Source: Deltaproteobacteria bacterium (GTDB lineage Bacteria > Desulfobacterota > GWC2-55-46 > UBA9637). Taken from it: a DNA stretch of 48,316 nucleotides. The position numbers were made by a program, and so were the translations under genes. The stretch spans positions 1 to 48,316 of the forward strand of contig JACRML010000063.1 in NCBI GenBank assembly GCA_016214995.1. The letters run 5' to 3'. Position 1 is the stretch's first letter, and each line of letters opens with the position of its first letter. Under the pieces are notes generated by a model that searched no databases, was not told where the DNA came from, and saw only the letters and a program-made list of their open reading frames with translations. Of the stretch, positions 1 to 48,316 are shown in pieces.

Positions 1-118
1 GATATACGGCTCGTCGCAAACAACACACCCCTTTAGTCCCCTCCCGAGAGGGGATTTAGGGGTGTGTTGTCTAACAGCCAACTTACCAGTTTACCCAAAA
101 ATCAATGTCTATTTTTGG
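1..118. repeat. Partial copy of a 184-bp dispersed repeat
   Basis: Positions 1-20 and about 78-118 match the 3' half of the near-identical elements at 33069-33252 and 44831-45015 (shared TACGGCTCGTCGCAAA and CAACTTACCAGTTT). In this copy the middle is replaced by a long hairpin at about 21-69, with arms CAACACACCCCT and AGGGGTGTGTTG. The copy runs off the left window edge. No coding potential is seen. Confidence 0.7.
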
Positions 119-156
119 GTTCCTCCCAAATCCCGCTATAGCGGGATTTGAAATAG

Positions 157-732
157 TCAATCCATTCTGAAATGCGGCGTGTGAAAGAAGGCAAAGTCTG
201 ATGTCTTCCCAAAGGCTTGAGGGAAAACGGCGAGAGTATCGCCAGAACCGCGCACAGAGAAGTTAAAGAGGAGACCGGTTTGGACGGCAAGATTATAAAG
301 TTGATTAACCCGAAAAATGCATTTGGTTTTTATTTTTCGGGACAAACGCAAGATTTGAGCCAAAGACAAGGAAAAGATGGCTGGACAAAACGGAGCATAC
401 TGTTTTAAGTATGTGAGTATTTGGACAGCCGGCTTTGACGCAGTATTTGGCCAAAGATTGCGTTTGCCAAAAAATGCAACTGCATTTTTTGGGTTAACCA
501 CATTCAATATTTTTATGCGCATAAAGAGGCGGAAGATACAAAACGGTTTTTCAAAATCGTCTATTTTTTCCTGATGGAGTATACTCACGGGGATGTGAAA
601 AATTATGACAGCGAAGTTAATGACTGCCAATGGTTTCCCATAGATGATGCAATAAAGACGGTTGAATATAAAGATGAGAAGGAGATTTTAAAAAAGGCAA
701 AGAAGATGATTGCAGTGCAGTGTAACATTTAA
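157..732 (+). pseudogene. Nudix hydrolase remnant, broken by a stop codon and a MITE-like insertion
   Basis: A Nudix box is readable at about 217-300 (GESIARTAHREVKEETGL, pattern Gx5Ex7REUxEExGU). The motif before it reads V-stop-CLPKG, where relatives have VWCLPKG, so a Trp codon appears to have become TGA at 199-201. Just after KLIN the frame is interrupted by the element at 305-497. It resumes in the same frame at about 496 (HIQYFYAHKEAEDTKRFF to FPIDDAIKTVEY) and ends at the TAA at 730-732. If the duplicated TTAAC is removed, the insertion is 189 bp, a multiple of three. The 5' end is missing and borders the repeat at 1-118. The intact protein would have hydrolysed nucleoside diphosphate derivatives; this copy cannot make one. 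Confidence 0.8.
305..497. mobile_element. MITE-like element with TTAACCC terminal inverted repeats, copy 1
   Basis: The element begins TTAACCCGAAAAATGCA and ends TGCATTTTTTGGGTTAA, which are terminal inverted repeats. It sits inside the Nudix pseudogene, where the coding frame stops and restarts. TTAAC is present at both junctions (305-309 and 494-498) and may be a target duplication. Its interior matches, in inverted orientation, the elements at 26816-26944 and 42461-42707. It has no transposase gene, so it would have to be mobilised in trans. Confidence 0.75.
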
Positions 733-751
733 CCCGACCTGATAGCTTCCA

Positions 752-1048
752 TTATTTCTCCTGTAATTCCTTTATTCCCAATTCCTGTGCAATCTTTTTT
801 AGAAGAGGGAGGCTGCTTTTAAGGATGTTCATGCCCTTATGTCCTTTGGTTTGAACAGCCTTCGTGAAATCTTCAATAGTCTTGTATTTTTCCACAAGAG
901 ATTCTGCAGGAGGAGCTGTCTTGCCGTCATGGCATGATGCGCACTTATTCAACCAAAGTGTGCGCTCTGCGGCAAATGTATCGCCATCTGGAAAAAACAG
1001 GATAGTTCCTGACAGGAAAACGGAAATTATCAAAGTTTTTGTTTTCAT
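752..1048 (-). CDS. Small periplasmic c-type cytochrome
   Basis: The 98-residue protein has a Sec signal peptide (MKTKTLIISVFLSGTILFF, probable cleavage after DTFAA) followed closely by one haem-binding site, CASCH. A downstream Met in the segment HKGMNIL could be the sixth haem ligand. It is therefore a monohaem electron carrier exported to the periplasm. The start was chosen because AGAGGTG lies about 6 nt upstream of ATG at 1048; the in-frame GTG at 1057 overlaps that site. The partner is unknown. It is transcribed leftwards towards the Nudix remnant and no maturation genes are nearby. Confidence 0.8.
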   Translation of the reverse strand: MKTKTLIISVFLSGTILFFPDGDTFAAERTLWLNKCASCHDGKTAPPAESLVEKYKTIEDFTKAVQTKGHKGMNILKSSLPLLKKIAQELGIKELQEK

Positions 1049-1082
1049 TTTTTTCACCTCTGGGTATCTGTCCCTATTTTAC

Positions 1083-1634
1083 TTAAAGCCTTCGCGCTAT
1101 TACCGCCATCTGTTGCAGTTGTCCTTGCAAAAAAAGTTCTTTTGCCATTTTTCTTACCAGCCTTTTGTCAATGGATTCATTCCACAAATGTGCGCTGTCA
1201 AGGTAATCCTGATCCGAACCGGCCAGAAGTTTCAAGATAATCAGATACTCCGGGCGAACGACCTTGAGTTTCACTCCGGTGAAAGCGCTGATGGAAAGGC
1301 CGGTGGAAATAGCTTCTTCCTCTATCTCGCTTGATGCCACGATTAGGTCTGTCCATGTGCTTCCCGCAGGCACTTCAATAAGGTTCTTGATGCGGTCTTT
1401 TGGTCTTCCCGCATGATGTTTGGCGAGTCTATATTCTTTAGAATATTTGAGCCACTCTGCAAAACGTTTTATTTTTTCTTTTTCGAGAGAGATGAGGATA
1501 TCAATATCTCGTGTGGCTCTGGGCTGCGAAAGGGCTGACAGGGCGAGGGCTCCGGTGAGGGCAAAATCGCGGATGAATTTACGACGCTTCGCTTCTCTGA
1601 GGACTTTTACGATGTCTTTGAATTCTCTTTCCAT
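1083..1634 (-). CDS. Nucleotidyltransferase-fold protein (AbiEii/MNT-like)
   Basis: The 183-residue protein contains the pol-beta nucleotidyltransferase signature: GALALSALSQPRATRDIDIL, i.e. a Gly-rich turn followed by DxD, at about residues 28-47. Proteins of this type modify toxins, tRNAs or partner proteins by adding nucleotides, and they often occur in toxin-antitoxin or abortive-infection modules. A small ORF (1579-1764) lies just upstream and overlaps its start by about 56 nt, so the two look co-translated. The substrate is unknown. It is one of three nucleotidyltransferase-plus-small-partner pairs in this window (others at 18107-18765 and 20113-20860). Confidence 0.7.
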   Translation of the reverse strand: MEREFKDIVKVLREAKRRKFIRDFALTGALALSALSQPRATRDIDILISLEKEKIKRFAEWLKYSKEYRLAKHHAGRPKDRIKNLIEVPAGSTWTDLIVASSEIEEEAISTGLSISAFTGVKLKVVRPEYLIILKLLAGSDQDYLDSAHLWNESIDKRLVRKMAKELFLQGQLQQMAVIARRL

Positions 1635-1764
1635 GCCGTTTTACGCCCTGCCGCAGATTTTGGACAAACTCCGACAATTCAATGGCAAACCTGAGCTTCA
1701 TCCCCAATGACATTTTGCGATATGATTCTTTTTCTCTGTTTTTTAGCAATGAGCGGATATCCAT
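1579..1764 (-). CDS. Small partner ORF of the nucleotidyltransferase
   Basis: This encodes 61 residues. The first 40 form a plausible amphipathic helical segment (SYRKMSLGMKLRFAIELSEF) of a kind often encoded just upstream of nucleotidyltransferase genes. The last 20 residues are basic and lie in the overlap with the next gene. No strong Shine-Dalgarno site precedes the ATG, so the start is uncertain. It could be an antitoxin or adaptor for the enzyme, by analogy with two-gene nucleotidyltransferase modules. I do not recognise a named family. Confidence 0.5.
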   Translation of the reverse strand: MDIRSLLKNREKESYRKMSLGMKLRFAIELSEFVQNLRQGVKRHGKRIQRHRKSPQRSEAS

Positions 1765-1878
1765 CGTAGATGCACTGTATCATGTATTGAATGGCGGCTC
1801 AAGAAGTTGTGTCTCCAATATTTCCCTTTTATTTAATGGTCGCTGTCCCTCTTTTCTCCCGAATTCGTCCGAACTCAT

Positions 1879-2874
1879 TTATTGTTTACGCTCTTTATTA
1901 TTAACGGGATTGTCTTGAGCGATGGCATCAAGCAAATCCGACACATCAATGGTTATCACCATATCTGGATTTTGCAAGGCGGCTGGCTCAATGTAATAAG
2001 GATGGTTTGGATTATTGAGTATTTCATGAACTAGACTTGGCTCTACCCCAAGGCTAATTAAGTAACCTTTGCGATCACAATGCCAATAATCCTGATCAAA
2101 ATTAAATTTCAATATGTCCTTTTGTTTTTCTAGTAAAGGTTCAAGTGTTTTTAGCTCACTTTGAGTGTAGAAATCATTAGGATGGCAATCATGCTTTTTA
2201 TTATTACATGTTTTACAGAGAGCAACTAAATTCCCTGGAACTAAATGTCCACCCAATACAATAGGAATGTGATGATCTATATCTAAACGTTTTATTGAGC
2301 CGCACTTAAAACATTGGTGATTGAATAGTTCAAAGAATTTGTTCTTATAAAAATCCTGAATAACTTTTAATGCAAATTTATTATTAAACTGACTTTTTTC
2401 TTTGCTTCTTTGCAAGCTCAAAATATCTTTTTTACTTCTAGGCAAATCAAGCATTATATTATAGCTACGGTGTCTTCCGTCACTAAGGTAGCCACCACCA
2501 TCTATTTTAGCATTACAAGTGGTTATTGGCGTCTTTATTCCATTGAGTTTCCGAAGACTTTTTAAGTTTAGTACGACATCGCACATGTGTAAACCGTTAA
2601 TTATAACATCAAACCGTTCTTCCTCATCATACGGCACCAACGCAGCGATACAATGGCAATCTACCCAATCATCTTTATGCGGTTTTAATATTTCCTTTAT
2701 ATTATTGAATCGCTGAAGCTGCTCAGTATATCCGCTATAAGCCGTGCCCCCTTCCCATGGTTTTTGTATATGACTTCCTAAATATTGATATGTGCCAGGT
2801 GTAGGCCAGTGATCAGGCACATAATCAATTTTAAGTAATTCAACGGTGTTGCTATGCAATTCAATGTTTAACAT
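1879..2874 (-). CDS. HNH endonuclease domain protein
   Basis: The 331-residue protein has a clear HNH nuclease motif near residues 188-226: CFKCG, then DIDHHIP with D200 and H201, then GNLVALCKTCNNKK. The two CxxC pairs would hold zinc, and His201 with Asn224 would form the metal-dependent active site. The 180-residue N-terminal part (TYQYLGSHIQKPWEGG, GGYLSDGRHRSYNI) is not recognised. It may bind DNA or a partner. The AT-rich sequence, isolated position and toxin-antitoxin neighbours suggest a horizontally acquired nuclease such as a restriction or phage-defence enzyme. No methyltransferase is adjacent, so a classical restriction-modification pair is not supported. Confidence 0.75.
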   Translation of the reverse strand: MLNIELHSNTVELLKIDYVPDHWPTPGTYQYLGSHIQKPWEGGTAYSGYTEQLQRFNNIKEILKPHKDDWVDCHCIAALVPYDEEERFDVIINGLHMCDVVLNLKSLRKLNGIKTPITTCNAKIDGGGYLSDGRHRSYNIMLDLPRSKKDILSLQRSKEKSQFNNKFALKVIQDFYKNKFFELFNHQCFKCGSIKRLDIDHHIPIVLGGHLVPGNLVALCKTCNNKKHDCHPNDFYTQSELKTLEPLLEKQKDILKFNFDQDYWHCDRKGYLISLGVEPSLVHEILNNPNHPYYIEPAALQNPDMVITIDVSDLLDAIAQDNPVNNKERKQ

Positions 2875-2919
2875 TTCTTTTTACCAAAAAAAGAAAAAAA
2901 GATTTATTTATTGGAATTG

Positions 2920-2947
2920 TTGACATAAAAGGTACCTTTAGTAAAAT
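2920..2947 (+). promoter_or_regulatory. Sigma70-type promoter with a palindromic operator
   Basis: TTGACA at 2920-2925 and TAAAAT at 2942-2947 are separated by 16 nt. The spacer contains the perfect 12-bp palindrome AAAGGTACCTTT (2928-2939), placed where a repressor would block polymerase. The predicted transcription start is close to an ATG at 2954 that opens a 25-codon ORF ending at 3031. The HNH gene diverges to the left from the same region, so the palindrome could control both directions. Confidence 0.5.
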
Positions 2948-3036
2948 GCCTCTATGCGACAGGATAAAGAAAATAAAAAGAAAACGAATCCCCTTTTTCT
3001 TTTTCTCCCTTTTCTCCGGTCGGCTGGATGAATTTG

Positions 3037-3555
3037 TTAAAAGCCGATTTTTTTAATTTTTCTGGCTTCTTCTCGTATTGCGGCCTTGAAATCAGATTCA
3101 GCTTTTCCCAATAAGTTCACAACCGCACTCATTTTCTGATAGTGCTGTTGACTGTGAGTACCCGCACTCTCGTAAAACCGTTTAAAGTCGTGAATAACCT
3201 CATTACCCGCACCTCTTGCCGTGTGAATATTTTCAAGATTAGAACTGAGTTGAGGAAAGTAAATATTTACGATCATCGATATTTTATCGTAATTTTTTTC
3301 AGTATCTTTTGAGTTAAGCACAATGTCTAAAGCCTGATTGTAAGTAATATTGCCTGTCATTACAGAAATGTACGGCAGAAAATTAGTATCCAGTTGCGTG
3401 CAAAATCGAAGCATGGCAAGATTTAACTCTTCTAACTTTTGACGCAGTAATTGCCTCTCATCTTTTCTTGCGTTTAATTTGTAAGTAACAATCGCCGATA
3501 CGACACCACTGCATATGATAGTTGCCACCGACAAAATCAATTGAGCTTCAGTCAT
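3037..3555 (-). CDS. Membrane-anchored hypothetical protein
   Basis: This is a 172-residue protein with one N-terminal membrane helix (LILSVATIICSGVVSAIVTY), followed by KLNARKDERQ and a long, mostly helical cytoplasmic part with coiled-coil character. I do not recognise the family. AAGGAG lies just upstream of the ATG at 3555. It is preceded by promoter repeat copy 1 (3622-3650), which would start transcription about 60 nt before the gene. Similar single-helix proteins are common beside restriction and defence genes, but nothing in this sequence gives a function. Confidence 0.6.
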   Translation of the reverse strand: MTEAQLILSVATIICSGVVSAIVTYKLNARKDERQLLRQKLEELNLAMLRFCTQLDTNFLPYISVMTGNITYNQALDIVLNSKDTEKNYDKISMIVNIYFPQLSSNLENIHTARGAGNEVIHDFKRFYESAGTHSQQHYQKMSAVVNLLGKAESDFKAAIREEARKIKKIGF

Positions 3556-3621
3556 CACGCTCCTTTTTAATTTATTTACCTTTTAGCATTATTTTTTATA
3601 TCCACCCTCATCTTTTAATAA

Positions 3622-3650
3622 ATTTTAGGCCAACCTCTGCGGAGAGTCAA
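3622..3650 (-). promoter_or_regulatory. Portable promoter repeat, copy 1
   Basis: Read on the minus strand, this is TTGACT, 17 nt, TAAAAT: a near-ideal sigma70 promoter pointing at the membrane protein gene (start 3555). About 42 bp around it (3617-3659) recur at 4300-4340 and 4976-5019, including the spacer core CTCCGCA and TGGCC. Confidence 0.7.
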
Positions 3651-3717
3651 GGAAAGATTTGCCGAGATATATTCTTAACCCCTCAAAAAATAAGGGAAAT
3701 ACCTTTTGGCTGCATTG

Positions 3718-4023
3718 TTAGATGCCGCCTATTCTCTTTTTCAATAAATCAGGGCTTCTCTTACCATGAAGCACCGCAAGAACTATTATCTTTTCCTTTT
3801 CGACAAGGTAAATTATTTTGTAAGGAAACCTTTTGATGAGGTGTTTTCTTGTCCCTTTGTATTCAATCGGATGAATTTCAGGGTTCCTCTTGATGAAGTT
3901 GATTCCTGCATCAACCTGCAAGAGTAAGTCATACCCTAAGCCTGTCCTGTTATCCTCATACCAGGAAAATGCTTCTTTTAAGTCTTCTTCAGCTTCGGGT
4001 CTTACAATAACGCTATATTTCAC
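3718..4023 (-). CDS. parE: ParE/RelE-family toxin
   Basis: The 101-residue protein has the RelE/ParE fold signature: VRPEAEEDLKEAFSWYED near the N-terminus, then the basic core RKHLIKRFPYKIIYLVE and the C-terminal VLAVLHGKRSP. ParE-type toxins poison DNA gyrase and RelE-type toxins cleave mRNA on the ribosome; this one reads more like ParE. I chose the GTG at 4023 because it overlaps the antitoxin stop codon as GTGA, giving tight translational coupling. A longer form from 4059 would add 12 residues lying inside the antitoxin gene. Cognate antitoxin: 4020-4241. Confidence 0.85.
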   Translation of the reverse strand: MKYSVIVRPEAEEDLKEAFSWYEDNRTGLGYDLLLQVDAGINFIKRNPEIHPIEYKGTRKHLIKRFPYKIIYLVEKEKIIVLAVLHGKRSPDLLKKRIGGI

Positions 4024-4241
4024 TGTCTGCTTGCAATCCTTTTGTAAACCTCTACCCACGGAGAACCTAATTCAGGGTTTTGGTGATACTTTTCCAACCG
4101 TGCGTCAATTATTCTCTTTTCCTCATCAGTCAGTTCAACAGAAGGTGCCTTTGCGCTTATCGTATCCCAAATATCTTCTACCAATTGAATTCTTTCAGGT
4201 ATTGATAATTCAAGAGTATCGGTTGCGGTTATTCTTTTCAT
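4020..4241 (-). CDS. Antitoxin of the ParE-type module (addiction-module protein)
   Basis: The 73-residue acidic, helical protein (LSIPERIQLVEDIWDTI, then LTDEEKRIIDARLEKYHQNP and GSPWVEVYKRI) matches the putative addiction-module antitoxins that precede ParE/RelE toxins. It neutralises the toxin by direct binding and probably represses the operon. GGAGG sits about 8 nt upstream of ATG at 4241, favouring this over a start further upstream at 4295. Promoter repeat copy 2 (4305-4333) lies about 60 nt upstream. Its stop overlaps the toxin start by 4 nt. Confidence 0.8.
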   Translation of the reverse strand: MKRITATDTLELSIPERIQLVEDIWDTISAKAPSVELTDEEKRIIDARLEKYHQNPELGSPWVEVYKRIASRQ

Positions 4242-4304
4242 GGTTATACCTCCTTCACAGTTGAATATAACGTTCTTTTTCGTATCTACATGCAACTTTT
4301 ATAA

Positions 4305-4333
4305 ATTTTAGGCCAATTTATGCGGAGAGTCAA
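4305..4333 (-). promoter_or_regulatory. Portable promoter repeat, copy 2
   Basis: On the minus strand TTGACT and TAAAAT are separated by 17 nt. It lies just upstream of the antitoxin-toxin operon. The 42-bp surroundings are shared with copies at 3617-3659 and 4976-5019. Confidence 0.7.
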
Positions 4334-4353
4334 GAAAGTAAATAGAGGGACAC

Positions 4354-4456
4354 TGAGCCTGTCTAAAAACTACTGTTTTTGGGGTTTGTAGCTTCATAAG
4401 TGGTTGATTTTATTGAAGCCCATTTTTGGGAAAATGAGTTTTTAGACAAGCTCATA
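4354..4456. repeat. 103-bp inverted-repeat element
   Basis: The ends are TGAGCCTGTCTAAAAA and TTTTTAGACAAGCTCA, inverted repeats of 16 bp with one mismatch. The interior is short and non-coding. It lies between promoter copy 2 and the 3' end of the lipoprotein gene. It resembles a MITE or a transcription-terminating repeat. Confidence 0.6.
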
Positions 4457-4504
4457 TTTCCCCAGTTCTTTTTACCCAAAAATGGCCTTCTACCTTTTCC
4501 TTTG

Positions 4505-4747
4505 TCATTTTTCGCTTCCACAACCTTGAAGGCATTTTTTTAGAGCGTTCTCGCATATTTCATATTTGTCGGTACTAATATTGCTTTTCATGCACCAATC
4601 GAAGCTGGCGGCACAATTGTTATTGCAGTCATCTTTTTCTTTTACGCTTTCCGGCTTTGTTGGCTCGGCGGCATTGTTAGGTTTAATGGCTGCACATCCC
4701 ATAACCACAAGCATCATCACCAACACGAATAAACTTATCTTCTTCAT
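4505..4747 (-). CDS. Small cysteine-rich lipoprotein
   Basis: The 80-residue protein has a type II signal peptide, MKKISLFVLVMMLVVMGCAA, with a lipobox ending in Cys18. The mature part is short, Pro/Lys-rich and then cysteine-rich (DCNNNCAASFDWCMKSN, later CENALKKCLQGC), with seven Cys after the lipidated one. The CxxxC spacing suggests paired disulphides in a small helical hairpin outside the cytoplasm. AGGAG lies 5 nt before the ATG. No family is recognised. It could be a surface or periplasmic lipoprotein with a structural or assembly role. Confidence 0.65.
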   Translation of the reverse strand: MKKISLFVLVMMLVVMGCAAIKPNNAAEPTKPESVKEKDDCNNNCAASFDWCMKSNISTDKYEICENALKKCLQGCGSEK

Positions 4748-4812
4748 ATGAGCTCCTGTCTGTTATGATTTTATGAGTTCAACGCTTTTTATGTATTATC
4801 AGCTTTCTTTTT

Positions 4813-4971
4813 TCATGGCTTGCCCCACTTTGTCCTCTTCAAAGAAAAGTATTGGTAAAGGGAATCGAAAATCTCCATCCCCTTATCTAGCAATTTCTTG
4901 TCATTCCTTAGTTTCAGGCTGAGTCCGATGATAATTTTATTCAGCCCCTCCGTCTCGGTACGGGAAGGCAA
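4813..4971 (-). other. Possible gene fragment of unknown function
   Basis: A reading frame ending at 4813 (…IIIGLSLKLRNDKKLL to SLKRTKWGKP) is protein-like in its last 50 residues. Upstream it runs into promoter repeat copy 3 and a REP hairpin, which are not coding. No ATG or ribosome site marks a start; the first candidate codon is TTG at 4971. It is probably the C-terminal remnant of a gene whose 5' end was replaced by the promoter repeat. Confidence 0.25.
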
Positions 4972-4981
4972 ATAATAATGA

Positions 4982-5010
4982 ATTTTAGGCCAGCCTATGC
5001 GGAGAGTCAA
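4982..5010 (-). promoter_or_regulatory. Portable promoter repeat, copy 3
   Basis: On the minus strand TTGACT, 17 nt, TAAAAT lie within a 42-bp repeat shared with copies 1 and 2. Spacing between the three copies is nearly equal (683 and 677 bp). It points at the fragment 4813-4971 and the lipoprotein gene. Confidence 0.65.
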
Positions 5011-5041
5011 GGAAAGATTGCTGAAGGAGAATAATTTTTCT

Positions 5042-5069
5042 TTGTAAATTATATTATGTGCGATATAAT
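5042..5069 (+). promoter_or_regulatory. Promoter of the ABC-F gene
   Basis: TTGTAA (5042-5047) and a consensus TATAAT (5064-5069) are separated by 16 nt. A start near 5076 would give a leader of about 110 nt that includes the paired hairpins at 5093-5159 before the ATG at 5187. Confidence 0.5.
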
Positions 5070-5092
5070 TTTTCATTCTCCGGCAAGAGTGC

Positions 5093-5159
5093 GTAGGGTG
5101 GGCTGCGCCCACCTGTTTGGGTTTACCGAATATTTTATGGTGGGCGCAGCCCACCCCAC
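5093..5159. repeat. REP-type double hairpin in the ABC-F leader
   Basis: Two palindromes, GGTGGGCTGCGCCCACC and GGTGGGCGCAGCCCACC, face each other. Each folds alone with a 7-bp stem, and together they form an 18-bp perfect inverted repeat. The same REP pair occurs inside purL at 15693-15741. In the leader it could act as an attenuator or mRNA stabiliser. Confidence 0.75.
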
Positions 5160-5186
5160 TTCTTAAATAAGGAAGGAATTTAATAG

Positions 5187-7073
5187 ATGCTTAAAGTCAG
5201 CGGTTTGGAAAAGTCTTACGGCAGTCAGGCGCTTTTTGATAATGTGAGTTTTGTGATGAATCCCGGGGAGCGCATAGGACTCGTGGGCAGGAACGGGCAC
5301 GGCAAAACAACTCTCTTCAGGATGATACTCGGAGAGGATGAGCCGGACGCAGGGGTTATCAGCGTTCCGAATTATTACACCATCGGGCATCTGTCCCAGC
5401 ATATCCGTTTTACCGAGGATACGGTTTTGAAAGAAGGGTGTCTCAGCCTTCCGGTTTCAGAGGATGGAATTGATGAAAGCTATAAAGTGGAAACTATTCT
5501 CATGGGTCTCGGATTTTCTACGGATGATTTCAACCGTAACCCGCAGGAATTTTCCGGCGGCTATCAGGTTAGGCTGAATCTTGCGAAGGTGTTGGTATCC
5601 GAGCCGAACCTGCTCCTTCTCGACGAGCCGACCAATTATCTCGACATCGTGTCCGTGCGCTGGCTCACGCGGTTTCTGCGCGCATGGAGAGATGAGATGA
5701 TTATCATAACGCACGACCGGGATTTCATGGACAGCGTGACAACCCACACCATGGGCATTCACCGCTGCAAGATGAAGAAGATTACCGGGCCAACCGAGAA
5801 GTTGTATCAGCAGATTGCGCAGGAAGAGGAGATACATGAAAAGACCCGCATCGGCGATGAAAAAAAGCGCGCAGAGGTGGAGGAGTTTATCAACCGCTTC
5901 AGGGCAAAGGCGTCCAAGGCAAAGGCTGTGCAGTCGAGGGTAAAGGCGCTTGAGAAGATGGAAAAACTTGACAAACTGGCGGATATACGAACCCTTGATT
6001 TTTCATTCAAATCTGCGCCCTTTCCGGGCAAATGGCTGATGAGCGCAAACAATATATCGTTTTCTTACAATCAGGGAGAGTCGCCTGCCTGTGCCGGAGT
6101 CACGGCAGACAGGCCGCTCTTTCAGGATTTAAGCATAGCCGTCGGTAAAAACGACAGGATCGCCGTCATCGGTAAAAACGGAAAGGGAAAGACCACGCTT
6201 TTGAATCTTCTTGCAGGAGAGATGCAGCCGCAGACCGGAATGGTTCAGCACAATCAAAATTTATCCATTGCCTATTTCGGCCAGACCAATATAAACCGAC
6301 TCAACCAGCAAAAGACCGTTGAGATGGAAATCATGGATACGCATCCTGATTGCAACCGGGGCGTGGCGCGAAAAATATGCGGCATCATGATGTTTGACGG
6401 CGACAAGGCGCTGAAAAAGATATCCGTGCTTTCCGGCGGGGAAAAGAGCAGGGTGCTGCTCGGAAAATTATTGGTAAGCCCGGCAAATCTCCTCCTTCTG
6501 GACGAGCCGACCAATCATCTTGATATGGATTCCATTGATTCATTGGTTGAGGCGATTGATGCCTTTGACGGCGGCGTGATTATTGTGACGCACAGCGAGC
6601 TTATTCTCAACAGCGTTGCCACACGGCTGATTGTATTTGACGGCGGCAAGGTGGAATTGTTTGAAGGAACCTATCAGGAGTTTTTGGACAGGGTAGGATG
6701 GGAAAACGAGAGAGAGGCCGGGGACGGCAGCAGGCCAAGCAGTAGGCAGAATAAAAATATCAACAAAAAGGAAATGCGGCGGCTTAGGGCGCAATTGGCC
6801 GAAAACCGTTCAAAGACTTTAGGTCCTCTGCAAACGAGAATTGCCGAACTGGAAAAAACCATCATGCTTTTGGAAAAGGATGTGGAAAAGGAAAGCGAGT
6901 TTCTTGTGGAGGCATCAGAAAAAGGGGACGGTAATGCCATATCAAAACTCTCTATTGCCATTCATAATTTAAATACCCAAATTGAATCCCTTTTCAAAGA
7001 ACTGGAATCGCTGACTGCCGAGCATGACGCAAAGACGAAGGAGTTTGAGGATAGGATGGGCGGGTTGGGCTAG
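5187..7073 (+). CDS. ABC-F family ATPase (Uup/YbiT-like)
   Basis: The 628-residue protein has two ABC ATPase domains and no membrane segments, the hallmark of ABC-F translation factors that act on the ribosome. The first domain has Walker A GRNGHGKTT (34-42), signature FSGGYQ and Walker B LLLLDEPTNYLD. The second has GKNGKGKTT (about 329-337), LSGGEKSR and LLLLDEPTNHLD. The charged linker (FINRFRAKASKAKAVQSRV) is the P-site tRNA-interacting region. The last 90 residues form a coiled coil, as in Uup. GGAAGG precedes the ATG. An imperfect palindrome at 6083-6114 adds the residues SPACAGVTADRP in a loop before the second nucleotide-binding domain. Housekeeping or antibiotic-protective roles cannot be told apart. 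Confidence 0.9.
   Translation: MLKVSGLEKSYGSQALFDNVSFVMNPGERIGLVGRNGHGKTTLFRMILGEDEPDAGVISVPNYYTIGHLSQHIRFTEDTVLKEGCLSLPVSEDGIDESYKVETILMGLGFSTDDFNRNPQEFSGGYQVRLNLAKVLVSEPNLLLLDEPTNYLDIVSVRWLTRFLRAWRDEMIIITHDRDFMDSVTTHTMGIHRCKMKKITGPTEKLYQQIAQEEEIHEKTRIGDEKKRAEVEEFINRFRAKASKAKAVQSRVKALEKMEKLDKLADIRTLDFSFKSAPFPGKWLMSANNISFSYNQGESPACAGVTADRPLFQDLSIAVGKNDRIAVIGKNGKGKTTLLNLLAGEMQPQTGMVQHNQNLSIAYFGQTNINRLNQQKTVEMEIMDTHPDCNRGVARKICGIMMFDGDKALKKISVLSGGEKSRVLLGKLLVSPANLLLLDEPTNHLDMDSIDSLVEAIDAFDGGVIIVTHSELILNSVATRLIVFDGGKVELFEGTYQEFLDRVGWENEREAGDGSRPSSRQNKNINKKEMRRLRAQLAENRSKTLGPLQTRIAELEKTIMLLEKDVEKESEFLVEASEKGDGNAISKLSIAIHNLNTQIESLFKELESLTAEHDAKTKEFEDRMGGLG
6083..6114. repeat. In-frame palindrome inside the ABC-F gene
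   Basis: Arms GCCTGCCTGTGCCG and CGGCAGACAGGC form an imperfect inverted repeat within the coding frame. It encodes a Pro/Ala-rich loop between the strand FSYN and the PLFQDLSI segment of the second ATPase domain. It resembles the palindromes inside purL. Confidence 0.5.
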
Positions 7074-7270
7074 AGGGGTAAGAGAACTTGTTGAAACCTA
7101 TTCTTGCAACCGCCATTTCTTAACTCATCCCATTAAGCGAGCTTTTCCGTAGGGTCCCTTTTATAACCTGCGCCCCAATATTTTATTTTGGTGGACGTAG
7201 CCGCATCCTACTGCCCCCATTGACACACCCTCTGTTTATTCACACCCCTTCAATATTTCTCTTGATATTG

Positions 7271-7307
7271 TATGTAACATATGTTACTACTATAACAAAT
7301 GTTACAT
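7271..7307. promoter_or_regulatory. Tandem palindromic operator over the chrB start
   Basis: A perfect palindrome GTAACATATGTTAC (7274-7287) is followed by a second half-conserved copy, TATAACAAATGTTACAT (7291-7307), about 20 bp (two helical turns) away. A possible promoter, TTGTAT-N17-TATAAC, overlaps them. The chrB ATG at 7299 lies inside the second site, so a bound repressor would block initiation directly. Confidence 0.5.
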
Positions 7308-8288
7308 AAATCAATAAAACAGTCGGGCTGGCTTTTATTTCTTTACAGTGTCCCTTCAAAGCCTGTAAGCAACAGGATGAGAATCTGGAGGAAATTGATA
7401 AAGGCAGGAGCCCTGCAGTTTAAAGGCGCCGCTTATATACTTCCTTATAGTGAAGATCATTATGAGTTTTGCCAATGGCTCGTATCTGAAGTAACAGCAA
7501 TGAGAGGAGAGGCTGCTTTTGTAAATGTAGGAAAGTTTGAGACAACAAAGGACAGCGAAATAACGAACCTTTTTAATCATCAAAGGGAAAGAGATTATCG
7601 CAATATCGAGAAGGGGATGGATGATATTGAAAATAAACTACAGAGCATCAGAAAGGGTAGCGGGATACAAAACAATAAAAAATTACTATCGCAATTGAGT
7701 GGATATGCAAAGGAATTTGAAGAAATAAGAAAGATAGATTTCTTCTCATCAAAGACAGGATACGCGCTAAAAAACAAGATAGAGGCATTGCACGTGGAAG
7801 TTAAAGGCATAGCTGAGCCGGATGTGAAAAGGCAAGGCGCTATCGTAGTTCAGAGGAATATTAAGGATTATCAGGGCAAGACGTGGGTTACTCGGGAGAG
7901 GCCATTTGTTGACAGAATGGCATCGGCATGGCTCATTAAAAAGTTCATAGATAAAAAGGCTGTTTTTGGATTCATTGATGAGAAAGATATAGAAAATCTG
8001 AATAAAGACACAACGACCTTTGATATACGAGGCGGAGAATTTACGCACAACGGAGCTAACTGCACCTTTGAGGTTTTTGTCAAGGCATTTGCCTTAAAGG
8101 ACAAAGCTGTAAAAAAGATAGCCGGGATTGTCCATGAAATTGACCTAAAAGATGAGAAATACACAAATCCTGAAATCAAAGGCATAGAGGAAATTCTTTC
8201 AGGAATAAGAAAGACATCAAAGGATGATACAGAAGCCCTTGAAAAGGGTATAGCTGTATTTGAGATGCTTTACGCAGCTAAAACCTAA
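7299..8288 (+). CDS. chrB: Chromate resistance protein ChrB-like
   Basis: The 329-residue protein has the two parts of ChrB. The N-terminal domain is GWLLFLYSVPSKP, RIWRKLIKAGALQFKGAAYI. The C-terminal chromate-resistance domain is TWVTRERPFVDRMASAWLI, FDIRGGEFTHNGANCTFEVF, AGIVHEIDLKD. ChrB proteins act as chromate-responsive regulators or sensors beside the ChrA efflux pump. No chrA is present here. The start at 7299 is the only ATG near the conserved region, has no clear ribosome site, and overlaps an operator-like palindrome, which suggests autoregulation. A small ORF and a possible metal-uptake operon follow on the same strand. Confidence 0.8.
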   Translation: MLHKSIKQSGWLLFLYSVPSKPVSNRMRIWRKLIKAGALQFKGAAYILPYSEDHYEFCQWLVSEVTAMRGEAAFVNVGKFETTKDSEITNLFNHQRERDYRNIEKGMDDIENKLQSIRKGSGIQNNKKLLSQLSGYAKEFEEIRKIDFFSSKTGYALKNKIEALHVEVKGIAEPDVKRQGAIVVQRNIKDYQGKTWVTRERPFVDRMASAWLIKKFIDKKAVFGFIDEKDIENLNKDTTTFDIRGGEFTHNGANCTFEVFVKAFALKDKAVKKIAGIVHEIDLKDEKYTNPEIKGIEEILSGIRKTSKDDTEALEKGIAVFEMLYAAKT

Positions 8289-8307
8289 TCTTAAAGGAGG
8301 AATCAAA

Positions 8308-8592
8308 ATGCCGCCAGTCGCAAACCATCTGAAAACAAGCATTGAAAGAACCGGCAAGGATTATAAGGAAATCCATGATTGGATTGATGGAGACCCTGCA
8401 AAAAAGGCTGAACGACATAACATCACAAAGATTTATGAGCACGGAAAGATGATTGAGGAAAAATATGGGAAAGAGGGTCTTCAGGAATATATCCAACATA
8501 TCCATGATGATGTAAAGGCCAAGTTTAACCACACACAACATGACATGGAAAAGACCATTGCAGACACTCTGGCGTATTTTGGGGTTAAATGA
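8308..8592 (+). CDS. Small conserved helical protein of unknown function
   Basis: This encodes 94 residues, MPPVANHLKTSIERTGKDYK to AYFGVK, hydrophilic and rich in His and Lys (AERHNITKIYEHGKMIEEKY, IQHIHDDVKAKFNHTQHDM). AAAGGAGG lies 7 nt before the ATG, a strong site. It starts 20 nt after chrB and shares its orientation, so it is probably in the same operon. The clustered His residues could bind metal, but that is inference. I cannot name the family. Confidence 0.7.
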   Translation: MPPVANHLKTSIERTGKDYKEIHDWIDGDPAKKAERHNITKIYEHGKMIEEKYGKEGLQEYIQHIHDDVKAKFNHTQHDMEKTIADTLAYFGVK

Positions 8593-8606
8593 AGGAGGTG
8601 ATCATA

Positions 8607-9296
8607 ATGAAAAGTCAAAGAACTCTGATATTTTTCACTATTGCTGCAGCGATGGCGTTAACAGCCTGGCGCATAACATTTGTACAGGCGGAGGAGAAGG
8701 CCGGTCGGGTTCAGAAAAGCTGGAACTTTGAGGATATACCTATTGGGCAGGTTCCAGCAGGGTGGAAGATTGATGCCACAGATCCAAAAGGCAGGTTGGC
8801 GGAATGGGGAGTCATTACCGATCATGGCGCCCCAAGCAGCCCTCATGTTCTCTCGATCACCAAAATTAATGATACCTTTGGAGGTGTATTTAACCTGTGC
8901 TGGACTTCTGATATCCTTTTTAAGGATGGTGTAATTGAATCGAAGGTTCGGGCGAATAGCGGGGAGGAAGATCAGGGAGGCGGGGTGATCTGGCGTGCTA
9001 AGGATGCGAATAATTACTATCTTGCACGTTACAATCCGCTGGAGCGGAACTTCAGGCTCTATTATGTAAAGGATGGAGCCCGGAAAATACTGGCTGATTC
9101 TGCTAAACTCGGCGTCAAAACTGGAGAGTGGTTCACTATCAGGATTATTCACCGTGATGATAAAATCGAGGGATGGCTCAATGAGAAAAAAAGCTTTGAG
9201 GTTACTGACAGGACCTTTATGAATCCGGGCGGTGTTGGGTTCTGGACAAAGGCTGATGCGGCTACGTCCTTTGATGACCTGTCTATAAGCAAGTAA
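8607..9296 (+). CDS. Exported LamG/DUF1080-like beta-sandwich protein
   Basis: The 229-residue protein has a signal peptide (MKSQRTLIFFTIAAAMALTA…VQA). It is followed by a jelly-roll domain: WNFEDIPIGQVPAGWKID, GGVIWRAKDANNYYLARYNP, GEWFTIRIIHRDDKIEGWL and a terminal GGVGFWTKADAATSFDDL. Such domains resemble concanavalin-type folds that bind carbohydrate or polymers outside the cell. GGAGGTGAT precedes the ATG at 8607; an ATG at 8589 overlaps that site and is less likely. It sits between the chrB genes and the ABC transporter, perhaps as an accessory periplasmic protein. The ligand is unknown. Confidence 0.7.
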   Translation: MKSQRTLIFFTIAAAMALTAWRITFVQAEEKAGRVQKSWNFEDIPIGQVPAGWKIDATDPKGRLAEWGVITDHGAPSSPHVLSITKINDTFGGVFNLCWTSDILFKDGVIESKVRANSGEEDQGGGVIWRAKDANNYYLARYNPLERNFRLYYVKDGARKILADSAKLGVKTGEWFTIRIIHRDDKIEGWLNEKKSFEVTDRTFMNPGGVGFWTKADAATSFDDLSISK

Positions 9297-9314
9297 AAAA
9301 ATAGAGGTGTTTAT

Positions 9315-10328
9315 ATGAAAAGGCTTCTGCTCTTATCAGTTGTTTTAGTGACTGTGGGTTTTATAGTCTGGTGGCTCATAACAGGATCAGACAATGCCCG
9401 GATGGTTGTTGTCTATGTCTCTACGGATCAGGTATTCTCGGAGCCTGTCTTAAGGGATTTCGAGAAAGAAACAGGCATAAAGGTAAGGGCTGTTTACGAT
9501 ACGGAGGAAACAAAAAGTACGGGAGCCATGAACCGGCTGATCGCCGAAAAGGATAATCCGCAGGCGGATGTCTATTGGGCAAACGAACCCATACGGGCGG
9601 TCATCCTGAAACAGAAGGGCATCTCCACTCCATACCTTTCTCCGAATGCAGAGGGTATTCCTTCTCTCTTCAGGGACTCTGAAGGATACTGGACCGGATT
9701 TTCAGCAAGGGCACGGGTACTTGTCGTCAGCAGCAAAGATGTTCCCGGGTCGGTCATGGATTATACCAATGCGAAATGGCGGAATCAGACCGTAATCGCC
9801 AATCCGCTTTTCGGGACAACCACCTCCTGGGTGGCAGCCCTTTTCACGGTGTGGGGTGATGAAAAGGGAAAAGAGTTCATGAGGAAAATGAAAGAGAATG
9901 CCGTTAAGATCTCCACAAGCAATGGGGAGTCAACCACTTTAGTCGTGAATAAAGAGTTTACATTCAGTCTGGTTGACAGTGATGATTCCACAAATGCCAT
10001 AAGAGCCGGCAAACCGGTCAGACAGATTTATCCAGACCAGGAAGACGGTGGTTTAGGATGTCTTATCCTGCCTAATGCTGCGGTACTGATAAAGGGAGGG
10101 CCCAATCCTGAGAATGGCAAGAAGTTGATAGACCATCTCCTTTCTCCTGAGACGGAGCATAGACTAGCCTTTGCCGATGCCGCGCAAATTCCGCTTCATG
10201 AAGGTGTTGAGACGCCGCCTGATGTCAGAAAGATAGGAGAGATAAAGGCCATGAAGATTGACTACGGAGCTGTAGCGAAAAAGCTCCAGGAGATTCAGCC
10301 ATTTCTTAAAGAGTGGGTGGGGTATTGA
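9315..10328 (+). CDS. ABC transporter substrate-binding protein (Fe3+-type)
   Basis: The 337-residue protein has an N-terminal membrane anchor or signal (LLLLSVVLVTVGFIVWWLI) and a family 1 solute-binding fold: VVVYVSTDQVFSEPVLRDFE, ETGIKVRAVYDTEETKSTG, QADVYWANEPI. It ends in a domain with GKKLIDHLLSPETEH and ends …LKEWVGY. This matches the FbpA/AfuA ferric-ion-binding branch, which captures Fe3+ or similar in the periplasm. AGAGGTG precedes the ATG. The permease gene starts at the next base after its stop, so the genes 9315-12611 form a three-gene transporter operon. Confidence 0.8.
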   Translation: MKRLLLLSVVLVTVGFIVWWLITGSDNARMVVVYVSTDQVFSEPVLRDFEKETGIKVRAVYDTEETKSTGAMNRLIAEKDNPQADVYWANEPIRAVILKQKGISTPYLSPNAEGIPSLFRDSEGYWTGFSARARVLVVSSKDVPGSVMDYTNAKWRNQTVIANPLFGTTTSWVAALFTVWGDEKGKEFMRKMKENAVKISTSNGESTTLVVNKEFTFSLVDSDDSTNAIRAGKPVRQIYPDQEDGGLGCLILPNAAVLIKGGPNPENGKKLIDHLLSPETEHRLAFADAAQIPLHEGVETPPDVRKIGEIKAMKIDYGAVAKKLQEIQPFLKEWVGY

Positions 10329-11903
10329 ATGGCAAAGAAATTTACCCTCTGGACCTCCATCTGTTTATTGATTCTGATAGGCCTTGCGCCTGTGGTATCC
10401 ATGTTTATCCAGTCCCTCTCTGTTGACGGCGCCTTGTCCCTGAAAAATTATGAGATGCTTTTTCAATCCAGGAGGGAATGGCTGCTGTTATCCAACAGCC
10501 TCGAACTGGCAGGCGCCACGACCCTCCTGACAGCTTTATTCGGGGTTCCACTGGGAATACTTTTTGAGAAAACAGACCTCCCTTTTAGAAGGCTGTTCGC
10601 CATACTCTTTGTAATTCCACTGATGATCCCGCCATACATCCTGGCAACCGCCTGGTTTTATTGCCTGGGACGGGATGGTTACGCAGCCGGAATTTTGGGC
10701 AACCCTATTGGTAACTATACATCCCCATTTCTTTTTAGCCTGGGAGGAACCCTTTTGGTAATGGTCTCTGCGCTTCTTCCGGTGTTTATTATTCTGACGA
10801 TGACCTATCTTCGCATGATCAATCCGAGGCTGGAAGAGGCGGCAAAACTTTCAGCCAAGTGGTCATTTGTCCTGAGAAAAATATCCATACCTGTGATCAG
10901 TCCTGGCATTTTTTTAGCAGCGATCTTTGTTTTTATCCTGACTATCGGTGAATTTGGGGTGCCTTCGTCCCTCCATTTCGATGTCTTCCCTGTCGAGTCT
11001 TTCATCCAGTTCTCGGCATTTTATAACTTCAATGCGGCAACGGCTGCCGCGATACCGCTCGGTTTGCTTACTTTGATGCTCTTGATTATAGAGCGGCTTT
11101 TTTTACGAAAGAAGACATTTCAGTTAAGGTTGACCAGGGAACCGATGATCATCGTGCCCCTCGGAAAGTCAATGCCATTTTTCTTATCCGCTGTGAGTAT
11201 AGCCGCGTTTATCCTTGTGATCACCCCTATCAGCATCCTTTTCATAAAGTCATTTTCCCTCCGGGCATACAATGAAGCCTTTATACAATCGACGGACAGC
11301 ATTGTCAGAAGCCTGTTGTACGCCTCTGCCGGCGCAACATGCCTGACCATCCTCGGCCTTTTCCTCGGTTATCTCCTTGAACGCAAATCGCTCCGGTTCT
11401 TCTTTGCGGCGGATTCCATAGCCATCTTCCTCTTTACCTTACCGGGTACTGTGATCGGTATCGGCCTTATCAGTCTGTGGAATACAAAGGTGACGAATAT
11501 CATATATGCTTCAGCGGCTATCATCCTGCTGGGATATATCGCCAAATACACGGCTCTCAGCGAGAGAATTATGGCGGCAGGCTTTTCTCAGATCCCGCGC
11601 TCCATGGAAGAGGCCGCACAGATTGCAGGGGCGGGGTGGTTCCGGAGATTATCGGTTATATTAATTCCCCTTGCAAAGAGGGGTCTGGCCGGCGCCTGGC
11701 TTGTGGGATTCATATTCTGCCTGAGAGATCTTGACATCACCATGATCGTTTATCCGCCTGCACACGATACGCTTCCGGTACGTATATTCACGCTTATGGC
11801 GAACAGTCCTGAGGAGGTGATAGCTGCCCTAAGTATAATCATGGTGGCGATTACGTTATTACCTCTTGGCACACTGGCTCTGATTACAAAATACAGGGGA
11901 TAG
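10329..11903 (+). CDS. ABC transporter permease, fused double-domain (FbpB-like)
   Basis: The 524-residue protein has about 12 predicted membrane helices arranged as two copies of the binding-protein-dependent permease domain. Each copy has its cytoplasmic EAA loop: EEAAKLSAKWSFVLRKISIP and MEEAAQIAGAGWFRRLSVIL. This fused organisation is typical of ferric-iron permeases of the FbpB/SfuB type. It begins immediately after the substrate-binding gene stop and ends 3 nt before the ATPase gene. It would form the inner-membrane channel for the substrate captured by the 9315-10328 protein. Confidence 0.85.
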   Translation: MAKKFTLWTSICLLILIGLAPVVSMFIQSLSVDGALSLKNYEMLFQSRREWLLLSNSLELAGATTLLTALFGVPLGILFEKTDLPFRRLFAILFVIPLMIPPYILATAWFYCLGRDGYAAGILGNPIGNYTSPFLFSLGGTLLVMVSALLPVFIILTMTYLRMINPRLEEAAKLSAKWSFVLRKISIPVISPGIFLAAIFVFILTIGEFGVPSSLHFDVFPVESFIQFSAFYNFNAATAAAIPLGLLTLMLLIIERLFLRKKTFQLRLTREPMIIVPLGKSMPFFLSAVSIAAFILVITPISILFIKSFSLRAYNEAFIQSTDSIVRSLLYASAGATCLTILGLFLGYLLERKSLRFFFAADSIAIFLFTLPGTVIGIGLISLWNTKVTNIIYASAAIILLGYIAKYTALSERIMAAGFSQIPRSMEEAAQIAGAGWFRRLSVILIPLAKRGLAGAWLVGFIFCLRDLDITMIVYPPAHDTLPVRIFTLMANSPEEVIAALSIIMVAITLLPLGTLALITKYRG

Positions 11904-11906
11904 GAC

Positions 11907-12611
11907 ATGATTGTAAAGATTGAAAATGTCTCTAAAATATATGATGAGGTTCCGATTGTTACGAATGTTTCCCTGGAGATCGGGAAGGGTGAGCGGGTTG
12001 TCATATTAGGGCCTTCCGGATGCGGCAAGACCACCCTCCTGAGGATGATTGCCGGTTTTGTTGTGCCTGATAAGGGGGGTATTTTCATAGACGATCTTAT
12101 TGTGACAAAGGATGGGAAGAACTATGTGGAACCTGAAGACAGAAAGATCGGGATGGTTTTCCAGGACCTTGCCTTATGGCCCCACATGAATGTCTACGAG
12201 AACCTTGCCTTTGGATTGAAGGCAAAGAAAATTTTGAAGAATGAAAGAAATGAACGTATTGAAAAGATACTCGAAAAGGTTCAAATGACTGAATATAAAA
12301 ATACCTTTCCAGGTTCTCTTTCCGGCGGACAGCAGCAGAGAATAGCCCTTGCCAGGGCTCTTGTTATGCAGCCAAAGATACTCTTAATGGACGAACCCCT
12401 CTCAAGTCTTGATCTCGACCTGAACTTACTGCTAAGAAAAGAGATCCTGAGATTGCAGGAAGATATTGGTATAACCCTGATTTATGTCACGCACGACAGG
12501 GATGAGGCCTTTTCTTTGGCAACGAGGATAGTGGTAATGAAACGTGGCAGGATCATGAAAACAGGGGGAGATAAAACGGGAACATCTGAAGAAATTTCCG
12601 GTCATCTTTGA
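11907..12611 (+). CDS. ABC transporter ATP-binding protein (FbpC-like)
   Basis: The 234-residue ATPase has all core motifs: Walker A GPSGCGKTT, Q-loop VFQDLALWP, signature LSGGQQQR, Walker B ILLMDEPLSSLD and H-loop VTHDRDEAF. It powers the adjacent permease. Ferric-iron ATPases usually have about 350 residues with a C-terminal TOBE-type domain. This one lacks that part and ends shortly after the switch region in KTGGDKTGTSEEISGHL, so it is a minimal version. The HD-domain gene follows 40 nt later. Confidence 0.85.
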   Translation: MIVKIENVSKIYDEVPIVTNVSLEIGKGERVVILGPSGCGKTTLLRMIAGFVVPDKGGIFIDDLIVTKDGKNYVEPEDRKIGMVFQDLALWPHMNVYENLAFGLKAKKILKNERNERIEKILEKVQMTEYKNTFPGSLSGGQQQRIALARALVMQPKILLMDEPLSSLDLDLNLLLRKEILRLQEDIGITLIYVTHDRDEAFSLATRIVVMKRGRIMKTGGDKTGTSEEISGHL

Positions 12612-12651
12612 TTTCGACGAAGACCCTAAACTCTTAATGAAGGAGACAGCC

Positions 12652-13224
12652 ATGAATTACAATATCCATGCGTCTGACATTGAACTGCTCAGAGCGACAG
12701 GCGTTTCTGATGATGATATAAAGCACTGCGTGAAAGTGGCGGAGAAGGCATTGGAGATTGCGCGCAGGGCCGGCGCAAATATAGACGGTGAGCTTGTCGG
12801 CAGAGGCGCGCTTTTTCACGATCTCGGAAAGGCCAAGACCCATGAAATTGAGCATGGCAGGATTGGCGCAGAAATGGGTAGGCAATTAGGTCTGCCAAAA
12901 AAAATTACCGACATCATGGAAAAACATATTCGGGGTGGTTTAACAGAAGCAGAGGCGGAAGGGCTGGGATTGCCGGTGAAAAACTACTCCCTCAATACCC
13001 TTGAAGAGAAGATAGTGATTTATGCCGACCGGCTTGTGGATATAATTATAGACGGGATTGTCGATGTTGGGGATGATGAATCGCAGGCTGAAAAAAGATT
13101 TGAAGAGATTTTAAGAAAATATCCCCAATACGGCAAAAATGAGCAAACCCTGAATCGGTATCTCAACTATCACAACGAGATTCAGATATTGATGGCAAAT
13201 GCCGAAAGAAATAGCAACAGATGA
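12652..13224 (+). CDS. HD-domain phosphohydrolase
   Basis: The 190-residue protein contains the HDIG-type metal site: HCVKVAEKALEIARR, then GALFHDLGKAKTHEIEHG with the HD pair, then DIMEKHIRGG and YADRLVDII. Proteins of this class hydrolyse phosphates from nucleotides or cyclic nucleotides using bound metal ions. AAGGAG lies upstream of the ATG at 12652, which I prefer over the ATG at 12637 that overlaps it. Its stop overlaps the MFS start as ATGA, so they are coupled. The substrate is not evident. Confidence 0.75.
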   Translation: MNYNIHASDIELLRATGVSDDDIKHCVKVAEKALEIARRAGANIDGELVGRGALFHDLGKAKTHEIEHGRIGAEMGRQLGLPKKITDIMEKHIRGGLTEAEAEGLGLPVKNYSLNTLEEKIVIYADRLVDIIIDGIVDVGDDESQAEKRFEEILRKYPQYGKNEQTLNRYLNYHNEIQILMANAERNSNR

Positions 13225-14356
13225 GATACACCCCATTTACCTTGCTCTGCGCCACAGGCCTGTTCGCCATATTCAGTTCCACTATTTCCAAAAGCCCTGT
13301 GCTGCCGCTCTTTGCGAACTATCTCGGCGCAGACCCGGCAGGGGTAGGCATGCTTGCGGCGGTATCCGCCTTTACCGGCGTAGTTGCGAGCATACCGGCG
13401 GGGATGCTCTCTGACAGATGGGGAAGGAAGAAGATGCTCATAATATCGGCAGCTGCCTTTTCCTCCGCGCCATTCTTTTATCTCTTTGTTACCAATATCT
13501 ATCAGCTTGCAGCAATCAGGTTCTACCACGGGTTGGCTACTGCCATATTTGTGCCTGTTGCAACAGCCCTTGTCTCCGACCTCTTTCACCAGGAGAGGGG
13601 CGAGAAAATCGGATGGTTCTCCACATCCACCCTTGCCGGCAGATTTATGGCGCCAATCGTTGGCGGATTATGGGCTATAAGATGGTCTATCTTGTTTGCG
13701 GAGTCGCCGGAGTCGCCGTGCTGTTTCTTATCATGAAGATACCAAACCCTGCGGAACATGAAAGCAGGCGAAAGTCGTGGGGCGAAACGGCAGGGGCATT
13801 TAAGACGACAATATCCGACAGGAACATTCTCATAACCAGCATGATGGAAGCATCAATCCTATTTTCATACGGAACCTTTGAAACATTTTTGCCTCTCTAT
13901 TCTATAGAAAGAGGCATGAGCGCTTATGAAATCGGTATATTCCTCTCCGCACAAGTAATAACCCTGGCATTAACCAAACCGCTCATGGGAAAATTCTCCG
14001 ACAGACACGGGAGAAAGCCGCAAATACTTGCAGGCGCCATAATCGGCGCAGTCTGCATCGGAACATTTCCCTTTTTTAAATCATTTATACCGCTCCTCGC
14101 GCTGAGCATATTATTCGGACTCAGCCTCTCCGTGGTAACATCTGCAACATCAGCCTTTATCGTGGATTTGAGTAAAAAGGAAAATCGTGGCTCTGCAATG
14201 GGCGTTTTAGGATCAATCATGGACATAGGACATACAACAGGCCCCCTTATCGCGGGGATAGTTGCCGCTTATTTTGGATTTGCCCGGTCATTTATAACGG
14301 CATCTTTGGTGATTATCGTATCCGCAGTTATCTTCAGGTTAGGTGTTATGAAATGA
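13221..14356 (+). pseudogene. MFS transporter with a frameshift
   Basis: Two overlapping frames together encode one major facilitator protein of about 378 residues. The first (13221 to about 13672) has the MFS motif GMLSDRWGRKKMLI and several membrane helices, ending in MAPIVGGLW. The second continues with GYKMVYLVCGVAGVAVLFLI and includes a second motif GKFSDRHGRKPQIL, ending at 14356. The shift is -1 at about 13668-13674, a one-base deletion or sequencing error; no slippery heptamer is seen. If real, the exporter is truncated after about six helices. The start is coupled to the HD-domain gene. Confidence 0.8.
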
Positions 14357-14459
14357 AGTCTTGTTCCCATCGCCGCAGTAATTCTTGAGCGGAAACAAGC
14401 TGGTTTTTAAGCGCTCTCAATTTTTCCCTTGTCATTTTGTCCTATATTTGGTTATTTAT

Positions 14460-14487
14460 CCCCACACCTATGATTAAAGGTGTGGGG
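14460..14487 (+). terminator. Hairpin upstream of purL
   Basis: Arms CCCCACACCT and AGGTGTGGGG form a perfect 10-bp stem with an 8-nt loop. It ends 11 nt before the purL ATG and no U-tract follows. Terminator, attenuator or a REP-like insertion are all possible; the same core recurs in frame inside purL at 16544-16572. Confidence 0.5.
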
Positions 14488-14498
14488 ATTTACTTTAC

Positions 14499-16652
14499 AT
14501 GGAAATTACAAAAGACATTATCTCCCAGCACGGTCTTACAGACGAAGAGTATCAGAGGATTTTGAAGGCTCTCAGAAGGGAGCCTAACCTGCTTGAACTT
14601 GGCATATTCTCCGTTATGTGGAGCGAACACTGCTCGTACAAATCATCAAAGATTCATCTTAAAAACTTTCCGACAACCGGAAAATATGTTTTGCAAGGGC
14701 CCGGCGAGAATGCCGGCATCGTTGATATTGGCGACGGCATGGCAGTTGCCTTTAAAATGGAATCCCACAATCATCCTTCCTACATTGAGCCTTACCAGGG
14801 TGCGGCCACGGGCGTGGGCGGAATTTTACGAGATATCTTTACCATGGGCGCAAGGCCTATTGCCTCTCTCAACTCGCTTAGATTCGGTTCTTTTGATCAT
14901 ACAAAGACAAAATATTTATTGAACGGTGTTGCTGCCGGCATAGCAGGCTACGGCAACTGCATGGGCGTGCCTACGGTCGGCGGCGAGGTATATTTTCATG
15001 AAAGTTATAACGGCAACTGCCTCGTGAATGCCATGACCGTCGGCATAATGAAGAGCAGCAAGATTTTTAAAGGCAAGGCAGAGGGTGTTGGGAATCTTGT
15101 TATGTATGTCGGTTCAAAGACAGGAAGGGACGGTATTCATGGCGCTACTATGGCATCGGATGTGTTTGGTGAAGGCGGAGAGGAAAGGCGGCCTACTGTT
15201 CAGGTTGGAGATCCATTCACCGAGAAACTGCTTTTAGAGGCATGCCTTGAGGTGTTCAAGACAGACTATGTTGTGGGCATACAGGATATGGGGGCTGCGG
15301 GGCTTACTTCATCATCAGTAGAAATGGCGTCCCGCGGTAATACAGGTATTGATTTAGATGTGTCGTTAGTACCGCGGCGTGAAGAGGGCATGACGTCTTA
15401 TGAGGTAATGCTTTCAGAGTCACAGGAACGGATGCTTATGGTGGTAAAAAGGGGATGCGAAGATAAAGTAAAAGAGATTTTCCATAAGTGGGATTTAGAG
15501 GCAGTTGTTGTCGGTGTTGTCACAAACAGCGGTTTTTTGCGCATAGCAGAAGACAATAATATAGTTGCTGTAATTCCTATAAAGCCTCTGACCGATAATG
15601 CGCCTGTGTATAAGAGGCCTATAAAAAGGCCAGAGTGGCAGGATGATGTTCAGAACTTAGACCTCAAAAGTATACCTGAACCGGCGGTTGTGGTAGGGCG
15701 GGCTGCGCCCGCCAATAATCGGTGGGCACAGCCCACCCTACAAAATGATTACAATGTTATATTCCGTTATTGCTACCTTAACCCGTTTACAGGCGGCGCC
15801 ATTGCTGTTGCAGAGGCGGCAAGGAACCTTGTGTGTTCCGGCGCCAAACCCATTGCGCTTACGGACTGTCTCAATTTCGGCAATCCTGAAAGGCCTGAGA
15901 TAATGTGGCAGTTTGAGCAGGCTGTTCTGGGCATGAGCGAGGCATGTAAAAAATTTGACATACCGGTAATAAGCGGCAATGTAAGTCTCTACAATGAGAC
16001 ATCCGGCGTTTCTATATATCCAACGCCTACTGTAGGTATGGTTGGTCTGATAGAAGATATAAGCCGTTATGCAACTCAGTGGTTTAAAACCGAAGGGGAT
16101 ATTATAATTTTATTGGGCGAGACAAAAGATGAATTGGGCGGAAGCGAGTATCTTAAAATTATCCATAAGCTGGATAAGGGCAAACCGCCGCATCTGAATT
16201 TGGATTTAGAGGCAAGGGTTCAAGAGGCTTGTTTGAATGCAATCCATGATGGTATAATAAAGTCCGCCCACGATTTATCCGAAGGAGGTCTGGCCGTTGC
16301 CATAGCAGAGTGTTGTATATCTTCACCCAAGTCGGTTATTGGCGCAGAGATTACACTTCATGGATTGGGGACAGATTTAAAATCTGTCCCCAGAGCAGAT
16401 GCCTTGTTGTTTGGCGAGAGTCAGTCAAGGATTATTGTGAGTTTGTCTCAGGAAGATGTTGCCAGACTTATGTCCATTGCTGATCAACACAGTATTCCTG
16501 CAATTGTCATAGGAAAGGTTGGCGGCAAAAGACTTAAGATAAACCCCCACACCAAAGATTTTGGTGTGGGGGTAAACGGATTCATTGACATACCGGTTGA
16601 TGATTTAAAAGTAGCGTGGAAAGGTGCATTAGAAAGGCTGTTAAGGGGTTAG
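14499..16652 (+). CDS. purL: Phosphoribosylformylglycinamidine synthase subunit PurL
   Basis: The 717-residue protein is the small-type PurL that works with separate PurQ and PurS subunits in the fourth step of purine synthesis, making FGAM from FGAR, ATP and glutamine. Recognisable motifs are [15 protein letters not shown] near residue 40, the ATP/Mg segment [16 protein letters not shown] and the [13 protein letters not shown] repeat near residue 600. Three palindromes lie in the frame (15693-15741, 16367-16391, 16544-16572). They encode short inserts ([38 protein letters not shown]) that the frame tolerates. purF follows 2 nt after the stop; purQ and purS are not in the window. Confidence 0.95.
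15693..15741. repeat. REP pair inserted in frame in purL
   Basis: The outer arms GTAGGGCGGGCTGCGCCCGCC (first 20 nt counted) and GGTGGGCACAGCCCACCCTA are inverted partners. The element matches the REP pair at 5093-5159. It keeps the purL frame open and adds about 16 residues between a conserved strand and FRYCYLNPF. Confidence 0.75.
16367..16391. repeat. Perfect palindrome in frame in purL
   Basis: Arms GGGGACAGATT and AATCTGTCCCC (11 bp, TAA loop) lie in the coding frame. They encode GTDLKSVP, a loop that interrupts the GLG…DALLFGESQ region. Confidence 0.8.
16544..16572. repeat. Perfect palindrome in frame near the purL 3' end
   Basis: Arms CCCCCACACCAAA and TTTGGTGTGGGGG (13 bp, GAT loop) encode [12 protein letters not shown]. 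The core is shared with the intergenic hairpin at 14460-14487. Confidence 0.8.
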
Positions 16653-16654
16653 TT

Positions 16655-18052
16655 ATGTTTGACAAATACAAAGACGAATGTGGTGTGTTCGGCATCTTTG
16701 GCCATCCTGAGGCTGCAAATATGGCATATCTGGGTCTTTATGCGCTTCAGCACAGAGGGCAGGAAAGCGCGGGCATTATTTCATCTGATGGTGCTCAACT
16801 CTACTCTCATAAGGCGATGGGTTTGGTGGCTGATATCTTCAGCGAGGATGTTTTAAAAAGGCTTCCCGGCTATGCCGCAATCGGCCATGTACGTTACTCC
16901 ACCACAGGAGGCAGCCATCTAAAAAATGCTCAGCCGTTTGTGGTCGACTATTCCAGAGGCGGTATTGCAGTCGCCTATAATGGAAATCTTGTGAATGCAG
17001 GTCTGCTCAGAGATGAGCTTGAGGCATACGGCTCAATATTTCAGTCAAGCGTGGATACCGAGATTATTGTTCATCTCATTGCCACATCAAAGGCCAATAC
17101 GCTTACCGACAGAATTGCGGATGCGCTCAAACAGGTGAAGGGCTCATATTCCCTTGTATTTCTTACAGAAACCCAGATGGTCGCCGTCCGGGACCCGAAC
17201 GGGTTCAGGCCGCTTGCGCTCGGAAGGCTGAAAGACGCATGGGTTGTGGCTTCGGAGACATGCGCATTCGATCTTATTGAGGCGGAGTATGTGAGGGATA
17301 TAGAGCCTGGGGAGATGCTGCTGTTAGACAGATTCAGCCCTAAATCATTCAGGCCGTTTGATAAGGCGCCATATACTCCATGCGTTTTTGAATTTATCTA
17401 TTTTGCGCGGCCGGACAGCAATATCTTTGGTGCGAATGTGTATGCTGTCAGGAAAAACCTTGGGAGGGAGCTTGCCAGGGAGAATCCAATAAAGGCAGAT
17501 GTTGTTATCCCTGTCCCTGATTCAGGCGTGCCTGCTGCCATCGGTTTTGCCGAGGAGTCTAGCATACCTTTTCAGATGGGTCTTATCAGAAGTCACTATG
17601 TTGGGAGGACATTTATAGAGCCCAAGGATGCCATAAGGCACTTCGGCGTAAAGATAAAACTGAATGCCGTGAAGGAGCTGCTTAAAGACAAGAAGGTTGT
17701 TGTCATTGACGATTCCATTGTCCGCGGCACTACCAGCAGAAAGATTGTTAAGATGATAAGAGACGCCGGGGCAAGGGAAGTCCACATGAGGATAAGCTCC
17801 CCGCCCACCACATGCCCATGTTTCTACGGCATAGACACGCCTACAAAAAAAGAACTTATTGCCTCCTCCCATACCCTTGATGAAATAAGCAAATACATTA
17901 CAGCAGATACCTTGAAATACTTAAGCGTAGAAGGCCTCTATAAGGCTGTATCAGATGCAGGCGCCAGCTTCTGCGACGCCTGTTTCACCGGAAAATATCC
18001 TGTAGCATTCCCTGCCGAAGGCAGAGAGCCGCAATTGGCGCTGTTTAAGTAG
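16655..18052 (+). CDS. purF: Amidophosphoribosyltransferase PurF
   Basis: The 465-residue enzyme catalyses the first committed step of purine synthesis, PRPP plus glutamine to phosphoribosylamine. The nucleophile Cys9 in [10 protein letters not shown] would be exposed by removal of a short propeptide. The glutaminase domain includes [10 protein letters not shown] and YNGNLVNA. The PRPP-binding loop is [14 protein letters not shown]. Cys pairs in [10 protein letters not shown] and [12 protein letters not shown] match the [4Fe-4S] cluster ligands of the Bacillus-type enzyme, suggesting oxygen sensitivity. It follows purL by 2 nt, so the two are co-transcribed. Confidence 0.95.
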
Positions 18053-18106
18053 CATAAATAAACCCATATTATGAAGGGAAGGTTTGGGTTGAAGAAGTGA
18101 ACTATC

Positions 18107-18592
18107 ATGCTTGATTATCTTGCTATATTCAAAAAATTGAACGAAAAAGGCATCAGGTATATTGTTGTCGGGGGGCTTGCAGTTAACCTTTATGGCATCC
18201 CGAGGATGACATACGACATAGACCTGCTCCTTGACCTTGAAGACGAAAACATAAAGGAGTTTTTGCAATTATTAAAGGGATGGGGATTTAAACCCAAGGT
18301 TTCTGTAGATATTATGGATTTTGCAAAAAAAGAAATCAGGGAAAACTGGATAAAAAATAAGCATATGAAGGCATTTAATCTTGTAAATCCCAAGTGGGCA
18401 ATCTCGGAGATAGATATAGTGATTGACGCGCCTGTGGATTATGATAAGGCACATAAAAGTGTTAAATGTATTAAAATTCATGATGTTTCTATCCCTGTAA
18501 TATCGATTGATGACCTGATAAAGATGAAACAGATTACAGAGCGGCAGCAGGACAAGGCAGACTTGAGATACTTAAGGAAACTGAAAAAATGA
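18107..18592 (+). CDS. Nucleotidyltransferase-fold protein
   Basis: The 161-residue protein carries the signature VVGGLAVNLYGIPRMTYDID, a GG helix-turn followed by the DxD pair (DID), near residues 20-42. A second acidic residue lies in SEIDIVIDAP, followed by VISIDDLIKMKQITERQQDK. This resembles the DUF6036/MNT group of minimal nucleotidyltransferases, which often pair with small helical proteins in toxin-antitoxin modules. The next ORF (18589-18765) overlaps its stop as ATGA, making a two-gene unit. The substrate is unknown. Confidence 0.75.
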   Translation: MLDYLAIFKKLNEKGIRYIVVGGLAVNLYGIPRMTYDIDLLLDLEDENIKEFLQLLKGWGFKPKVSVDIMDFAKKEIRENWIKNKHMKAFNLVNPKWAISEIDIVIDAPVDYDKAHKSVKCIKIHDVSIPVISIDDLIKMKQITERQQDKADLRYLRKLKK

Positions 18593-18765
18593 GAAGAAAT
18601 AAAACCAAAGGCTTTAACTACTATTTAGCCAAAGAGGCAATAGAGCAATATAGGGGAAAGCCCCGTGCTCTCAGGCTTAAATGGCTGTATATGGGAAACC
18701 TTTTGCGTAAGGGTTATAGTAAAGATGTTATTAAGATTCAGGATAAATTCAGGGAAGGAAAGTAA
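18589..18765 (+). CDS. Small partner of the 18107 nucleotidyltransferase
   Basis: This is a 58-residue basic helical ORF (MRRNKTKGFNYYLAKEAIEQ … KWLYMGNLLRKGYSKDVIKI). Its ATG overlaps the stop codon of the upstream nucleotidyltransferase (ATGA), which indicates translational coupling. The composition is protein-like. It may be a cognate partner or modification target of the enzyme. I do not recognise the family. Confidence 0.6.
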   Translation: MRRNKTKGFNYYLAKEAIEQYRGKPRALRLKWLYMGNLLRKGYSKDVIKIQDKFREGK

Positions 18766-18817
18766 ACCCCGTTAGAAGTCCCCAATGTCGGCGATATTTG
18801 GTTATTTTATTTCTCAT

Positions 18818-18847
18818 GCGGGTTCAATTTTGCAAACCTGAACCCGC
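18818..18847. repeat. Hairpin with GCGGGTTCA arms
   Basis: GCGGGTTCA and TGAACCCGC form a perfect 9-bp stem with a 12-nt loop, 14 nt before the next gene. There is no U-tract. It is probably a REP-like repeat. Confidence 0.55.
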
Positions 18848-18861
18848 AAAAGGATAAAACA

Positions 18862-19113
18862 ATGAAGGATACACATCCGGAGATAGAAGAACTGTCTTTC
18901 AGGATGATGATGGAGAAAAGCGGCGAGGAGCGGCTGAAGATGGGATTGGAGATGTGTAATACGGCAAAAAGATTGGTAATCGCATCTATCATCCATGAAA
19001 ATCCTGATGCATTACGTGGAGAAATAAAATCCAAAATGTTTGACAGGTTTTATGAAAATGATTTACCGCAAGAGGTCAGACAAAATGTTATGAAAAGTAT
19101 GAGAGATAGGTGA
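18862..19113 (+). CDS. Small helical protein (nucleotidyltransferase-partner type)
   Basis: The 83-residue protein begins MKDTHPEIEELSFRMMMEKS and continues GEERLKMGLEMCNTAKRLVI and SKMFDRFYENDLPQEVRQNV. Proteins of this pattern are often encoded next to minimal nucleotidyltransferases. Here the adjacent one already has its own partner, so this may be a leftover half of another module. AAAGGA precedes the ATG. Its stop overlaps the next gene as TGATG. Confidence 0.55.
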   Translation: MKDTHPEIEELSFRMMMEKSGEERLKMGLEMCNTAKRLVIASIIHENPDALRGEIKSKMFDRFYENDLPQEVRQNVMKSMRDR

Positions 19114-19949
19114 TGAAAAAGTTTCTAACAACAATTCTATTCCTTGCTCCACTCTTATCCCATGCCTCTGAGACTCCAATCCCTGATAAAAACATTCAAG
19201 GACAGGTCTGGGCTGAGGCCGACGGCGAGGCATATATGAGCGAGATAGATACGCCGAAAGATGTTATGGCAAGGGCAAAGAGGGATGCGAAGAGCAAGGC
19301 GGTGGAGCAGGCTGTCGAGACATTTATAAAGTCGCATACCATTGTATCAAACAATCAGGTTGCTGAGGATTTGATTTATGCGGCAGTCAGGGGAAAGATA
19401 GATAAGGTTGAGGTCATCAAAGAAGGATGGGATGAAAAAGATAGAAATCTTTACAGGGTAAAACTTAAAGCCCTTGTTAAACCCGTTTATTCTGAGAAAG
19501 GAGAAGGCATATCAGTAAAACTTTCTCTATCAAAGACTGAATTAAAAGAAGGCGAAGAGGTAAAGATATTTTATCAGGCAAGCAACGACTGCTATATTTA
19601 TATATTTTCAGTTGCAGCAGACGGTTCTGTGACGCTGCTCTTGCCCAATTCAATCAATGTTGATAACAGCGTTAAGGCAGGCAAGGGCTATCAGTTTCTT
19701 TCTGACGAAAAAATAAAATTGCAGGCGCAGTTTCTGCCGGGGCATAAGGAAAAGACAGCAGAGGAGAAAATAAAGATTATCGCAACGAGGCAGAAAGAGG
19801 ATATAATACCGCTCGGATTTCAGCAAGGTTTTTTCAAGGTCTATGACGCAAAATCAACAGGCATGATAAGCGATTTGGTAAAGAGGCTTAACCAGCTTGA
19901 GCCTGCTGATTGGACAGAGGCAACAGCGGTGTATGTGTTAAAAAGGTAA
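19113..19949 (+). CDS. Exported DUF4384-domain protein
   Basis: The 278-residue protein has a signal peptide (MKKFLTTILFLAPLLSHAS). The N-terminal half resembles LPP20/FlgT-like regions (WAEADGEAYMSEIDTPKDVM, RAKRDAKSKAVEQAVETFI). The second half is DUF4384-like (VKLSLSKTELKEGEEVKIFY, CYIYIFSVAADGSVTLLLPN), a beta-rich domain found in secreted proteins. The start was taken as ATG overlapping the previous stop. It probably works in the envelope; the role is not known. Confidence 0.75.
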   Translation: MKKFLTTILFLAPLLSHASETPIPDKNIQGQVWAEADGEAYMSEIDTPKDVMARAKRDAKSKAVEQAVETFIKSHTIVSNNQVAEDLIYAAVRGKIDKVEVIKEGWDEKDRNLYRVKLKALVKPVYSEKGEGISVKLSLSKTELKEGEEVKIFYQASNDCYIYIFSVAADGSVTLLLPNSINVDNSVKAGKGYQFLSDEKIKLQAQFLPGHKEKTAEEKIKIIATRQKEDIIPLGFQQGFFKVYDAKSTGMISDLVKRLNQLEPADWTEATAVYVLKR

Positions 19950-19958
19950 ACTGCTGAG

Positions 19959-20082
19959 CCTCTTGCAAAAGTCCCAATTCTGTCCCGCAGAGTTTTTGAG
20001 CGGGAATCTGCCCCCGATAGGTTCAGTCGGGGGCAGATTCCCGATAAAGGCATTCGGGGATGACAAACAGTTTTGCAAGAGG
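19959..20082. repeat. 124-bp nested palindromic element
   Basis: Outer arms CCTCTTGCAAAA (19959-19970) and TTTTGCAAGAGG (20071-20082) are perfect terminal inverted repeats. Inside is a strong hairpin with arms GGGAATCTGCCCCCGA and TCGGGGGCAGATTCCC. It has no ORF. The structure is typical of a MITE or a stable RNA-forming repeat. Confidence 0.75.
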
Positions 20083-20112
20083 ATCTGCTGTCAGATTTTA
20101 AGGATTTCTATC

Positions 20113-20313
20113 ATGCGTTCAAAGATTATAGAACAACTCAAGAAAGAAGAACGGAGGGCATTTCGTAAACTTGACCCTGCTGCAAGGGTGTCGAGGATGG
20201 AAAAACTTCTGCATGAGGTCATTTCCATTAAGGCAAAAGAACAAGGGGTGTCGGAAGGTGAAATCTATCAGCGATACATTGAACGTGATAAGAAGCGCCG
20301 CCGCGGAGTTTGA
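20113..20313 (+). CDS. Small partner ORF of the 20285 nucleotidyltransferase
   Basis: The 66-residue basic helical protein (MRSKIIEQLKKEERRAFRKL, VSRMEKLLHEVISIKAKEQG) ends at 20313 and overlaps the start region of the nucleotidyltransferase by about 29 nt. The order, small ORF then nucleotidyltransferase with overlap, repeats that at 1764-1083. It is a candidate antitoxin or adaptor; no named family is recognised. Confidence 0.55.
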   Translation: MRSKIIEQLKKEERRAFRKLDPAARVSRMEKLLHEVISIKAKEQGVSEGEIYQRYIERDKKRRRGV

Positions 20314-20860
20314 ACAAGAAACACATAAAGAGGCTCTGATTGCCTTAATAGGCGGCTATGCTGTTATCTTTCATGGGGTTGAGAGAACAACTCTGGACAT
20401 AGATGTTTGTTTTTATTCTGAAGAAAAAAGCCCCGGCGTGTCTTTTTACAGATTCTTAAAGAAATTCCTTTCGACAAGATTTAAACTACGCTTTCTGGAA
20501 GCAAGCAAAGACCTGTCAGACCCGCTCAAGCATGACCTGATAATCATAGATGATGTAAAAAGAGAATATCCAAAAATTGATGTCTTGCTGGTTCGTTACA
20601 AATGGGAATTGGAAGGATTAAGGCAGGCAAAGTTTATTGATAAGCTTTCTTTCCCGATAATGCCGCTGCCTTACCTTCTAACCATGAAACTTAAAGCAGG
20701 CGGCAGAAAGGATGAACTGGATGTGATAGAAATCCTCAAGTGGATGCCTGCGAGAGAAATGAAAAAGACAAAAGAACTTGCAAAAAAAGCAGGAAAGAAA
20801 AATCATATGAGAAAAAGGATGTCATTCTTGCCTCCGGCAAGAAGAGTGATTTTTACATAG
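20285..20860 (+). CDS. Nucleotidyltransferase-fold protein
   Basis: About 191 residues from GTG at 20285 (TTG at 20279 is also possible). The signature ALIGGYAVIFHGVERTTLDI is followed by DVCF, giving the GG turn and DxD pair, with a third acidic segment at KIDVLLVRY. It is preceded by an overlapping small ORF. Its 3' end overlaps pyrE by 121 nt in another frame, and its last 20 residues (NHMRKRMSFLPPARRVIFT) are pyrE sequence read out of frame. The natural C-terminus was probably lost in a recombination that joined the module to pyrE. Confidence 0.7.
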   Translation: MIRSAAAEFEQETHKEALIALIGGYAVIFHGVERTTLDIDVCFYSEEKSPGVSFYRFLKKFLSTRFKLRFLEASKDLSDPLKHDLIIIDDVKREYPKIDVLLVRYKWELEGLRQAKFIDKLSFPIMPLPYLLTMKLKAGGRKDELDVIEILKWMPAREMKKTKELAKKAGKKNHMRKRMSFLPPARRVIFT

Positions 20861-21312
20861 ACTGCCGCCAGACAACCCTGCACCCTGAAGGGGCGTATCT
20901 TGTTGGCAAAATCCTTTATGATATGGTAAAGGGATTAGACAGCAAAGTGGAGGCGGTGGGCGGCCCTACAATGGGTGCAGACCCAATTGCAACCGCCGTA
21001 TCAGTTGTGAGTCAAGTTGAAGGCAACCCGCTTCCGGCCTTTATTGTAAGGAAAGAGCCAAAAAAACACGGCCTTGGCCAATGGATAGAGGGAAAGAAAA
21101 ACCTTGCCAACGGCGCAAAGGTTGCTATAGTTGAAGATGTAGTAACAACAGGCGGCTCATCTGTTCAGGCGGTAAAGAGGGCTGAGGAGGAGGGCTTAAA
21201 GGTGGTTGCTGTTTTTGCCATGGTTGACAGGGAAGAAGGCGGCGCAGAAAAGATAAGAGAGGCAGGTTATGAGTTTAAGGCGATATTTACAAAAAGGGAT
21301 GTTATCAGTTAA
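20740..21312 (+). CDS. pyrE: Orotate phosphoribosyltransferase PyrE
   Basis: The enzyme joins orotate and PRPP to make OMP in pyrimidine synthesis. The core is clear: VILASGKKSDFYIDCRQTTL, GPTMGADPIATAVS, IVRKEPKKHGLG and the PRPP loop VAIVEDVVTTGGSSVQA. The conserved part begins at about KEKSYEKKDVILASG. The preceding 20 residues (from the GTG at 20740) are read from inside the upstream nucleotidyltransferase gene and do not resemble a normal PyrE N-terminus. The only in-frame start is that GTG, without a good ribosome site, so translation may be coupled. The function is probably retained but the first dozen native residues look replaced. Confidence 0.85.
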   Translation: MDACERNEKDKRTCKKSRKEKSYEKKDVILASGKKSDFYIDCRQTTLHPEGAYLVGKILYDMVKGLDSKVEAVGGPTMGADPIATAVSVVSQVEGNPLPAFIVRKEPKKHGLGQWIEGKKNLANGAKVAIVEDVVTTGGSSVQAVKRAEEEGLKVVAVFAMVDREEGGAEKIREAGYEFKAIFTKRDVIS

Positions 21313-21967
21313 CAGTTGTCAGTTAACAGTTATCAGTTATCAGTTATCAGTTATCAATAAATTAAAACTGTTCACTGTTTTTTGCCTACTGCTCACTGTC
21401 TTCACAGGCTGCACCGCACAACAAGAGGCGATAAAACCGTCATTGGGATATTTTGACATTTTACCCCAGATGACAAAGGATAAAAAGGTTATAGATAATC
21501 TGGACAGCAAATTATTTATATATGCAACTTATAAGAATTGGACTTTAAGAGAGGCATATGCGGATGAGTATGCAAGACGTTACCAGATGGATACTTCACA
21601 GAAAGAAAGACTCAATTCATCCGAGAAGGAACTGGATGAAAGATTTAATGAGTTCTTTATAGCGGTATATACCCCTGATGAAAGATGGAATGATTTTAAT
21701 ACCCCGGAGTCCATCTGGAAGATTTATCTGGAAGATGAAAAAGGGAGCAGAGTTTCTCCGGTTGGAATTACAAAAGTGGATGTAAACAGCCCGCTTGTAA
21801 GAGAGTTTTATCCATATCTTGACCTGTGGAGTTCTGGTTATATTATAAGGTTTCCAAAGTATACGATTGTTGCTGAAGAGCCGTTTCCTAGAAAGGATGC
21901 AGGCTATCTCAAACTTATAATAACAGGTGTTGTGGGAAGTGCAGAATTGGAGTGGCAGATGAGATAA
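21299..21967 (+). CDS. Putative lipoprotein
   Basis: The protein has about 222 residues from ATG at 21299, which overlaps the pyrE end. A lipoprotein signal is readable (LKLFTVFCLLLTVFTGCTAQ), with Cys about 37 residues in. The region before it is encoded by tandem TTATCAG repeats at 21305-21356, so the true start may be later or the repeats have extended it. The mature part (GYFDILPQMTKDKKVIDNLD, DERWNDFNTPESIWKIYLED) is not recognised. It is likely an outer-membrane-attached periplasmic protein. The envelope and signalling genes follow. Confidence 0.6.
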   Translation: MLSVNSCQLTVISYQLSVINKLKLFTVFCLLLTVFTGCTAQQEAIKPSLGYFDILPQMTKDKKVIDNLDSKLFIYATYKNWTLREAYADEYARRYQMDTSQKERLNSSEKELDERFNEFFIAVYTPDERWNDFNTPESIWKIYLEDEKGSRVSPVGITKVDVNSPLVREFYPYLDLWSSGYIIRFPKYTIVAEEPFPRKDAGYLKLIITGVVGSAELEWQMR

Positions 21968-22043
21968 TTTACGAATTACGAATTACGATTTTAAAATGCT
22001 CAAGCCTTGCAGTCTTTCAATCGTAAATCTAAAATCGTAAATC
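21963..22043. repeat. AT-rich dispersed repeat with TTTACGAATTACGA units
   Basis: Tandem TTACGAA units (21968-21990) are followed by inverted ATCGTAAATCTAAAATCGTA (22020-22039). Related sequences lie at 25259-25330 and 34105-34140. The inverted partners could form a hairpin between genes. No coding. Confidence 0.6.
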
Positions 22044-22060
22044 AAGAAGGGGAGGTTTCT

Positions 22061-23131
22061 ATGCGCAAGATATTTTTTATTGTTTTAGCCTTAATCTCTG
22101 CCTATTGCCTGCTGTCTGCTGCATGCTCTTTTGCAGCCATCGGCAATATATCAAAAGGCAGCGGCGCAATATATTTTAAGGCCAAAGCAGGGAAAAAGTG
22201 GGCTGCCGCAACAGCAGGGGCGGAGATAAATGAAGGCGACAGGATAAAGACCGGAAAAGACGGCAGGATTGAGCTTGCGTTGCAGGATGGCAGCAAACTT
22301 ACCGTAGGAAATAATACGGAAATGGAGATAACAAGATTTCTGCTGGATAAGGATAAAAATAAGAGGGGCGCAACTATCTTTCTTGTTCAGGGAAAGTTAA
22401 GGGCAATAGTTGCTAAATTTACCGGCAAGACAGATATGAAGGTCAAAACCCCGACAGCGGTTGCAGGGGTAAAAGGGACTGATTTTATTGTGATGAATGA
22501 AGGGAAGGCAAATGTTCTGTTTGGCCACGAGGGGGCAGTTGAGGTTAAAGGTAAGGATAAAGAATCGGTTGCGCTTTCACCCGATACAATGACTGAGAAT
22601 ACGCAGGGACATACGCCTATTGCCCCTGTTAAGGTAGAGCCGAATACGCCTTTAGCAGATGCAAGGAAGCAGCTTGAGGCTGTAACTGATGTAGATACCC
22701 CTGTAGAATGGCAGACAACAAAAAACCTGCCGATTATACTTGCAAGATGGAATATAAATTATGGTCACTATCTTGCTGACAGTGGTAAATATAAGGAGGC
22801 CCTGGAAGTCTTTCAGATAGCGGCTGATTTGACTGATATGCCAGAAATAGGCGCAGAAAGCCGTGCTCAGCGCGGTACAGTTTTTTCAAGAAACTTAAGT
22901 CTTCCGCAGGATGCGCTGAAAGAGTACCAAATTGTGCTTGACAAATATCCACAGATGGCCCAGGCCGAAAATGCCCTCTTTTCCATCGGTATGATATATA
23001 AGGACATCGGCGAAAAGGAGAAGGCAACGGAATATCTGCAAAAATATCTTAAACAATATCCGCAAGGCAAGCATTCATCTACGGTAGAACTGCTTATCAA
23101 AGAACTTGAAAAGGAAGAAAATAAACAGTGA
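22061..23131 (+). CDS. Exported FecR-domain and TPR protein
   Basis: The 356-residue protein has a signal peptide (MRKIFFIVLALISAYCLLSA) and a FecR-like domain (AEINEGDRIKTGKDGRIELA, LQDGSKLTVGNNTEME, VKTPTAVAGVKGTDFIV). The C-terminal part contains tetratricopeptide repeats (YLADSGKYKEALEVFQIAAD, IGEKEKATEYLQKYLKQYPQ). GGGGAGG lies just upstream of ATG at 22061. Its stop overlaps the GTG start of the adenylate cyclase, so the two are coupled. FecR/CHASE2-cyclase pairs are common in envelope signalling; the ligand is unknown. Confidence 0.8.
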   Translation: MRKIFFIVLALISAYCLLSAACSFAAIGNISKGSGAIYFKAKAGKKWAAATAGAEINEGDRIKTGKDGRIELALQDGSKLTVGNNTEMEITRFLLDKDKNKRGATIFLVQGKLRAIVAKFTGKTDMKVKTPTAVAGVKGTDFIVMNEGKANVLFGHEGAVEVKGKDKESVALSPDTMTENTQGHTPIAPVKVEPNTPLADARKQLEAVTDVDTPVEWQTTKNLPIILARWNINYGHYLADSGKYKEALEVFQIAADLTDMPEIGAESRAQRGTVFSRNLSLPQDALKEYQIVLDKYPQMAQAENALFSIGMIYKDIGEKEKATEYLQKYLKQYPQGKHSSTVELLIKELEKEENKQ

Positions 23132-25260
23132 GAAAAGGCTCAGGTTTTATCGGCAATAAATTATGGATTTTTCTCTTGTGCGGAATATTCGCATCTGTGT
23201 TTGCATTAGTCATTTATAAGATAAAACCTCCTTTTATTAATGGGATTGACCAGATAGCCAGCGATGCCAGATTCAAGGCGCGGGGAAAGGTGTCCCCCGT
23301 CACGGAAGTGGCTATTGTTGCTATAGATGAAAAGAGTGTGAATGAGCTTGGAAGGTGGCCGTGGTCAAGAGCAACTATGGCAAAGCTTGTCAAAGGTCTG
23401 GAACCGGCAAAGGTTGTAGCATTTGATATAGTTTTTTCAGAGCCTGAAACAAAAGAAAGGGATAGAAGCCTTGGAGATGCCGTAAAAAAAGCCGGGAATA
23501 TAGTAATGGGCTATTTTTTAAGGGAAGAGGCAAACAAGGCTCCTGACCCTGAGGCCATGAATCAACTAGACCGCTCAAAGATAAAATTAGTAAAGATGAT
23601 AGAAGAGGTTGATTCCATTCCGGTTCCTGAACTTCCCGGCATTGAAACAAATATTCCTGCGGTTGGAAAAGGGGCGATTGGATTCGGCCTGTTTAATATT
23701 TTTCCTGATGAAAATGACGGGGTAATAAGGAAATCTCAGCTTGTTTTTTTGTATGAGGGGGAGCTATATCCATCCCTTGCGCTTGAGTCGCTTAAGCATT
23801 ATCTGAAAGGAGATATTGTTTTAAACATTGCGTCCTACGGTGTGGACAGCCTTTTTATAAATGATAAAAGGCTGCCAGTGGATGAATATGGCCGCTTTTC
23901 GTTAAATTTTTACGGCAGTGGCGGGACATTTCCAACATATTCGGCAGTTGATATTATCAAGGGTGAACTGCCCAAAGAGGCTATTGAAGGCAAGATAATT
24001 TTTATAGGTGCAACAGAAAAAGGGATATATGATTTGAGAGTGACACCTTTGGATCCGATATATCCAGGAGTTGAGGTTCATGCAACAGTTGCCGGCAATG
24101 TGCTGGAAGGAAGATTTTTAACATATGATAACAGGGTCATTGCCTTAGATATATTTTTAATGATTTTTTTACCCATTGGCCTATGCTTGGCCCTTACATG
24201 GGTTCACCGGACATTTATAAGCCTTGCCATATTTCTCAGCTTCCTTTCCTTTCATATACTTACCAATTTCTACCTTTTTTCTTCATACAATATTATTCCA
24301 AGTGCAGTCTATCCATTTCTTAGCTTATTCCTTGCATACCTTCTGGCAGAGGCATATAGAAACATTGTTGTGGAAAGCAAGGGACGTTATCTGAAAAAGG
24401 CATTTGCACTTATGGTTTCTCCTGAACTTGTTTCTGAGATATTAAAAGACCCTGACAGACTAAAGCTCGGAGGGGAGAAAAGGGAGATAACCACTTTATT
24501 CTCAGATATCAGGGGGTTCACAACTTTATCAGAGAAACTTTCTCCTGAAGAATTGGTTGCCATATTAAATGAATATCTGAGCCCTATGACTAATATAGTT
24601 CTGGAAGAGGGCGGAACCTTGAATAAATATATAGGCGATGCCATTATGGTTCTCTGCAATGCGCCCCTTGATCTTTCAGACCATCCAAAGAAGGGTTGTA
24701 TTATTGCCCTTAGATGGGTGAAAGAATTGGAAAAATTGAACCAAGAGTGGAAGGAAAAAGGTCACCCGCCGCTCGGCATAGGTGTGGGTGTCAACACAGG
24801 CGATGCGGTTATAGGAAATATGGGCGGCGACCTGCGTTTTGAATACACTGCAATTGGGGATACGGTAAATCTTGCATCGCGGCTTGAAGGAATGAATAAG
24901 GTATATGGTACAGTAATAATTGCAACAGAAAGCACTCAGAAGCTGGTGCAAAATGATTTTCTGTTCAGAGAACTCGACATGGTTAGGGTAAAGGGGAAGG
25001 AGAAACCTGTGGCGATTTATGAGTTGATGGATGTTCTTCCGGGTGATGCAGTAAAGGTTGAGATTGCCGTTTCTTTCTCTCAAGCCCTTTCTCTTTATAA
25101 AAGCCGCAGATTTGAAGAGGCAAAGGCAGGGTTTGATGCCATATTGCATAAATTTCCCAAAGACGGTCCAGCCAATTTATATGTTCAAAGATGCGAGGAT
25201 TATCTCAAAGCGCCTCCCTCTCCTGATTGGGATGGTGTGTATGTTGCAAAGACGAAATGA
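23128..25260 (+). CDS. CHASE2-domain class III adenylate cyclase
   Basis: The 710-residue protein has an N-terminal membrane helix and an extracytoplasmic CHASE2 sensor (DQIASDARFKARGKVSPVTE, VAFDIVFSEPETKERDRSLG, KIIFIGATEKGIYDLRVTPL). About three membrane helices follow near 335-410, and then a cyclase domain. The catalytic domain has the metal-binding Asp in LFSDIRGFTTLSEKLSPEEL, the substrate Lys in GGTLNKYIGDAIM and the segment EYTAIGDTVNLASRLEGMNK, consistent with ATP as substrate. The end has a TPR-like repeat. The start is a GTG overlapping the FecR stop. Next downstream is an MscS channel with a cyclic-nucleotide-binding domain, a likely target of the cAMP made here. Confidence 0.9.
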   Translation: MRKGSGFIGNKLWIFLLCGIFASVFALVIYKIKPPFINGIDQIASDARFKARGKVSPVTEVAIVAIDEKSVNELGRWPWSRATMAKLVKGLEPAKVVAFDIVFSEPETKERDRSLGDAVKKAGNIVMGYFLREEANKAPDPEAMNQLDRSKIKLVKMIEEVDSIPVPELPGIETNIPAVGKGAIGFGLFNIFPDENDGVIRKSQLVFLYEGELYPSLALESLKHYLKGDIVLNIASYGVDSLFINDKRLPVDEYGRFSLNFYGSGGTFPTYSAVDIIKGELPKEAIEGKIIFIGATEKGIYDLRVTPLDPIYPGVEVHATVAGNVLEGRFLTYDNRVIALDIFLMIFLPIGLCLALTWVHRTFISLAIFLSFLSFHILTNFYLFSSYNIIPSAVYPFLSLFLAYLLAEAYRNIVVESKGRYLKKAFALMVSPELVSEILKDPDRLKLGGEKREITTLFSDIRGFTTLSEKLSPEELVAILNEYLSPMTNIVLEEGGTLNKYIGDAIMVLCNAPLDLSDHPKKGCIIALRWVKELEKLNQEWKEKGHPPLGIGVGVNTGDAVIGNMGGDLRFEYTAIGDTVNLASRLEGMNKVYGTVIIATESTQKLVQNDFLFRELDMVRVKGKEKPVAIYELMDVLPGDAVKVEIAVSFSQALSLYKSRRFEEAKAGFDAILHKFPKDGPANLYVQRCEDYLKAPPSPDWDGVYVAKTK

Positions 25261-25330
25261 TTTACGAATTACGATTTACGAATTGTGATTTAAAAAATCT
25301 AAAATCGTAAATCTAAAATCGTAAATTTAT
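25259..25330. repeat. AT-rich dispersed repeat, second copy
   Basis: ATTTACGAATTACGATTTAC is followed by ATCTAAAATCGTAAATCTAA and AATCGTAAAT. The halves are inverted partners, as at 21963-22043. It fills the gap between the cyclase and channel genes. Confidence 0.6.
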
Positions 25331-25333
25331 CAT

Positions 25334-26791
25334 ATGGTGAATCCAAACATCTCATCAACTAATCTTACACCTTCTGAAAAGACTGGTATCTGGAAGCCTC
25401 TGGCAGTTGTTATACTCTTCTTTCTTCTTGCAGCTGCATTTAATATTATTCTTATTGTAGGCAAAGGGGCTTTGCCTCCTCAGGGTGAAAATATAATAAA
25501 CAAGGCGGTCACCCTCTTTGTTGCCCTCGGTGTATTATTTTTTATAAGATGGCTTATTGTTGATGCCCCTCTTAGCTTCTTAAAGCGATTCACCGTCGTA
25601 CCATTGCTCAAGACGCTCATAAGCCTTATACTCTATTTTATCGCCGCTATTTACTTGCTTCACCGTTTGGCTGGAATAGATTTAACGCCACTCCTTACAA
25701 CCTCTGCTGTACTTACCGGTATTATTGCCCTTTCTCTGCAGGAGACATTAAAAAATCTTTTCACCGGCATATGGATAAACGCCGAGAGGATTGTGGCAAA
25801 AGAAGATTGGGTGAATATTGCCGGAAATAAGGGACGTGTTATGGATGTTACATGGCGGACTACACGGCTTTTAACATTTTCCAATGATTATATGTATATT
25901 CCCAACAAACTCCTTTCCGAAGGGCAAGTGGAAAATTATACCTATCCAAGTCCGCGCCATATTATAAATATAGATATGGGTGCAAGCTATAAGGATCCGC
26001 CCAATAAGGTTAAGGAAGTTCTGCTTCAGGTGGCATCTGAAAATCCTTATGTTATTAAAGACCCATCTCCTGAGGTTTATCTTATTACATTTGGAGATTT
26101 TTCAATTCAATATAGATTGAGGGCATGGATCAACGATTATGGTGCTATTTTAAAGGCGAAGAGCAGCCTGCAGTATAATGTGTGGTATGCGTTTAAACGT
26201 AACGAAATTGAGATTCCGTTTCCCATAAGGACGGTGTATCAACATCAGATGGCAACCAAAGAAGCTGTGAGTGAAGATGTTGAGGGCTGCCTAAAGAGGA
26301 TAGATTTTTTGAAGCCATTAAAAGATGCGGAAATAAGAAAAGTTGCTGATACTGCAATTATGCAGATATATGGCGAGAATGAAACTATATTTAAACAAGG
26401 GGATAAAGGGGACACATGCTATTTTATAAAGCAGGGCGCCGTAGATATTTTCATTAAAGATGAGAAAGTATTGGATAGTTATGTGGCAACCCTTGAGGAA
26501 GGAATGTTCTTTGGTGAGATGAGTCTTCTTACGGGAGAAGAGAGGAAAGCTACTGCTGTTGCAAAAAGGGATGTTGTGCTTGTTGTAATTGATTCAAGAG
26601 GTTTTCGTGATGTGTTTAGAAATAATCCGGATTTAATGGAAAAATTGAGTGAGCTTGTTGCGGTGAGGTCGTTGGAATTAGAGGAAGTAAGAAAAAGGGC
26701 TATGACAGAGAGTGAACTAATTGAAAGACAGAAGGACAAGTCCAAGGCTATCCTTGACAAGATCAGGCGGTTTTTTATATCAAGAGGATAA
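25334..26791 (+). CDS. MscS-type channel with cyclic-nucleotide-binding domain
   Basis: The 485-residue protein has four to five membrane helices and an MscS core (SAVLTGIIALSLQETLKNLF, TGIWINAERIVAKEDWVNI, NKGRVMDVTWRTTRLLTF). Its C-terminal domain (about 315-440) is a cNMP-binding fold with the phosphate-binding cassette FGEMSLLTGEERKATAVA, including the Glu and Arg that grip cAMP. It ends in a charged helix. Channels of this kind open or close with membrane tension under cyclic-nucleotide control. The cyclase gene 75 nt upstream points to a shared cAMP circuit. It lacks a strong ribosome site. Confidence 0.85.
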   Translation: MVNPNISSTNLTPSEKTGIWKPLAVVILFFLLAAAFNIILIVGKGALPPQGENIINKAVTLFVALGVLFFIRWLIVDAPLSFLKRFTVVPLLKTLISLILYFIAAIYLLHRLAGIDLTPLLTTSAVLTGIIALSLQETLKNLFTGIWINAERIVAKEDWVNIAGNKGRVMDVTWRTTRLLTFSNDYMYIPNKLLSEGQVENYTYPSPRHIINIDMGASYKDPPNKVKEVLLQVASENPYVIKDPSPEVYLITFGDFSIQYRLRAWINDYGAILKAKSSLQYNVWYAFKRNEIEIPFPIRTVYQHQMATKEAVSEDVEGCLKRIDFLKPLKDAEIRKVADTAIMQIYGENETIFKQGDKGDTCYFIKQGAVDIFIKDEKVLDSYVATLEEGMFFGEMSLLTGEERKATAVAKRDVVLVVIDSRGFRDVFRNNPDLMEKLSELVAVRSLELEEVRKRAMTESELIERQKDKSKAILDKIRRFFISRG

Positions 26792-26815
26792 TTATGCGAA
26801 TTGCGAAAATAAAGG

Positions 26816-26944
26816 TTAACCCAAAAAATGCAGTTGCATTTTTTGGCAAACACAATCCCCTGATAAAAACCTTCAGGGGCAGGCTCTGGCTCAAATCTTG
26901 CGTTTGCCCCGAAAAATAAAAACTAAATGCATTTTTCAGGTTAA
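26816..26944. mobile_element. MITE-like TTAACCC element, copy 2
   Basis: The 129-bp element starts TTAACCCAAAAAATGCAG and ends in TTTTTCAGGTTAA. It contains the hairpin CCCCTGATAAAAACCTTCAG with GGGG. It is homologous to 305-497 (inverted) and 42461-42707. It lies just before the transglutaminase gene, which starts 20 nt after its end. Confidence 0.75.
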
Positions 26945-26963
26945 GGCTGAGGCTAAGGTTGAG

Positions 26964-28616
26964 ATGGGAAAATGTTTTTTCTTGACCTTAATCTTAACCT
27001 TAACCTGTTTTGCAACATCATCTTTTGCTTCAACAATAATCCTCGAAGGTGCCATGAACGAGGCAATAGAGGTTGAACAGAATCAGGGTTTTACAATTCA
27101 GCCTTCGGGGCTTAAGAAACTTGTTTTTCGCTTTGCCAGCCCTACATCCTTTACAAGTTCGACGGTCAATCAAGAGGTTAGGAATTATAATCTTGCATAT
27201 AATCCTAAGCCAACATCCGTGGAAACAGAGACAGACGGTTTTGGCAATAAATTTACCAAGGTTACATGGCTCAATATAAATGGAAACGCAAGTATAAGCG
27301 GGAAATTTACCGTTACGATGAATATCGGTCTTAAAGAGCTGACAAGTGCAGCACCATTTCCATTAAAGGACATCGATGCAAAGGAAAGGAGATTTCTTGC
27401 TTCCACATCGCTTACGCAGACAGATGATATAAAAATTAAGGAGTTGGCCGGTGGTCTGGTAAACGGAGCAAAGACAGAAGAGGCAGCCGTAATACAGATT
27501 TTGAACTGGGTAGTTGATAATGTTAAATATACCACTAATCCCCCGCAATACGATGCTATCTATACCCTGAATACCGGAACAGGCAATTGTCAGAATTTTT
27601 CTCACCTGTCCATTGCCCTTTTAAGGGCTGTTGGCATACCTGCAAGGATTGTGGGTGGAATCACATTGAGCAAATCATGGAAGGTGCCGCTTAAGAACGG
27701 GACGCTTGTACAAAGCATAGGCCAGGGCGGTCATGCATGGCTTGAGGTCTACTACCCTGATATTGGTTGGGTTCCCTATGATGCCCAGCAGAGTCATTTG
27801 TTCGTAAGCCCGAGGCACATAAAGCAGACAGTTGGGCTTGATGCAAAAGATATAAATGATTCATGGCTTGCTTCACCAACACTTCCGCCGTTCAGAGAGG
27901 ATATACAGGCAAATTTTTTAAGAGATGATATAAAGCTCTCCTTAAAAGATATAAAATCAAATCCATCCAACTATATACTCACCAATGCAATTATTGCCCA
28001 TGTTGCAAAGCCAGTTGTAGAAATTACTCAGCCGGAAAAACCAACGCCCAAACCTAAGGCCATGGAAAGGGTTGAGTTCGGCAATATAGGTTTTCCCTCA
28101 ATGATAGATATATTTACCAAGACCAAAGGAGAGGAACAGGGCTATAAAACGCTGGACAAGGAAACAGCAGAATATGTTACATCCGAATATACTTATGCCC
28201 AGGCATTTGCAACTGCAAGGCCATTGAAGATGGAAGAGATAAATCTTGCAATGCACAAATTTGGAGGTATGGCCGGCAGTCTCTGGGTAGACGTGGTAAA
28301 AGATGATAAAGGAAAGCCTGGTATGGAAGGCTTAAGAAGCTTTCCCCTTAATCTTGACACCATCAAATACTTTCCCGGCTACCAGTGGTTTCCTTTTAGA
28401 TTTGCAAAAGAATCTTTTGATAATCCGATTTTAACGCCAGGTCGTTACTGGATAATATTAAGAAAGTCAAAGGATGCAATTGTAAACTGGTTCTATATTC
28501 CAGGCAATCCCTATGGTGATGCGGATGATACCCGTTCCACTGCCCAGGGTATAGATTGGTCAAATATATTAAACTATGATTTTAATTTTAAGGTAACAGG
28601 AATGTATTTAGAGTAG
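26964..28616 (+). CDS. Exported transglutaminase-like protein
   Basis: The 550-residue protein has a signal peptide (MGKCFFLTLILTLTCFATSS). A transglutaminase-fold domain is at about 190-290: the catalytic Cys in GTGNCQNFSHLSIALLRAVG, His in GGHAWLEVYYPDIGWV and Asp in PYDAQQSH. These enzymes crosslink, cleave or modify proteins or peptides in the periplasm. The C-terminal 240 residues are unassigned but contain a sandwich-like segment. ATG at 26964 was chosen as the start of the signal peptide; an upstream in-frame extension would run into the TTAACCC element. It is followed by a cytochrome b5-like gene. Confidence 0.8.
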   Translation: MGKCFFLTLILTLTCFATSSFASTIILEGAMNEAIEVEQNQGFTIQPSGLKKLVFRFASPTSFTSSTVNQEVRNYNLAYNPKPTSVETETDGFGNKFTKVTWLNINGNASISGKFTVTMNIGLKELTSAAPFPLKDIDAKERRFLASTSLTQTDDIKIKELAGGLVNGAKTEEAAVIQILNWVVDNVKYTTNPPQYDAIYTLNTGTGNCQNFSHLSIALLRAVGIPARIVGGITLSKSWKVPLKNGTLVQSIGQGGHAWLEVYYPDIGWVPYDAQQSHLFVSPRHIKQTVGLDAKDINDSWLASPTLPPFREDIQANFLRDDIKLSLKDIKSNPSNYILTNAIIAHVAKPVVEITQPEKPTPKPKAMERVEFGNIGFPSMIDIFTKTKGEEQGYKTLDKETAEYVTSEYTYAQAFATARPLKMEEINLAMHKFGGMAGSLWVDVVKDDKGKPGMEGLRSFPLNLDTIKYFPGYQWFPFRFAKESFDNPILTPGRYWIILRKSKDAIVNWFYIPGNPYGDADDTRSTAQGIDWSNILNYDFNFKVTGMYLE

Positions 28617-28692
28617 CGTATAGCGTAGCGGATAGAGAAGTAGGAAAGACAATGCTATGCGCTTTTCCTATACGCTATCCGCTATAATAAGG
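28617..28692. repeat. Palindromic repeat (GTATAGCGTAGCGGATAG)
   Basis: GTATAGCGTAGCGGATAG (about 28618-28635) is mirrored downstream by CTATACGCTATCCGCTATA (about 28670-28688). The two could fold into an imperfect hairpin in the gap between the transglutaminase and cytochrome b5-like genes. Confidence 0.5.
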
Positions 28693-28701
28693 AGGTTATA
28701 A

Positions 28702-28938
28702 GTGAAGGTTTTTACAGAAGAAGAATTAAAGCAGTATGATGGGAGCCGGAAAGGAAAGCCGATATATTTTGCCTACAAGGGCAAGGTTTATGATATAACG
28801 GCAAGCCCGTTATTTATTGATGGCTTGCACTTTGAGCATTACGCCGGTATTGATTTGACTGATTATATGGCTGATGCGCCCCACAAGGAGGAGGTTCTTG
28901 GAGACTTAAAGGTCGTTGGGAGTTATAAGGCAAAATAA
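28702..28938 (+). CDS. Cytochrome b5-like haem-binding domain protein
   Basis: The 78-residue single-domain protein matches the cytochrome b5 fold: EEELKQYDGSRKGKPIYFAY, KGKVYDITASPLFIDGLHFE and HYAGIDLTDYM. His residues in GLHFEHYAG fit the haem-ligand area of this family, which is found in bacteria as stand-alone domains. The start is GTG with AGGAGG upstream. No membrane anchor is present, so it should be soluble and cytoplasmic. It probably takes part in electron transfer or haem binding. Its partner is unknown. Confidence 0.75.
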   Translation: MKVFTEEELKQYDGSRKGKPIYFAYKGKVYDITASPLFIDGLHFEHYAGIDLTDYMADAPHKEEVLGDLKVVGSYKAK

Positions 28939-29310
28939 CTGTGAATAATGTCTTGCTTTTGGCATGATGTTGTTTACAAGTGGTGGAAGCTTAAATATAT
29001 TGTATAGACAGCAGAATATACAGCAATGGCCGGATTTTAAAAATCTTTTGACTTTAGAGGATTGTTGTGGTATTGTTGCTATCGTTTAAATAAGGTTTAC
29101 TTCAAAGACTGTTGCGTAAATGCCAATTTGTTACACTAAACCTGTCTTAATTATTTCATAATCCTTTTATTTTATTAAGCGCCTAAACAGGCGCTTAGCA
29201 TAACATTTTGAAAGAAATCGTTGAGCAACATCATTGAGGAGATATATTCATTTTTGTTAAGAAACAATCATAGAAGTCTGCTTAAAATCTAATCTAAGCG
29301 AGGTGAAAAA
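28939..29310. other. Non-coding region before carD
   Basis: The 372 bp contain a candidate promoter (29048-29076) and a perfect 9-bp hairpin TAAGCGCCT/AGGCGCTTA (29176-29197) that is not followed by a U-tract in either direction. The region is otherwise AT-rich, and no ORF with a ribosome site was found. A long carD leader of about 230 nt is possible. Confidence 0.5.
29048..29076 (+). promoter_or_regulatory. Candidate carD promoter
   Basis: TTGACT (29048-29053) and TATTGT (29071-29076) are separated by exactly 17 nt. It lies 235 nt upstream of carD, giving a long leader that includes the hairpin at 29176-29197. Confidence 0.45.
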
Positions 29311-29802
29311 ATGTTTAAGATTGGAGACATAGCAGTATATCCAGGTCATGGGGTAGGGAGCATTGAATCAGTTGAAGCCAAGGAAATATCAGGCGGTGAA
29401 AATCAGAAGTTTTATATTATGCGGGTATTGGGCAGTGGTGCAACCATTATGGTGCCGATAGCCAATGAAAAGGCAGTAGGTCTTAGGAAGGTAATAAACA
29501 GAGACACGGCGTCAAAGGTTTACGAGATTCTAAAAGAACGAAACGATATTCCTGTAGTGGACAAACAGACATGGAACAGGAGATATCGTGAATACATGGA
29601 TAAGGTCAAAACAGGTTGTGTTATGGAAGTGGCAAAGGTTTTTAGGGACCTGTATCTCCTAAAAACAGACAAAGAGCTTTCCTTTGGTGAGCGGCGGATG
29701 CTTGATACTGTCAAGACCCTTCTAGTAAAAGAACTTTCAATAGTCAGAAAGATGCCGGAAGATAAGATAGAGGCTGAAATCCATAAAATTATGGATGTGT
29801 AA
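29311..29802 (+). CDS. carD: CarD-family transcriptional regulator
   Basis: The 163-residue protein has the N-terminal RNA-polymerase-interacting domain (MFKIGDIAVYPGHGVGSIES, YIMRVLGSGATIMVPIANEK) and a helical C-terminal DNA-binding part (LSFGERRMLDTVKTLLVKEL). CarD binds the beta subunit of RNA polymerase and stabilises open promoter complexes, so it affects many genes including rRNA operons. GAGGTG lies about 7 nt before the ATG. In related bacteria carD often sits upstream of the ispD-ispF genes, and here they follow 600 bp later. Confidence 0.9.
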   Translation: MFKIGDIAVYPGHGVGSIESVEAKEISGGENQKFYIMRVLGSGATIMVPIANEKAVGLRKVINRDTASKVYEILKERNDIPVVDKQTWNRRYREYMDKVKTGCVMEVAKVFRDLYLLKTDKELSFGERRMLDTVKTLLVKELSIVRKMPEDKIEAEIHKIMDV

Positions 29803-30403
29803 AAGAAGTGCTAAAGTGTGTTTTCATCTGCTCTGTATTTTAAGTGGGGTTGCAGCAGGCTGTTGAACAACAAATTCCTTGCCTAAGGGCTTGCGCAAAA
29901 ACAACTTGAACATCTTGCATCTCATCTTCGGGCTATCTTTGAACACTCTTCAATCGCAAAATCCTCAACATAGTTCTACTATGCTTGCGGTTTTGCTCAA
30001 TCAGAGTGTCCAAATCTATCCCAAATCTGAGCGCAATTTTGTCCTGCAGTTGTGATGCGGTTCATAGAAATTAATAATCCGGAATACAAAATAAAGGTTT
30101 TGAATTAGAACTTGGTGGGGAGGTGAAAAGTAAGTGCTAAATGCAACGTGCGCCTTGCTTATCATATTTACCTTATCGAGCAGTTATTTTTAGCCGAGCA
30201 GATAAACTTGATGTCCCCTGTAGCGGCAACCAGCGTTTTACAGACCAGAAGCATGATATTTTCGAAACTCAAGCAAGAACTCGGGCCGGAATTATATTAT
30301 CAGGCAAGCAACTAATAAGCAGGGGTTAGGGTCAGGGGGTCAGGGACTGCAAAGAAAGCAAGTCTCTCTCTTTAACTTCTAACCCTTTATTTTTGGAGAA
30401 AAG
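29803..30403. other. Gene-poor region between carD and ispD
   Basis: About 600 bp. It contains a large imperfect palindrome (29890-30060). After it, a GGGGAGGTG site precedes a short reading frame (30134 onwards) that stops early, and a weak 62-codon frame at 30141-30329. Neither resembles a known protein. A small remnant gene is possible but not supported. Confidence 0.5.
29890..30060. repeat. About 170-bp imperfect palindrome
   Basis: Arms around the centre at about 29968-29981: ACACTCTTCAATCGCAAAAT on the left pairs with ATTGAGC/AAAACCGCAAGCATAGT-like sequence on the right. The outer flanks GGGCTATCTTTGAACACTC and GAGTGTCCAAATCTATCCC also pair. It is a large hairpin repeat without an ORF, similar in style to MITEs. 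Confidence 0.6.
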
Positions 30404-31192
30404 GTGAAGACAATTGCTATTATTACTGCGGCAGGTAAAGGTGAAAGAATGGGGTCTAAAATAAAAAAACCCTATCTGATTCTTGCCGGCAAGCCTATTC
30501 TTGTCCATGCTATTCTGCCATTTGAATATAGCAAGGCTATAAACTCAATCATTATAGTAACAGCTAAAGGCGATGAAGATTTTTGTTTAAAGAATATAGT
30601 AAAAAGGTTTGGATTTGAAAAGGTGTTAAAGATTATACGCGGCGGAAAGGAAAGGCAGGATTCTGTAATGTCAGGCATTATGGCAGCCGGCAATGAATGG
30701 GATATGGTTGTGGTGCATGATGCTGTTCGGCCGTTTGTTGGAAAAGATATGATAAAAAGGGTAATCCAAGCAGCTCAAAAGTGCGGAGCGGCGACCATTG
30801 CAGTTCCTGTAAAAGATACTATAAAACAGGTTTCTTCGTGGTTTGTAAAAAAAACATTGCAGAGAGAAGAGTTATGGGCTATACAGACCCCGCAGGCATT
30901 CAGGTTTGATATACTTAAACGGGCGCACCATTTGGCTGCAAAACAAGGTTTTATTGGAACAGATGACTGTATGCTTGTTGAAAGGCTGGGGCATAAAGTA
31001 GCTGTGGTTAAGGGTTCTTATGAGAATATAAAAATAACAACACCAGAGGATTTGGCGGTGGGAAAGGGAATATTGAAAAGCAGAAGCAAGAAGTCAGAAG
31101 CAAGAAACAAGAAAAATCTTGCTCTCGCCTCTTGCCTCTTACTTCTTGATTTATGCGAATCGGTTTCGGTTATGATGTCCATAAGCTTGTAA
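30404..31192 (+). CDS. ispD: 2-C-methyl-D-erythritol 4-phosphate cytidylyltransferase IspD
   Basis: The 262-residue enzyme makes CDP-methylerythritol in the non-mevalonate isoprenoid pathway. The CTP-binding loop [16 protein letters not shown], the segment [13 protein letters not shown] and the active-site region [11 protein letters not shown] are present. The start is GTG with a GGAGAAAAG-type site. Typical IspD has about 230 residues; this one has a tail of about 30 encoded by an inverted repeat at 31087-31148, so the tail is probably not native. It overlaps ispF by 40 nt. Confidence 0.9.
31087..31148. repeat. Inverted repeat at the ispD/ispF junction
   Basis: CAAGAAGTCAGAAGCAAGAA on the left mirrors TTGCCTCTTACTTCTTG on the right, an imperfect inverted repeat of about 26-bp arms. 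It is translated as the basic tail of IspD and sits directly before the ispF ATG (31153), replacing any ribosome site there. Confidence 0.6.
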
Positions 31193-31626
31193 ACGGCAGG
31201 AGGCTTGTGTTGGGAGGTGTGGAGATACCCTTTGCAAAGGGTCTGCTCGGTCATTCTGATGCAGATGTGCTTTTACACGCTATGTGTGATGCTATCCTTG
31301 GTGCATTGGCAGAAGGCGATATAGGGAAACATTTTCCCAATACAGACATGGAATATAAAGACATATCCAGCCTTAAACTGCTAGCAGAGGTTTCAGAGCT
31401 GTTGAGACAAAGAAGGTATGCCATCTGCAATATTGACTCAACAATCATTGCCCAGAAACCCCACCTTGCCGAACACATCCCATCTATGGTAGAAAATATC
31501 GCCAAAATACTTGGCTGTAATACATCACAGATAAACATAAAAGCTACAACCTCAGAAGGCCTTGGTTTTGCAGGCACAGGCAAAGGCATGGCTGCTTATG
31601 CCTGTGTACTGATAATGAAAGCATGA
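31153..31626 (+). CDS. ispF: 2-C-methyl-D-erythritol 2,4-cyclodiphosphate synthase IspF
   Basis: The 157-residue enzyme converts CDP-ME-2-phosphate to the cyclic diphosphate. The zinc-ligand motif GYDVHKL (Asp8, His10) and the [20 protein letters not shown] segment with the third His are clear, as are [20 protein letters not shown] and the C-terminal [19 protein letters not shown]. It is coupled to ispD by overlap and to gltX by a 4-nt overlap. Full length for the family. Confidence 0.95.
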
Positions 31627-33035
31627 CTGCGTATAATAAAATAAGGGTAAGATTTGCTCCAAGCCCAACAGGATACTTACATATAGGAAATGCAAGAACA
31701 GCCTTTTTTAATTGGCTCTTTGCAAGACAGCAAAGCGGACAATTTGTTTTAAGGATAGAAGATACAGATACAAAGCGTTCGACAAAGGTATTTGAGCAGT
31801 CTATATTGGAAGACCTTAAATGGTTGGGTCTTGATTGGGATGAGGGCCCTGATAAAAAAGGTCCTTTTGGTCCCTACCGTCAGTCAGAGAGGTTTGGCAT
31901 TTATAAAGATTATGCAGACAGGCTTATTGCTCAAAGCAGGGTATATCCGTGTTATTGTACCCATGAAAGATTAGAAGAAGTGAGGCAAAGGCAGATAAAA
32001 GCTGGGTGGCCTCCTAAATATGACGGCAGATGCAGGACGCTTTCAAAGGATGATAGGCCAAAAGATATAAAACCTGTTTTAAGATTTAAGGTTTCTGAAA
32101 ATGCCGTTGTTTTTGAAGATAAGGTTCACAAGAAACTTTTATTTGATGGTGCGGTATTTGGTGATTTTATCATTGTAGGGTCAGATGGCATTGCTACGTA
32201 TAATTTTGCTGTTGTCATAGATGACGCCTTAATGGAAATCACTCATGTTATCCGTGGAGAAGACCATCTCTCAAATACGCCAAGGCAGATTCTGCTTTTT
32301 GAAGCTCTCGGTTTTCCTGTTCCGGAATATGCACATATGTCATTAATCTTTGGTCCTGACAAGACACCTTTGAGCAAACGGCACGGTGTTGCATCTATCA
32401 ATGACTTAAAGGAATCTGGATTTCTTCCGGAAGCTGTTGTAAATCACCTCTGCCACCTCGGTTTTTCGCCTGGCAAAGAACTTCTGTCGCTTGATGAGGC
32501 GATTAAATCATTTTCTTTGCAAAGGCTCTCCAGGTCTCCTGCCATATTTGATATAGAAAGGCTTAAGACATTTAACAGGGCATATATAGAAAAGACCGAT
32601 ACCGAGAGGCTCTTGAATCTTGTAGAGCCGTATTTTGCAGAAGGTGTTTCAAGGGAATGGCTTAGGATTGCTGTAGGGGCTGTAAAAGGTGATGCGGTCA
32701 GCTTAAAGGAGATTCCTGATATTCTTTTGCCGTTCTTAAGTCAACCTGTTCTTGAAAAAGAGGCAGAACAGATTTTAGACGAGCCGCCTGCCAAGGAAAT
32801 ATTACTGATATTAGCAGAGGAAATAGAAAAAGAGGCAGGCTTAACTGCTGATACCTATAAAAAGATTATCACAGCAATTAAGCAGAAAACAGGCGCAAGC
32901 GGCAAACGGCTTCTTATGCCCATAAGGGCTGCACTTACCGGAAAGGTAAAGGGTCTTGAGTTAGAGAAGGTATTTGTGCTTTTGGGAAAAAGGGAGGCTG
33001 CAGCAAGAGTCAAGAAGCATCTGCAAGGTATTTAA
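31623..33035 (+). CDS. gltX: Glutamyl-tRNA synthetase GltX
   Basis: The 470-residue class I synthetase charges tRNA-Glu. The HIGH-type motif lies in [20 protein letters not shown] and the KMSKS-type motif in [29 protein letters not shown] and [13 protein letters not shown] fit the catalytic core, followed by a helical anticodon-binding domain. The ATG overlaps the ispF stop by 4 nt. In organisms of this kind the enzyme may be discriminating or non-discriminating; the sequence does not decide. Confidence 0.95.
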
Positions 33036-33068
33036 GAAAGGCTTGACCGTAAAAAATCAATGTCTATT

Positions 33069-33252
33069 CCGTAAAATAGCGATTAAAAACCTCGCCATTT
33101 TACAAACTGGCGATTTGCCTGTTATACTTCGTTGTCGGCGCATTTTTTCTCCTCACCGTATCGGTGAACATACGGCTCGTCGCAAAAATGGCCTCCGCCT
33201 CGTCTGGCAGGCAACTTACCAGTTTCCCCAAAAATCAAAGTCTATTTTTGGG
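33069..33252. repeat. 184-bp dispersed repeat, copy A
   Basis: This fills most of the 302-bp gap between gltX and the DsrE-like gene. It is about 95% identical to 44831-45015 and partly matches 1-118. It contains several internal inverted repeats (CCGTAAAATAGCGA near AAACTGGCGATTTG; CCGTATCGGTGAACATACGG). No ORF. Confidence 0.85.
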
Positions 33253-33337
33253 TCTATTTTTGGGGCTTGAATATAAGCCGTCTTTTAACATATTATATAA
33301 GCAGTAGCTTTAAAAATAGAAAGGAAGGTTATAAGTT

Positions 33338-33832
33338 ATGGCTGAACAAACAAAAAATAAAGGTTCTGTAACCATTGTGCTTTTCAGCGGGGATTTAGAT
33401 AAGGCTACCGCAGCCTTTGTAATCTCCACGGCAGCGGCATCTATGGGTATGCCGGTAAATATATTCTTTACATTCTGGGGCCTTAATGTAATTAAGAAAA
33501 AGGGCGGTCTTATAAAAGGCCAGAACTGGATGCAGAAGATGCTGAACATTATGAACTATGGCCATGCAAAGAAGCTGGCGCTTTCCAAGATGAATATGCT
33601 CGGTATGGGCCCTGCGATGCTTAAGGTGATGATGTCTCAAAAGAGGGTGCCTTCCTTGCATGAATTTATCCAGACAGCTCATCAGATGGGAGTAAAATTT
33701 TATCCCTGTGAAATGAGCATGACTGTTATGGGGCTTAAAAAAGAGGACTTTATTGACGAATGTGAAGATGTTATAGGCGCCGTATCATATCTTTCCATAG
33801 CAAAGGAATCTAATATAAATTTGTTTATTTGA
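33338..33832 (+). CDS. DsrE/DsrF-like family protein
   Basis: The 164-residue protein has the DsrE-type fold: SVTIVLFSGDLDKATAAFVI, STAAASMGMPVNIFFTFWGL, KFYPCEMSMTVMGLKKEDFI. The Cys in FYPCEMS is at the usual reactive position of the sulfur-transferring members. Proteins of this type carry persulphide groups in sulfur metabolism. GAAAGGAAGG precedes the ATG. The TusA-like gene follows 4 nt later, so the pair is probably one sulfur-trafficking unit. Confidence 0.8.
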   Translation: MAEQTKNKGSVTIVLFSGDLDKATAAFVISTAAASMGMPVNIFFTFWGLNVIKKKGGLIKGQNWMQKMLNIMNYGHAKKLALSKMNMLGMGPAMLKVMMSQKRVPSLHEFIQTAHQMGVKFYPCEMSMTVMGLKKEDFIDECEDVIGAVSYLSIAKESNINLFI

Positions 33833-33836
33833 GGTT

Positions 33837-34082
33837 ATGACAATGACACAGTATACAATCGATAAAACACTTGATGCAAGAGGTTTAGCCTGTCCCATGC
33901 CCTCTGTGAAGACAGCCCTTACACTAGAACAGATGGAATTCGGGCAGGTTCTTGAAGTTCTGACAGATGATCCTGTCTCAAAAAGAGACCTGCCCGTATG
34001 GGCGCAAAGCACAGGTAACGAGCTTTTAGAAGTAAAAGAAGATGCTGATAGGACCATAAAGATATATTTAAGGAAGGCATAG
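33837..34082 (+). CDS. TusA-family sulfurtransferase
   Basis: The 81-residue protein has the TusA/SirA signature LDARGLACPMPSVKTALTLE with the sulfur-accepting Cys in CPMP. It then has GQVLEVLTDDPVSKRDLPVW and the C-terminal TIKIYLRKA. It relays sulfur as persulphide, probably to or from the DsrE-like neighbour. An ATG at 33843 is an alternative start. It is the second gene of a two-gene unit. Confidence 0.85.
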   Translation: MTMTQYTIDKTLDARGLACPMPSVKTALTLEQMEFGQVLEVLTDDPVSKRDLPVWAQSTGNELLEVKEDADRTIKIYLRKA

Positions 34083-34104
34083 GCAGCAAGGTATATTTAC
34101 AGTT

Positions 34105-34141
34105 AAAAATCTTAAATCCAAAATCGTAAATCTAAAATTTC
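34105..34141. repeat. AT-rich dispersed repeat, third copy
   Basis: TTAAATCCAAAATCGTAAAT followed by CTAAAATTTC matches the repeats at 21963-22043 and 25259-25330. It lies just upstream of the udp gene. Confidence 0.5.
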
Positions 34142-34145
34142 ATAT

Positions 34146-34913
34146 ATGGCTAATGTCTATCATCTGGACCTTAATAAAAAGCTGATACAGGGTGCAACGA
34201 CAGCCCTGCTTCCCGGCGACCCTGCAAGGTCTGAAAAGATTGCAGCATATATTTCCAGAATATTTGGAAAAGGTTTTAAAAGACTTGCAGCAAAAAGAGA
34301 ATTTTGCACCTTTCTTGCAGATATAGATAAAGCAAAGATACTTGTAACATCAACTGGGATAGGCGGCCCTTCTACATCTATTGCAGTAGATGAATTGGCA
34401 CAGCTTGGCGTGACTACCTTTATAAGAGTAGGGACAACAGGGGCTATTCAGGATTACATAAATACAGGAGATTGCGTCATCACAACAGGCTCTGTCAGAC
34501 TGGATGGCGCATCAACTCATTATGCGCCTATTGAATACCCTGCTGTTGCACATTATCAGGTAATAGATGCGCTGATTAAGGGGGCAAAAAAGACCAGGGT
34601 TAAATATCATGTGGGCATTACTGCATCTTCAGATACCTTTTATCCAGGGGAAGAGAGGAAGGATTCTTTCAGGAAGTACATACTCAGGCGATTTGAAGGG
34701 GCAACATTGGAATGGAAGATGCTCCATGTTTTAAACTACGAGATGGAGTCCTCTACCATATTGACTTTGACAGCCTCGATGGGGCTTCGAGGCGGATGTA
34801 TTACGGGTGTGGTTAACAAGGGTAGTATAGGAAAGATTACAAGGCATGCCCTTAAAAAAGGCGAGCAAAATGCCATAAAGGCCGCAGTTGCAGCCATTGA
34901 GTGTCTGGTGTAA
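34146..34913 (+). CDS. udp: Uridine phosphorylase
   Basis: The 255-residue enzyme splits uridine (or related nucleosides) with phosphate, recycling pyrimidine bases. Motifs: TTALLPGDPARSEKIAAYI (phosphate-binding Arg), VTSTGIGGPSTSIAVDELAQ, FIRVGTTGAIQ and the nucleoside-binding EMESSTILT. Full length for the PNP/UDP family. No good ribosome site precedes it because of the AT-rich repeat. A hairpin with arms CAACATTC/GAATGTTG (34915-34935) follows its stop. Confidence 0.9.
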   Translation: MANVYHLDLNKKLIQGATTALLPGDPARSEKIAAYISRIFGKGFKRLAAKREFCTFLADIDKAKILVTSTGIGGPSTSIAVDELAQLGVTTFIRVGTTGAIQDYINTGDCVITTGSVRLDGASTHYAPIEYPAVAHYQVIDALIKGAKKTRVKYHVGITASSDTFYPGEERKDSFRKYILRRFEGATLEWKMLHVLNYEMESSTILTLTASMGLRGGCITGVVNKGSIGKITRHALKKGEQNAIKAAVAAIECLV

Positions 34914-34914
34914 A

Positions 34915-34935
34915 CAACATTCCAGAAGAATGTTG
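34915..34935 (+). terminator. Hairpin after udp
   Basis: CAACATTC and GAATGTTG form an 8-bp stem with a 5-nt loop just after the udp stop. No U-tract follows, so termination would be weak. Confidence 0.35.
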
Positions 34936-35010
34936 AATTGAAAATTGAAGGTTGTAAAATGCAAATTTTAAATTTACATTTTGCATTTTGCAATAGAGCG
35001 AAGCGACTAT

Positions 35011-36261
35011 ATGGTCTACAGACTGGAAACAATCTCACTTGAAGATAAGGCGGTTGAAAGACTTCTTCAAGGCAAGCCCTTTAAAGAGCTATCGCCGCGG
35101 GATAAATTATCTATTGCATATTATCACTTGGAAAAACTACGACAACTTAACGGCGGTTATATCTCTTCGCCTTATCACGGGCAAAATGGCGGAGATAAAT
35201 ATAACGTATTCTGGCTCAGAGACATAATGTATGCAACCTATGCCAATGAGTATATTGGCGCATATGATAAGATGATAGAAAGCTACAGGCTTATCCTGAG
35301 GATATTTCACAAATATCAGCACAAGATACTGCTTGGGGCAAGAAAGCGCCATTATCTTGGAAGCTGTGCCGGAGAGGTAATCCATGCAAGGGTTCACCCT
35401 ATTACATTGGAAGAGATAACCCGTGAATGGGGACATCATCAACTGGACATACTGGGTCTGTTTCTCTATAAGACCGGCGACCTTATGAAAAAGGGTTATA
35501 ACCCGCTAACCACAGACCAGATGGAGACCCTGATTCTCCTGAGAGACATAGTTCTCTACCTCATAACGGTAAGATGGCATTCTGACCCTGATTTTGGCGT
35601 GTGGGAAGAAGGCCCTGAAGTTCATGCATCCAGCATAGGTTCAGTCCTTGCTGGCCTTACCATGTGGCATGACGATGGATATTACCATTCAAAATATTCA
35701 AGCCAGGTTGATATACACAGATTTCTTTCCATACCCGAGGAGTTTATTGAAATGGGACGAAAAAGCCTGGATACTATACTGCCATGTGAATCAGCATCCA
35801 GGCAGTATGATATGGCGCAGTTGAGTCTTATCTGGCCGTATAATATTGCATCAGAAATGCAGATTAAGCAGATACTTCGTAACATAGAAAACGAACTTGT
35901 TAGAAGAAATGGTGTCATAAGGTATCCCGGTGATAAATATTTTAATGCAAGCCACGATAATCCTGTTGGCAATGAGGCAGAGTGGCCTTTAGGGTTTGCA
36001 TGGCTCAGCATAGTCTATTCAAAACTTGCACAGCGCAGCATAAAAAATGGCAATATCTTTGGCAAACCCCAGGAGCAGATAGATAAGGCAGAGATGTACC
36101 TTGAGAAACTTGAATCGGTAATGACAGAAGACGGCAAGGTGCCTGAACTCTACACCTATGGAAGGGAAAATTGGAATGTGCCTCTTGCATGGGCGCAGAG
36201 CTTTTATATTGTTGCGCGGCAGAGCCTCAACTGGGTTTATGAAATAACCGCCCAGGTTTAA
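35011..36261 (+). CDS. GH15-like glucosidase (phosphorylase-kinase-alpha type)
   Basis: The 416-residue cytosolic protein has an alpha/alpha-barrel pattern: KYNVFWLRDIMYATYANEYI, the Glu-rich FGVWEEGPEVHASSIG and VGNEAEWPLGFAWLSIVYSK near the C-terminus. The paired acidic residues fit a glucoamylase-like inverting glycosidase. It may hydrolyse internal glucans or trehalose-type substrates. There is no signal peptide. The start at ATG 35011 lacks a strong ribosome site. It is unrelated to the CRISPR locus that begins 500 bp downstream. Confidence 0.7.
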   Translation: MVYRLETISLEDKAVERLLQGKPFKELSPRDKLSIAYYHLEKLRQLNGGYISSPYHGQNGGDKYNVFWLRDIMYATYANEYIGAYDKMIESYRLILRIFHKYQHKILLGARKRHYLGSCAGEVIHARVHPITLEEITREWGHHQLDILGLFLYKTGDLMKKGYNPLTTDQMETLILLRDIVLYLITVRWHSDPDFGVWEEGPEVHASSIGSVLAGLTMWHDDGYYHSKYSSQVDIHRFLSIPEEFIEMGRKSLDTILPCESASRQYDMAQLSLIWPYNIASEMQIKQILRNIENELVRRNGVIRYPGDKYFNASHDNPVGNEAEWPLGFAWLSIVYSKLAQRSIKNGNIFGKPQEQIDKAEMYLEKLESVMTEDGKVPELYTYGRENWNVPLAWAQSFYIVARQSLNWVYEITAQV

Positions 36262-36286
36262 AGACTGGGTGGAAGGTATTTGAGTT

Positions 36287-36648
36287 TTAATGAGACTTAT
36301 CAATAAACTCTTTTGCTAATTTTAAAGCGCCTTTAACACTATCTGTACTGTGCAAAAGCCCCCTATAGTATCCTGCATCAATATCATCAAACTGCCTTAA
36401 AAGCGTTCCATTGTGCGCAGATACATATTTTTGAAAAGCCTTCCAGTATTCCTCTACCTTTTTGGACAAATCTTTTTTGTAACTCCTTTTTTTAACAACA
36501 TCTCATTTATTGCCTCAAGGATACCAAGATATGCTACTCCGCAAGCAGATTTTACATATTTAACATCTGAATAACGATTATCTTCTATAGGAGACTTCTT
36601 TAATATTGCCTTTGCATTCTCCAAATATCTTAATGACTCTTTTTTCAT
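36287..36648 (-). pseudogene. DUF5618-like protein with a one-base frameshift
   Basis: Two minus-strand frames make one conserved protein of about 120 residues. The N-terminal half is MKKESLRYLENAKAILKKSP, KYVKSACGVAYLGILEAINE and LKKGVTKK. The C-terminal half is LSKKVEEYWKAFQKYVSAHN and RQFDDIDAGYYRGLLHSTDS. The shift is at 36473-36478, where the T run (A run on the minus strand) has six bases and seven would restore the frame. The helical fold resembles HEPN-like domains, but the RxxxH spacing is not the classic motif. It is read away from cas9 on the opposite strand. Confidence 0.7.
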
Positions 36649-36697
36649 AGGTTCATTAAATCATCTTTTTATTGGTTTTCAAATATTTTTTGTGATG

Positions 36698-36726
36698 TTG
36701 ATATTTCAAAGAGCATATGATAAGTA
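36698..36726 (+). promoter_or_regulatory. Candidate cas9 promoter containing a repeat-like segment
   Basis: TTGATA (36698-36703) and TAAGTA (36721-36726) have a 17-nt spacing, 41 nt upstream of the cas9 ATG. The spacer contains TTTCAAAGAGC, identical to 11 bases of the CRISPR repeat; allowing one missing T, 36701-36714 matches 14 of 15 bases. It may be chance or a target for RNA-guided autoregulation. Confidence 0.35.
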
Positions 36727-36767
36727 TTATTTGCCACAGCATTTGTCATAATCAAGGGTAAATAAAA

Positions 36768-39083
36768 ATGGAAAGAGAAATTGTTTTAGGAATTGATTAC
36801 GGCGGCAAATATACAGGTCTTGCGATTGTTGACCGAAGACATAATCAGGTCTTGTATGCCCGCACAGTAAAGATGCGGGACGATGTCGCTGATATTCTCA
36901 AAGGCCGCAGAGAGCAGAGAGGCATCAGAAGAACCGCTCAAACCAAAAAGAAGCGTTTGAGAGAACTCAAAGACTATCTAATAAGTATTGGATATAACGA
37001 ATCCACAGCAATATTTAAAACGGCTTACGGCCTTGCCCATAAGAGAGGTTATGATTACGCCGATATACCTAAAGAAAAGACTCCCGAAGAAATAGAGGCA
37101 ATGGATGCCGAAGATAGAAAACTATGGGAAAAAGAGAAAAAGGAGTGGGAAGAGACAAAAAGAAATTCAAGGCACAGGGAAGAAGTTTTAAAAGATGTTC
37201 GTGAGGCAATGTCTAAAGGAGGAGCGGCAGGCGAGCAGATTAAAAGGGTTGAGCGAATTTTTAATAAGCAGTATCGGCCAAAAAGATTTAATAATAGAAT
37301 TTTGACCAAGTGCAAGGTTGAAGGCTGCGGAAAAAACACTCCTCTCAGAAAAAACGCGAGGGACTTGCTGTTAGAGGATAAAATCAGATGGCTGCCTATG
37401 GAACAAGCAGACAGGAATAAACTTAAAACTGCGCTTCTTGAAAAGAAAAAAGAAGATGTTGACGAGATGTTTAAAACATACAAGGTAAACAGCGAGATAA
37501 GAAAGCAAATCAGAGACATGGCTTATAACGAGAAACTTTCAGGCAGGACGGTTTTTTGTAAGAAGCATATCCTTGAACATACTGAACATACAAAAGAGGG
37601 AAGAAAGGTTTTCAGGCTTGCGCCGTCTTTAAAGACAAAGATTGAAAATGTGCTTGCGGTCATAAAAGACGAGGTTTTGCCGCGGTATCAATTCGGCAAG
37701 GTTGTGATGGAGACCAATAATTTTGACATAGAAGTAAAGACGCAAGGGAAAAAGAAGGAAACATCCGATGATGGTCAAGATGCAAATTCGGATGAAAAAC
37801 TGGGTTTGAGGCAAAGGCTTATAAAAGAAACAAACGGCCAATGTGTCTACTGTGGTGCGAAAATAAATGAATCAAACATGGAGATTGACCACATATTTCC
37901 GGTAATTGCCGGAGGATTGAATATTTATGCTAACATGGCGGCATCGTGCAAGAAGTGTAATGGCGATAAGAAGGGGAGAACTCCTCAAGAAGCCGGGAAA
38001 TTTCCGATACCTGGAATAATTGATGCTATAAAGAAAAATCTAAAGCCCAAATTTGTTAGAAGAAAGATAGGCAGGGTTACAAGGAAGTTTGCCGTTTATA
38101 ACGATTTGAAAATCAAAATCCTTGAAAATGCAAATAGCCACCAGACCTTGGATTTCAATAAATATATGTCTCATGCCTCTATAGGCTGGCGACATATGAG
38201 GGACAGGTTAAGAGAGGAGACCAAAAATCAGGATCTGATTATTGACAGAAAACACGGGTATCAAACCGCGCATTTCAGAAAGTGGTGGCCGGATTTTATC
38301 AAAAAGCAGGCTGACGACAAGCATCATGCCCTTGATGCGGTAATCCTTGCATCAAGATGGGAGACCGATAAAAACGGTTCGCCGGATCCGTTGCACAAGC
38401 CCGTTGACAAGGAAGGCAATGAGTTTGACCCAAATAAGCATCTGACGATTGAAACAAAGAAATTTACGAGGGATAAGGGCAGCAAGGGTTCTGCATTGCA
38501 TGATAGAAACCCGCTGTCTTATAAGAAGGGCATTATTACCAGAAGATTTATGGTTACAGAGATTGAGTGCGGTAAAGAAGACGATGTTATTTCCGAGGCA
38601 TATAGTGAAAAGCTAAAAGAGGCTTTTAAACGATTTGATACAAAAAAAGGAAAATGTTTGACAGACAAGGAAGCAAAGGAAGCAGGTTTCTGCATTAAGA
38701 AGAATGAAATGGTTATGAGCCTTAAATGCACCATTAAAGGAACCGGGCCAGGGCAGATGATAAGAATCAATAATAATGTTTTTAAGACGAATGTCCATAA
38801 TGTTGGCGTGGATGTTTATCTTGATGAAAAAGGTAAGAAAAAAGCATACGAGCGAAAGAATCCAAGACTGTCAAAACACCTCATAGAACCACCACCGCAG
38901 CCTAATGGGAGAGTTTCATTTACCTTAAAACGAAGAGATATGGTTACAGTTGAAGGTGAAGACACAATCTATAGAATAAAAAAACTCGGAACATCTCCTA
39001 CAATAGAAGCAGTTGTTGGCAGTGATGGAAAAACAAGGACTGTCTTGGCCACCAAGCTGACAAAAGCAAACAATGCTGAATAG
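36768..39083 (+). CDS. cas9: Compact Cas9 (type II-D-like RNA-guided nuclease)
   Basis: The 771-residue protein is about half the size of Streptococcus Cas9. Ruv[19 protein letters not shown], Asp10. Arg-rich bridge helix: about residues 45-70 ([14 protein letters not shown]). Recognition lobe: only residues 70-300, with a zinc site C182/C187 and C264/H267. Ruv[15 protein letters not shown], Glu315. HNH domain: C359/C362, EIDHIFP with His375, then C394/C397 and Asn398. Ruv[17 protein letters not shown], His520 and Asp523. The last 240 residues are the PAM-side domain. All catalytic residues are present. The HNH zinc CxxC pairs are an IscB-like trait, but the N-terminal PLMP domain of IscB is absent. 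It lies upstream of tracrRNA, array, cas1, cas2 and cas4. Size and cas4 fit type II-D (Cas9d); a II-C variant cannot be excluded. Confidence 0.9.
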
Positions 39084-39183
39084 TTTTTAAAATTAAATGT
39101 CCTAACCCACAATAAAGGCGCCATTTCTGGCATAGAGGCTCAGGCTGGACAAACCCAAGCGTATATCCCTTCACTGTATAGGC

Positions 39184-39300
39184 GTTTTACAATTAAGGCT
39201 CTTTTGAATTTCGCAAACCCCTATGGGTTTAATTCAAAAAATATATTTTCGGAAATTTTGCGATTTGCTTCTGATAAACCCTTTGAATTTCCAGCAAAAC
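39184..39300 (+). ncRNA. tracrRNA
   Basis: TTACAATTAAGGCTCTTT (39187-39204) is the reverse complement of the 3' half of the CRISPR repeat with one mismatch. After a bulge, CGCAAAC (39212-39218) pairs with the repeat 5' end (GTTTCACG). So the + strand carries an anti-repeat for crRNA made from the same strand. Downstream are hairpin AAACCC-CTAT-GGGTTT (39215-39230) and a long hairpin with GGAAATT (39251-39257) and AATTTCC (39286-39292), extended by TTTT/AAAA. TCGCAAA/TTTGCGA can pair as an alternative. It has no terminator and stops 7-8 nt before the first repeat, so it may be co-transcribed with the array. The exact ends are inferred. Confidence 0.8.
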
Positions 39301-39307
39301 AAGAACG

Positions 39308-39564
39308 GTTTCACGCCATATTTTCAAAGAGCCTTAACTGTAACTGAGGTAAATCCCCGCGCATCCAGAACCGTGCCGTTGTTTCACGCCATATTTTCAA
39401 AGAGCCTTAACTGTAACCTCCAACAGACTTCATCTGTGTCATCAGGGTCGGATGTTTCACGCCATATTTTCAAAGAGCCTTAACTGTAACTCCGTGTCGG
39501 CATCGGTATTGCCGCTGTGGATTCTCAGTTTCACGCCATATTTTCAAAGAGCCTTAACTGTAAC
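39308..39564 (+). CRISPR. CRISPR array, four repeats and three spacers
   Basis: The 37-nt repeats are identical at 39308-39344, 39381-39417, 39454-39490 and 39528-39564. Each begins GTTTCACGCCATATTTTC and ends CCTTAACTGTAAC. Spacers are 36, 36 and 37 nt (39345-39380, 39418-39453, 39491-39527) and all differ. The tracrRNA anti-repeat shows that the functional crRNA is read on the + strand. The leader is either the tracrRNA side (upstream) or 39565-39649. The lack of repeat degeneration and the small size suggest a young or slowly acquiring array. Confidence 0.97.
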
Positions 39565-39649
39565 AAAACGCATTTGCAATAAAGTTCAAACTGATATATG
39601 TTTACACTATCTTTTCTGGAAATTCAAGTGTTTATTTAGGGAGGTCTAT

Positions 39650-40843
39650 ATGGATAATGAAACATCAAAAATCCTCCGCATTCATCCGGAATACCAACCA
39701 GCAGAAAAACTTCCGCCTGCACAGTTCAATCTCTTTACAGGAGAAGCAGAGCCAATTCCACAACTGATTGACAAAAGTATTGATGACGAAATATTCATTG
39801 ACAATGGGATTTCGCTTATACAGAGCGGAGATTCCTCGCAGATAGTTCTGTCAGGTTTTGGTATTTTCCTGAGCAAGAAAAGTGAGCGCCTTATTGTAAA
39901 AAAGAGCAGTAAGGTTATTTATGAATTTCCTTTTTTCAGACTGAATGAGGTTATTGTATGTTCAAGGGGCGTGTCATTATCTTCCGACCTTGTTGAAGAG
40001 TTATGCCAAAGGGGGATAAGGCTGAATTTTTTGACAAATAGCGGCAAACCATATGCAATGCTTTCCTCGCCCATGCTCTCTGCAACGGTTGTATCCAGAA
40101 GAGAGCAGATTATGGCGTTTAATGATGAAAGGGGGCTTGAATTCTCAAAGGCGGTTGTAGAAGGAAAGATTGTAAATCAGGAAAGGCTTATAAGATATTT
40201 TGGCAAGTATATTAAGACCGTAGATATTGACAGATTTAATAAACTTGAAGGGATTGCTGATGATATTAAAAAGATGAGCGGGCAGGTAGATAATATTGAC
40301 GGGCAAAATATTGAAAATGCAAGAGGTGGTTTGATGGCAATAGAGGGTATATCAGGCAGATTATATTGGGGCGCGGTCAAAGAGATTATTGCAGGAAAGG
40401 TTGAGTTTTTCGGCCGCGAGACAAGAGGGGCAGTGGATAAGGTAAACTCTCTCTTAAATTATGGTTATGGCATTCTCTATTCGCATGTCTGGGGCGCAAT
40501 TATAAATGCAGGTCTTGAGCCGTTTGCGGGATTTCTGCATGTGGACAGGCCCGGCAAGCCGTCTCTTGTTCTGGACCTGATTGAGGAATTCCGCCAGCCT
40601 GTTGTTGATAAGGTTGTAATTGCCCATATCAACCTCGGGGAATCCATTGACATGAAAAATGGATTGATTGAAGAGGAAACAAGAAAGGCGATAGGAAGCA
40701 AAATTATAGAGAGGCTGGAAAGCCAGGAGGTATTTGAAGGAAAGAAATATAGAATCAGGTCTATTATCCAGATACAGGCAAGAAATCTATCGGCTTTTTT
40801 GAGCGGCAGAAGAAAGTATAAGGCATTCAGGTTCAAGTGGTGA
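39650..40843 (+). CDS. cas1: Cas1 integrase with N-terminal extension
   Basis: The 397-residue protein is the CRISPR spacer integrase. The core begins near IVLSGFGIFLSKKSERLIVK (residue 66) and includes Glu232 in IEGISGRLYW, His297 in GFLHVDRPGKPSL and Glu312 in DLIEEFRQPV, the metal-binding triad. The first 65 residues (RIHPEYQPAEKLPPAQFNLF, EPIPQLIDKSIDDEIFIDNG) are an extra segment not seen in standard Cas1 of 300-340 residues. GGGAGGTC precedes the ATG at 39650. Cas2 starts 1 nt after the stop. It works with Cas2 and probably Cas4 in spacer acquisition. Confidence 0.95.
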   Translation: MDNETSKILRIHPEYQPAEKLPPAQFNLFTGEAEPIPQLIDKSIDDEIFIDNGISLIQSGDSSQIVLSGFGIFLSKKSERLIVKKSSKVIYEFPFFRLNEVIVCSRGVSLSSDLVEELCQRGIRLNFLTNSGKPYAMLSSPMLSATVVSRREQIMAFNDERGLEFSKAVVEGKIVNQERLIRYFGKYIKTVDIDRFNKLEGIADDIKKMSGQVDNIDGQNIENARGGLMAIEGISGRLYWGAVKEIIAGKVEFFGRETRGAVDKVNSLLNYGYGILYSHVWGAIINAGLEPFAGFLHVDRPGKPSLVLDLIEEFRQPVVDKVVIAHINLGESIDMKNGLIEEETRKAIGSKIIERLESQEVFEGKKYRIRSIIQIQARNLSAFLSGRRKYKAFRFKW

Positions 40844-40844
40844 T

Positions 40845-41117
40845 ATGGAAGAGCATACTGTTTATATTTTCTATGACATAGAAGACGACGGCATCCGCAA
40901 TAAGGTAGCAGAGACCTGCAAAGACTATGGGCTTCAAAGGATTCAATTCAGCGGATTTTCAGGCATGTTGGGCAAAAATAAGCGTGAAGAACTTTTTTTA
41001 AAGCTTTCCTTTCTCATTGGCGATAAAGCCGGAAAACTCCTTATGCTCCCTGTTTGTGAAAAAGACATCACTGCCAAAAGGGAACTCATACAGGAAAATA
41101 GAGATGATTCAGATTAG
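40845..41117 (+). CDS. cas2: Cas2
   Basis: The 90-residue ferredoxin-fold protein VYIFYDIEDDGIRNKVAETC … QRIQFSGFSGMLG is a typical Cas2, with the Asp of the YDIEDD segment. Cas2 forms the central dimer of the Cas1-Cas2 integrase complex. It starts 1 nt after cas1 and overlaps cas4 by 14 nt, so the adaptation genes are one operon. Confidence 0.95.
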   Translation: MEEHTVYIFYDIEDDGIRNKVAETCKDYGLQRIQFSGFSGMLGKNKREELFLKLSFLIGDKAGKLLMLPVCEKDITAKRELIQENRDDSD

Positions 41118-41679
41118 GGTTAGCGACATTAAACAGTTTGTCTATTGTCAAAGGGTTGTGTTCTATAACTATGTTATGCCTGTTGATAAAAAGACAACCT
41201 TTAAGATGGAATATGGAAAGATAGCAGAGGATAAGATAGACAGATTGGAAAACAGAAGGAAACTTAAGGAATATGGCTTGTCCAGCGGCACGAGAGAATT
41301 TCATAAACAATTATATTCTGAAAAATATGGTTTGTCCGGCAAGGTGGATTTGCTCATAAAAACGGATGCTGCGTACTATCCTGTGGATTTTAAATATACT
41401 ACCTCGCAGCCCCATAAAAATCATCTTTATCAGCTTTTGGGCTATGCTATAATTCTTGAGGATATTTATGATTACGTTATCAGAAAAGGTTTTGTATATT
41501 TGATTCCAGAAGAGGATGCTGTGGTTTTTGATTTGAGTGATGACCTAAAGGACGAAACTAAAAATCTGTTGAGCGAGATAAGAAAAATGATACACTACCA
41601 GCAAATTCCTCCGCCTGTAAAATCGCAAGCCAAATGCCTTGATTGCGAATATCGTAATTTTTGCGGAGATGTATTTTGA
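41104..41679 (+). CDS. cas4: Cas4 nuclease
   Basis: The 191-residue protein has the RecB-like nuclease core (EKYGLSGKVDLLIKTDAAYY, PVDFKYTTSQ with catalytic Asp and Lys). Its Fe-S cluster cysteines are Cys15 in FVYCQRV and a C-terminal group in KCLDCEYRNFCGD. Cas4 trims prespacer ends and selects PAM-bearing fragments before integration by Cas1-Cas2. The start at ATG 41104 (after GGAAAATAGAG) overlaps cas2. Cas4 in a type II locus is uncommon and supports the II-B/II-D-like assignment; Cas9 here is far too small for II-B. Confidence 0.9.
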   Translation: MIQIRVSDIKQFVYCQRVVFYNYVMPVDKKTTFKMEYGKIAEDKIDRLENRRKLKEYGLSSGTREFHKQLYSEKYGLSGKVDLLIKTDAAYYPVDFKYTTSQPHKNHLYQLLGYAIILEDIYDYVIRKGFVYLIPEEDAVVFDLSDDLKDETKNLLSEIRKMIHYQQIPPPVKSQAKCLDCEYRNFCGDVF

Positions 41680-41688
41680 ACGGATAAT

Positions 41689-42234
41689 ATGCCTCTTTCA
41701 AACGAAGATAAATCGCTCCTCTTGAAAATTGTGCGGGAGACGATAGAATCCTATGTCAAAACAAAAAAGATTCCCTGTTTTAATGTGAAGAGTCCTGTCT
41801 TGCTGGAAAAACGAGGGGCATTTGTTACTATCAGTAAAAATCATGAACTCAGAGGATGTATAGGCGTATTTACAACAGACAAGCCGCTCTATTTAACTGT
41901 AGCAGATATGGCCGTTTCTGCCGCTGTTCATGACCCCCGGTTCGTGCCGCTTGTTGCATCTGAACTTTCTCATATTTCTATTGAGATTTCCTGCCTTTCG
42001 CCGATGAAGAAGATAAAGGACATATCTGAAATTGAAGTTGGCAGACACGGGTTGTATATTGTTAAGGGATATTACAGAGGCGTTCTTCTTCCCCAGGTGG
42101 CTACAGAATGTTGCTGGGATAGAACTCAATTCTTAGAACATACCTGCTTGAAGGCTTGCCTGCCGCCAAATGCTTGGGAAGATGGGGCCGAGATATATAC
42201 CTTTGAGGCAGAGGTGTTTGGGGAGAAGGGGTGA
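41689..42234 (+). CDS. AMMECR1-domain protein (AmmeMemoRadiSam protein A)
   Basis: The 181-residue protein matches the AMMECR1 family: GAFVTISKNHELRGCIGVF with the conserved RGCIG motif, HDPRFVPLVASELSHISIE, and the catalytic-looking LLPQVATECCWDRTQFLEHT. Members of the AmmeMemoRadiSam system act with a MEMO1-like protein and a radical SAM enzyme in an uncharacterised modification. Neither partner is visible here. It starts 9 nt after the cas4 stop on the same strand, so it is probably co-transcribed, but a CRISPR function is not established. A 9-bp hairpin (42222-42244) overlaps its stop codon. Confidence 0.85.
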   Translation: MPLSNEDKSLLLKIVRETIESYVKTKKIPCFNVKSPVLLEKRGAFVTISKNHELRGCIGVFTTDKPLYLTVADMAVSAAVHDPRFVPLVASELSHISIEISCLSPMKKIKDISEIEVGRHGLYIVKGYYRGVLLPQVATECCWDRTQFLEHTCLKACLPPNAWEDGAEIYTFEAEVFGEKG

Positions 42235-42244
42235 ACCCTTCTCC
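42222..42244 (+). terminator. Hairpin at the AMMECR1 stop codon
   Basis: GGAGAAGGG and CCCTTCTCC form a 9-bp stem with loop GTGAA that contains the stop codon. No U-tract follows. It may end or stabilise the cas1-cas2-cas4-AMMECR1 transcript. Confidence 0.4.
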
Positions 42245-42444
42245 AGACAGAAGGTTGCAGAGTTTCAAGTCTAAGCACAGGAATAGCCTTTACTCCAGAA
42301 AGCAATTCATTTCTGGACTTAAAACCCCAAGGTTTTCCTGTTGATTATATAACTTATAATAAATTCACATACACTGTGGTAAAATACACAGCCTCAACAC
42401 CATTGCACAGACACAGTGCATTGTGTTAAGTAGATAATATAAAT

Positions 42445-43977
42445 ATGGCGATACATCCTTTTAACCCAGAAAATGCACTTGCATTTTCTGCCAAACGCAA
42501 TCCCCTGATAAAAACCTTCAGGGGCAGGCTCTGGCCAAATACTGCGTCAAATCTGGCTGTTCAAATACTCACATATCTAAAAGAGTATGCTTTGTTTTGT
42601 TCACCCATCTTTTCCTTGCCCCCTGATAGAAACCTTCAGGGGCATGCTTTGGCTCAAATCTTGCGTTTGCCCCGAAAAATAAAAACTAAATGTATTTTTC
42701 AGGTTAAGGCTATCAGCGTCATAGTATTCAGCACCCTCCTGCTGTTACTTTTCAATGCAAACTCAGAGGCTGTGCCTGCATTTGCAAGGAAATACAAGAC
42801 AAGCTGTATGACCTGTCACATTGTTTTTCCAAAATTGAATACTTTTGGCGAAGCCTTTCGAAGAAATGGATATCAAATCCCTGATGCAGATGAGAGATAT
42901 GTCAAGGAAAAGCCTGTCAGTTTGGGTGCAGAGGCATGGAAAGAGGTTTGGCCCGGAGGAGTATGGCCTGGTGAAATTGCAGGAAGTGCGCCATTTTCTT
43001 TGGTGGCGAATTCACTCTACCGGTACGACTCCGATTCCCGGGTGAAGCATGATTTTACCTTTCCTGATGAGATAGAAATTCTTTCAGCAGGCACTCTCGG
43101 TGAAGACATATCTTTTCTCGGCAGCATCGCACTGATTGAAGATGGAAATAATTTTGGAGGTGTAGAAAGGCTTTTTCTGCGGTTTGACAATCTGTTTGAC
43201 CATGGTTTACCGAAGCATTTTTTGAACTTAACCATCGGCCAGTTTGAACCGTCAGTAACACCATCCTCGAATCGCCGCCGTCTGACCCACACGCCGTATC
43301 TATCCAACACCTTTGAGGTTGGCAAAAACAACTTTCACTTTTCAGATCAAAGGGGGATAGAGATAGACGGTATGGCAAAAAGCCGCTTATCATATGCCCT
43401 TGGTGTGGTTAATGGGAACGGCACAGGAAAGATGGATAGCGGCTCTTTGGATAACAATTCAACAAAAGATGTATATCTAAAGGTTGGATACAAATTCGGA
43501 GGATTGGGGTTGGACGGCTTAGGCATTGGGACAGAAGAGAGGGCAGGTCTGCCGGAGATTGGGTTAGAAAAGTCAATCTCTGTCAGTGCATTGGGTTATT
43601 ATGGAGAAAATAGGATTTCGGGTTTTAATACTGATGACCAATTTTACCGGTATGGTCTTGCATTTGACATCAATTATGACAGCATTAATCTGTTTGGTGC
43701 GATTGTCCAGGGGAAACACGATAATCCGAGAGGCGATTTCATGAAAACTTTGGTAACCTCCTATTTTTCTGAAGCTGATATTATTCTTTACCCATGGCTT
43801 GTTGGCATATTAAGATATGATGCAGCAGATATAGAACATGAAAACAAGAGAGATGAGGTGGTTATGGGTATTGTGGCGCTGATTCGCACAAATATAAAAC
43901 TTACTATAGAAGGGGTGCTGCATACAACAGGGGGCGGTAGCGATAAGGGGCTTATTAAATTGGCTTTTGCCCTTTAA
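42445..43977 (+). CDS. Cytochrome c-porin outer-membrane protein
   Basis: A haem-binding motif (TSCMTCHIVFPKLNTFGEAF) follows a signal peptide (AISVIVFSTLLLLLFNANSE). It is followed by 350 residues of beta-barrel pattern with alternating aromatic strands (SVSALGYYGENRISG, LVGILRYDAADIEHENK). Proteins of this type are probably outer-membrane porin-cytochrome conduits. The ATG at 42445 lies upstream of the TTAACCC element (42461-42707), whose sequence encodes about 80 residues in frame. A TTG at 42661 within the element would give a shorter signal peptide. So the element has supplied or replaced the natural start; the true N-terminus is uncertain. Confidence 0.75.
   Translation: MAIHPFNPENALAFSAKRNPLIKTFRGRLWPNTASNLAVQILTYLKEYALFCSPIFSLPPDRNLQGHALAQILRLPRKIKTKCIFQVKAISVIVFSTLLLLLFNANSEAVPAFARKYKTSCMTCHIVFPKLNTFGEAFRRNGYQIPDADERYVKEKPVSLGAEAWKEVWPGGVWPGEIAGSAPFSLVANSLYRYDSDSRVKHDFTFPDEIEILSAGTLGEDISFLGSIALIEDGNNFGGVERLFLRFDNLFDHGLPKHFLNLTIGQFEPSVTPSSNRRRLTHTPYLSNTFEVGKNNFHFSDQRGIEIDGMAKSRLSYALGVVNGNGTGKMDSGSLDNNSTKDVYLKVGYKFGGLGLDGLGIGTEERAGLPEIGLEKSISVSALGYYGENRISGFNTDDQFYRYGLAFDINYDSINLFGAIVQGKHDNPRGDFMKTLVTSYFSEADIILYPWLVGILRYDAADIEHENKRDEVVMGIVALIRTNIKLTIEGVLHTTGGGSDKGLIKLAFAL
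42461..42707. mobile_element. MITE-like TTAACCC element, copy 3
   Basis: The 247-bp element has ends TTAACCCAGAAAATGCAC and TTTTTCAGGTTAA, with two internal CCCCTGA-type hairpins. It is homologous to 26816-26944 and, inverted, to 305-497. It lies within the reading frame of the cytochrome-porin gene. It is the longest copy and may be the fullest form. Confidence 0.75.
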
Positions 43978-43990
43978 ATTTTAGTATATT

Positions 43991-44020
43991 AAGGCTGTTG
44001 AAAAAGCCATCAACAGCCTT
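43991..44020. terminator. Hairpin after the cytochrome-porin gene
   Basis: AAGGCTGTTGA and TCAACAGCCTT form a perfect 11-bp stem, 14 nt after the porin stop. There is no U-tract downstream, so it may be a repeat or a weak terminator. Confidence 0.5.
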
Positions 44021-44214
44021 GATTACACGGATTATAAAAAATGATTACACAGATATTTCAAATGGATTTTTGGAGTGGTTTAAGAGTTGACATGATGGAG
44101 AAGCAGCATAATAAATCTTGCAGCATCGCTTTCGCCGCTGCACCAGAGAACCCTGTCTGTAAATCTTCATACCAAGGATGCGGGGATGAAAGGAAATATC
44201 CGTGGTTAGTGTAT

Positions 44215-44778
44215 ATGGCTTCGTTTGCAGTGCTGTTCATACTGAGTGCCGTATCGTATGCAGAGACTGTCAGAGGAACTGTTAAACTGAAGACCGAAGA
44301 GGATGCGGGGAAAGTAGTTGTGTATATCGAAAAAGCAGACGGTGTATTTATACCGCCGGAGAAACGGCCTATTATGGACCAGATTGATCTGATATTTGTT
44401 CCGTATGTTCTGCCTGTTCTGATTGGAACTACCGTTGATTTTCACAATAGTGATGATGTCCTAAATAATATATTTACGCCTTCATGGGCTGGGTATAAAT
44501 TTAATCTTGGCACCTATCCAAAAGGTGTGGTTAGGTCATTTACATTTAATCGCTTGGGAGAGGTAGTTCTTTTATGCAATATTCACCCTGATATGGAAGG
44601 CTATATTCTGGTGCTGCAGAATCCATATTTTGCTGTTCCTGATAAGCGTGGAGAATATAGGATTAATAACGTACCGTCCGGCACCTATAATATGAAGATG
44701 TGGTATAAAAAAAAGATTAGCCCCGTATATACTATAACCGTTGAGAAGGGCGTGGAAGCTTTGCTGGACTTTAAATAA
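44215..44778 (+). CDS. Cupredoxin-like exported protein
   Basis: From ATG at 44215 the protein has a signal peptide (MASFAVLFILSAVSYAE) and a plastocyanin-like domain. The copper-site residues Cys and His are in LLCNIHPDMEGYI, with Met nearby and an earlier His in VDFHNSDD. A carboxypeptidase-regulatory-like module ends it (GEYRINNVPSGTYNMKMW). It probably transfers electrons or binds copper in the periplasm, and may serve the upstream cytochrome-porin. The frame extends upstream to 44041, but that region holds GATTACACGGATT/GATTACACAGATA direct repeats, so I prefer the later start; no good ribosome site decides. Confidence 0.7.
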   Translation: MASFAVLFILSAVSYAETVRGTVKLKTEEDAGKVVVYIEKADGVFIPPEKRPIMDQIDLIFVPYVLPVLIGTTVDFHNSDDVLNNIFTPSWAGYKFNLGTYPKGVVRSFTFNRLGEVVLLCNIHPDMEGYILVLQNPYFAVPDKRGEYRINNVPSGTYNMKMWYKKKISPVYTITVEKGVEALLDFK

Positions 44779-44830
44779 ATCAGGAATCTTGCCTGAGGAT
44801 AAAGTGCTGAAAGAAATGAGATTGGATATA

Positions 44831-45015
44831 CCGTAAAATAGCGATTAAAAACTTCGCTATTTTACAAACTGGCGATTTGCCTGCCATACTTCGTTGTCGG
44901 CGCATTTTTGCTCCTCACCGTATCGGTGAACATACGGCTCGTCGCAAAAATGGCCTCCGCCTCATCTGGCAGGCAACTTACCAGTTTCCCCAAAAATCCG
45001 AGTCTATTTTTGGGG
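44831..45015. repeat. 184-bp dispersed repeat, copy B
   Basis: Near-identical to 33069-33252, with about seven to ten differences. It occupies most of the 274-bp gap before the sensor gene and is partly matched by 1-118. The internal inverted repeats are conserved. Confidence 0.85.
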
Positions 45016-45052
45016 ATATAGCTCACATATTTGAGAGAGGAGATAGGAAGGG

Positions 45053-46237
45053 TTGAGGATTACAATACGGACAAAGTTAATGATAGGCTATATCGCTGTT
45101 CTTATCTTGATGCTTATTATGAGTATTCTTGCCTATATCACCCTTGTCAGAGTTAGCAGATCGGTGAATCAGATTCTGGTTTACGCACATAAATACGATA
45201 TGGTGGATGGTCTGAGACAGTCTACAAAGCAATTTGTTGAGGTGAGTGATTCGTTGATCCGGGGGCGGATGCAGAATATCGGATATTATCAATCTATAGC
45301 CAGGGATGTGGAGAAGAAGATTGTATATGTAGAAAAATTGAGGCTAAAAGATAATGAAAAGGATTTTCTAAAAAGGATCAATAGCGAGTTTAACTCTGTG
45401 AAAAGATTGACAGAACAGTCTCTCAAATGGACAACTCCTCTGCGAAATGCAAATCTCGCTACTGTGCTAAGGGAAATAGATAAGGCAAAGCCAATTCTGG
45501 TCAGCAGCGTAGACGGACTGTATGATGAAGCATGGCGGTCGCTGGATACGGTTACTATTCTGACGGATAATAATATGGAGCGGGGGATATGGCAGATTGT
45601 AATGTTTTCTATCATTGCCATTATCGCGGGCATAGGGATATCTATCTATATTTCACAGAGGATTATTACACCGATCCGGGCATTATCAGTTGCCGCTGCC
45701 GGTGTTGCCAAGGGCGATTTGAATCAAACCGTGCAAAGGGTGTCGGGGGATGAGATAGGGGAGTTGGTTGCCTCATTCAATCAGATGGTGATTGAATTGA
45801 AGACCTCCCGGGAACAGATTGAGAAATACAATAAAGAGCTTAAGACCATGGTAGAGGAGAAAACCTCTGAACTTGAAAAGACAAAAGAATACCTTGAGAA
45901 CATCCTAGAGCATACGGGTGATATGATTGTTACTGCCACGCTTTTTGATGAAATTGTCCAGTTTAACAGGGAGGCTGAAACTATACTGGGGTATAGCAAG
46001 AGAACTATTGTGGGAAGCAAGATAGAATATCTCTTTGTTGATAAGAACGAGTACAGACGAATAAGAAAAAAGGTAATGGAAGATGGAGAGATATATGATT
46101 ATGAAACCAAACTAATGAAAAAGAACGGAGATATTACCTATGTAAATCTTACCCTCTCACGGCTTGAAGACAAAAACGGCAATACTATCGGTTTAATTGG
46201 CATTGGCAGAGATATTACCGGCAGTAAGCCCTATTAG
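45053..46237 (+). CDS. HAMP-PAS membrane sensor without a kinase domain
   Basis: The 394-residue protein has a TTG start with AGGAAGG upstream. It has two membrane helices (IGYIAVLILMLIMSILAYIT and IVMFSIIAIIAGIGISIYIS) around a helical periplasmic sensor of about 150 residues. Then come a HAMP domain (ALSVAAAGVAKGDLNQTVQR), a coiled coil and a PAS domain ending VNLTLSRLEDKNGNTIGLIG, IGRDITG. It stops just after the PAS domain, so it has no histidine kinase, cyclase or methyl-accepting part. It could transmit to a separate kinase such as the one at 46444, or it may be a truncated sensor kinase. Confidence 0.75.
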   Translation: MRITIRTKLMIGYIAVLILMLIMSILAYITLVRVSRSVNQILVYAHKYDMVDGLRQSTKQFVEVSDSLIRGRMQNIGYYQSIARDVEKKIVYVEKLRLKDNEKDFLKRINSEFNSVKRLTEQSLKWTTPLRNANLATVLREIDKAKPILVSSVDGLYDEAWRSLDTVTILTDNNMERGIWQIVMFSIIAIIAGIGISIYISQRIITPIRALSVAAAGVAKGDLNQTVQRVSGDEIGELVASFNQMVIELKTSREQIEKYNKELKTMVEEKTSELEKTKEYLENILEHTGDMIVTATLFDEIVQFNREAETILGYSKRTIVGSKIEYLFVDKNEYRRIRKKVMEDGEIYDYETKLMKKNGDITYVNLTLSRLEDKNGNTIGLIGIGRDITGSKPY

Positions 46238-46295
46238 AAAGGGCAGGGTTTTTACCCGCTTTTTCTGTAAGAAATGATAATTTTGTTGATGTCAT

Positions 46296-46321
46296 TCCAG
46301 CCATAAATTGCTGGATTTTTT
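46296..46321 (+). terminator. Terminator-like hairpin after the sensor gene
   Basis: TCCAGC and GCTGGA form a 6-bp stem around an 8-nt loop, followed by a T run (ATTTTTTAA). It is a plausible weak intrinsic terminator between the two sensor genes. Confidence 0.5.
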
Positions 46322-46443
46322 AACAGGGCAAATCCTGTCGTAGACCGTCCAAAGGCCTGCACATTTTTTGTACTGCTCTGCGAGAAACCCATGTTTGAAA
46401 ACTGGTTTTTCTGTATGGCAGGAGATAAAATGGATTTACCATT

Positions 46444-48316
46444 ATGATTATGAAAATAAAGAAAAAAGGTATTCAGCGAAGGATTGCGCTTTTCATATTA
46501 GTGGTCGGGATGTTTCCCATCATAATAGGGACATCTCTGGTCTATTGGCAGGGGAGGGAAGAACTTACAGAATCGGTTGGAGAGAACTTTGTGAGGATAG
46601 CCAAGGAGATTGCCAGTAATATTGAAATTGTTATAGAGCAATCAGCATATAGTCTAAAGGGTCTAGCGCTCTCGCCTACTTTAAGAAACACAGCAATATC
46701 GGCAAATAAATTTTATCTCACTAAAGATGATGCGGTAATTGAGGAGCATATCAAAAAGCTGGATGTTCAGTGGCTGCGGGCTAACGAAAAGACACAAGAT
46801 GCAGAGGCCTATCTGAATAGTCCTGCTGCCAGATATCTTGCCGAGATTAAGAAGCAAATGGCAGGATATGTGGAGCTTTTTGTAACGGATACAAAAGGGG
46901 TATTGGTCGCCTCAGCAAAGAAAACAAAATATCTTTATTTTGGCAATGAAAAATGGTGGCAGGCAGCCTATAATAATGGAAAGGGAAATATTTATATAAG
47001 CGAAATTTATCTTGATCCTGATTATAATCAATATCTGCAAACTGTTGCAGTGCCTATTATGGATGAAAAAGGTATGGCCGTTGCGGGTATTATTCGTGCT
47101 GTCAGTACAATAGAAAAAATTTCCAAGATGGTGCATAAGATACGGATTGGAGAAACCGGTCATGCCATGCTGATAAATTCTGCGGGTGTTATTCTTCTCT
47201 GCCCCATATTCCCGCCTCAGGTGCATAGGGTTACCGACGAGCTGATGAATAATATTACCACGCCGTCGCTGGGCTGGGCAGTAGTCAAAGATAATGCCCA
47301 CGGAGGGGTAAATGCCGTTGCAGGGTTTGCTCCCATAGCATCTACGGGTATGATAGAAAATGCCTTTGATGGGAACAGATGGTATATATTTGTCAGCCAG
47401 TCGCCTGAGGAGAGCTATGCCCCTATTTATACTCACTTAAAAAGGCTCATTGTGCTTTTTATATTTTTGGTTGTTATGCTCTCTGCTATGGGGTTCTGGG
47501 CTGCCGGAAAGATTGTGGAACCAATCCATATTCTGCGCCGAGGTGTTGAAATCATTGGCGAAGGCAATTTAGGCCACCGGATTCATATCAAAACAAATGA
47601 TGAAATAGAAGATCTCGCAAATAATTTTAATCAGATGGTAGAAAAGATTAACAAGTCGTACTCCGAACTGGAACAGCGCATTGTTGAAAGAACAGAGGGG
47701 TTGACAAAAGGCTATCAGGAGATGGAGGTGGTAAGCCGGCTTAAATCAGAATTTCTTGCCAGCATGTCGCATGAGCTGAGAACCCCGCTAAACTCCATCC
47801 TGGGTTTTTCGGAACTGCTCCACGATAAGACCTATGGAGATTTAAATGAGAAACAGTTTGAATACATAAACTATATACACACAAGCGGTAAGCATCTTCT
47901 TGAATTGATTAACGATATCCTTGATTTGTCAAAGGTTGAGGCAGGTAAGATGGAAATGAAACCAGAGGAATTCTCAGTAGAGAGTACCATTAAAGAAGTT
48001 CACTCGATTGTCAGTCCCCTGTCCATACGAAAGAAGATCTCTGTGGAGGTTGATATAGGTAACGGTGTTTCTACCATTGTGGCTGATGATAGAATGTTCC
48101 GGCAGATCATGTATAATCTTCTCAGTAATGCCATATAATTTACCAATGAAGGCGGATGCGTAAAAATCAAAGTGCTATCAAACAATTATTTTCTTCAGGT
48201 TTCTGTTGTGGATAATGGAATAGGTATAAAAAGAGAAGACATGCAGCATATCTTTAAGGAGTTTAAGAAAATTAATATTGGAGAGCAGGAAGGGACCGGC
48301 CTTGGTCTTGTTCTTG
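46444..48316 (+). pseudogene. Cache-HAMP histidine kinase with a nonsense codon, runs off the window
   Basis: The N-terminal part has a membrane helix, an extracytoplasmic Cache-type sensor (SEIYLDPDYNQYLQTVAVPI, HKIRIGETGHAMLINSAGVI), a second helix and a HAMP domain (GVEIIGEGNLGHRIHIKTND). The HisKA phospho-acceptor is His443 in LASMSHELRTPLNSILGFSE. The ATPase domain begins, and in the N-box YNLLSNAI the next codon is TAA (48136-48138), where relatives have Lys (AAA). The frame then continues with FTNEGGCVKIKV, VVDNGIGIKR and EGTGLGLVL to the window end. So a single A-to-T change would truncate an otherwise intact kinase. The start is ATG 46444 or 46450. Confidence 0.85.

Follow-up and report, generated by a model that had tools for sequence, protein, structure and literature searches.

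A compact type II-D CRISPR-Cas locus, probably functional, with a cas9 that joins MG34-1-type flanks to a divergent nuclease core

Overview

Positions 36768 to 41679 of the deltaproteobacterial DNA analyzed here (48,316 nucleotides, referred to as the window) very likely represent a type II-D CRISPR-Cas locus that is complete and probably functional and whose cas9 is mosaic, with flanks and a tracrRNA of the type found with the characterized enzyme Cas9d-MG34-1 and a nuclease core that is divergent. In the model that we propose, the array would be transcribed from the minus strand, and the repeats of the crRNAs would pair with the anti-repeat of the tracrRNA. The dual RNA (anti-repeat plus helices P2 to P4) would load the 771-residue Cas9d, whose PAM-interacting domain resembles that of MG34-1 and would recognize an NGG-type PAM. 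The enzyme would introduce a staggered double-strand break, with HNH cutting the target strand and RuvC the other strand. Cas1, Cas2, and Cas4 would acquire spacers. The 5' part of cas9 (RuvC-I to the recognition [REC] lobe), its C-terminal WED/PI part, and the tracrRNA would belong to the MG34-1 lineage. RuvC-II, HNH, and RuvC-III would come from a divergent, unsampled Cas9d lineage and would have become linked to the flanks through homologous recombination, the CRISPR locus being one that recombines across genera.

Cas9d enzymes are small enough for editor use, and complete natural loci are rare among them. The protein described here appears to pair a different cutting core with the guide scaffold and PAM-recognition region of the best-studied Cas9d, and its comparison with MG34-1 would bear on the exchangeability of the core and on how the core sets activity.

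Organization of the locus

The host genome is fragmented (1.98 Mb in 99 contigs; completeness, 82.5%), and the locus is found on its contig C33. cas9 (36768 to 39083, plus strand) is an open reading frame without an internal stop, and it encodes a basic protein of 771 amino acids (Arg plus Lys, 21.5%; pI 9.7) with the domain order RuvC-I, Arg-rich bridge helix, zinc-ribbon REC lobe, RuvC-II, HNH, RuvC-III, and C-terminal WED/PI region. The six catalytic residues named in the initial annotation (Asp10, Glu315, His375, Asn398, His520, and Asp523) were all found. In an alignment of 15 proteins (4 Cas9ds, 9 long Cas9s, and 2 IscBs), the columns of the last five were invariant; Asp10 was invariant among the four Cas9ds. 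The zinc sites proposed at the same time were also recovered, and both the HNH pairs (C359/C362 and C394/C397) and the REC-lobe site (C182xxxxC187 and C264xxH267) were invariant in all four Cas9ds. An AlphaFold prediction of the protein (four sequences) was poor, with a mean pLDDT of 46, and was set aside.

Downstream of cas9, the tracrRNA (39090 to 39218) and the CRISPR array (39308 to 39564) are encoded on the minus strand, so that tracrRNA and crRNAs both derive from the strand opposite the cas genes. The interval between the array and cas1 (39565 to 39649) is, from its position, the probable leader. The adaptation genes follow on the plus strand, and all three products scored above the NCBIfam cut-offs: cas1 (39650 to 40843; 397 amino acids; TIGR00287, 238 bits against 71.7), cas2 (40845 to 41117; 90 amino acids; TIGR01573, 48.8 against 24.5), and cas4 (41104 to 41679; 191 amino acids; TIGR00372, 116 against 65). 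The last two genes overlap by 14 nt. The start of cas1 was placed at 39650; a longer, 463-amino-acid open reading frame runs back into the array. Cas1 has an N-terminal extension of about 64 amino acids ahead of the Cas1 domain and contains the motifs AIEG, HVDR, and LDLIEEFR, and Cas4 has four cysteines (C15, C178, C181, and C187) in addition to RecB-type nuclease motifs. No other cas1 was detected in the 82.5%-complete host genome. The next gene (41689 to 42234, plus strand) belongs to the AMMECR1 family (PF01871); it lies outside the CRISPR system and, across the family, is a conserved anchor on the downstream side of the locus. Together, the open reading frames, repeats, NCBIfam models, and RNA duplex (see below) confirm the complete locus that had been proposed, comprising a 771-amino-acid Cas9, a tracrRNA, a four-repeat array, and cas1-cas2-cas4.

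Array and tracrRNA

The array consists of four identical 37-nt repeats (starting at 39308, 39381, 39454, and 39528) and three spacers of 36, 36, and 37 nt (39345 to 39380, 39418 to 39453, and 39491 to 39527, minus strand). The repeat, which in the crRNA sense reads GTTACAGTTAAGGCTCTTTGAAAATATGGCGTGAAAC, is identical to that of the native MG34-1 array (locus L036), and among 63 genomes of the class it was found in none besides that of the window and G440. The anti-repeat (about 39218 to 39186, minus strand) can form a duplex with the 5' portion of the repeat in its minus-strand sense. The predicted energy of this duplex was -29.6 kcal/mol, whereas 1,000 mononucleotide shuffles averaged -17.4 and reached no lower than -28.7.

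The remainder of the tracrRNA, 3' of the anti-repeat, can form three elements: P2, a helix that is long and interrupted; P3, a stem; and P4, a hairpin with the sequence GCCA-GAAA-UGGC. When the sequence was aligned with those of three other Cas9d loci, 98.1% of the cells in the P2/P3/P4 fold were paired, versus 28 to 50% when one side was slid. Covariation was modest, with three pairs changed on both sides among these four related sequences. Folded alone as a single strand, the tracrRNA gave a z score of -1.23, which is not significant; support for the fold comes from its conservation among the loci. An Rfam scan of positions 36000 to 42500 gave no match. Few positions distinguish the tracrRNA core from its counterpart in the MG34-1 locus, and the layout of the RNA agrees with the P1-to-P4 layout of the MG34-1 guide (sgRNA) (PMC11706934).

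Relationship to Cas9d-MG34-1

The top PDB match of the protein was Cas9d-MG34-1 (9AUF, 8W2S, and 8W2Z), with 75% identity over the full length, followed by 9LGI with 63%. Deltaproteobacteria bacterium GWF2_42_12 carries the MG34-1 gene (99.5% identity; locus L036, whose contig is that of G440/L068); this bacterium and the source of the window are in one family but in different genera. The 9LGI gene is that of Nitrospirae bacterium RBG_13_39_12 (L034, 100%), and a fourth Cas9d was located in Nitrospirae FK_Sedi_A_Bin.59 (L035). An alignment query located these relatives; a scan of genome contigs with a single Cas9d protein as the query gave no match. A search with the whole protein returned only HNH-level matches, besides the window itself, in 395 genomes of the phylum, and no full-length Cas9d relative was found in phages, plasmids, or viral contigs.

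The MG34-1 locus matches that of the window exactly in gene order (cas9-tracr/array-cas1-cas2-cas4-AMMECR1) and repeat and almost exactly in tracrRNA, and the two Cas9ds have in common their PAM-contacting residues, their zinc sites, and a C-terminal 200-residue region that is 95.5% identical. They differ in RuvC-II/HNH/RuvC-III, where identity falls to 55%, and in a 22-residue insert in the window protein, which is 24 residues longer overall; the gene upstream of cas9 and the spacers also differ. The RBG_13_39_12 Cas9d resembles that of the window in its domain plan, zinc sites, tracrRNA, and the 3' half of its repeat, but it is 63% identical, its REC3 differs, and cas1, cas2, and cas4 were undetected within the 10 kb examined.

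The initial annotation regarded the effector as plausibly new and active. Its novelty was overestimated, as cleavage, PAM, cryo-EM structure, and editing have already been characterized for its closest relative, MG34-1 (type II-D; 747 amino acids) (PMC9755519, PMC11706934). The window Cas9d is a new member of an already characterized group and not a new kind. The PAM-reading and DNA-positioning residues of MG34-1 (K649, N651, N654, K715, and G634) (PMC11706934) are conserved in it at positions 673, 675, 678, 739, and 658. Since the repeat is identical, the tracrRNA nearly so, and the PAM contacts conserved, we predict that it uses an NGG-type PAM, the preference of MG34-1 (PMC11706934, PMC9755519), and that the published MG34-1 guide RNA is exchangeable with its own. 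MG34-1 makes a staggered cut (PMC9755519), and a similar cut by the window Cas9d would be an extrapolation from it. We infer that the protein is an active RNA-guided effector.

Mosaic structure of cas9

Identity between the window Cas9d and MG34-1 is unevenly distributed. It was 76% over residues 1 to 313, 55% over residues 314 to 571, and 95.5% over residues 572 to 771, whereas MG34-1 and 9LGI were 67, 78, and 72% identical in the same columns. The divergent block covers RuvC-II, HNH, and RuvC-III (approximately residues 303 to 571; 37674 to 38480, plus strand). In most of its sub-blocks, MG34-1, 9LGI, and the L035 protein were 66 to 84% identical among themselves, and the window protein was 39 to 75% identical to each of the three. 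The block also contains the insert (residues 423 to 444; 38034 to 38099, plus strand), which lies between HNH and RuvC-III and has no counterpart in the three aligned public Cas9ds. This pattern is the opposite of that reported for MG34-1 and its reconstructed ancestor, in which the RuvC domain is best conserved (93%) (PMC11706934); here the nuclease core is least conserved.

The same division was apparent at the nucleotide level. Window-MG34-1 dS was 0.68 for residues 1 to 203, saturated for residues 204 to 560, 0.27 for residues 561 to 600, and 0.10 for residues 601 to 771. Near position 38,480, nucleotide identity stepped from about 0.6 to 0.7 up to about 0.97, and it stayed at about 0.97 through the tracrRNA. 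The left transition was gradual, with no single join, and the reading frame was unbroken across both transitions. We also used a permutation test for a block in which MG34-1 agrees with a third sequence (L034 or L035) against the window. With amino acids and with first and second codon positions, 0 of 20,000 permutations reached the observed value with either third sequence, and the block delimited by amino acids was residues 303 to 556. Third positions alone were significant with L034 and not with L035 (1,088 of 20,000).

These comparisons establish the mosaic core as genuine in the sequence of this contig; the earlier reading of the locus did not include it. The step at about 38,480 and the permutation results indicate recombination, and we think it likely that the gene is a natural Cas9d chimera in which homologous recombination exchanged the RuvC-II/HNH/RuvC-III core while the bridge helix and start of REC, the PAM-interacting domain, and the guide scaffold stayed MG34-1-type. 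The core may have been replaced, or the flanks may have been replaced around a native core. If correct, this would be the reverse of the usual PAM-domain swap, carried out by nature, and the Cas9d core would be an exchangeable module. No donor of the core block was found in the 395 genomes of the phylum or in phages, plasmids, and viral contigs. In a PDB search with the core block, 9K32 was no closer than the others (231 versus 238 bits) and was ruled out as the donor. The open-licence literature searched described no naturally swapped Cas9 core.

Proposed exchange of the locus in the family and origin of the core

The AMMECR1 gene was present in all eight family genomes examined. It directly follows cas4 in G440, in G436 (same genus as the window), and in G439; the contigs of the last two break off immediately before cas1 or inside it. 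No cas genes were seen ahead of AMMECR1 in the examined stretches of G437, G173, and G090. In G438, the gene that lies upstream of cas9 in G440 abuts the last 45 codons of cas4, which are followed by AMMECR1. This junction is a deletion scar and shows that the locus can be lost.

From cas1 to the 5' half of cas4, nucleotide identity among the window, G440, and G436 was mostly 92 to 99%, and Cas1 of the window was 95.7% identical to that of G440, which carries the MG34-1 locus. Just downstream, AMMECR1 was 69 to 77% identical in nucleotides between the window and G440, and the baseline protein identity of these two genomes ranged from 75% (AMMECR1) to 80% (a GH15-like protein). G436 and G439 showed a step of their own within cas4, from about 0.85 to 0.99 nucleotide identity. 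The simplest reading is that the locus has undergone repeated homologous recombination between genera, the cas9 mosaic being one product. The family would thus present a CRISPR locus that is exchanged between genera at one chromosomal site and deleted in one genome.

The main rival to recombination is an assembly chimera. The II-D locus would be real, and the assembler would have joined two co-occurring Cas9d loci at a common stretch. The contig does come from a fragmented genome of 99 contigs at 82.5% completeness, and the breaks inside the locus in G436 (upstream of cas1) and G439 (in cas1) show that it is hard to assemble. However, the reading frame is intact over both transitions, and the gradual left transition is unlike a single join. 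Moreover, a step is seen in independent assemblies too (G436 and G439), and REC3 of RBG_13_39_12 is likewise discordant. On balance, we consider this explanation unlikely, though it deserves more weight than the remaining ones.

The deletion in G438 also bears on whether the window locus is a decayed or inactive remnant. Such a state would be consistent with a short array of three spacers and with searches for phage targets that found none, but all four repeats are identical, every gene and active site is intact, and the tracrRNA fold is conserved. We therefore regard decay as improbable.

Hardly more credible is a history without recombination, in which the core changed at an exceptional rate in the window lineage, for instance because anti-CRISPRs exerted selection on HNH. 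A tree of the core block fits this proposal, as the window protein falls among the Cas9ds in it and has a long branch (0.8, versus 0.08 to 0.17). Faster protein change, however, does not explain a dS that goes from 0.10 to saturation within one gene pair. Third-position GC content was alike across the cas9 blocks (0.34 to 0.45), and the published ancestor comparison would lead one to expect RuvC to be the most constrained part and not, as here, the reverse.

Subtype assignment

The window Cas9 scored 424.2 bits against the curated Cas9d model NF049971 (cut-off, 375). It remained below the cut-offs of the general Cas9 model TIGR01865 (49.1 bits against 100) and the IscB model NF040563 (77.9 bits against 175). 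Three public Cas9ds scored 495 to 531 on the Cas9d model, and six long Cas9s of the same class scored 520 to 737 on the general model. In a tree whose references included neither archaeal II-D nor defined II-A or II-B sequences, the protein grouped with the three other Cas9ds (support, 97/96), and the nine long Cas9s stood apart (100/100). Because the Cas9d model was passed while the Cas9 and IscB models were failed, and given the 75% identity to MG34-1 and the tree, we assign the locus to subtype II-D, which is settled as far as sequence allows. The II-D-like label given initially was therefore appropriate, and the phylogeny proposed as a check did not place the protein inside II-C.

Canonical long type II-C Cas9s have the same RuvC and HNH active sites and a dual-RNA guide, but they comprise 920 to 1,150 amino acids, do not match the Cas9d model above its cut-off, and, in the nine compared, lack the HNH CxxC pairs. 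These pairs are common to Cas9d and IscB. IscB/HEARO nucleases further resemble the window protein in their RRXRR (PF14239) start and compact size, but they are about 430 amino acids long. Their guide is a single omega RNA, in contrast to the CRISPR array and tracrRNA of Cas9.

Cas1 of the window was 80 to 96% identical to Cas1 of two other Cas9d loci in pairwise comparison, and it scored 81.5 against the type II NMENI Cas1 model, below the cut-off of 120. The alternative, a short II-C Cas9 accompanied by a cas4 acquired from elsewhere, might be prompted by weak similarity of the HNH region to II-C Cas9s (8d2k and 4ogc), but it is refuted by the model scores, the tree, the IscB-like zinc pairs, and this Cas1 score. 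The set cas1-cas2-cas4 is the adaptation set that serves as a defining feature of II-D in the 2025 classification (PMC12669027).

Spacer targets

When the three spacers were compared with phages and viral contigs, no convincing target was found, and matches with E values of 0.1 to 0.4 were dismissed; for spacers 2 and 3, the search for targets found none. Spacer 1 agreed at 34 of 36 positions with the G436 gene carB, which encodes the carbamoyl-phosphate synthase large chain, and at 29 of 36 with the host's own carB. The G436 site is the sole protospacer-like site found for any spacer. In guide orientation, the triplet beside its seed is AGC, not NGG. Spacer 1 thus looks as though it was taken from the chromosomal DNA of a sister species.

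Comparison of the locus between genomes

The cas1-cas2-cas4 genes (window 39650-41679; compared stretches L095, L096 and L068) are mostly 92 to 99% identical at the nucleotide level between genera, whereas AMMECR1, which adjoins them, shares only 69 to 77% between the window and G440 (Deltaproteobacteria bacterium GWF2_42_12, same family). Because cas1-cas2-cas4 is far closer between genera than this neighbor, the sequence comparison indicates that the locus recombined between genera. In Cas1, about 64 extra residues stand at the N-terminus, ahead of the Cas1 domain (window 39650-39840); this extension is common to the window, G440, the same-genus genome G436 and the Nitrospirae FK_Sedi_A_Bin.59 locus (L035).

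The locus was lost in G438, another genome of the family. There, the nucleotidyltransferase gene found upstream of cas9 in G440 adjoins a cas4 remnant of 45 codons, the 3' end of the gene, and AMMECR1 comes next (G438:C119; L097 1-430); this junction is a deletion scar.

The REC3 region (Cas9 residues 204-313) is also discordant between public Cas9ds. The Nitrospirae bacterium RBG_13_39_12 protein (L034) is about 78% identical to those of L035 and L036 (GWF2_42_12, encoding Cas9d-MG34-1) over residues 1-203 but 33 to 58% over residues 204-254. Block exchange may therefore be recurrent within the Cas9d family.

Spacer 1, flanking gene and other Cas9d loci

Spacer 1 (window 39345-39380) matches the housekeeping gene carB of G436 at 34 of 36 positions (L112; G436:C117:1809-1844) and the host's own carB at 29 of 36. 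Its source is apparently the chromosome of a sister species.

Upstream of cas9, a frameshift or stop seems to have divided the small DUF5618 gene, as two neighboring minus-strand ORFs (window 36287-36648) match separate halves of PF18498.

The RBG_13_39_12 locus (L034 4026-10014) has an array, its outermost repeat degenerate; cas1, cas2 and cas4 were not detected in the 10 kb covered. In G439, of the window's family, a contig end (L069; G439:C71:34-528) encodes an N-terminal fragment of a further, distinct Cas9d-like protein (E = 4.9e-42 against the Cas9d model).

Follow-up and report, generated by a model that had tools for sequence, protein, structure and literature searches.

A short CRISPR array and an anti-repeat lie side by side in a 48,316-nt contig of a Deltaproteobacteria bacterium (GenBank JACRML010000063.1; "the window" below means this whole stretch), and their closeness raises the question of how the two are read: on which strand and in which order, from which end the array grows, and whether one RNA could carry guide and scaffold together. 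The reading that we favor, at a probability of roughly 0.6, is that of a type II-D locus in which a minus-strand array is followed by the tracrRNA, new spacers would enter at the array's 3′ end beside the tracrRNA, and array transcription would read through into it.

Locus plan and relatives

By gene content and homology, the window locus is assigned to CRISPR-Cas subtype II-D (Cas9d), to which it adds a member with a shared locus plan. The cas9, cas1, cas2 and cas4 genes all lie on the plus strand, and the array and tracrRNA both on the minus strand. The cas1, cas2 and cas4 adaptation module is present, as expected for II-D, which in the updated classification carries these three genes and a tracrRNA (PMC12669027).

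36768–39083, plus strand: cas9, type II-D (Cas9d), 771 aa (phmmer E=0 to PDB 8w2s/8zq9; 75% identity to the L019/L022 Cas9d)
39308–39564, minus strand: CRISPR array of four 37-nt repeats and three spacers, with crRNA sense on the minus strand (strand from the tracrRNA and Cas9d guide geometry)
39574–39602, plus strand: promoter-like TTGYAA-N17-TATGWT 5′ of cas1 (4/5 loci: window, L020, L021 and L027; not L022)
39650–40843, plus strand: cas1 (Pfam Cas_Cas1, 6.5e-67)
40845–41117, plus strand: cas2 (Pfam CRISPR_Cas2, 8.2e-15)
41107–41679, plus strand: cas4 (Pfam Cas_Cas4, 9.1e-18)

The four repeat copies start at 39308, 39381, 39454 and 39528. On the minus strand the order is thus the array, a stretch of about 105 nt, and then the anti-repeat and scaffold, which end beside the cas9 stop codon. 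Elsewhere in the window we noted a tandem array of the 7-base unit GTTATCA (21301–21356; 8 copies, 87% matches) and a second HNH-like stretch (2179–2340, minus strand), 35% identical to the Cas9d HNH region and set in a 333-aa open frame.

The window Cas9 is, by homology, a compact type II-D Cas9d: phmmer matches it over its full length (residues 1–771) to PDB 8w2s, 8zq9 and 9auf at E=0, and to 9lgi at 1.6e-286. In alignment A1 it is 75% identical to the protein of Deltaproteobacteria GWF2_42_12 (L022) and 63% identical to 9lgi. Residues D10, E315, H375, N398, H520 and D523, which we take to be the RuvC/HNH active site, and C182, C187, C264, H267, C359, C362, C394 and C397, presumably the Zn-ribbon residues (with H267 among the cysteines), are all present in the window and invariant in A1. 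The four published PAM-contact residues are conserved as well, and an NGG-type PAM is predicted for the window Cas9d. An exact match in viral contigs to the 3′ 22–23 nt of the window spacers was found for none of the three.

Five loci were compared: the window, L022, L020 (Nitrospirae bacterium RBG_13_39_12; PDB 9lgi, whose Cas9d we take to be NsCas9d), L021 (Nitrospirae FK_Sedi_A_Bin.59) and L027 (genome G466); L019 is the same contig as L022 and was counted once. Scans with a single protein returned no Cas9d relatives from genome contigs or viral contigs. The alignment scan returned four loci from the genome contigs, three of them full-length, the other (L023) matching in its HNH part only and being dropped; it returned none from the viral contigs. 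Plasmids and phages held only partial matches of IscB or HNH type, none covering 80% of the query. Full-length Cas9d was found in 2/59, 1/395, 2/63, 2/2, 3/230 and 2/395 genomes of sets that overlap and in some cases include the window's own genome; in the 59-genome set, 11 further genomes gave short partial matches, mostly to the HNH region, and were dropped.

As judged from the five sequences, the arrangement of array and tracrRNA is a locus plan common to the window and its relatives. The L020 locus has the same order of cas9, minus-strand tracrRNA and array, with a spacing of 104 nt, but its Cas9d is only 63% identical and its contig carries no cas1 after the array; there, positions 4500–10014 hold unrelated open frames, as if an element had been inserted or the adaptation genes lost. 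Among described systems, the Cas9d-MG34-1 locus (PMC9755519; PMC11706934; PDB 8w2s, 8zq9, 9auf) shares the P1–P4 scaffold and kissing loop with the window, and its array and tracrRNA region are read in one orientation (PMC9755519). It is connected to the window through L022, whose protein is identical at 743/747 positions to the first 747 residues of the 8w2s chain; the structure paper describes a Cas9d of 747 residues (PMC11706934). The window differs from MG34-1 in its 771 rather than 747 aa, in its spacers and in having an A where the sgRNA has G59. The accessible portions of PMC9755519 and PMC11706934 discuss neither the acquisition side nor a guide formed in cis.

Strand and scaffold of the tracrRNA

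Because anti-repeat and repeat form a long inverted pair, the region folds well from either strand: the stretch spanning anti-repeat and repeat 1 folds much more stably than its shuffles both on the plus strand (z −3.97) and on the minus strand (z −4.71). Folding energy alone was therefore dropped as a strand test, and the strand needed a separate one. We anchored the register at the P3-loop GUCC and compared the 15 bases named in PMC11706934, in which one and the same triplex is given U110 in the text and U108 in a legend, each of which entered the count. Fourteen of the 15 fit on the minus strand, with position 59 at 39185 and position 158 at 39086, and the sole misfit is an A at the published G59. 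No other offset on either strand of the window fits as well, the next best score (12) occurring once per strand, and the kissing partners GUCC and GGAC are spaced as published.

39086–39212, minus strand: tracrRNA (14/15 named sgRNA bases; 152/155 paired cells over five loci; 3′ end by analogy with published sgRNA position 158)
39215–39230, minus strand: small recurring hairpin AAACCC/GGGTTT just before the anti-repeat (alignment A4)
39187–39212, minus strand: anti-repeat, which forms P1 with the 5′ end of the repeat in crRNA sense (duplex −29.6 kcal/mol on the minus strand)
39165–39184, minus strand: 5′ strand of P2, published nt 60–79 (published structure, base fit, pairing counts)
39138–39160, minus strand: P3 hairpin, whose loop GUCC (39147–39150) is the kissing-loop partner (published structure, base fit, pairing counts)
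39120–39131, minus strand: P4, a 4-bp stem with tetraloop, GCCA-GAAA-UGGC (published structure, base fit, pairing counts)
39105–39119, minus strand: 3′ strand of P2, published nt 125–139 (published structure, base fit, pairing counts)
39099–39102, minus strand: GGAC, kissing partner of the P3 loop, published nt 142–145 (published structure, base fit)

The pairing counts point the same way. Over the five loci, 152/155 helix cells hold standard pairs on the minus strand versus 121/155 on the plus strand, for helices drawn from PMC11706934 and the window fold. Four pairs vary on both sides; the covariation score and the share of paired cells were each equalled by 7/500 shuffles, the number of pair types by 215/500, and sliding the partners against each other lowers pairing to at most 46.5%. 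With only five sequences, and a structure taken partly from one of them, these counts are not proof by themselves; they support the minus strand jointly with the scaffold base fit. Folded by itself, the tracrRNA body is only slightly more stable than shuffles (z −1.31; 22/200 as good), and the repeat:anti-repeat duplex comes to −29.6 kcal/mol in minus-strand sense and to −24.1 kcal/mol in plus-strand sense.

We conclude with high confidence that the tracrRNA is read from the minus strand, where it follows the array and its body occupies 39086–39184. Its 3′ end, placed by analogy with the published length, falls within 3 nt of the cas9 stop codon. L021 is without the GUCC/GGAC kissing bases; by eye, an AUAUCG in its P3 loop could pair with a CGAUAU in the 3′ tail.

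The sequence-only reading had instead placed a tracrRNA at 39187–39300 on the plus strand, before the array and acting as its leader, with plus-strand crRNAs. Anti-repeat and repeat do pair on the plus strand as well, yet scaffold fit, pairing counts and duplex energies all favor the minus strand. The supposed plus-strand body has diverged between the window and L022, whereas the minus-strand body is nearly unchanged, differing at two P2 sites only. Within the gap between anti-repeat and array (39213–39307), only the hairpin at 39215–39230 recurs among the relatives, with one broken pair on the minus strand (1/5 loci) and three on the plus strand (2/5 loci). In type II guides, furthermore, the spacer-adjacent part of the repeat is paired, and a plus-strand reading would leave it unpaired. 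We regard a plus-strand tracrRNA as ruled out by the scaffold match and the pairing counts, with a negligible probability left to it.

What this earlier reading had seen of the elements themselves holds: the anti-repeat (about 39187–39212, with its exact core at 39187) and the short array are real and adjacent. It was also right that tracrRNA and array share a strand, which is however the minus strand. The scaffold hairpins do not end about 8 nt before repeat 1, as it had supposed, and lie on the other side of the anti-repeat; nor is the tracrRNA a leader read ahead of the array, which it follows.

Side of spacer entry and transcription

Degenerate repeats mark the old end of an array. They are found on the cas1 side in L020, L021 and L027 (3/5 loci; 0, 1 and 0 of 500 shuffles, respectively, score as well), and none of the five loci has one on the tracrRNA side; for L027 we scanned a stretch picked further out, past an insert. 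In the window and L022, no clear degenerate repeat was seen on either side. The spacing from the anti-repeat core to the repeat is 105, 106, 104, 110 and 106 nt in the five loci (104 in L020), and the cas1-side distance is 85, 334, 152 and 435 nt in the four loci with cas1. Because the degenerate repeats lie on the cas1 side and the spacing on the tracrRNA side is constant, the acquisition end is probably the 3′ end of the array transcript, next to the tracrRNA; for the window itself, we infer this side from its relatives.

39345–39380, minus strand: spacer adjoining the last repeat in transcript order, probably the newest (polarity from the relatives' degenerate repeats)
39213–39307, minus strand: gap from the last repeat to the anti-repeat, the probable 3′ leader on the acquisition side (constant spacing; no degenerate repeat here in 5/5 loci)

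The usual plan places the leader at the transcript start. On that plan, a minus-strand array and tracrRNA would have their leader on the cas1 side, spacers would enter upstream at 39565, and the tracrRNA side would be the old end. A promoter-like motif does recur on the cas1 side in 4/5 loci, though on the plus strand; the degenerate repeats lie at precisely this end in 3/5 loci and never at the tracrRNA side, and the distance on the cas1 side ranges between 85 and 435 nt, with an unrelated gene there in L022. We consider this arrangement improbable, and favor entry next to the tracrRNA, as the sequence-only reading had anticipated, although at the 3′ rather than the leading end; the comparison of locus order in relatives that it called for bears out the adjacency, with an anti-repeat-to-array spacing of 104–110 nt in 5/5 loci.

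The flanks of the arrays hold several further features. By eye, the promoter-like motif of L020 and L021 (at 4497 and 4728) overlaps the near-palindrome GTGTAATATGATTACAC; that of L027 lies at 2009. The L019/L022 contig has a 100-aa open frame between array and cas1 (4824–5126, plus strand), presumably resembling a DUF2283-type protein and absent from the window, and L027 has about 350 nt of unrelated sequence (1648–2000), perhaps an insertion, from its last intact repeat to the degenerate repeat before cas1. By eye, about 14 bases recur in inverted orientation on the two sides of the window array (near 39284 and 39617); this copy was not seen in L022 and was judged to be chance.

Growth at the 3′ end has a precedent in type II-C, where 3′-end acquisition, a mutated first repeat and an array opposite the cas genes are described (PMC12638026, PMC12080349, PMC3936727, PMC6737040), as in C. 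jejuni and N. meningitidis (PMC3936727, PMC12638026, PMC12080349). A II-C-like old-end repeat stands at the transcript start in 3/5 loci, not in the window itself. The window differs from type II-C in its Cas9 subtype, in the presence of cas4, and in a repeat end without the −10 box that C. jejuni carries, where the repeat ends GGTAAAAT (PMC3656092). A II-C assignment was not adopted, given the Cas9d and a repeat that lacks a −10 box at its end. Promoters embedded in the repeats were likewise not seen, the crRNA-sense repeat ending GTGAAAC.

On neither strand did the consensus scan pick up a terminator-like site in the gap from anti-repeat to array, in agreement with the sequence-only reading, nor did it give a minus-strand promoter for array or tracrRNA in 38950–39750. 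It gave three minus-strand terminator-like sites, one being P4 inside the tracrRNA and two lying in cas1. Since the scan gave no terminator between them, a single transcript over array and tracrRNA is plausible, as a predicted read-through. For MG34-1, environmental reads cover the array and tracrRNA region in one orientation (PMC9755519), and array promoters reportedly give rise to most of the tracrRNA species in C. jejuni (PMC3656092). The contiguity had been thought unusual, which holds only in part. It agrees with a review whose accessible text describes tracrRNAs as not encoded contiguously with the array (PMC8730458), and in that view contiguity is unusual; MG34-1 and C. jejuni nonetheless offer precedents (PMC9755519, PMC3656092).

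The main rival to read-through is a private tracrRNA promoter in the gap. Strand and order would be the same, the tracrRNA would start at about 39213–39246 (minus strand) and the array on the cas1 side, and the adjacency would have no transcriptional meaning. The block TTTTTTGA...GGTTTGCGAAAA is indeed the best conserved part of the gap across the five loci (alignment A4), and most described type II tracrRNAs have their own promoter (e.g. PMC4624362). Yet the consensus scan gave no minus-strand promoter at this block, which shows only a weak −10-like GAAAAT by eye, and C. jejuni sets the precedent of a tracrRNA made from array promoters (PMC3656092). We take separate promoters to be a serious possibility, though a minority one.

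In the read-through reading that we prefer, the array would be transcribed first on the minus strand, and the tracrRNA, which follows some 105 nt after the last repeat, reaches up to the cas9 3′ end. New spacers would be inserted at the tracrRNA-proximal 3′ end of the array, whose transcript would run on into the tracrRNA. RNase III would then cleave the duplex of repeat and anti-repeat, leaving an ordinary dual guide; its gene is present in 5/5 genomes, and ordinary dual-guide processing is therefore expected too.

A possible natural single guide

The predicted read-through RNA would have the order 5′-newest spacer, repeat, a loop of about 105 nt, anti-repeat, tracrRNA-3′, which is the topology of an sgRNA. 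We envision that read-through from the last spacer into the tracrRNA might yield a natural single-guide RNA, in which the newest spacer would take the cis-guide position and be used at once and preferentially, a tentative proposal that we think unlikely on balance. The DNA order and folds are compatible with a single transcript of guide, repeat, anti-repeat and scaffold in 5/5 loci. In all five, the anti-repeat is able to pair in cis with the repeat closest to it, as had been proposed, with 18–19 of the first 20 repeat bases paired at a mean probability of 0.88–0.94, and the 295-nt window RNA folds in sgRNA order (z −2.51; 3/200 shuffles as good). Such a fold is weak evidence for a cis guide, because any adjacent anti-repeat must pair in this way; independent support comes from the constant spacing only. 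The protein does not touch the last 7 bp of P1, which are removable (PMC11706934), and therefore a large loop there may be tolerated. In the literature searched, with most subscription papers outside its coverage, no title names a natural single guide for II-D. The omega-RNA of IscB likewise carries its guide at the 5′ end and then the scaffold in one RNA, as the predicted read-through transcript would, but it is about 200–400 nt long and without an array (PMC9640706); the guide in the window would come from a spacer array.

How any guide for this compact Cas9d is designed depends on the corrected tracrRNA strand. Should only the ordinary dual-guide reading hold, the window adds one more II-D locus that is well supported and follows a constant plan. 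If the single guide is real, it would give arrays that grow at their 3′ end a ranking of memories in which the newest spacer is prioritised, and would be a present-day echo of IscB's one-RNA guide, linking the two-RNA guide of Cas9 with the single RNA used by its IscB-like ancestor.
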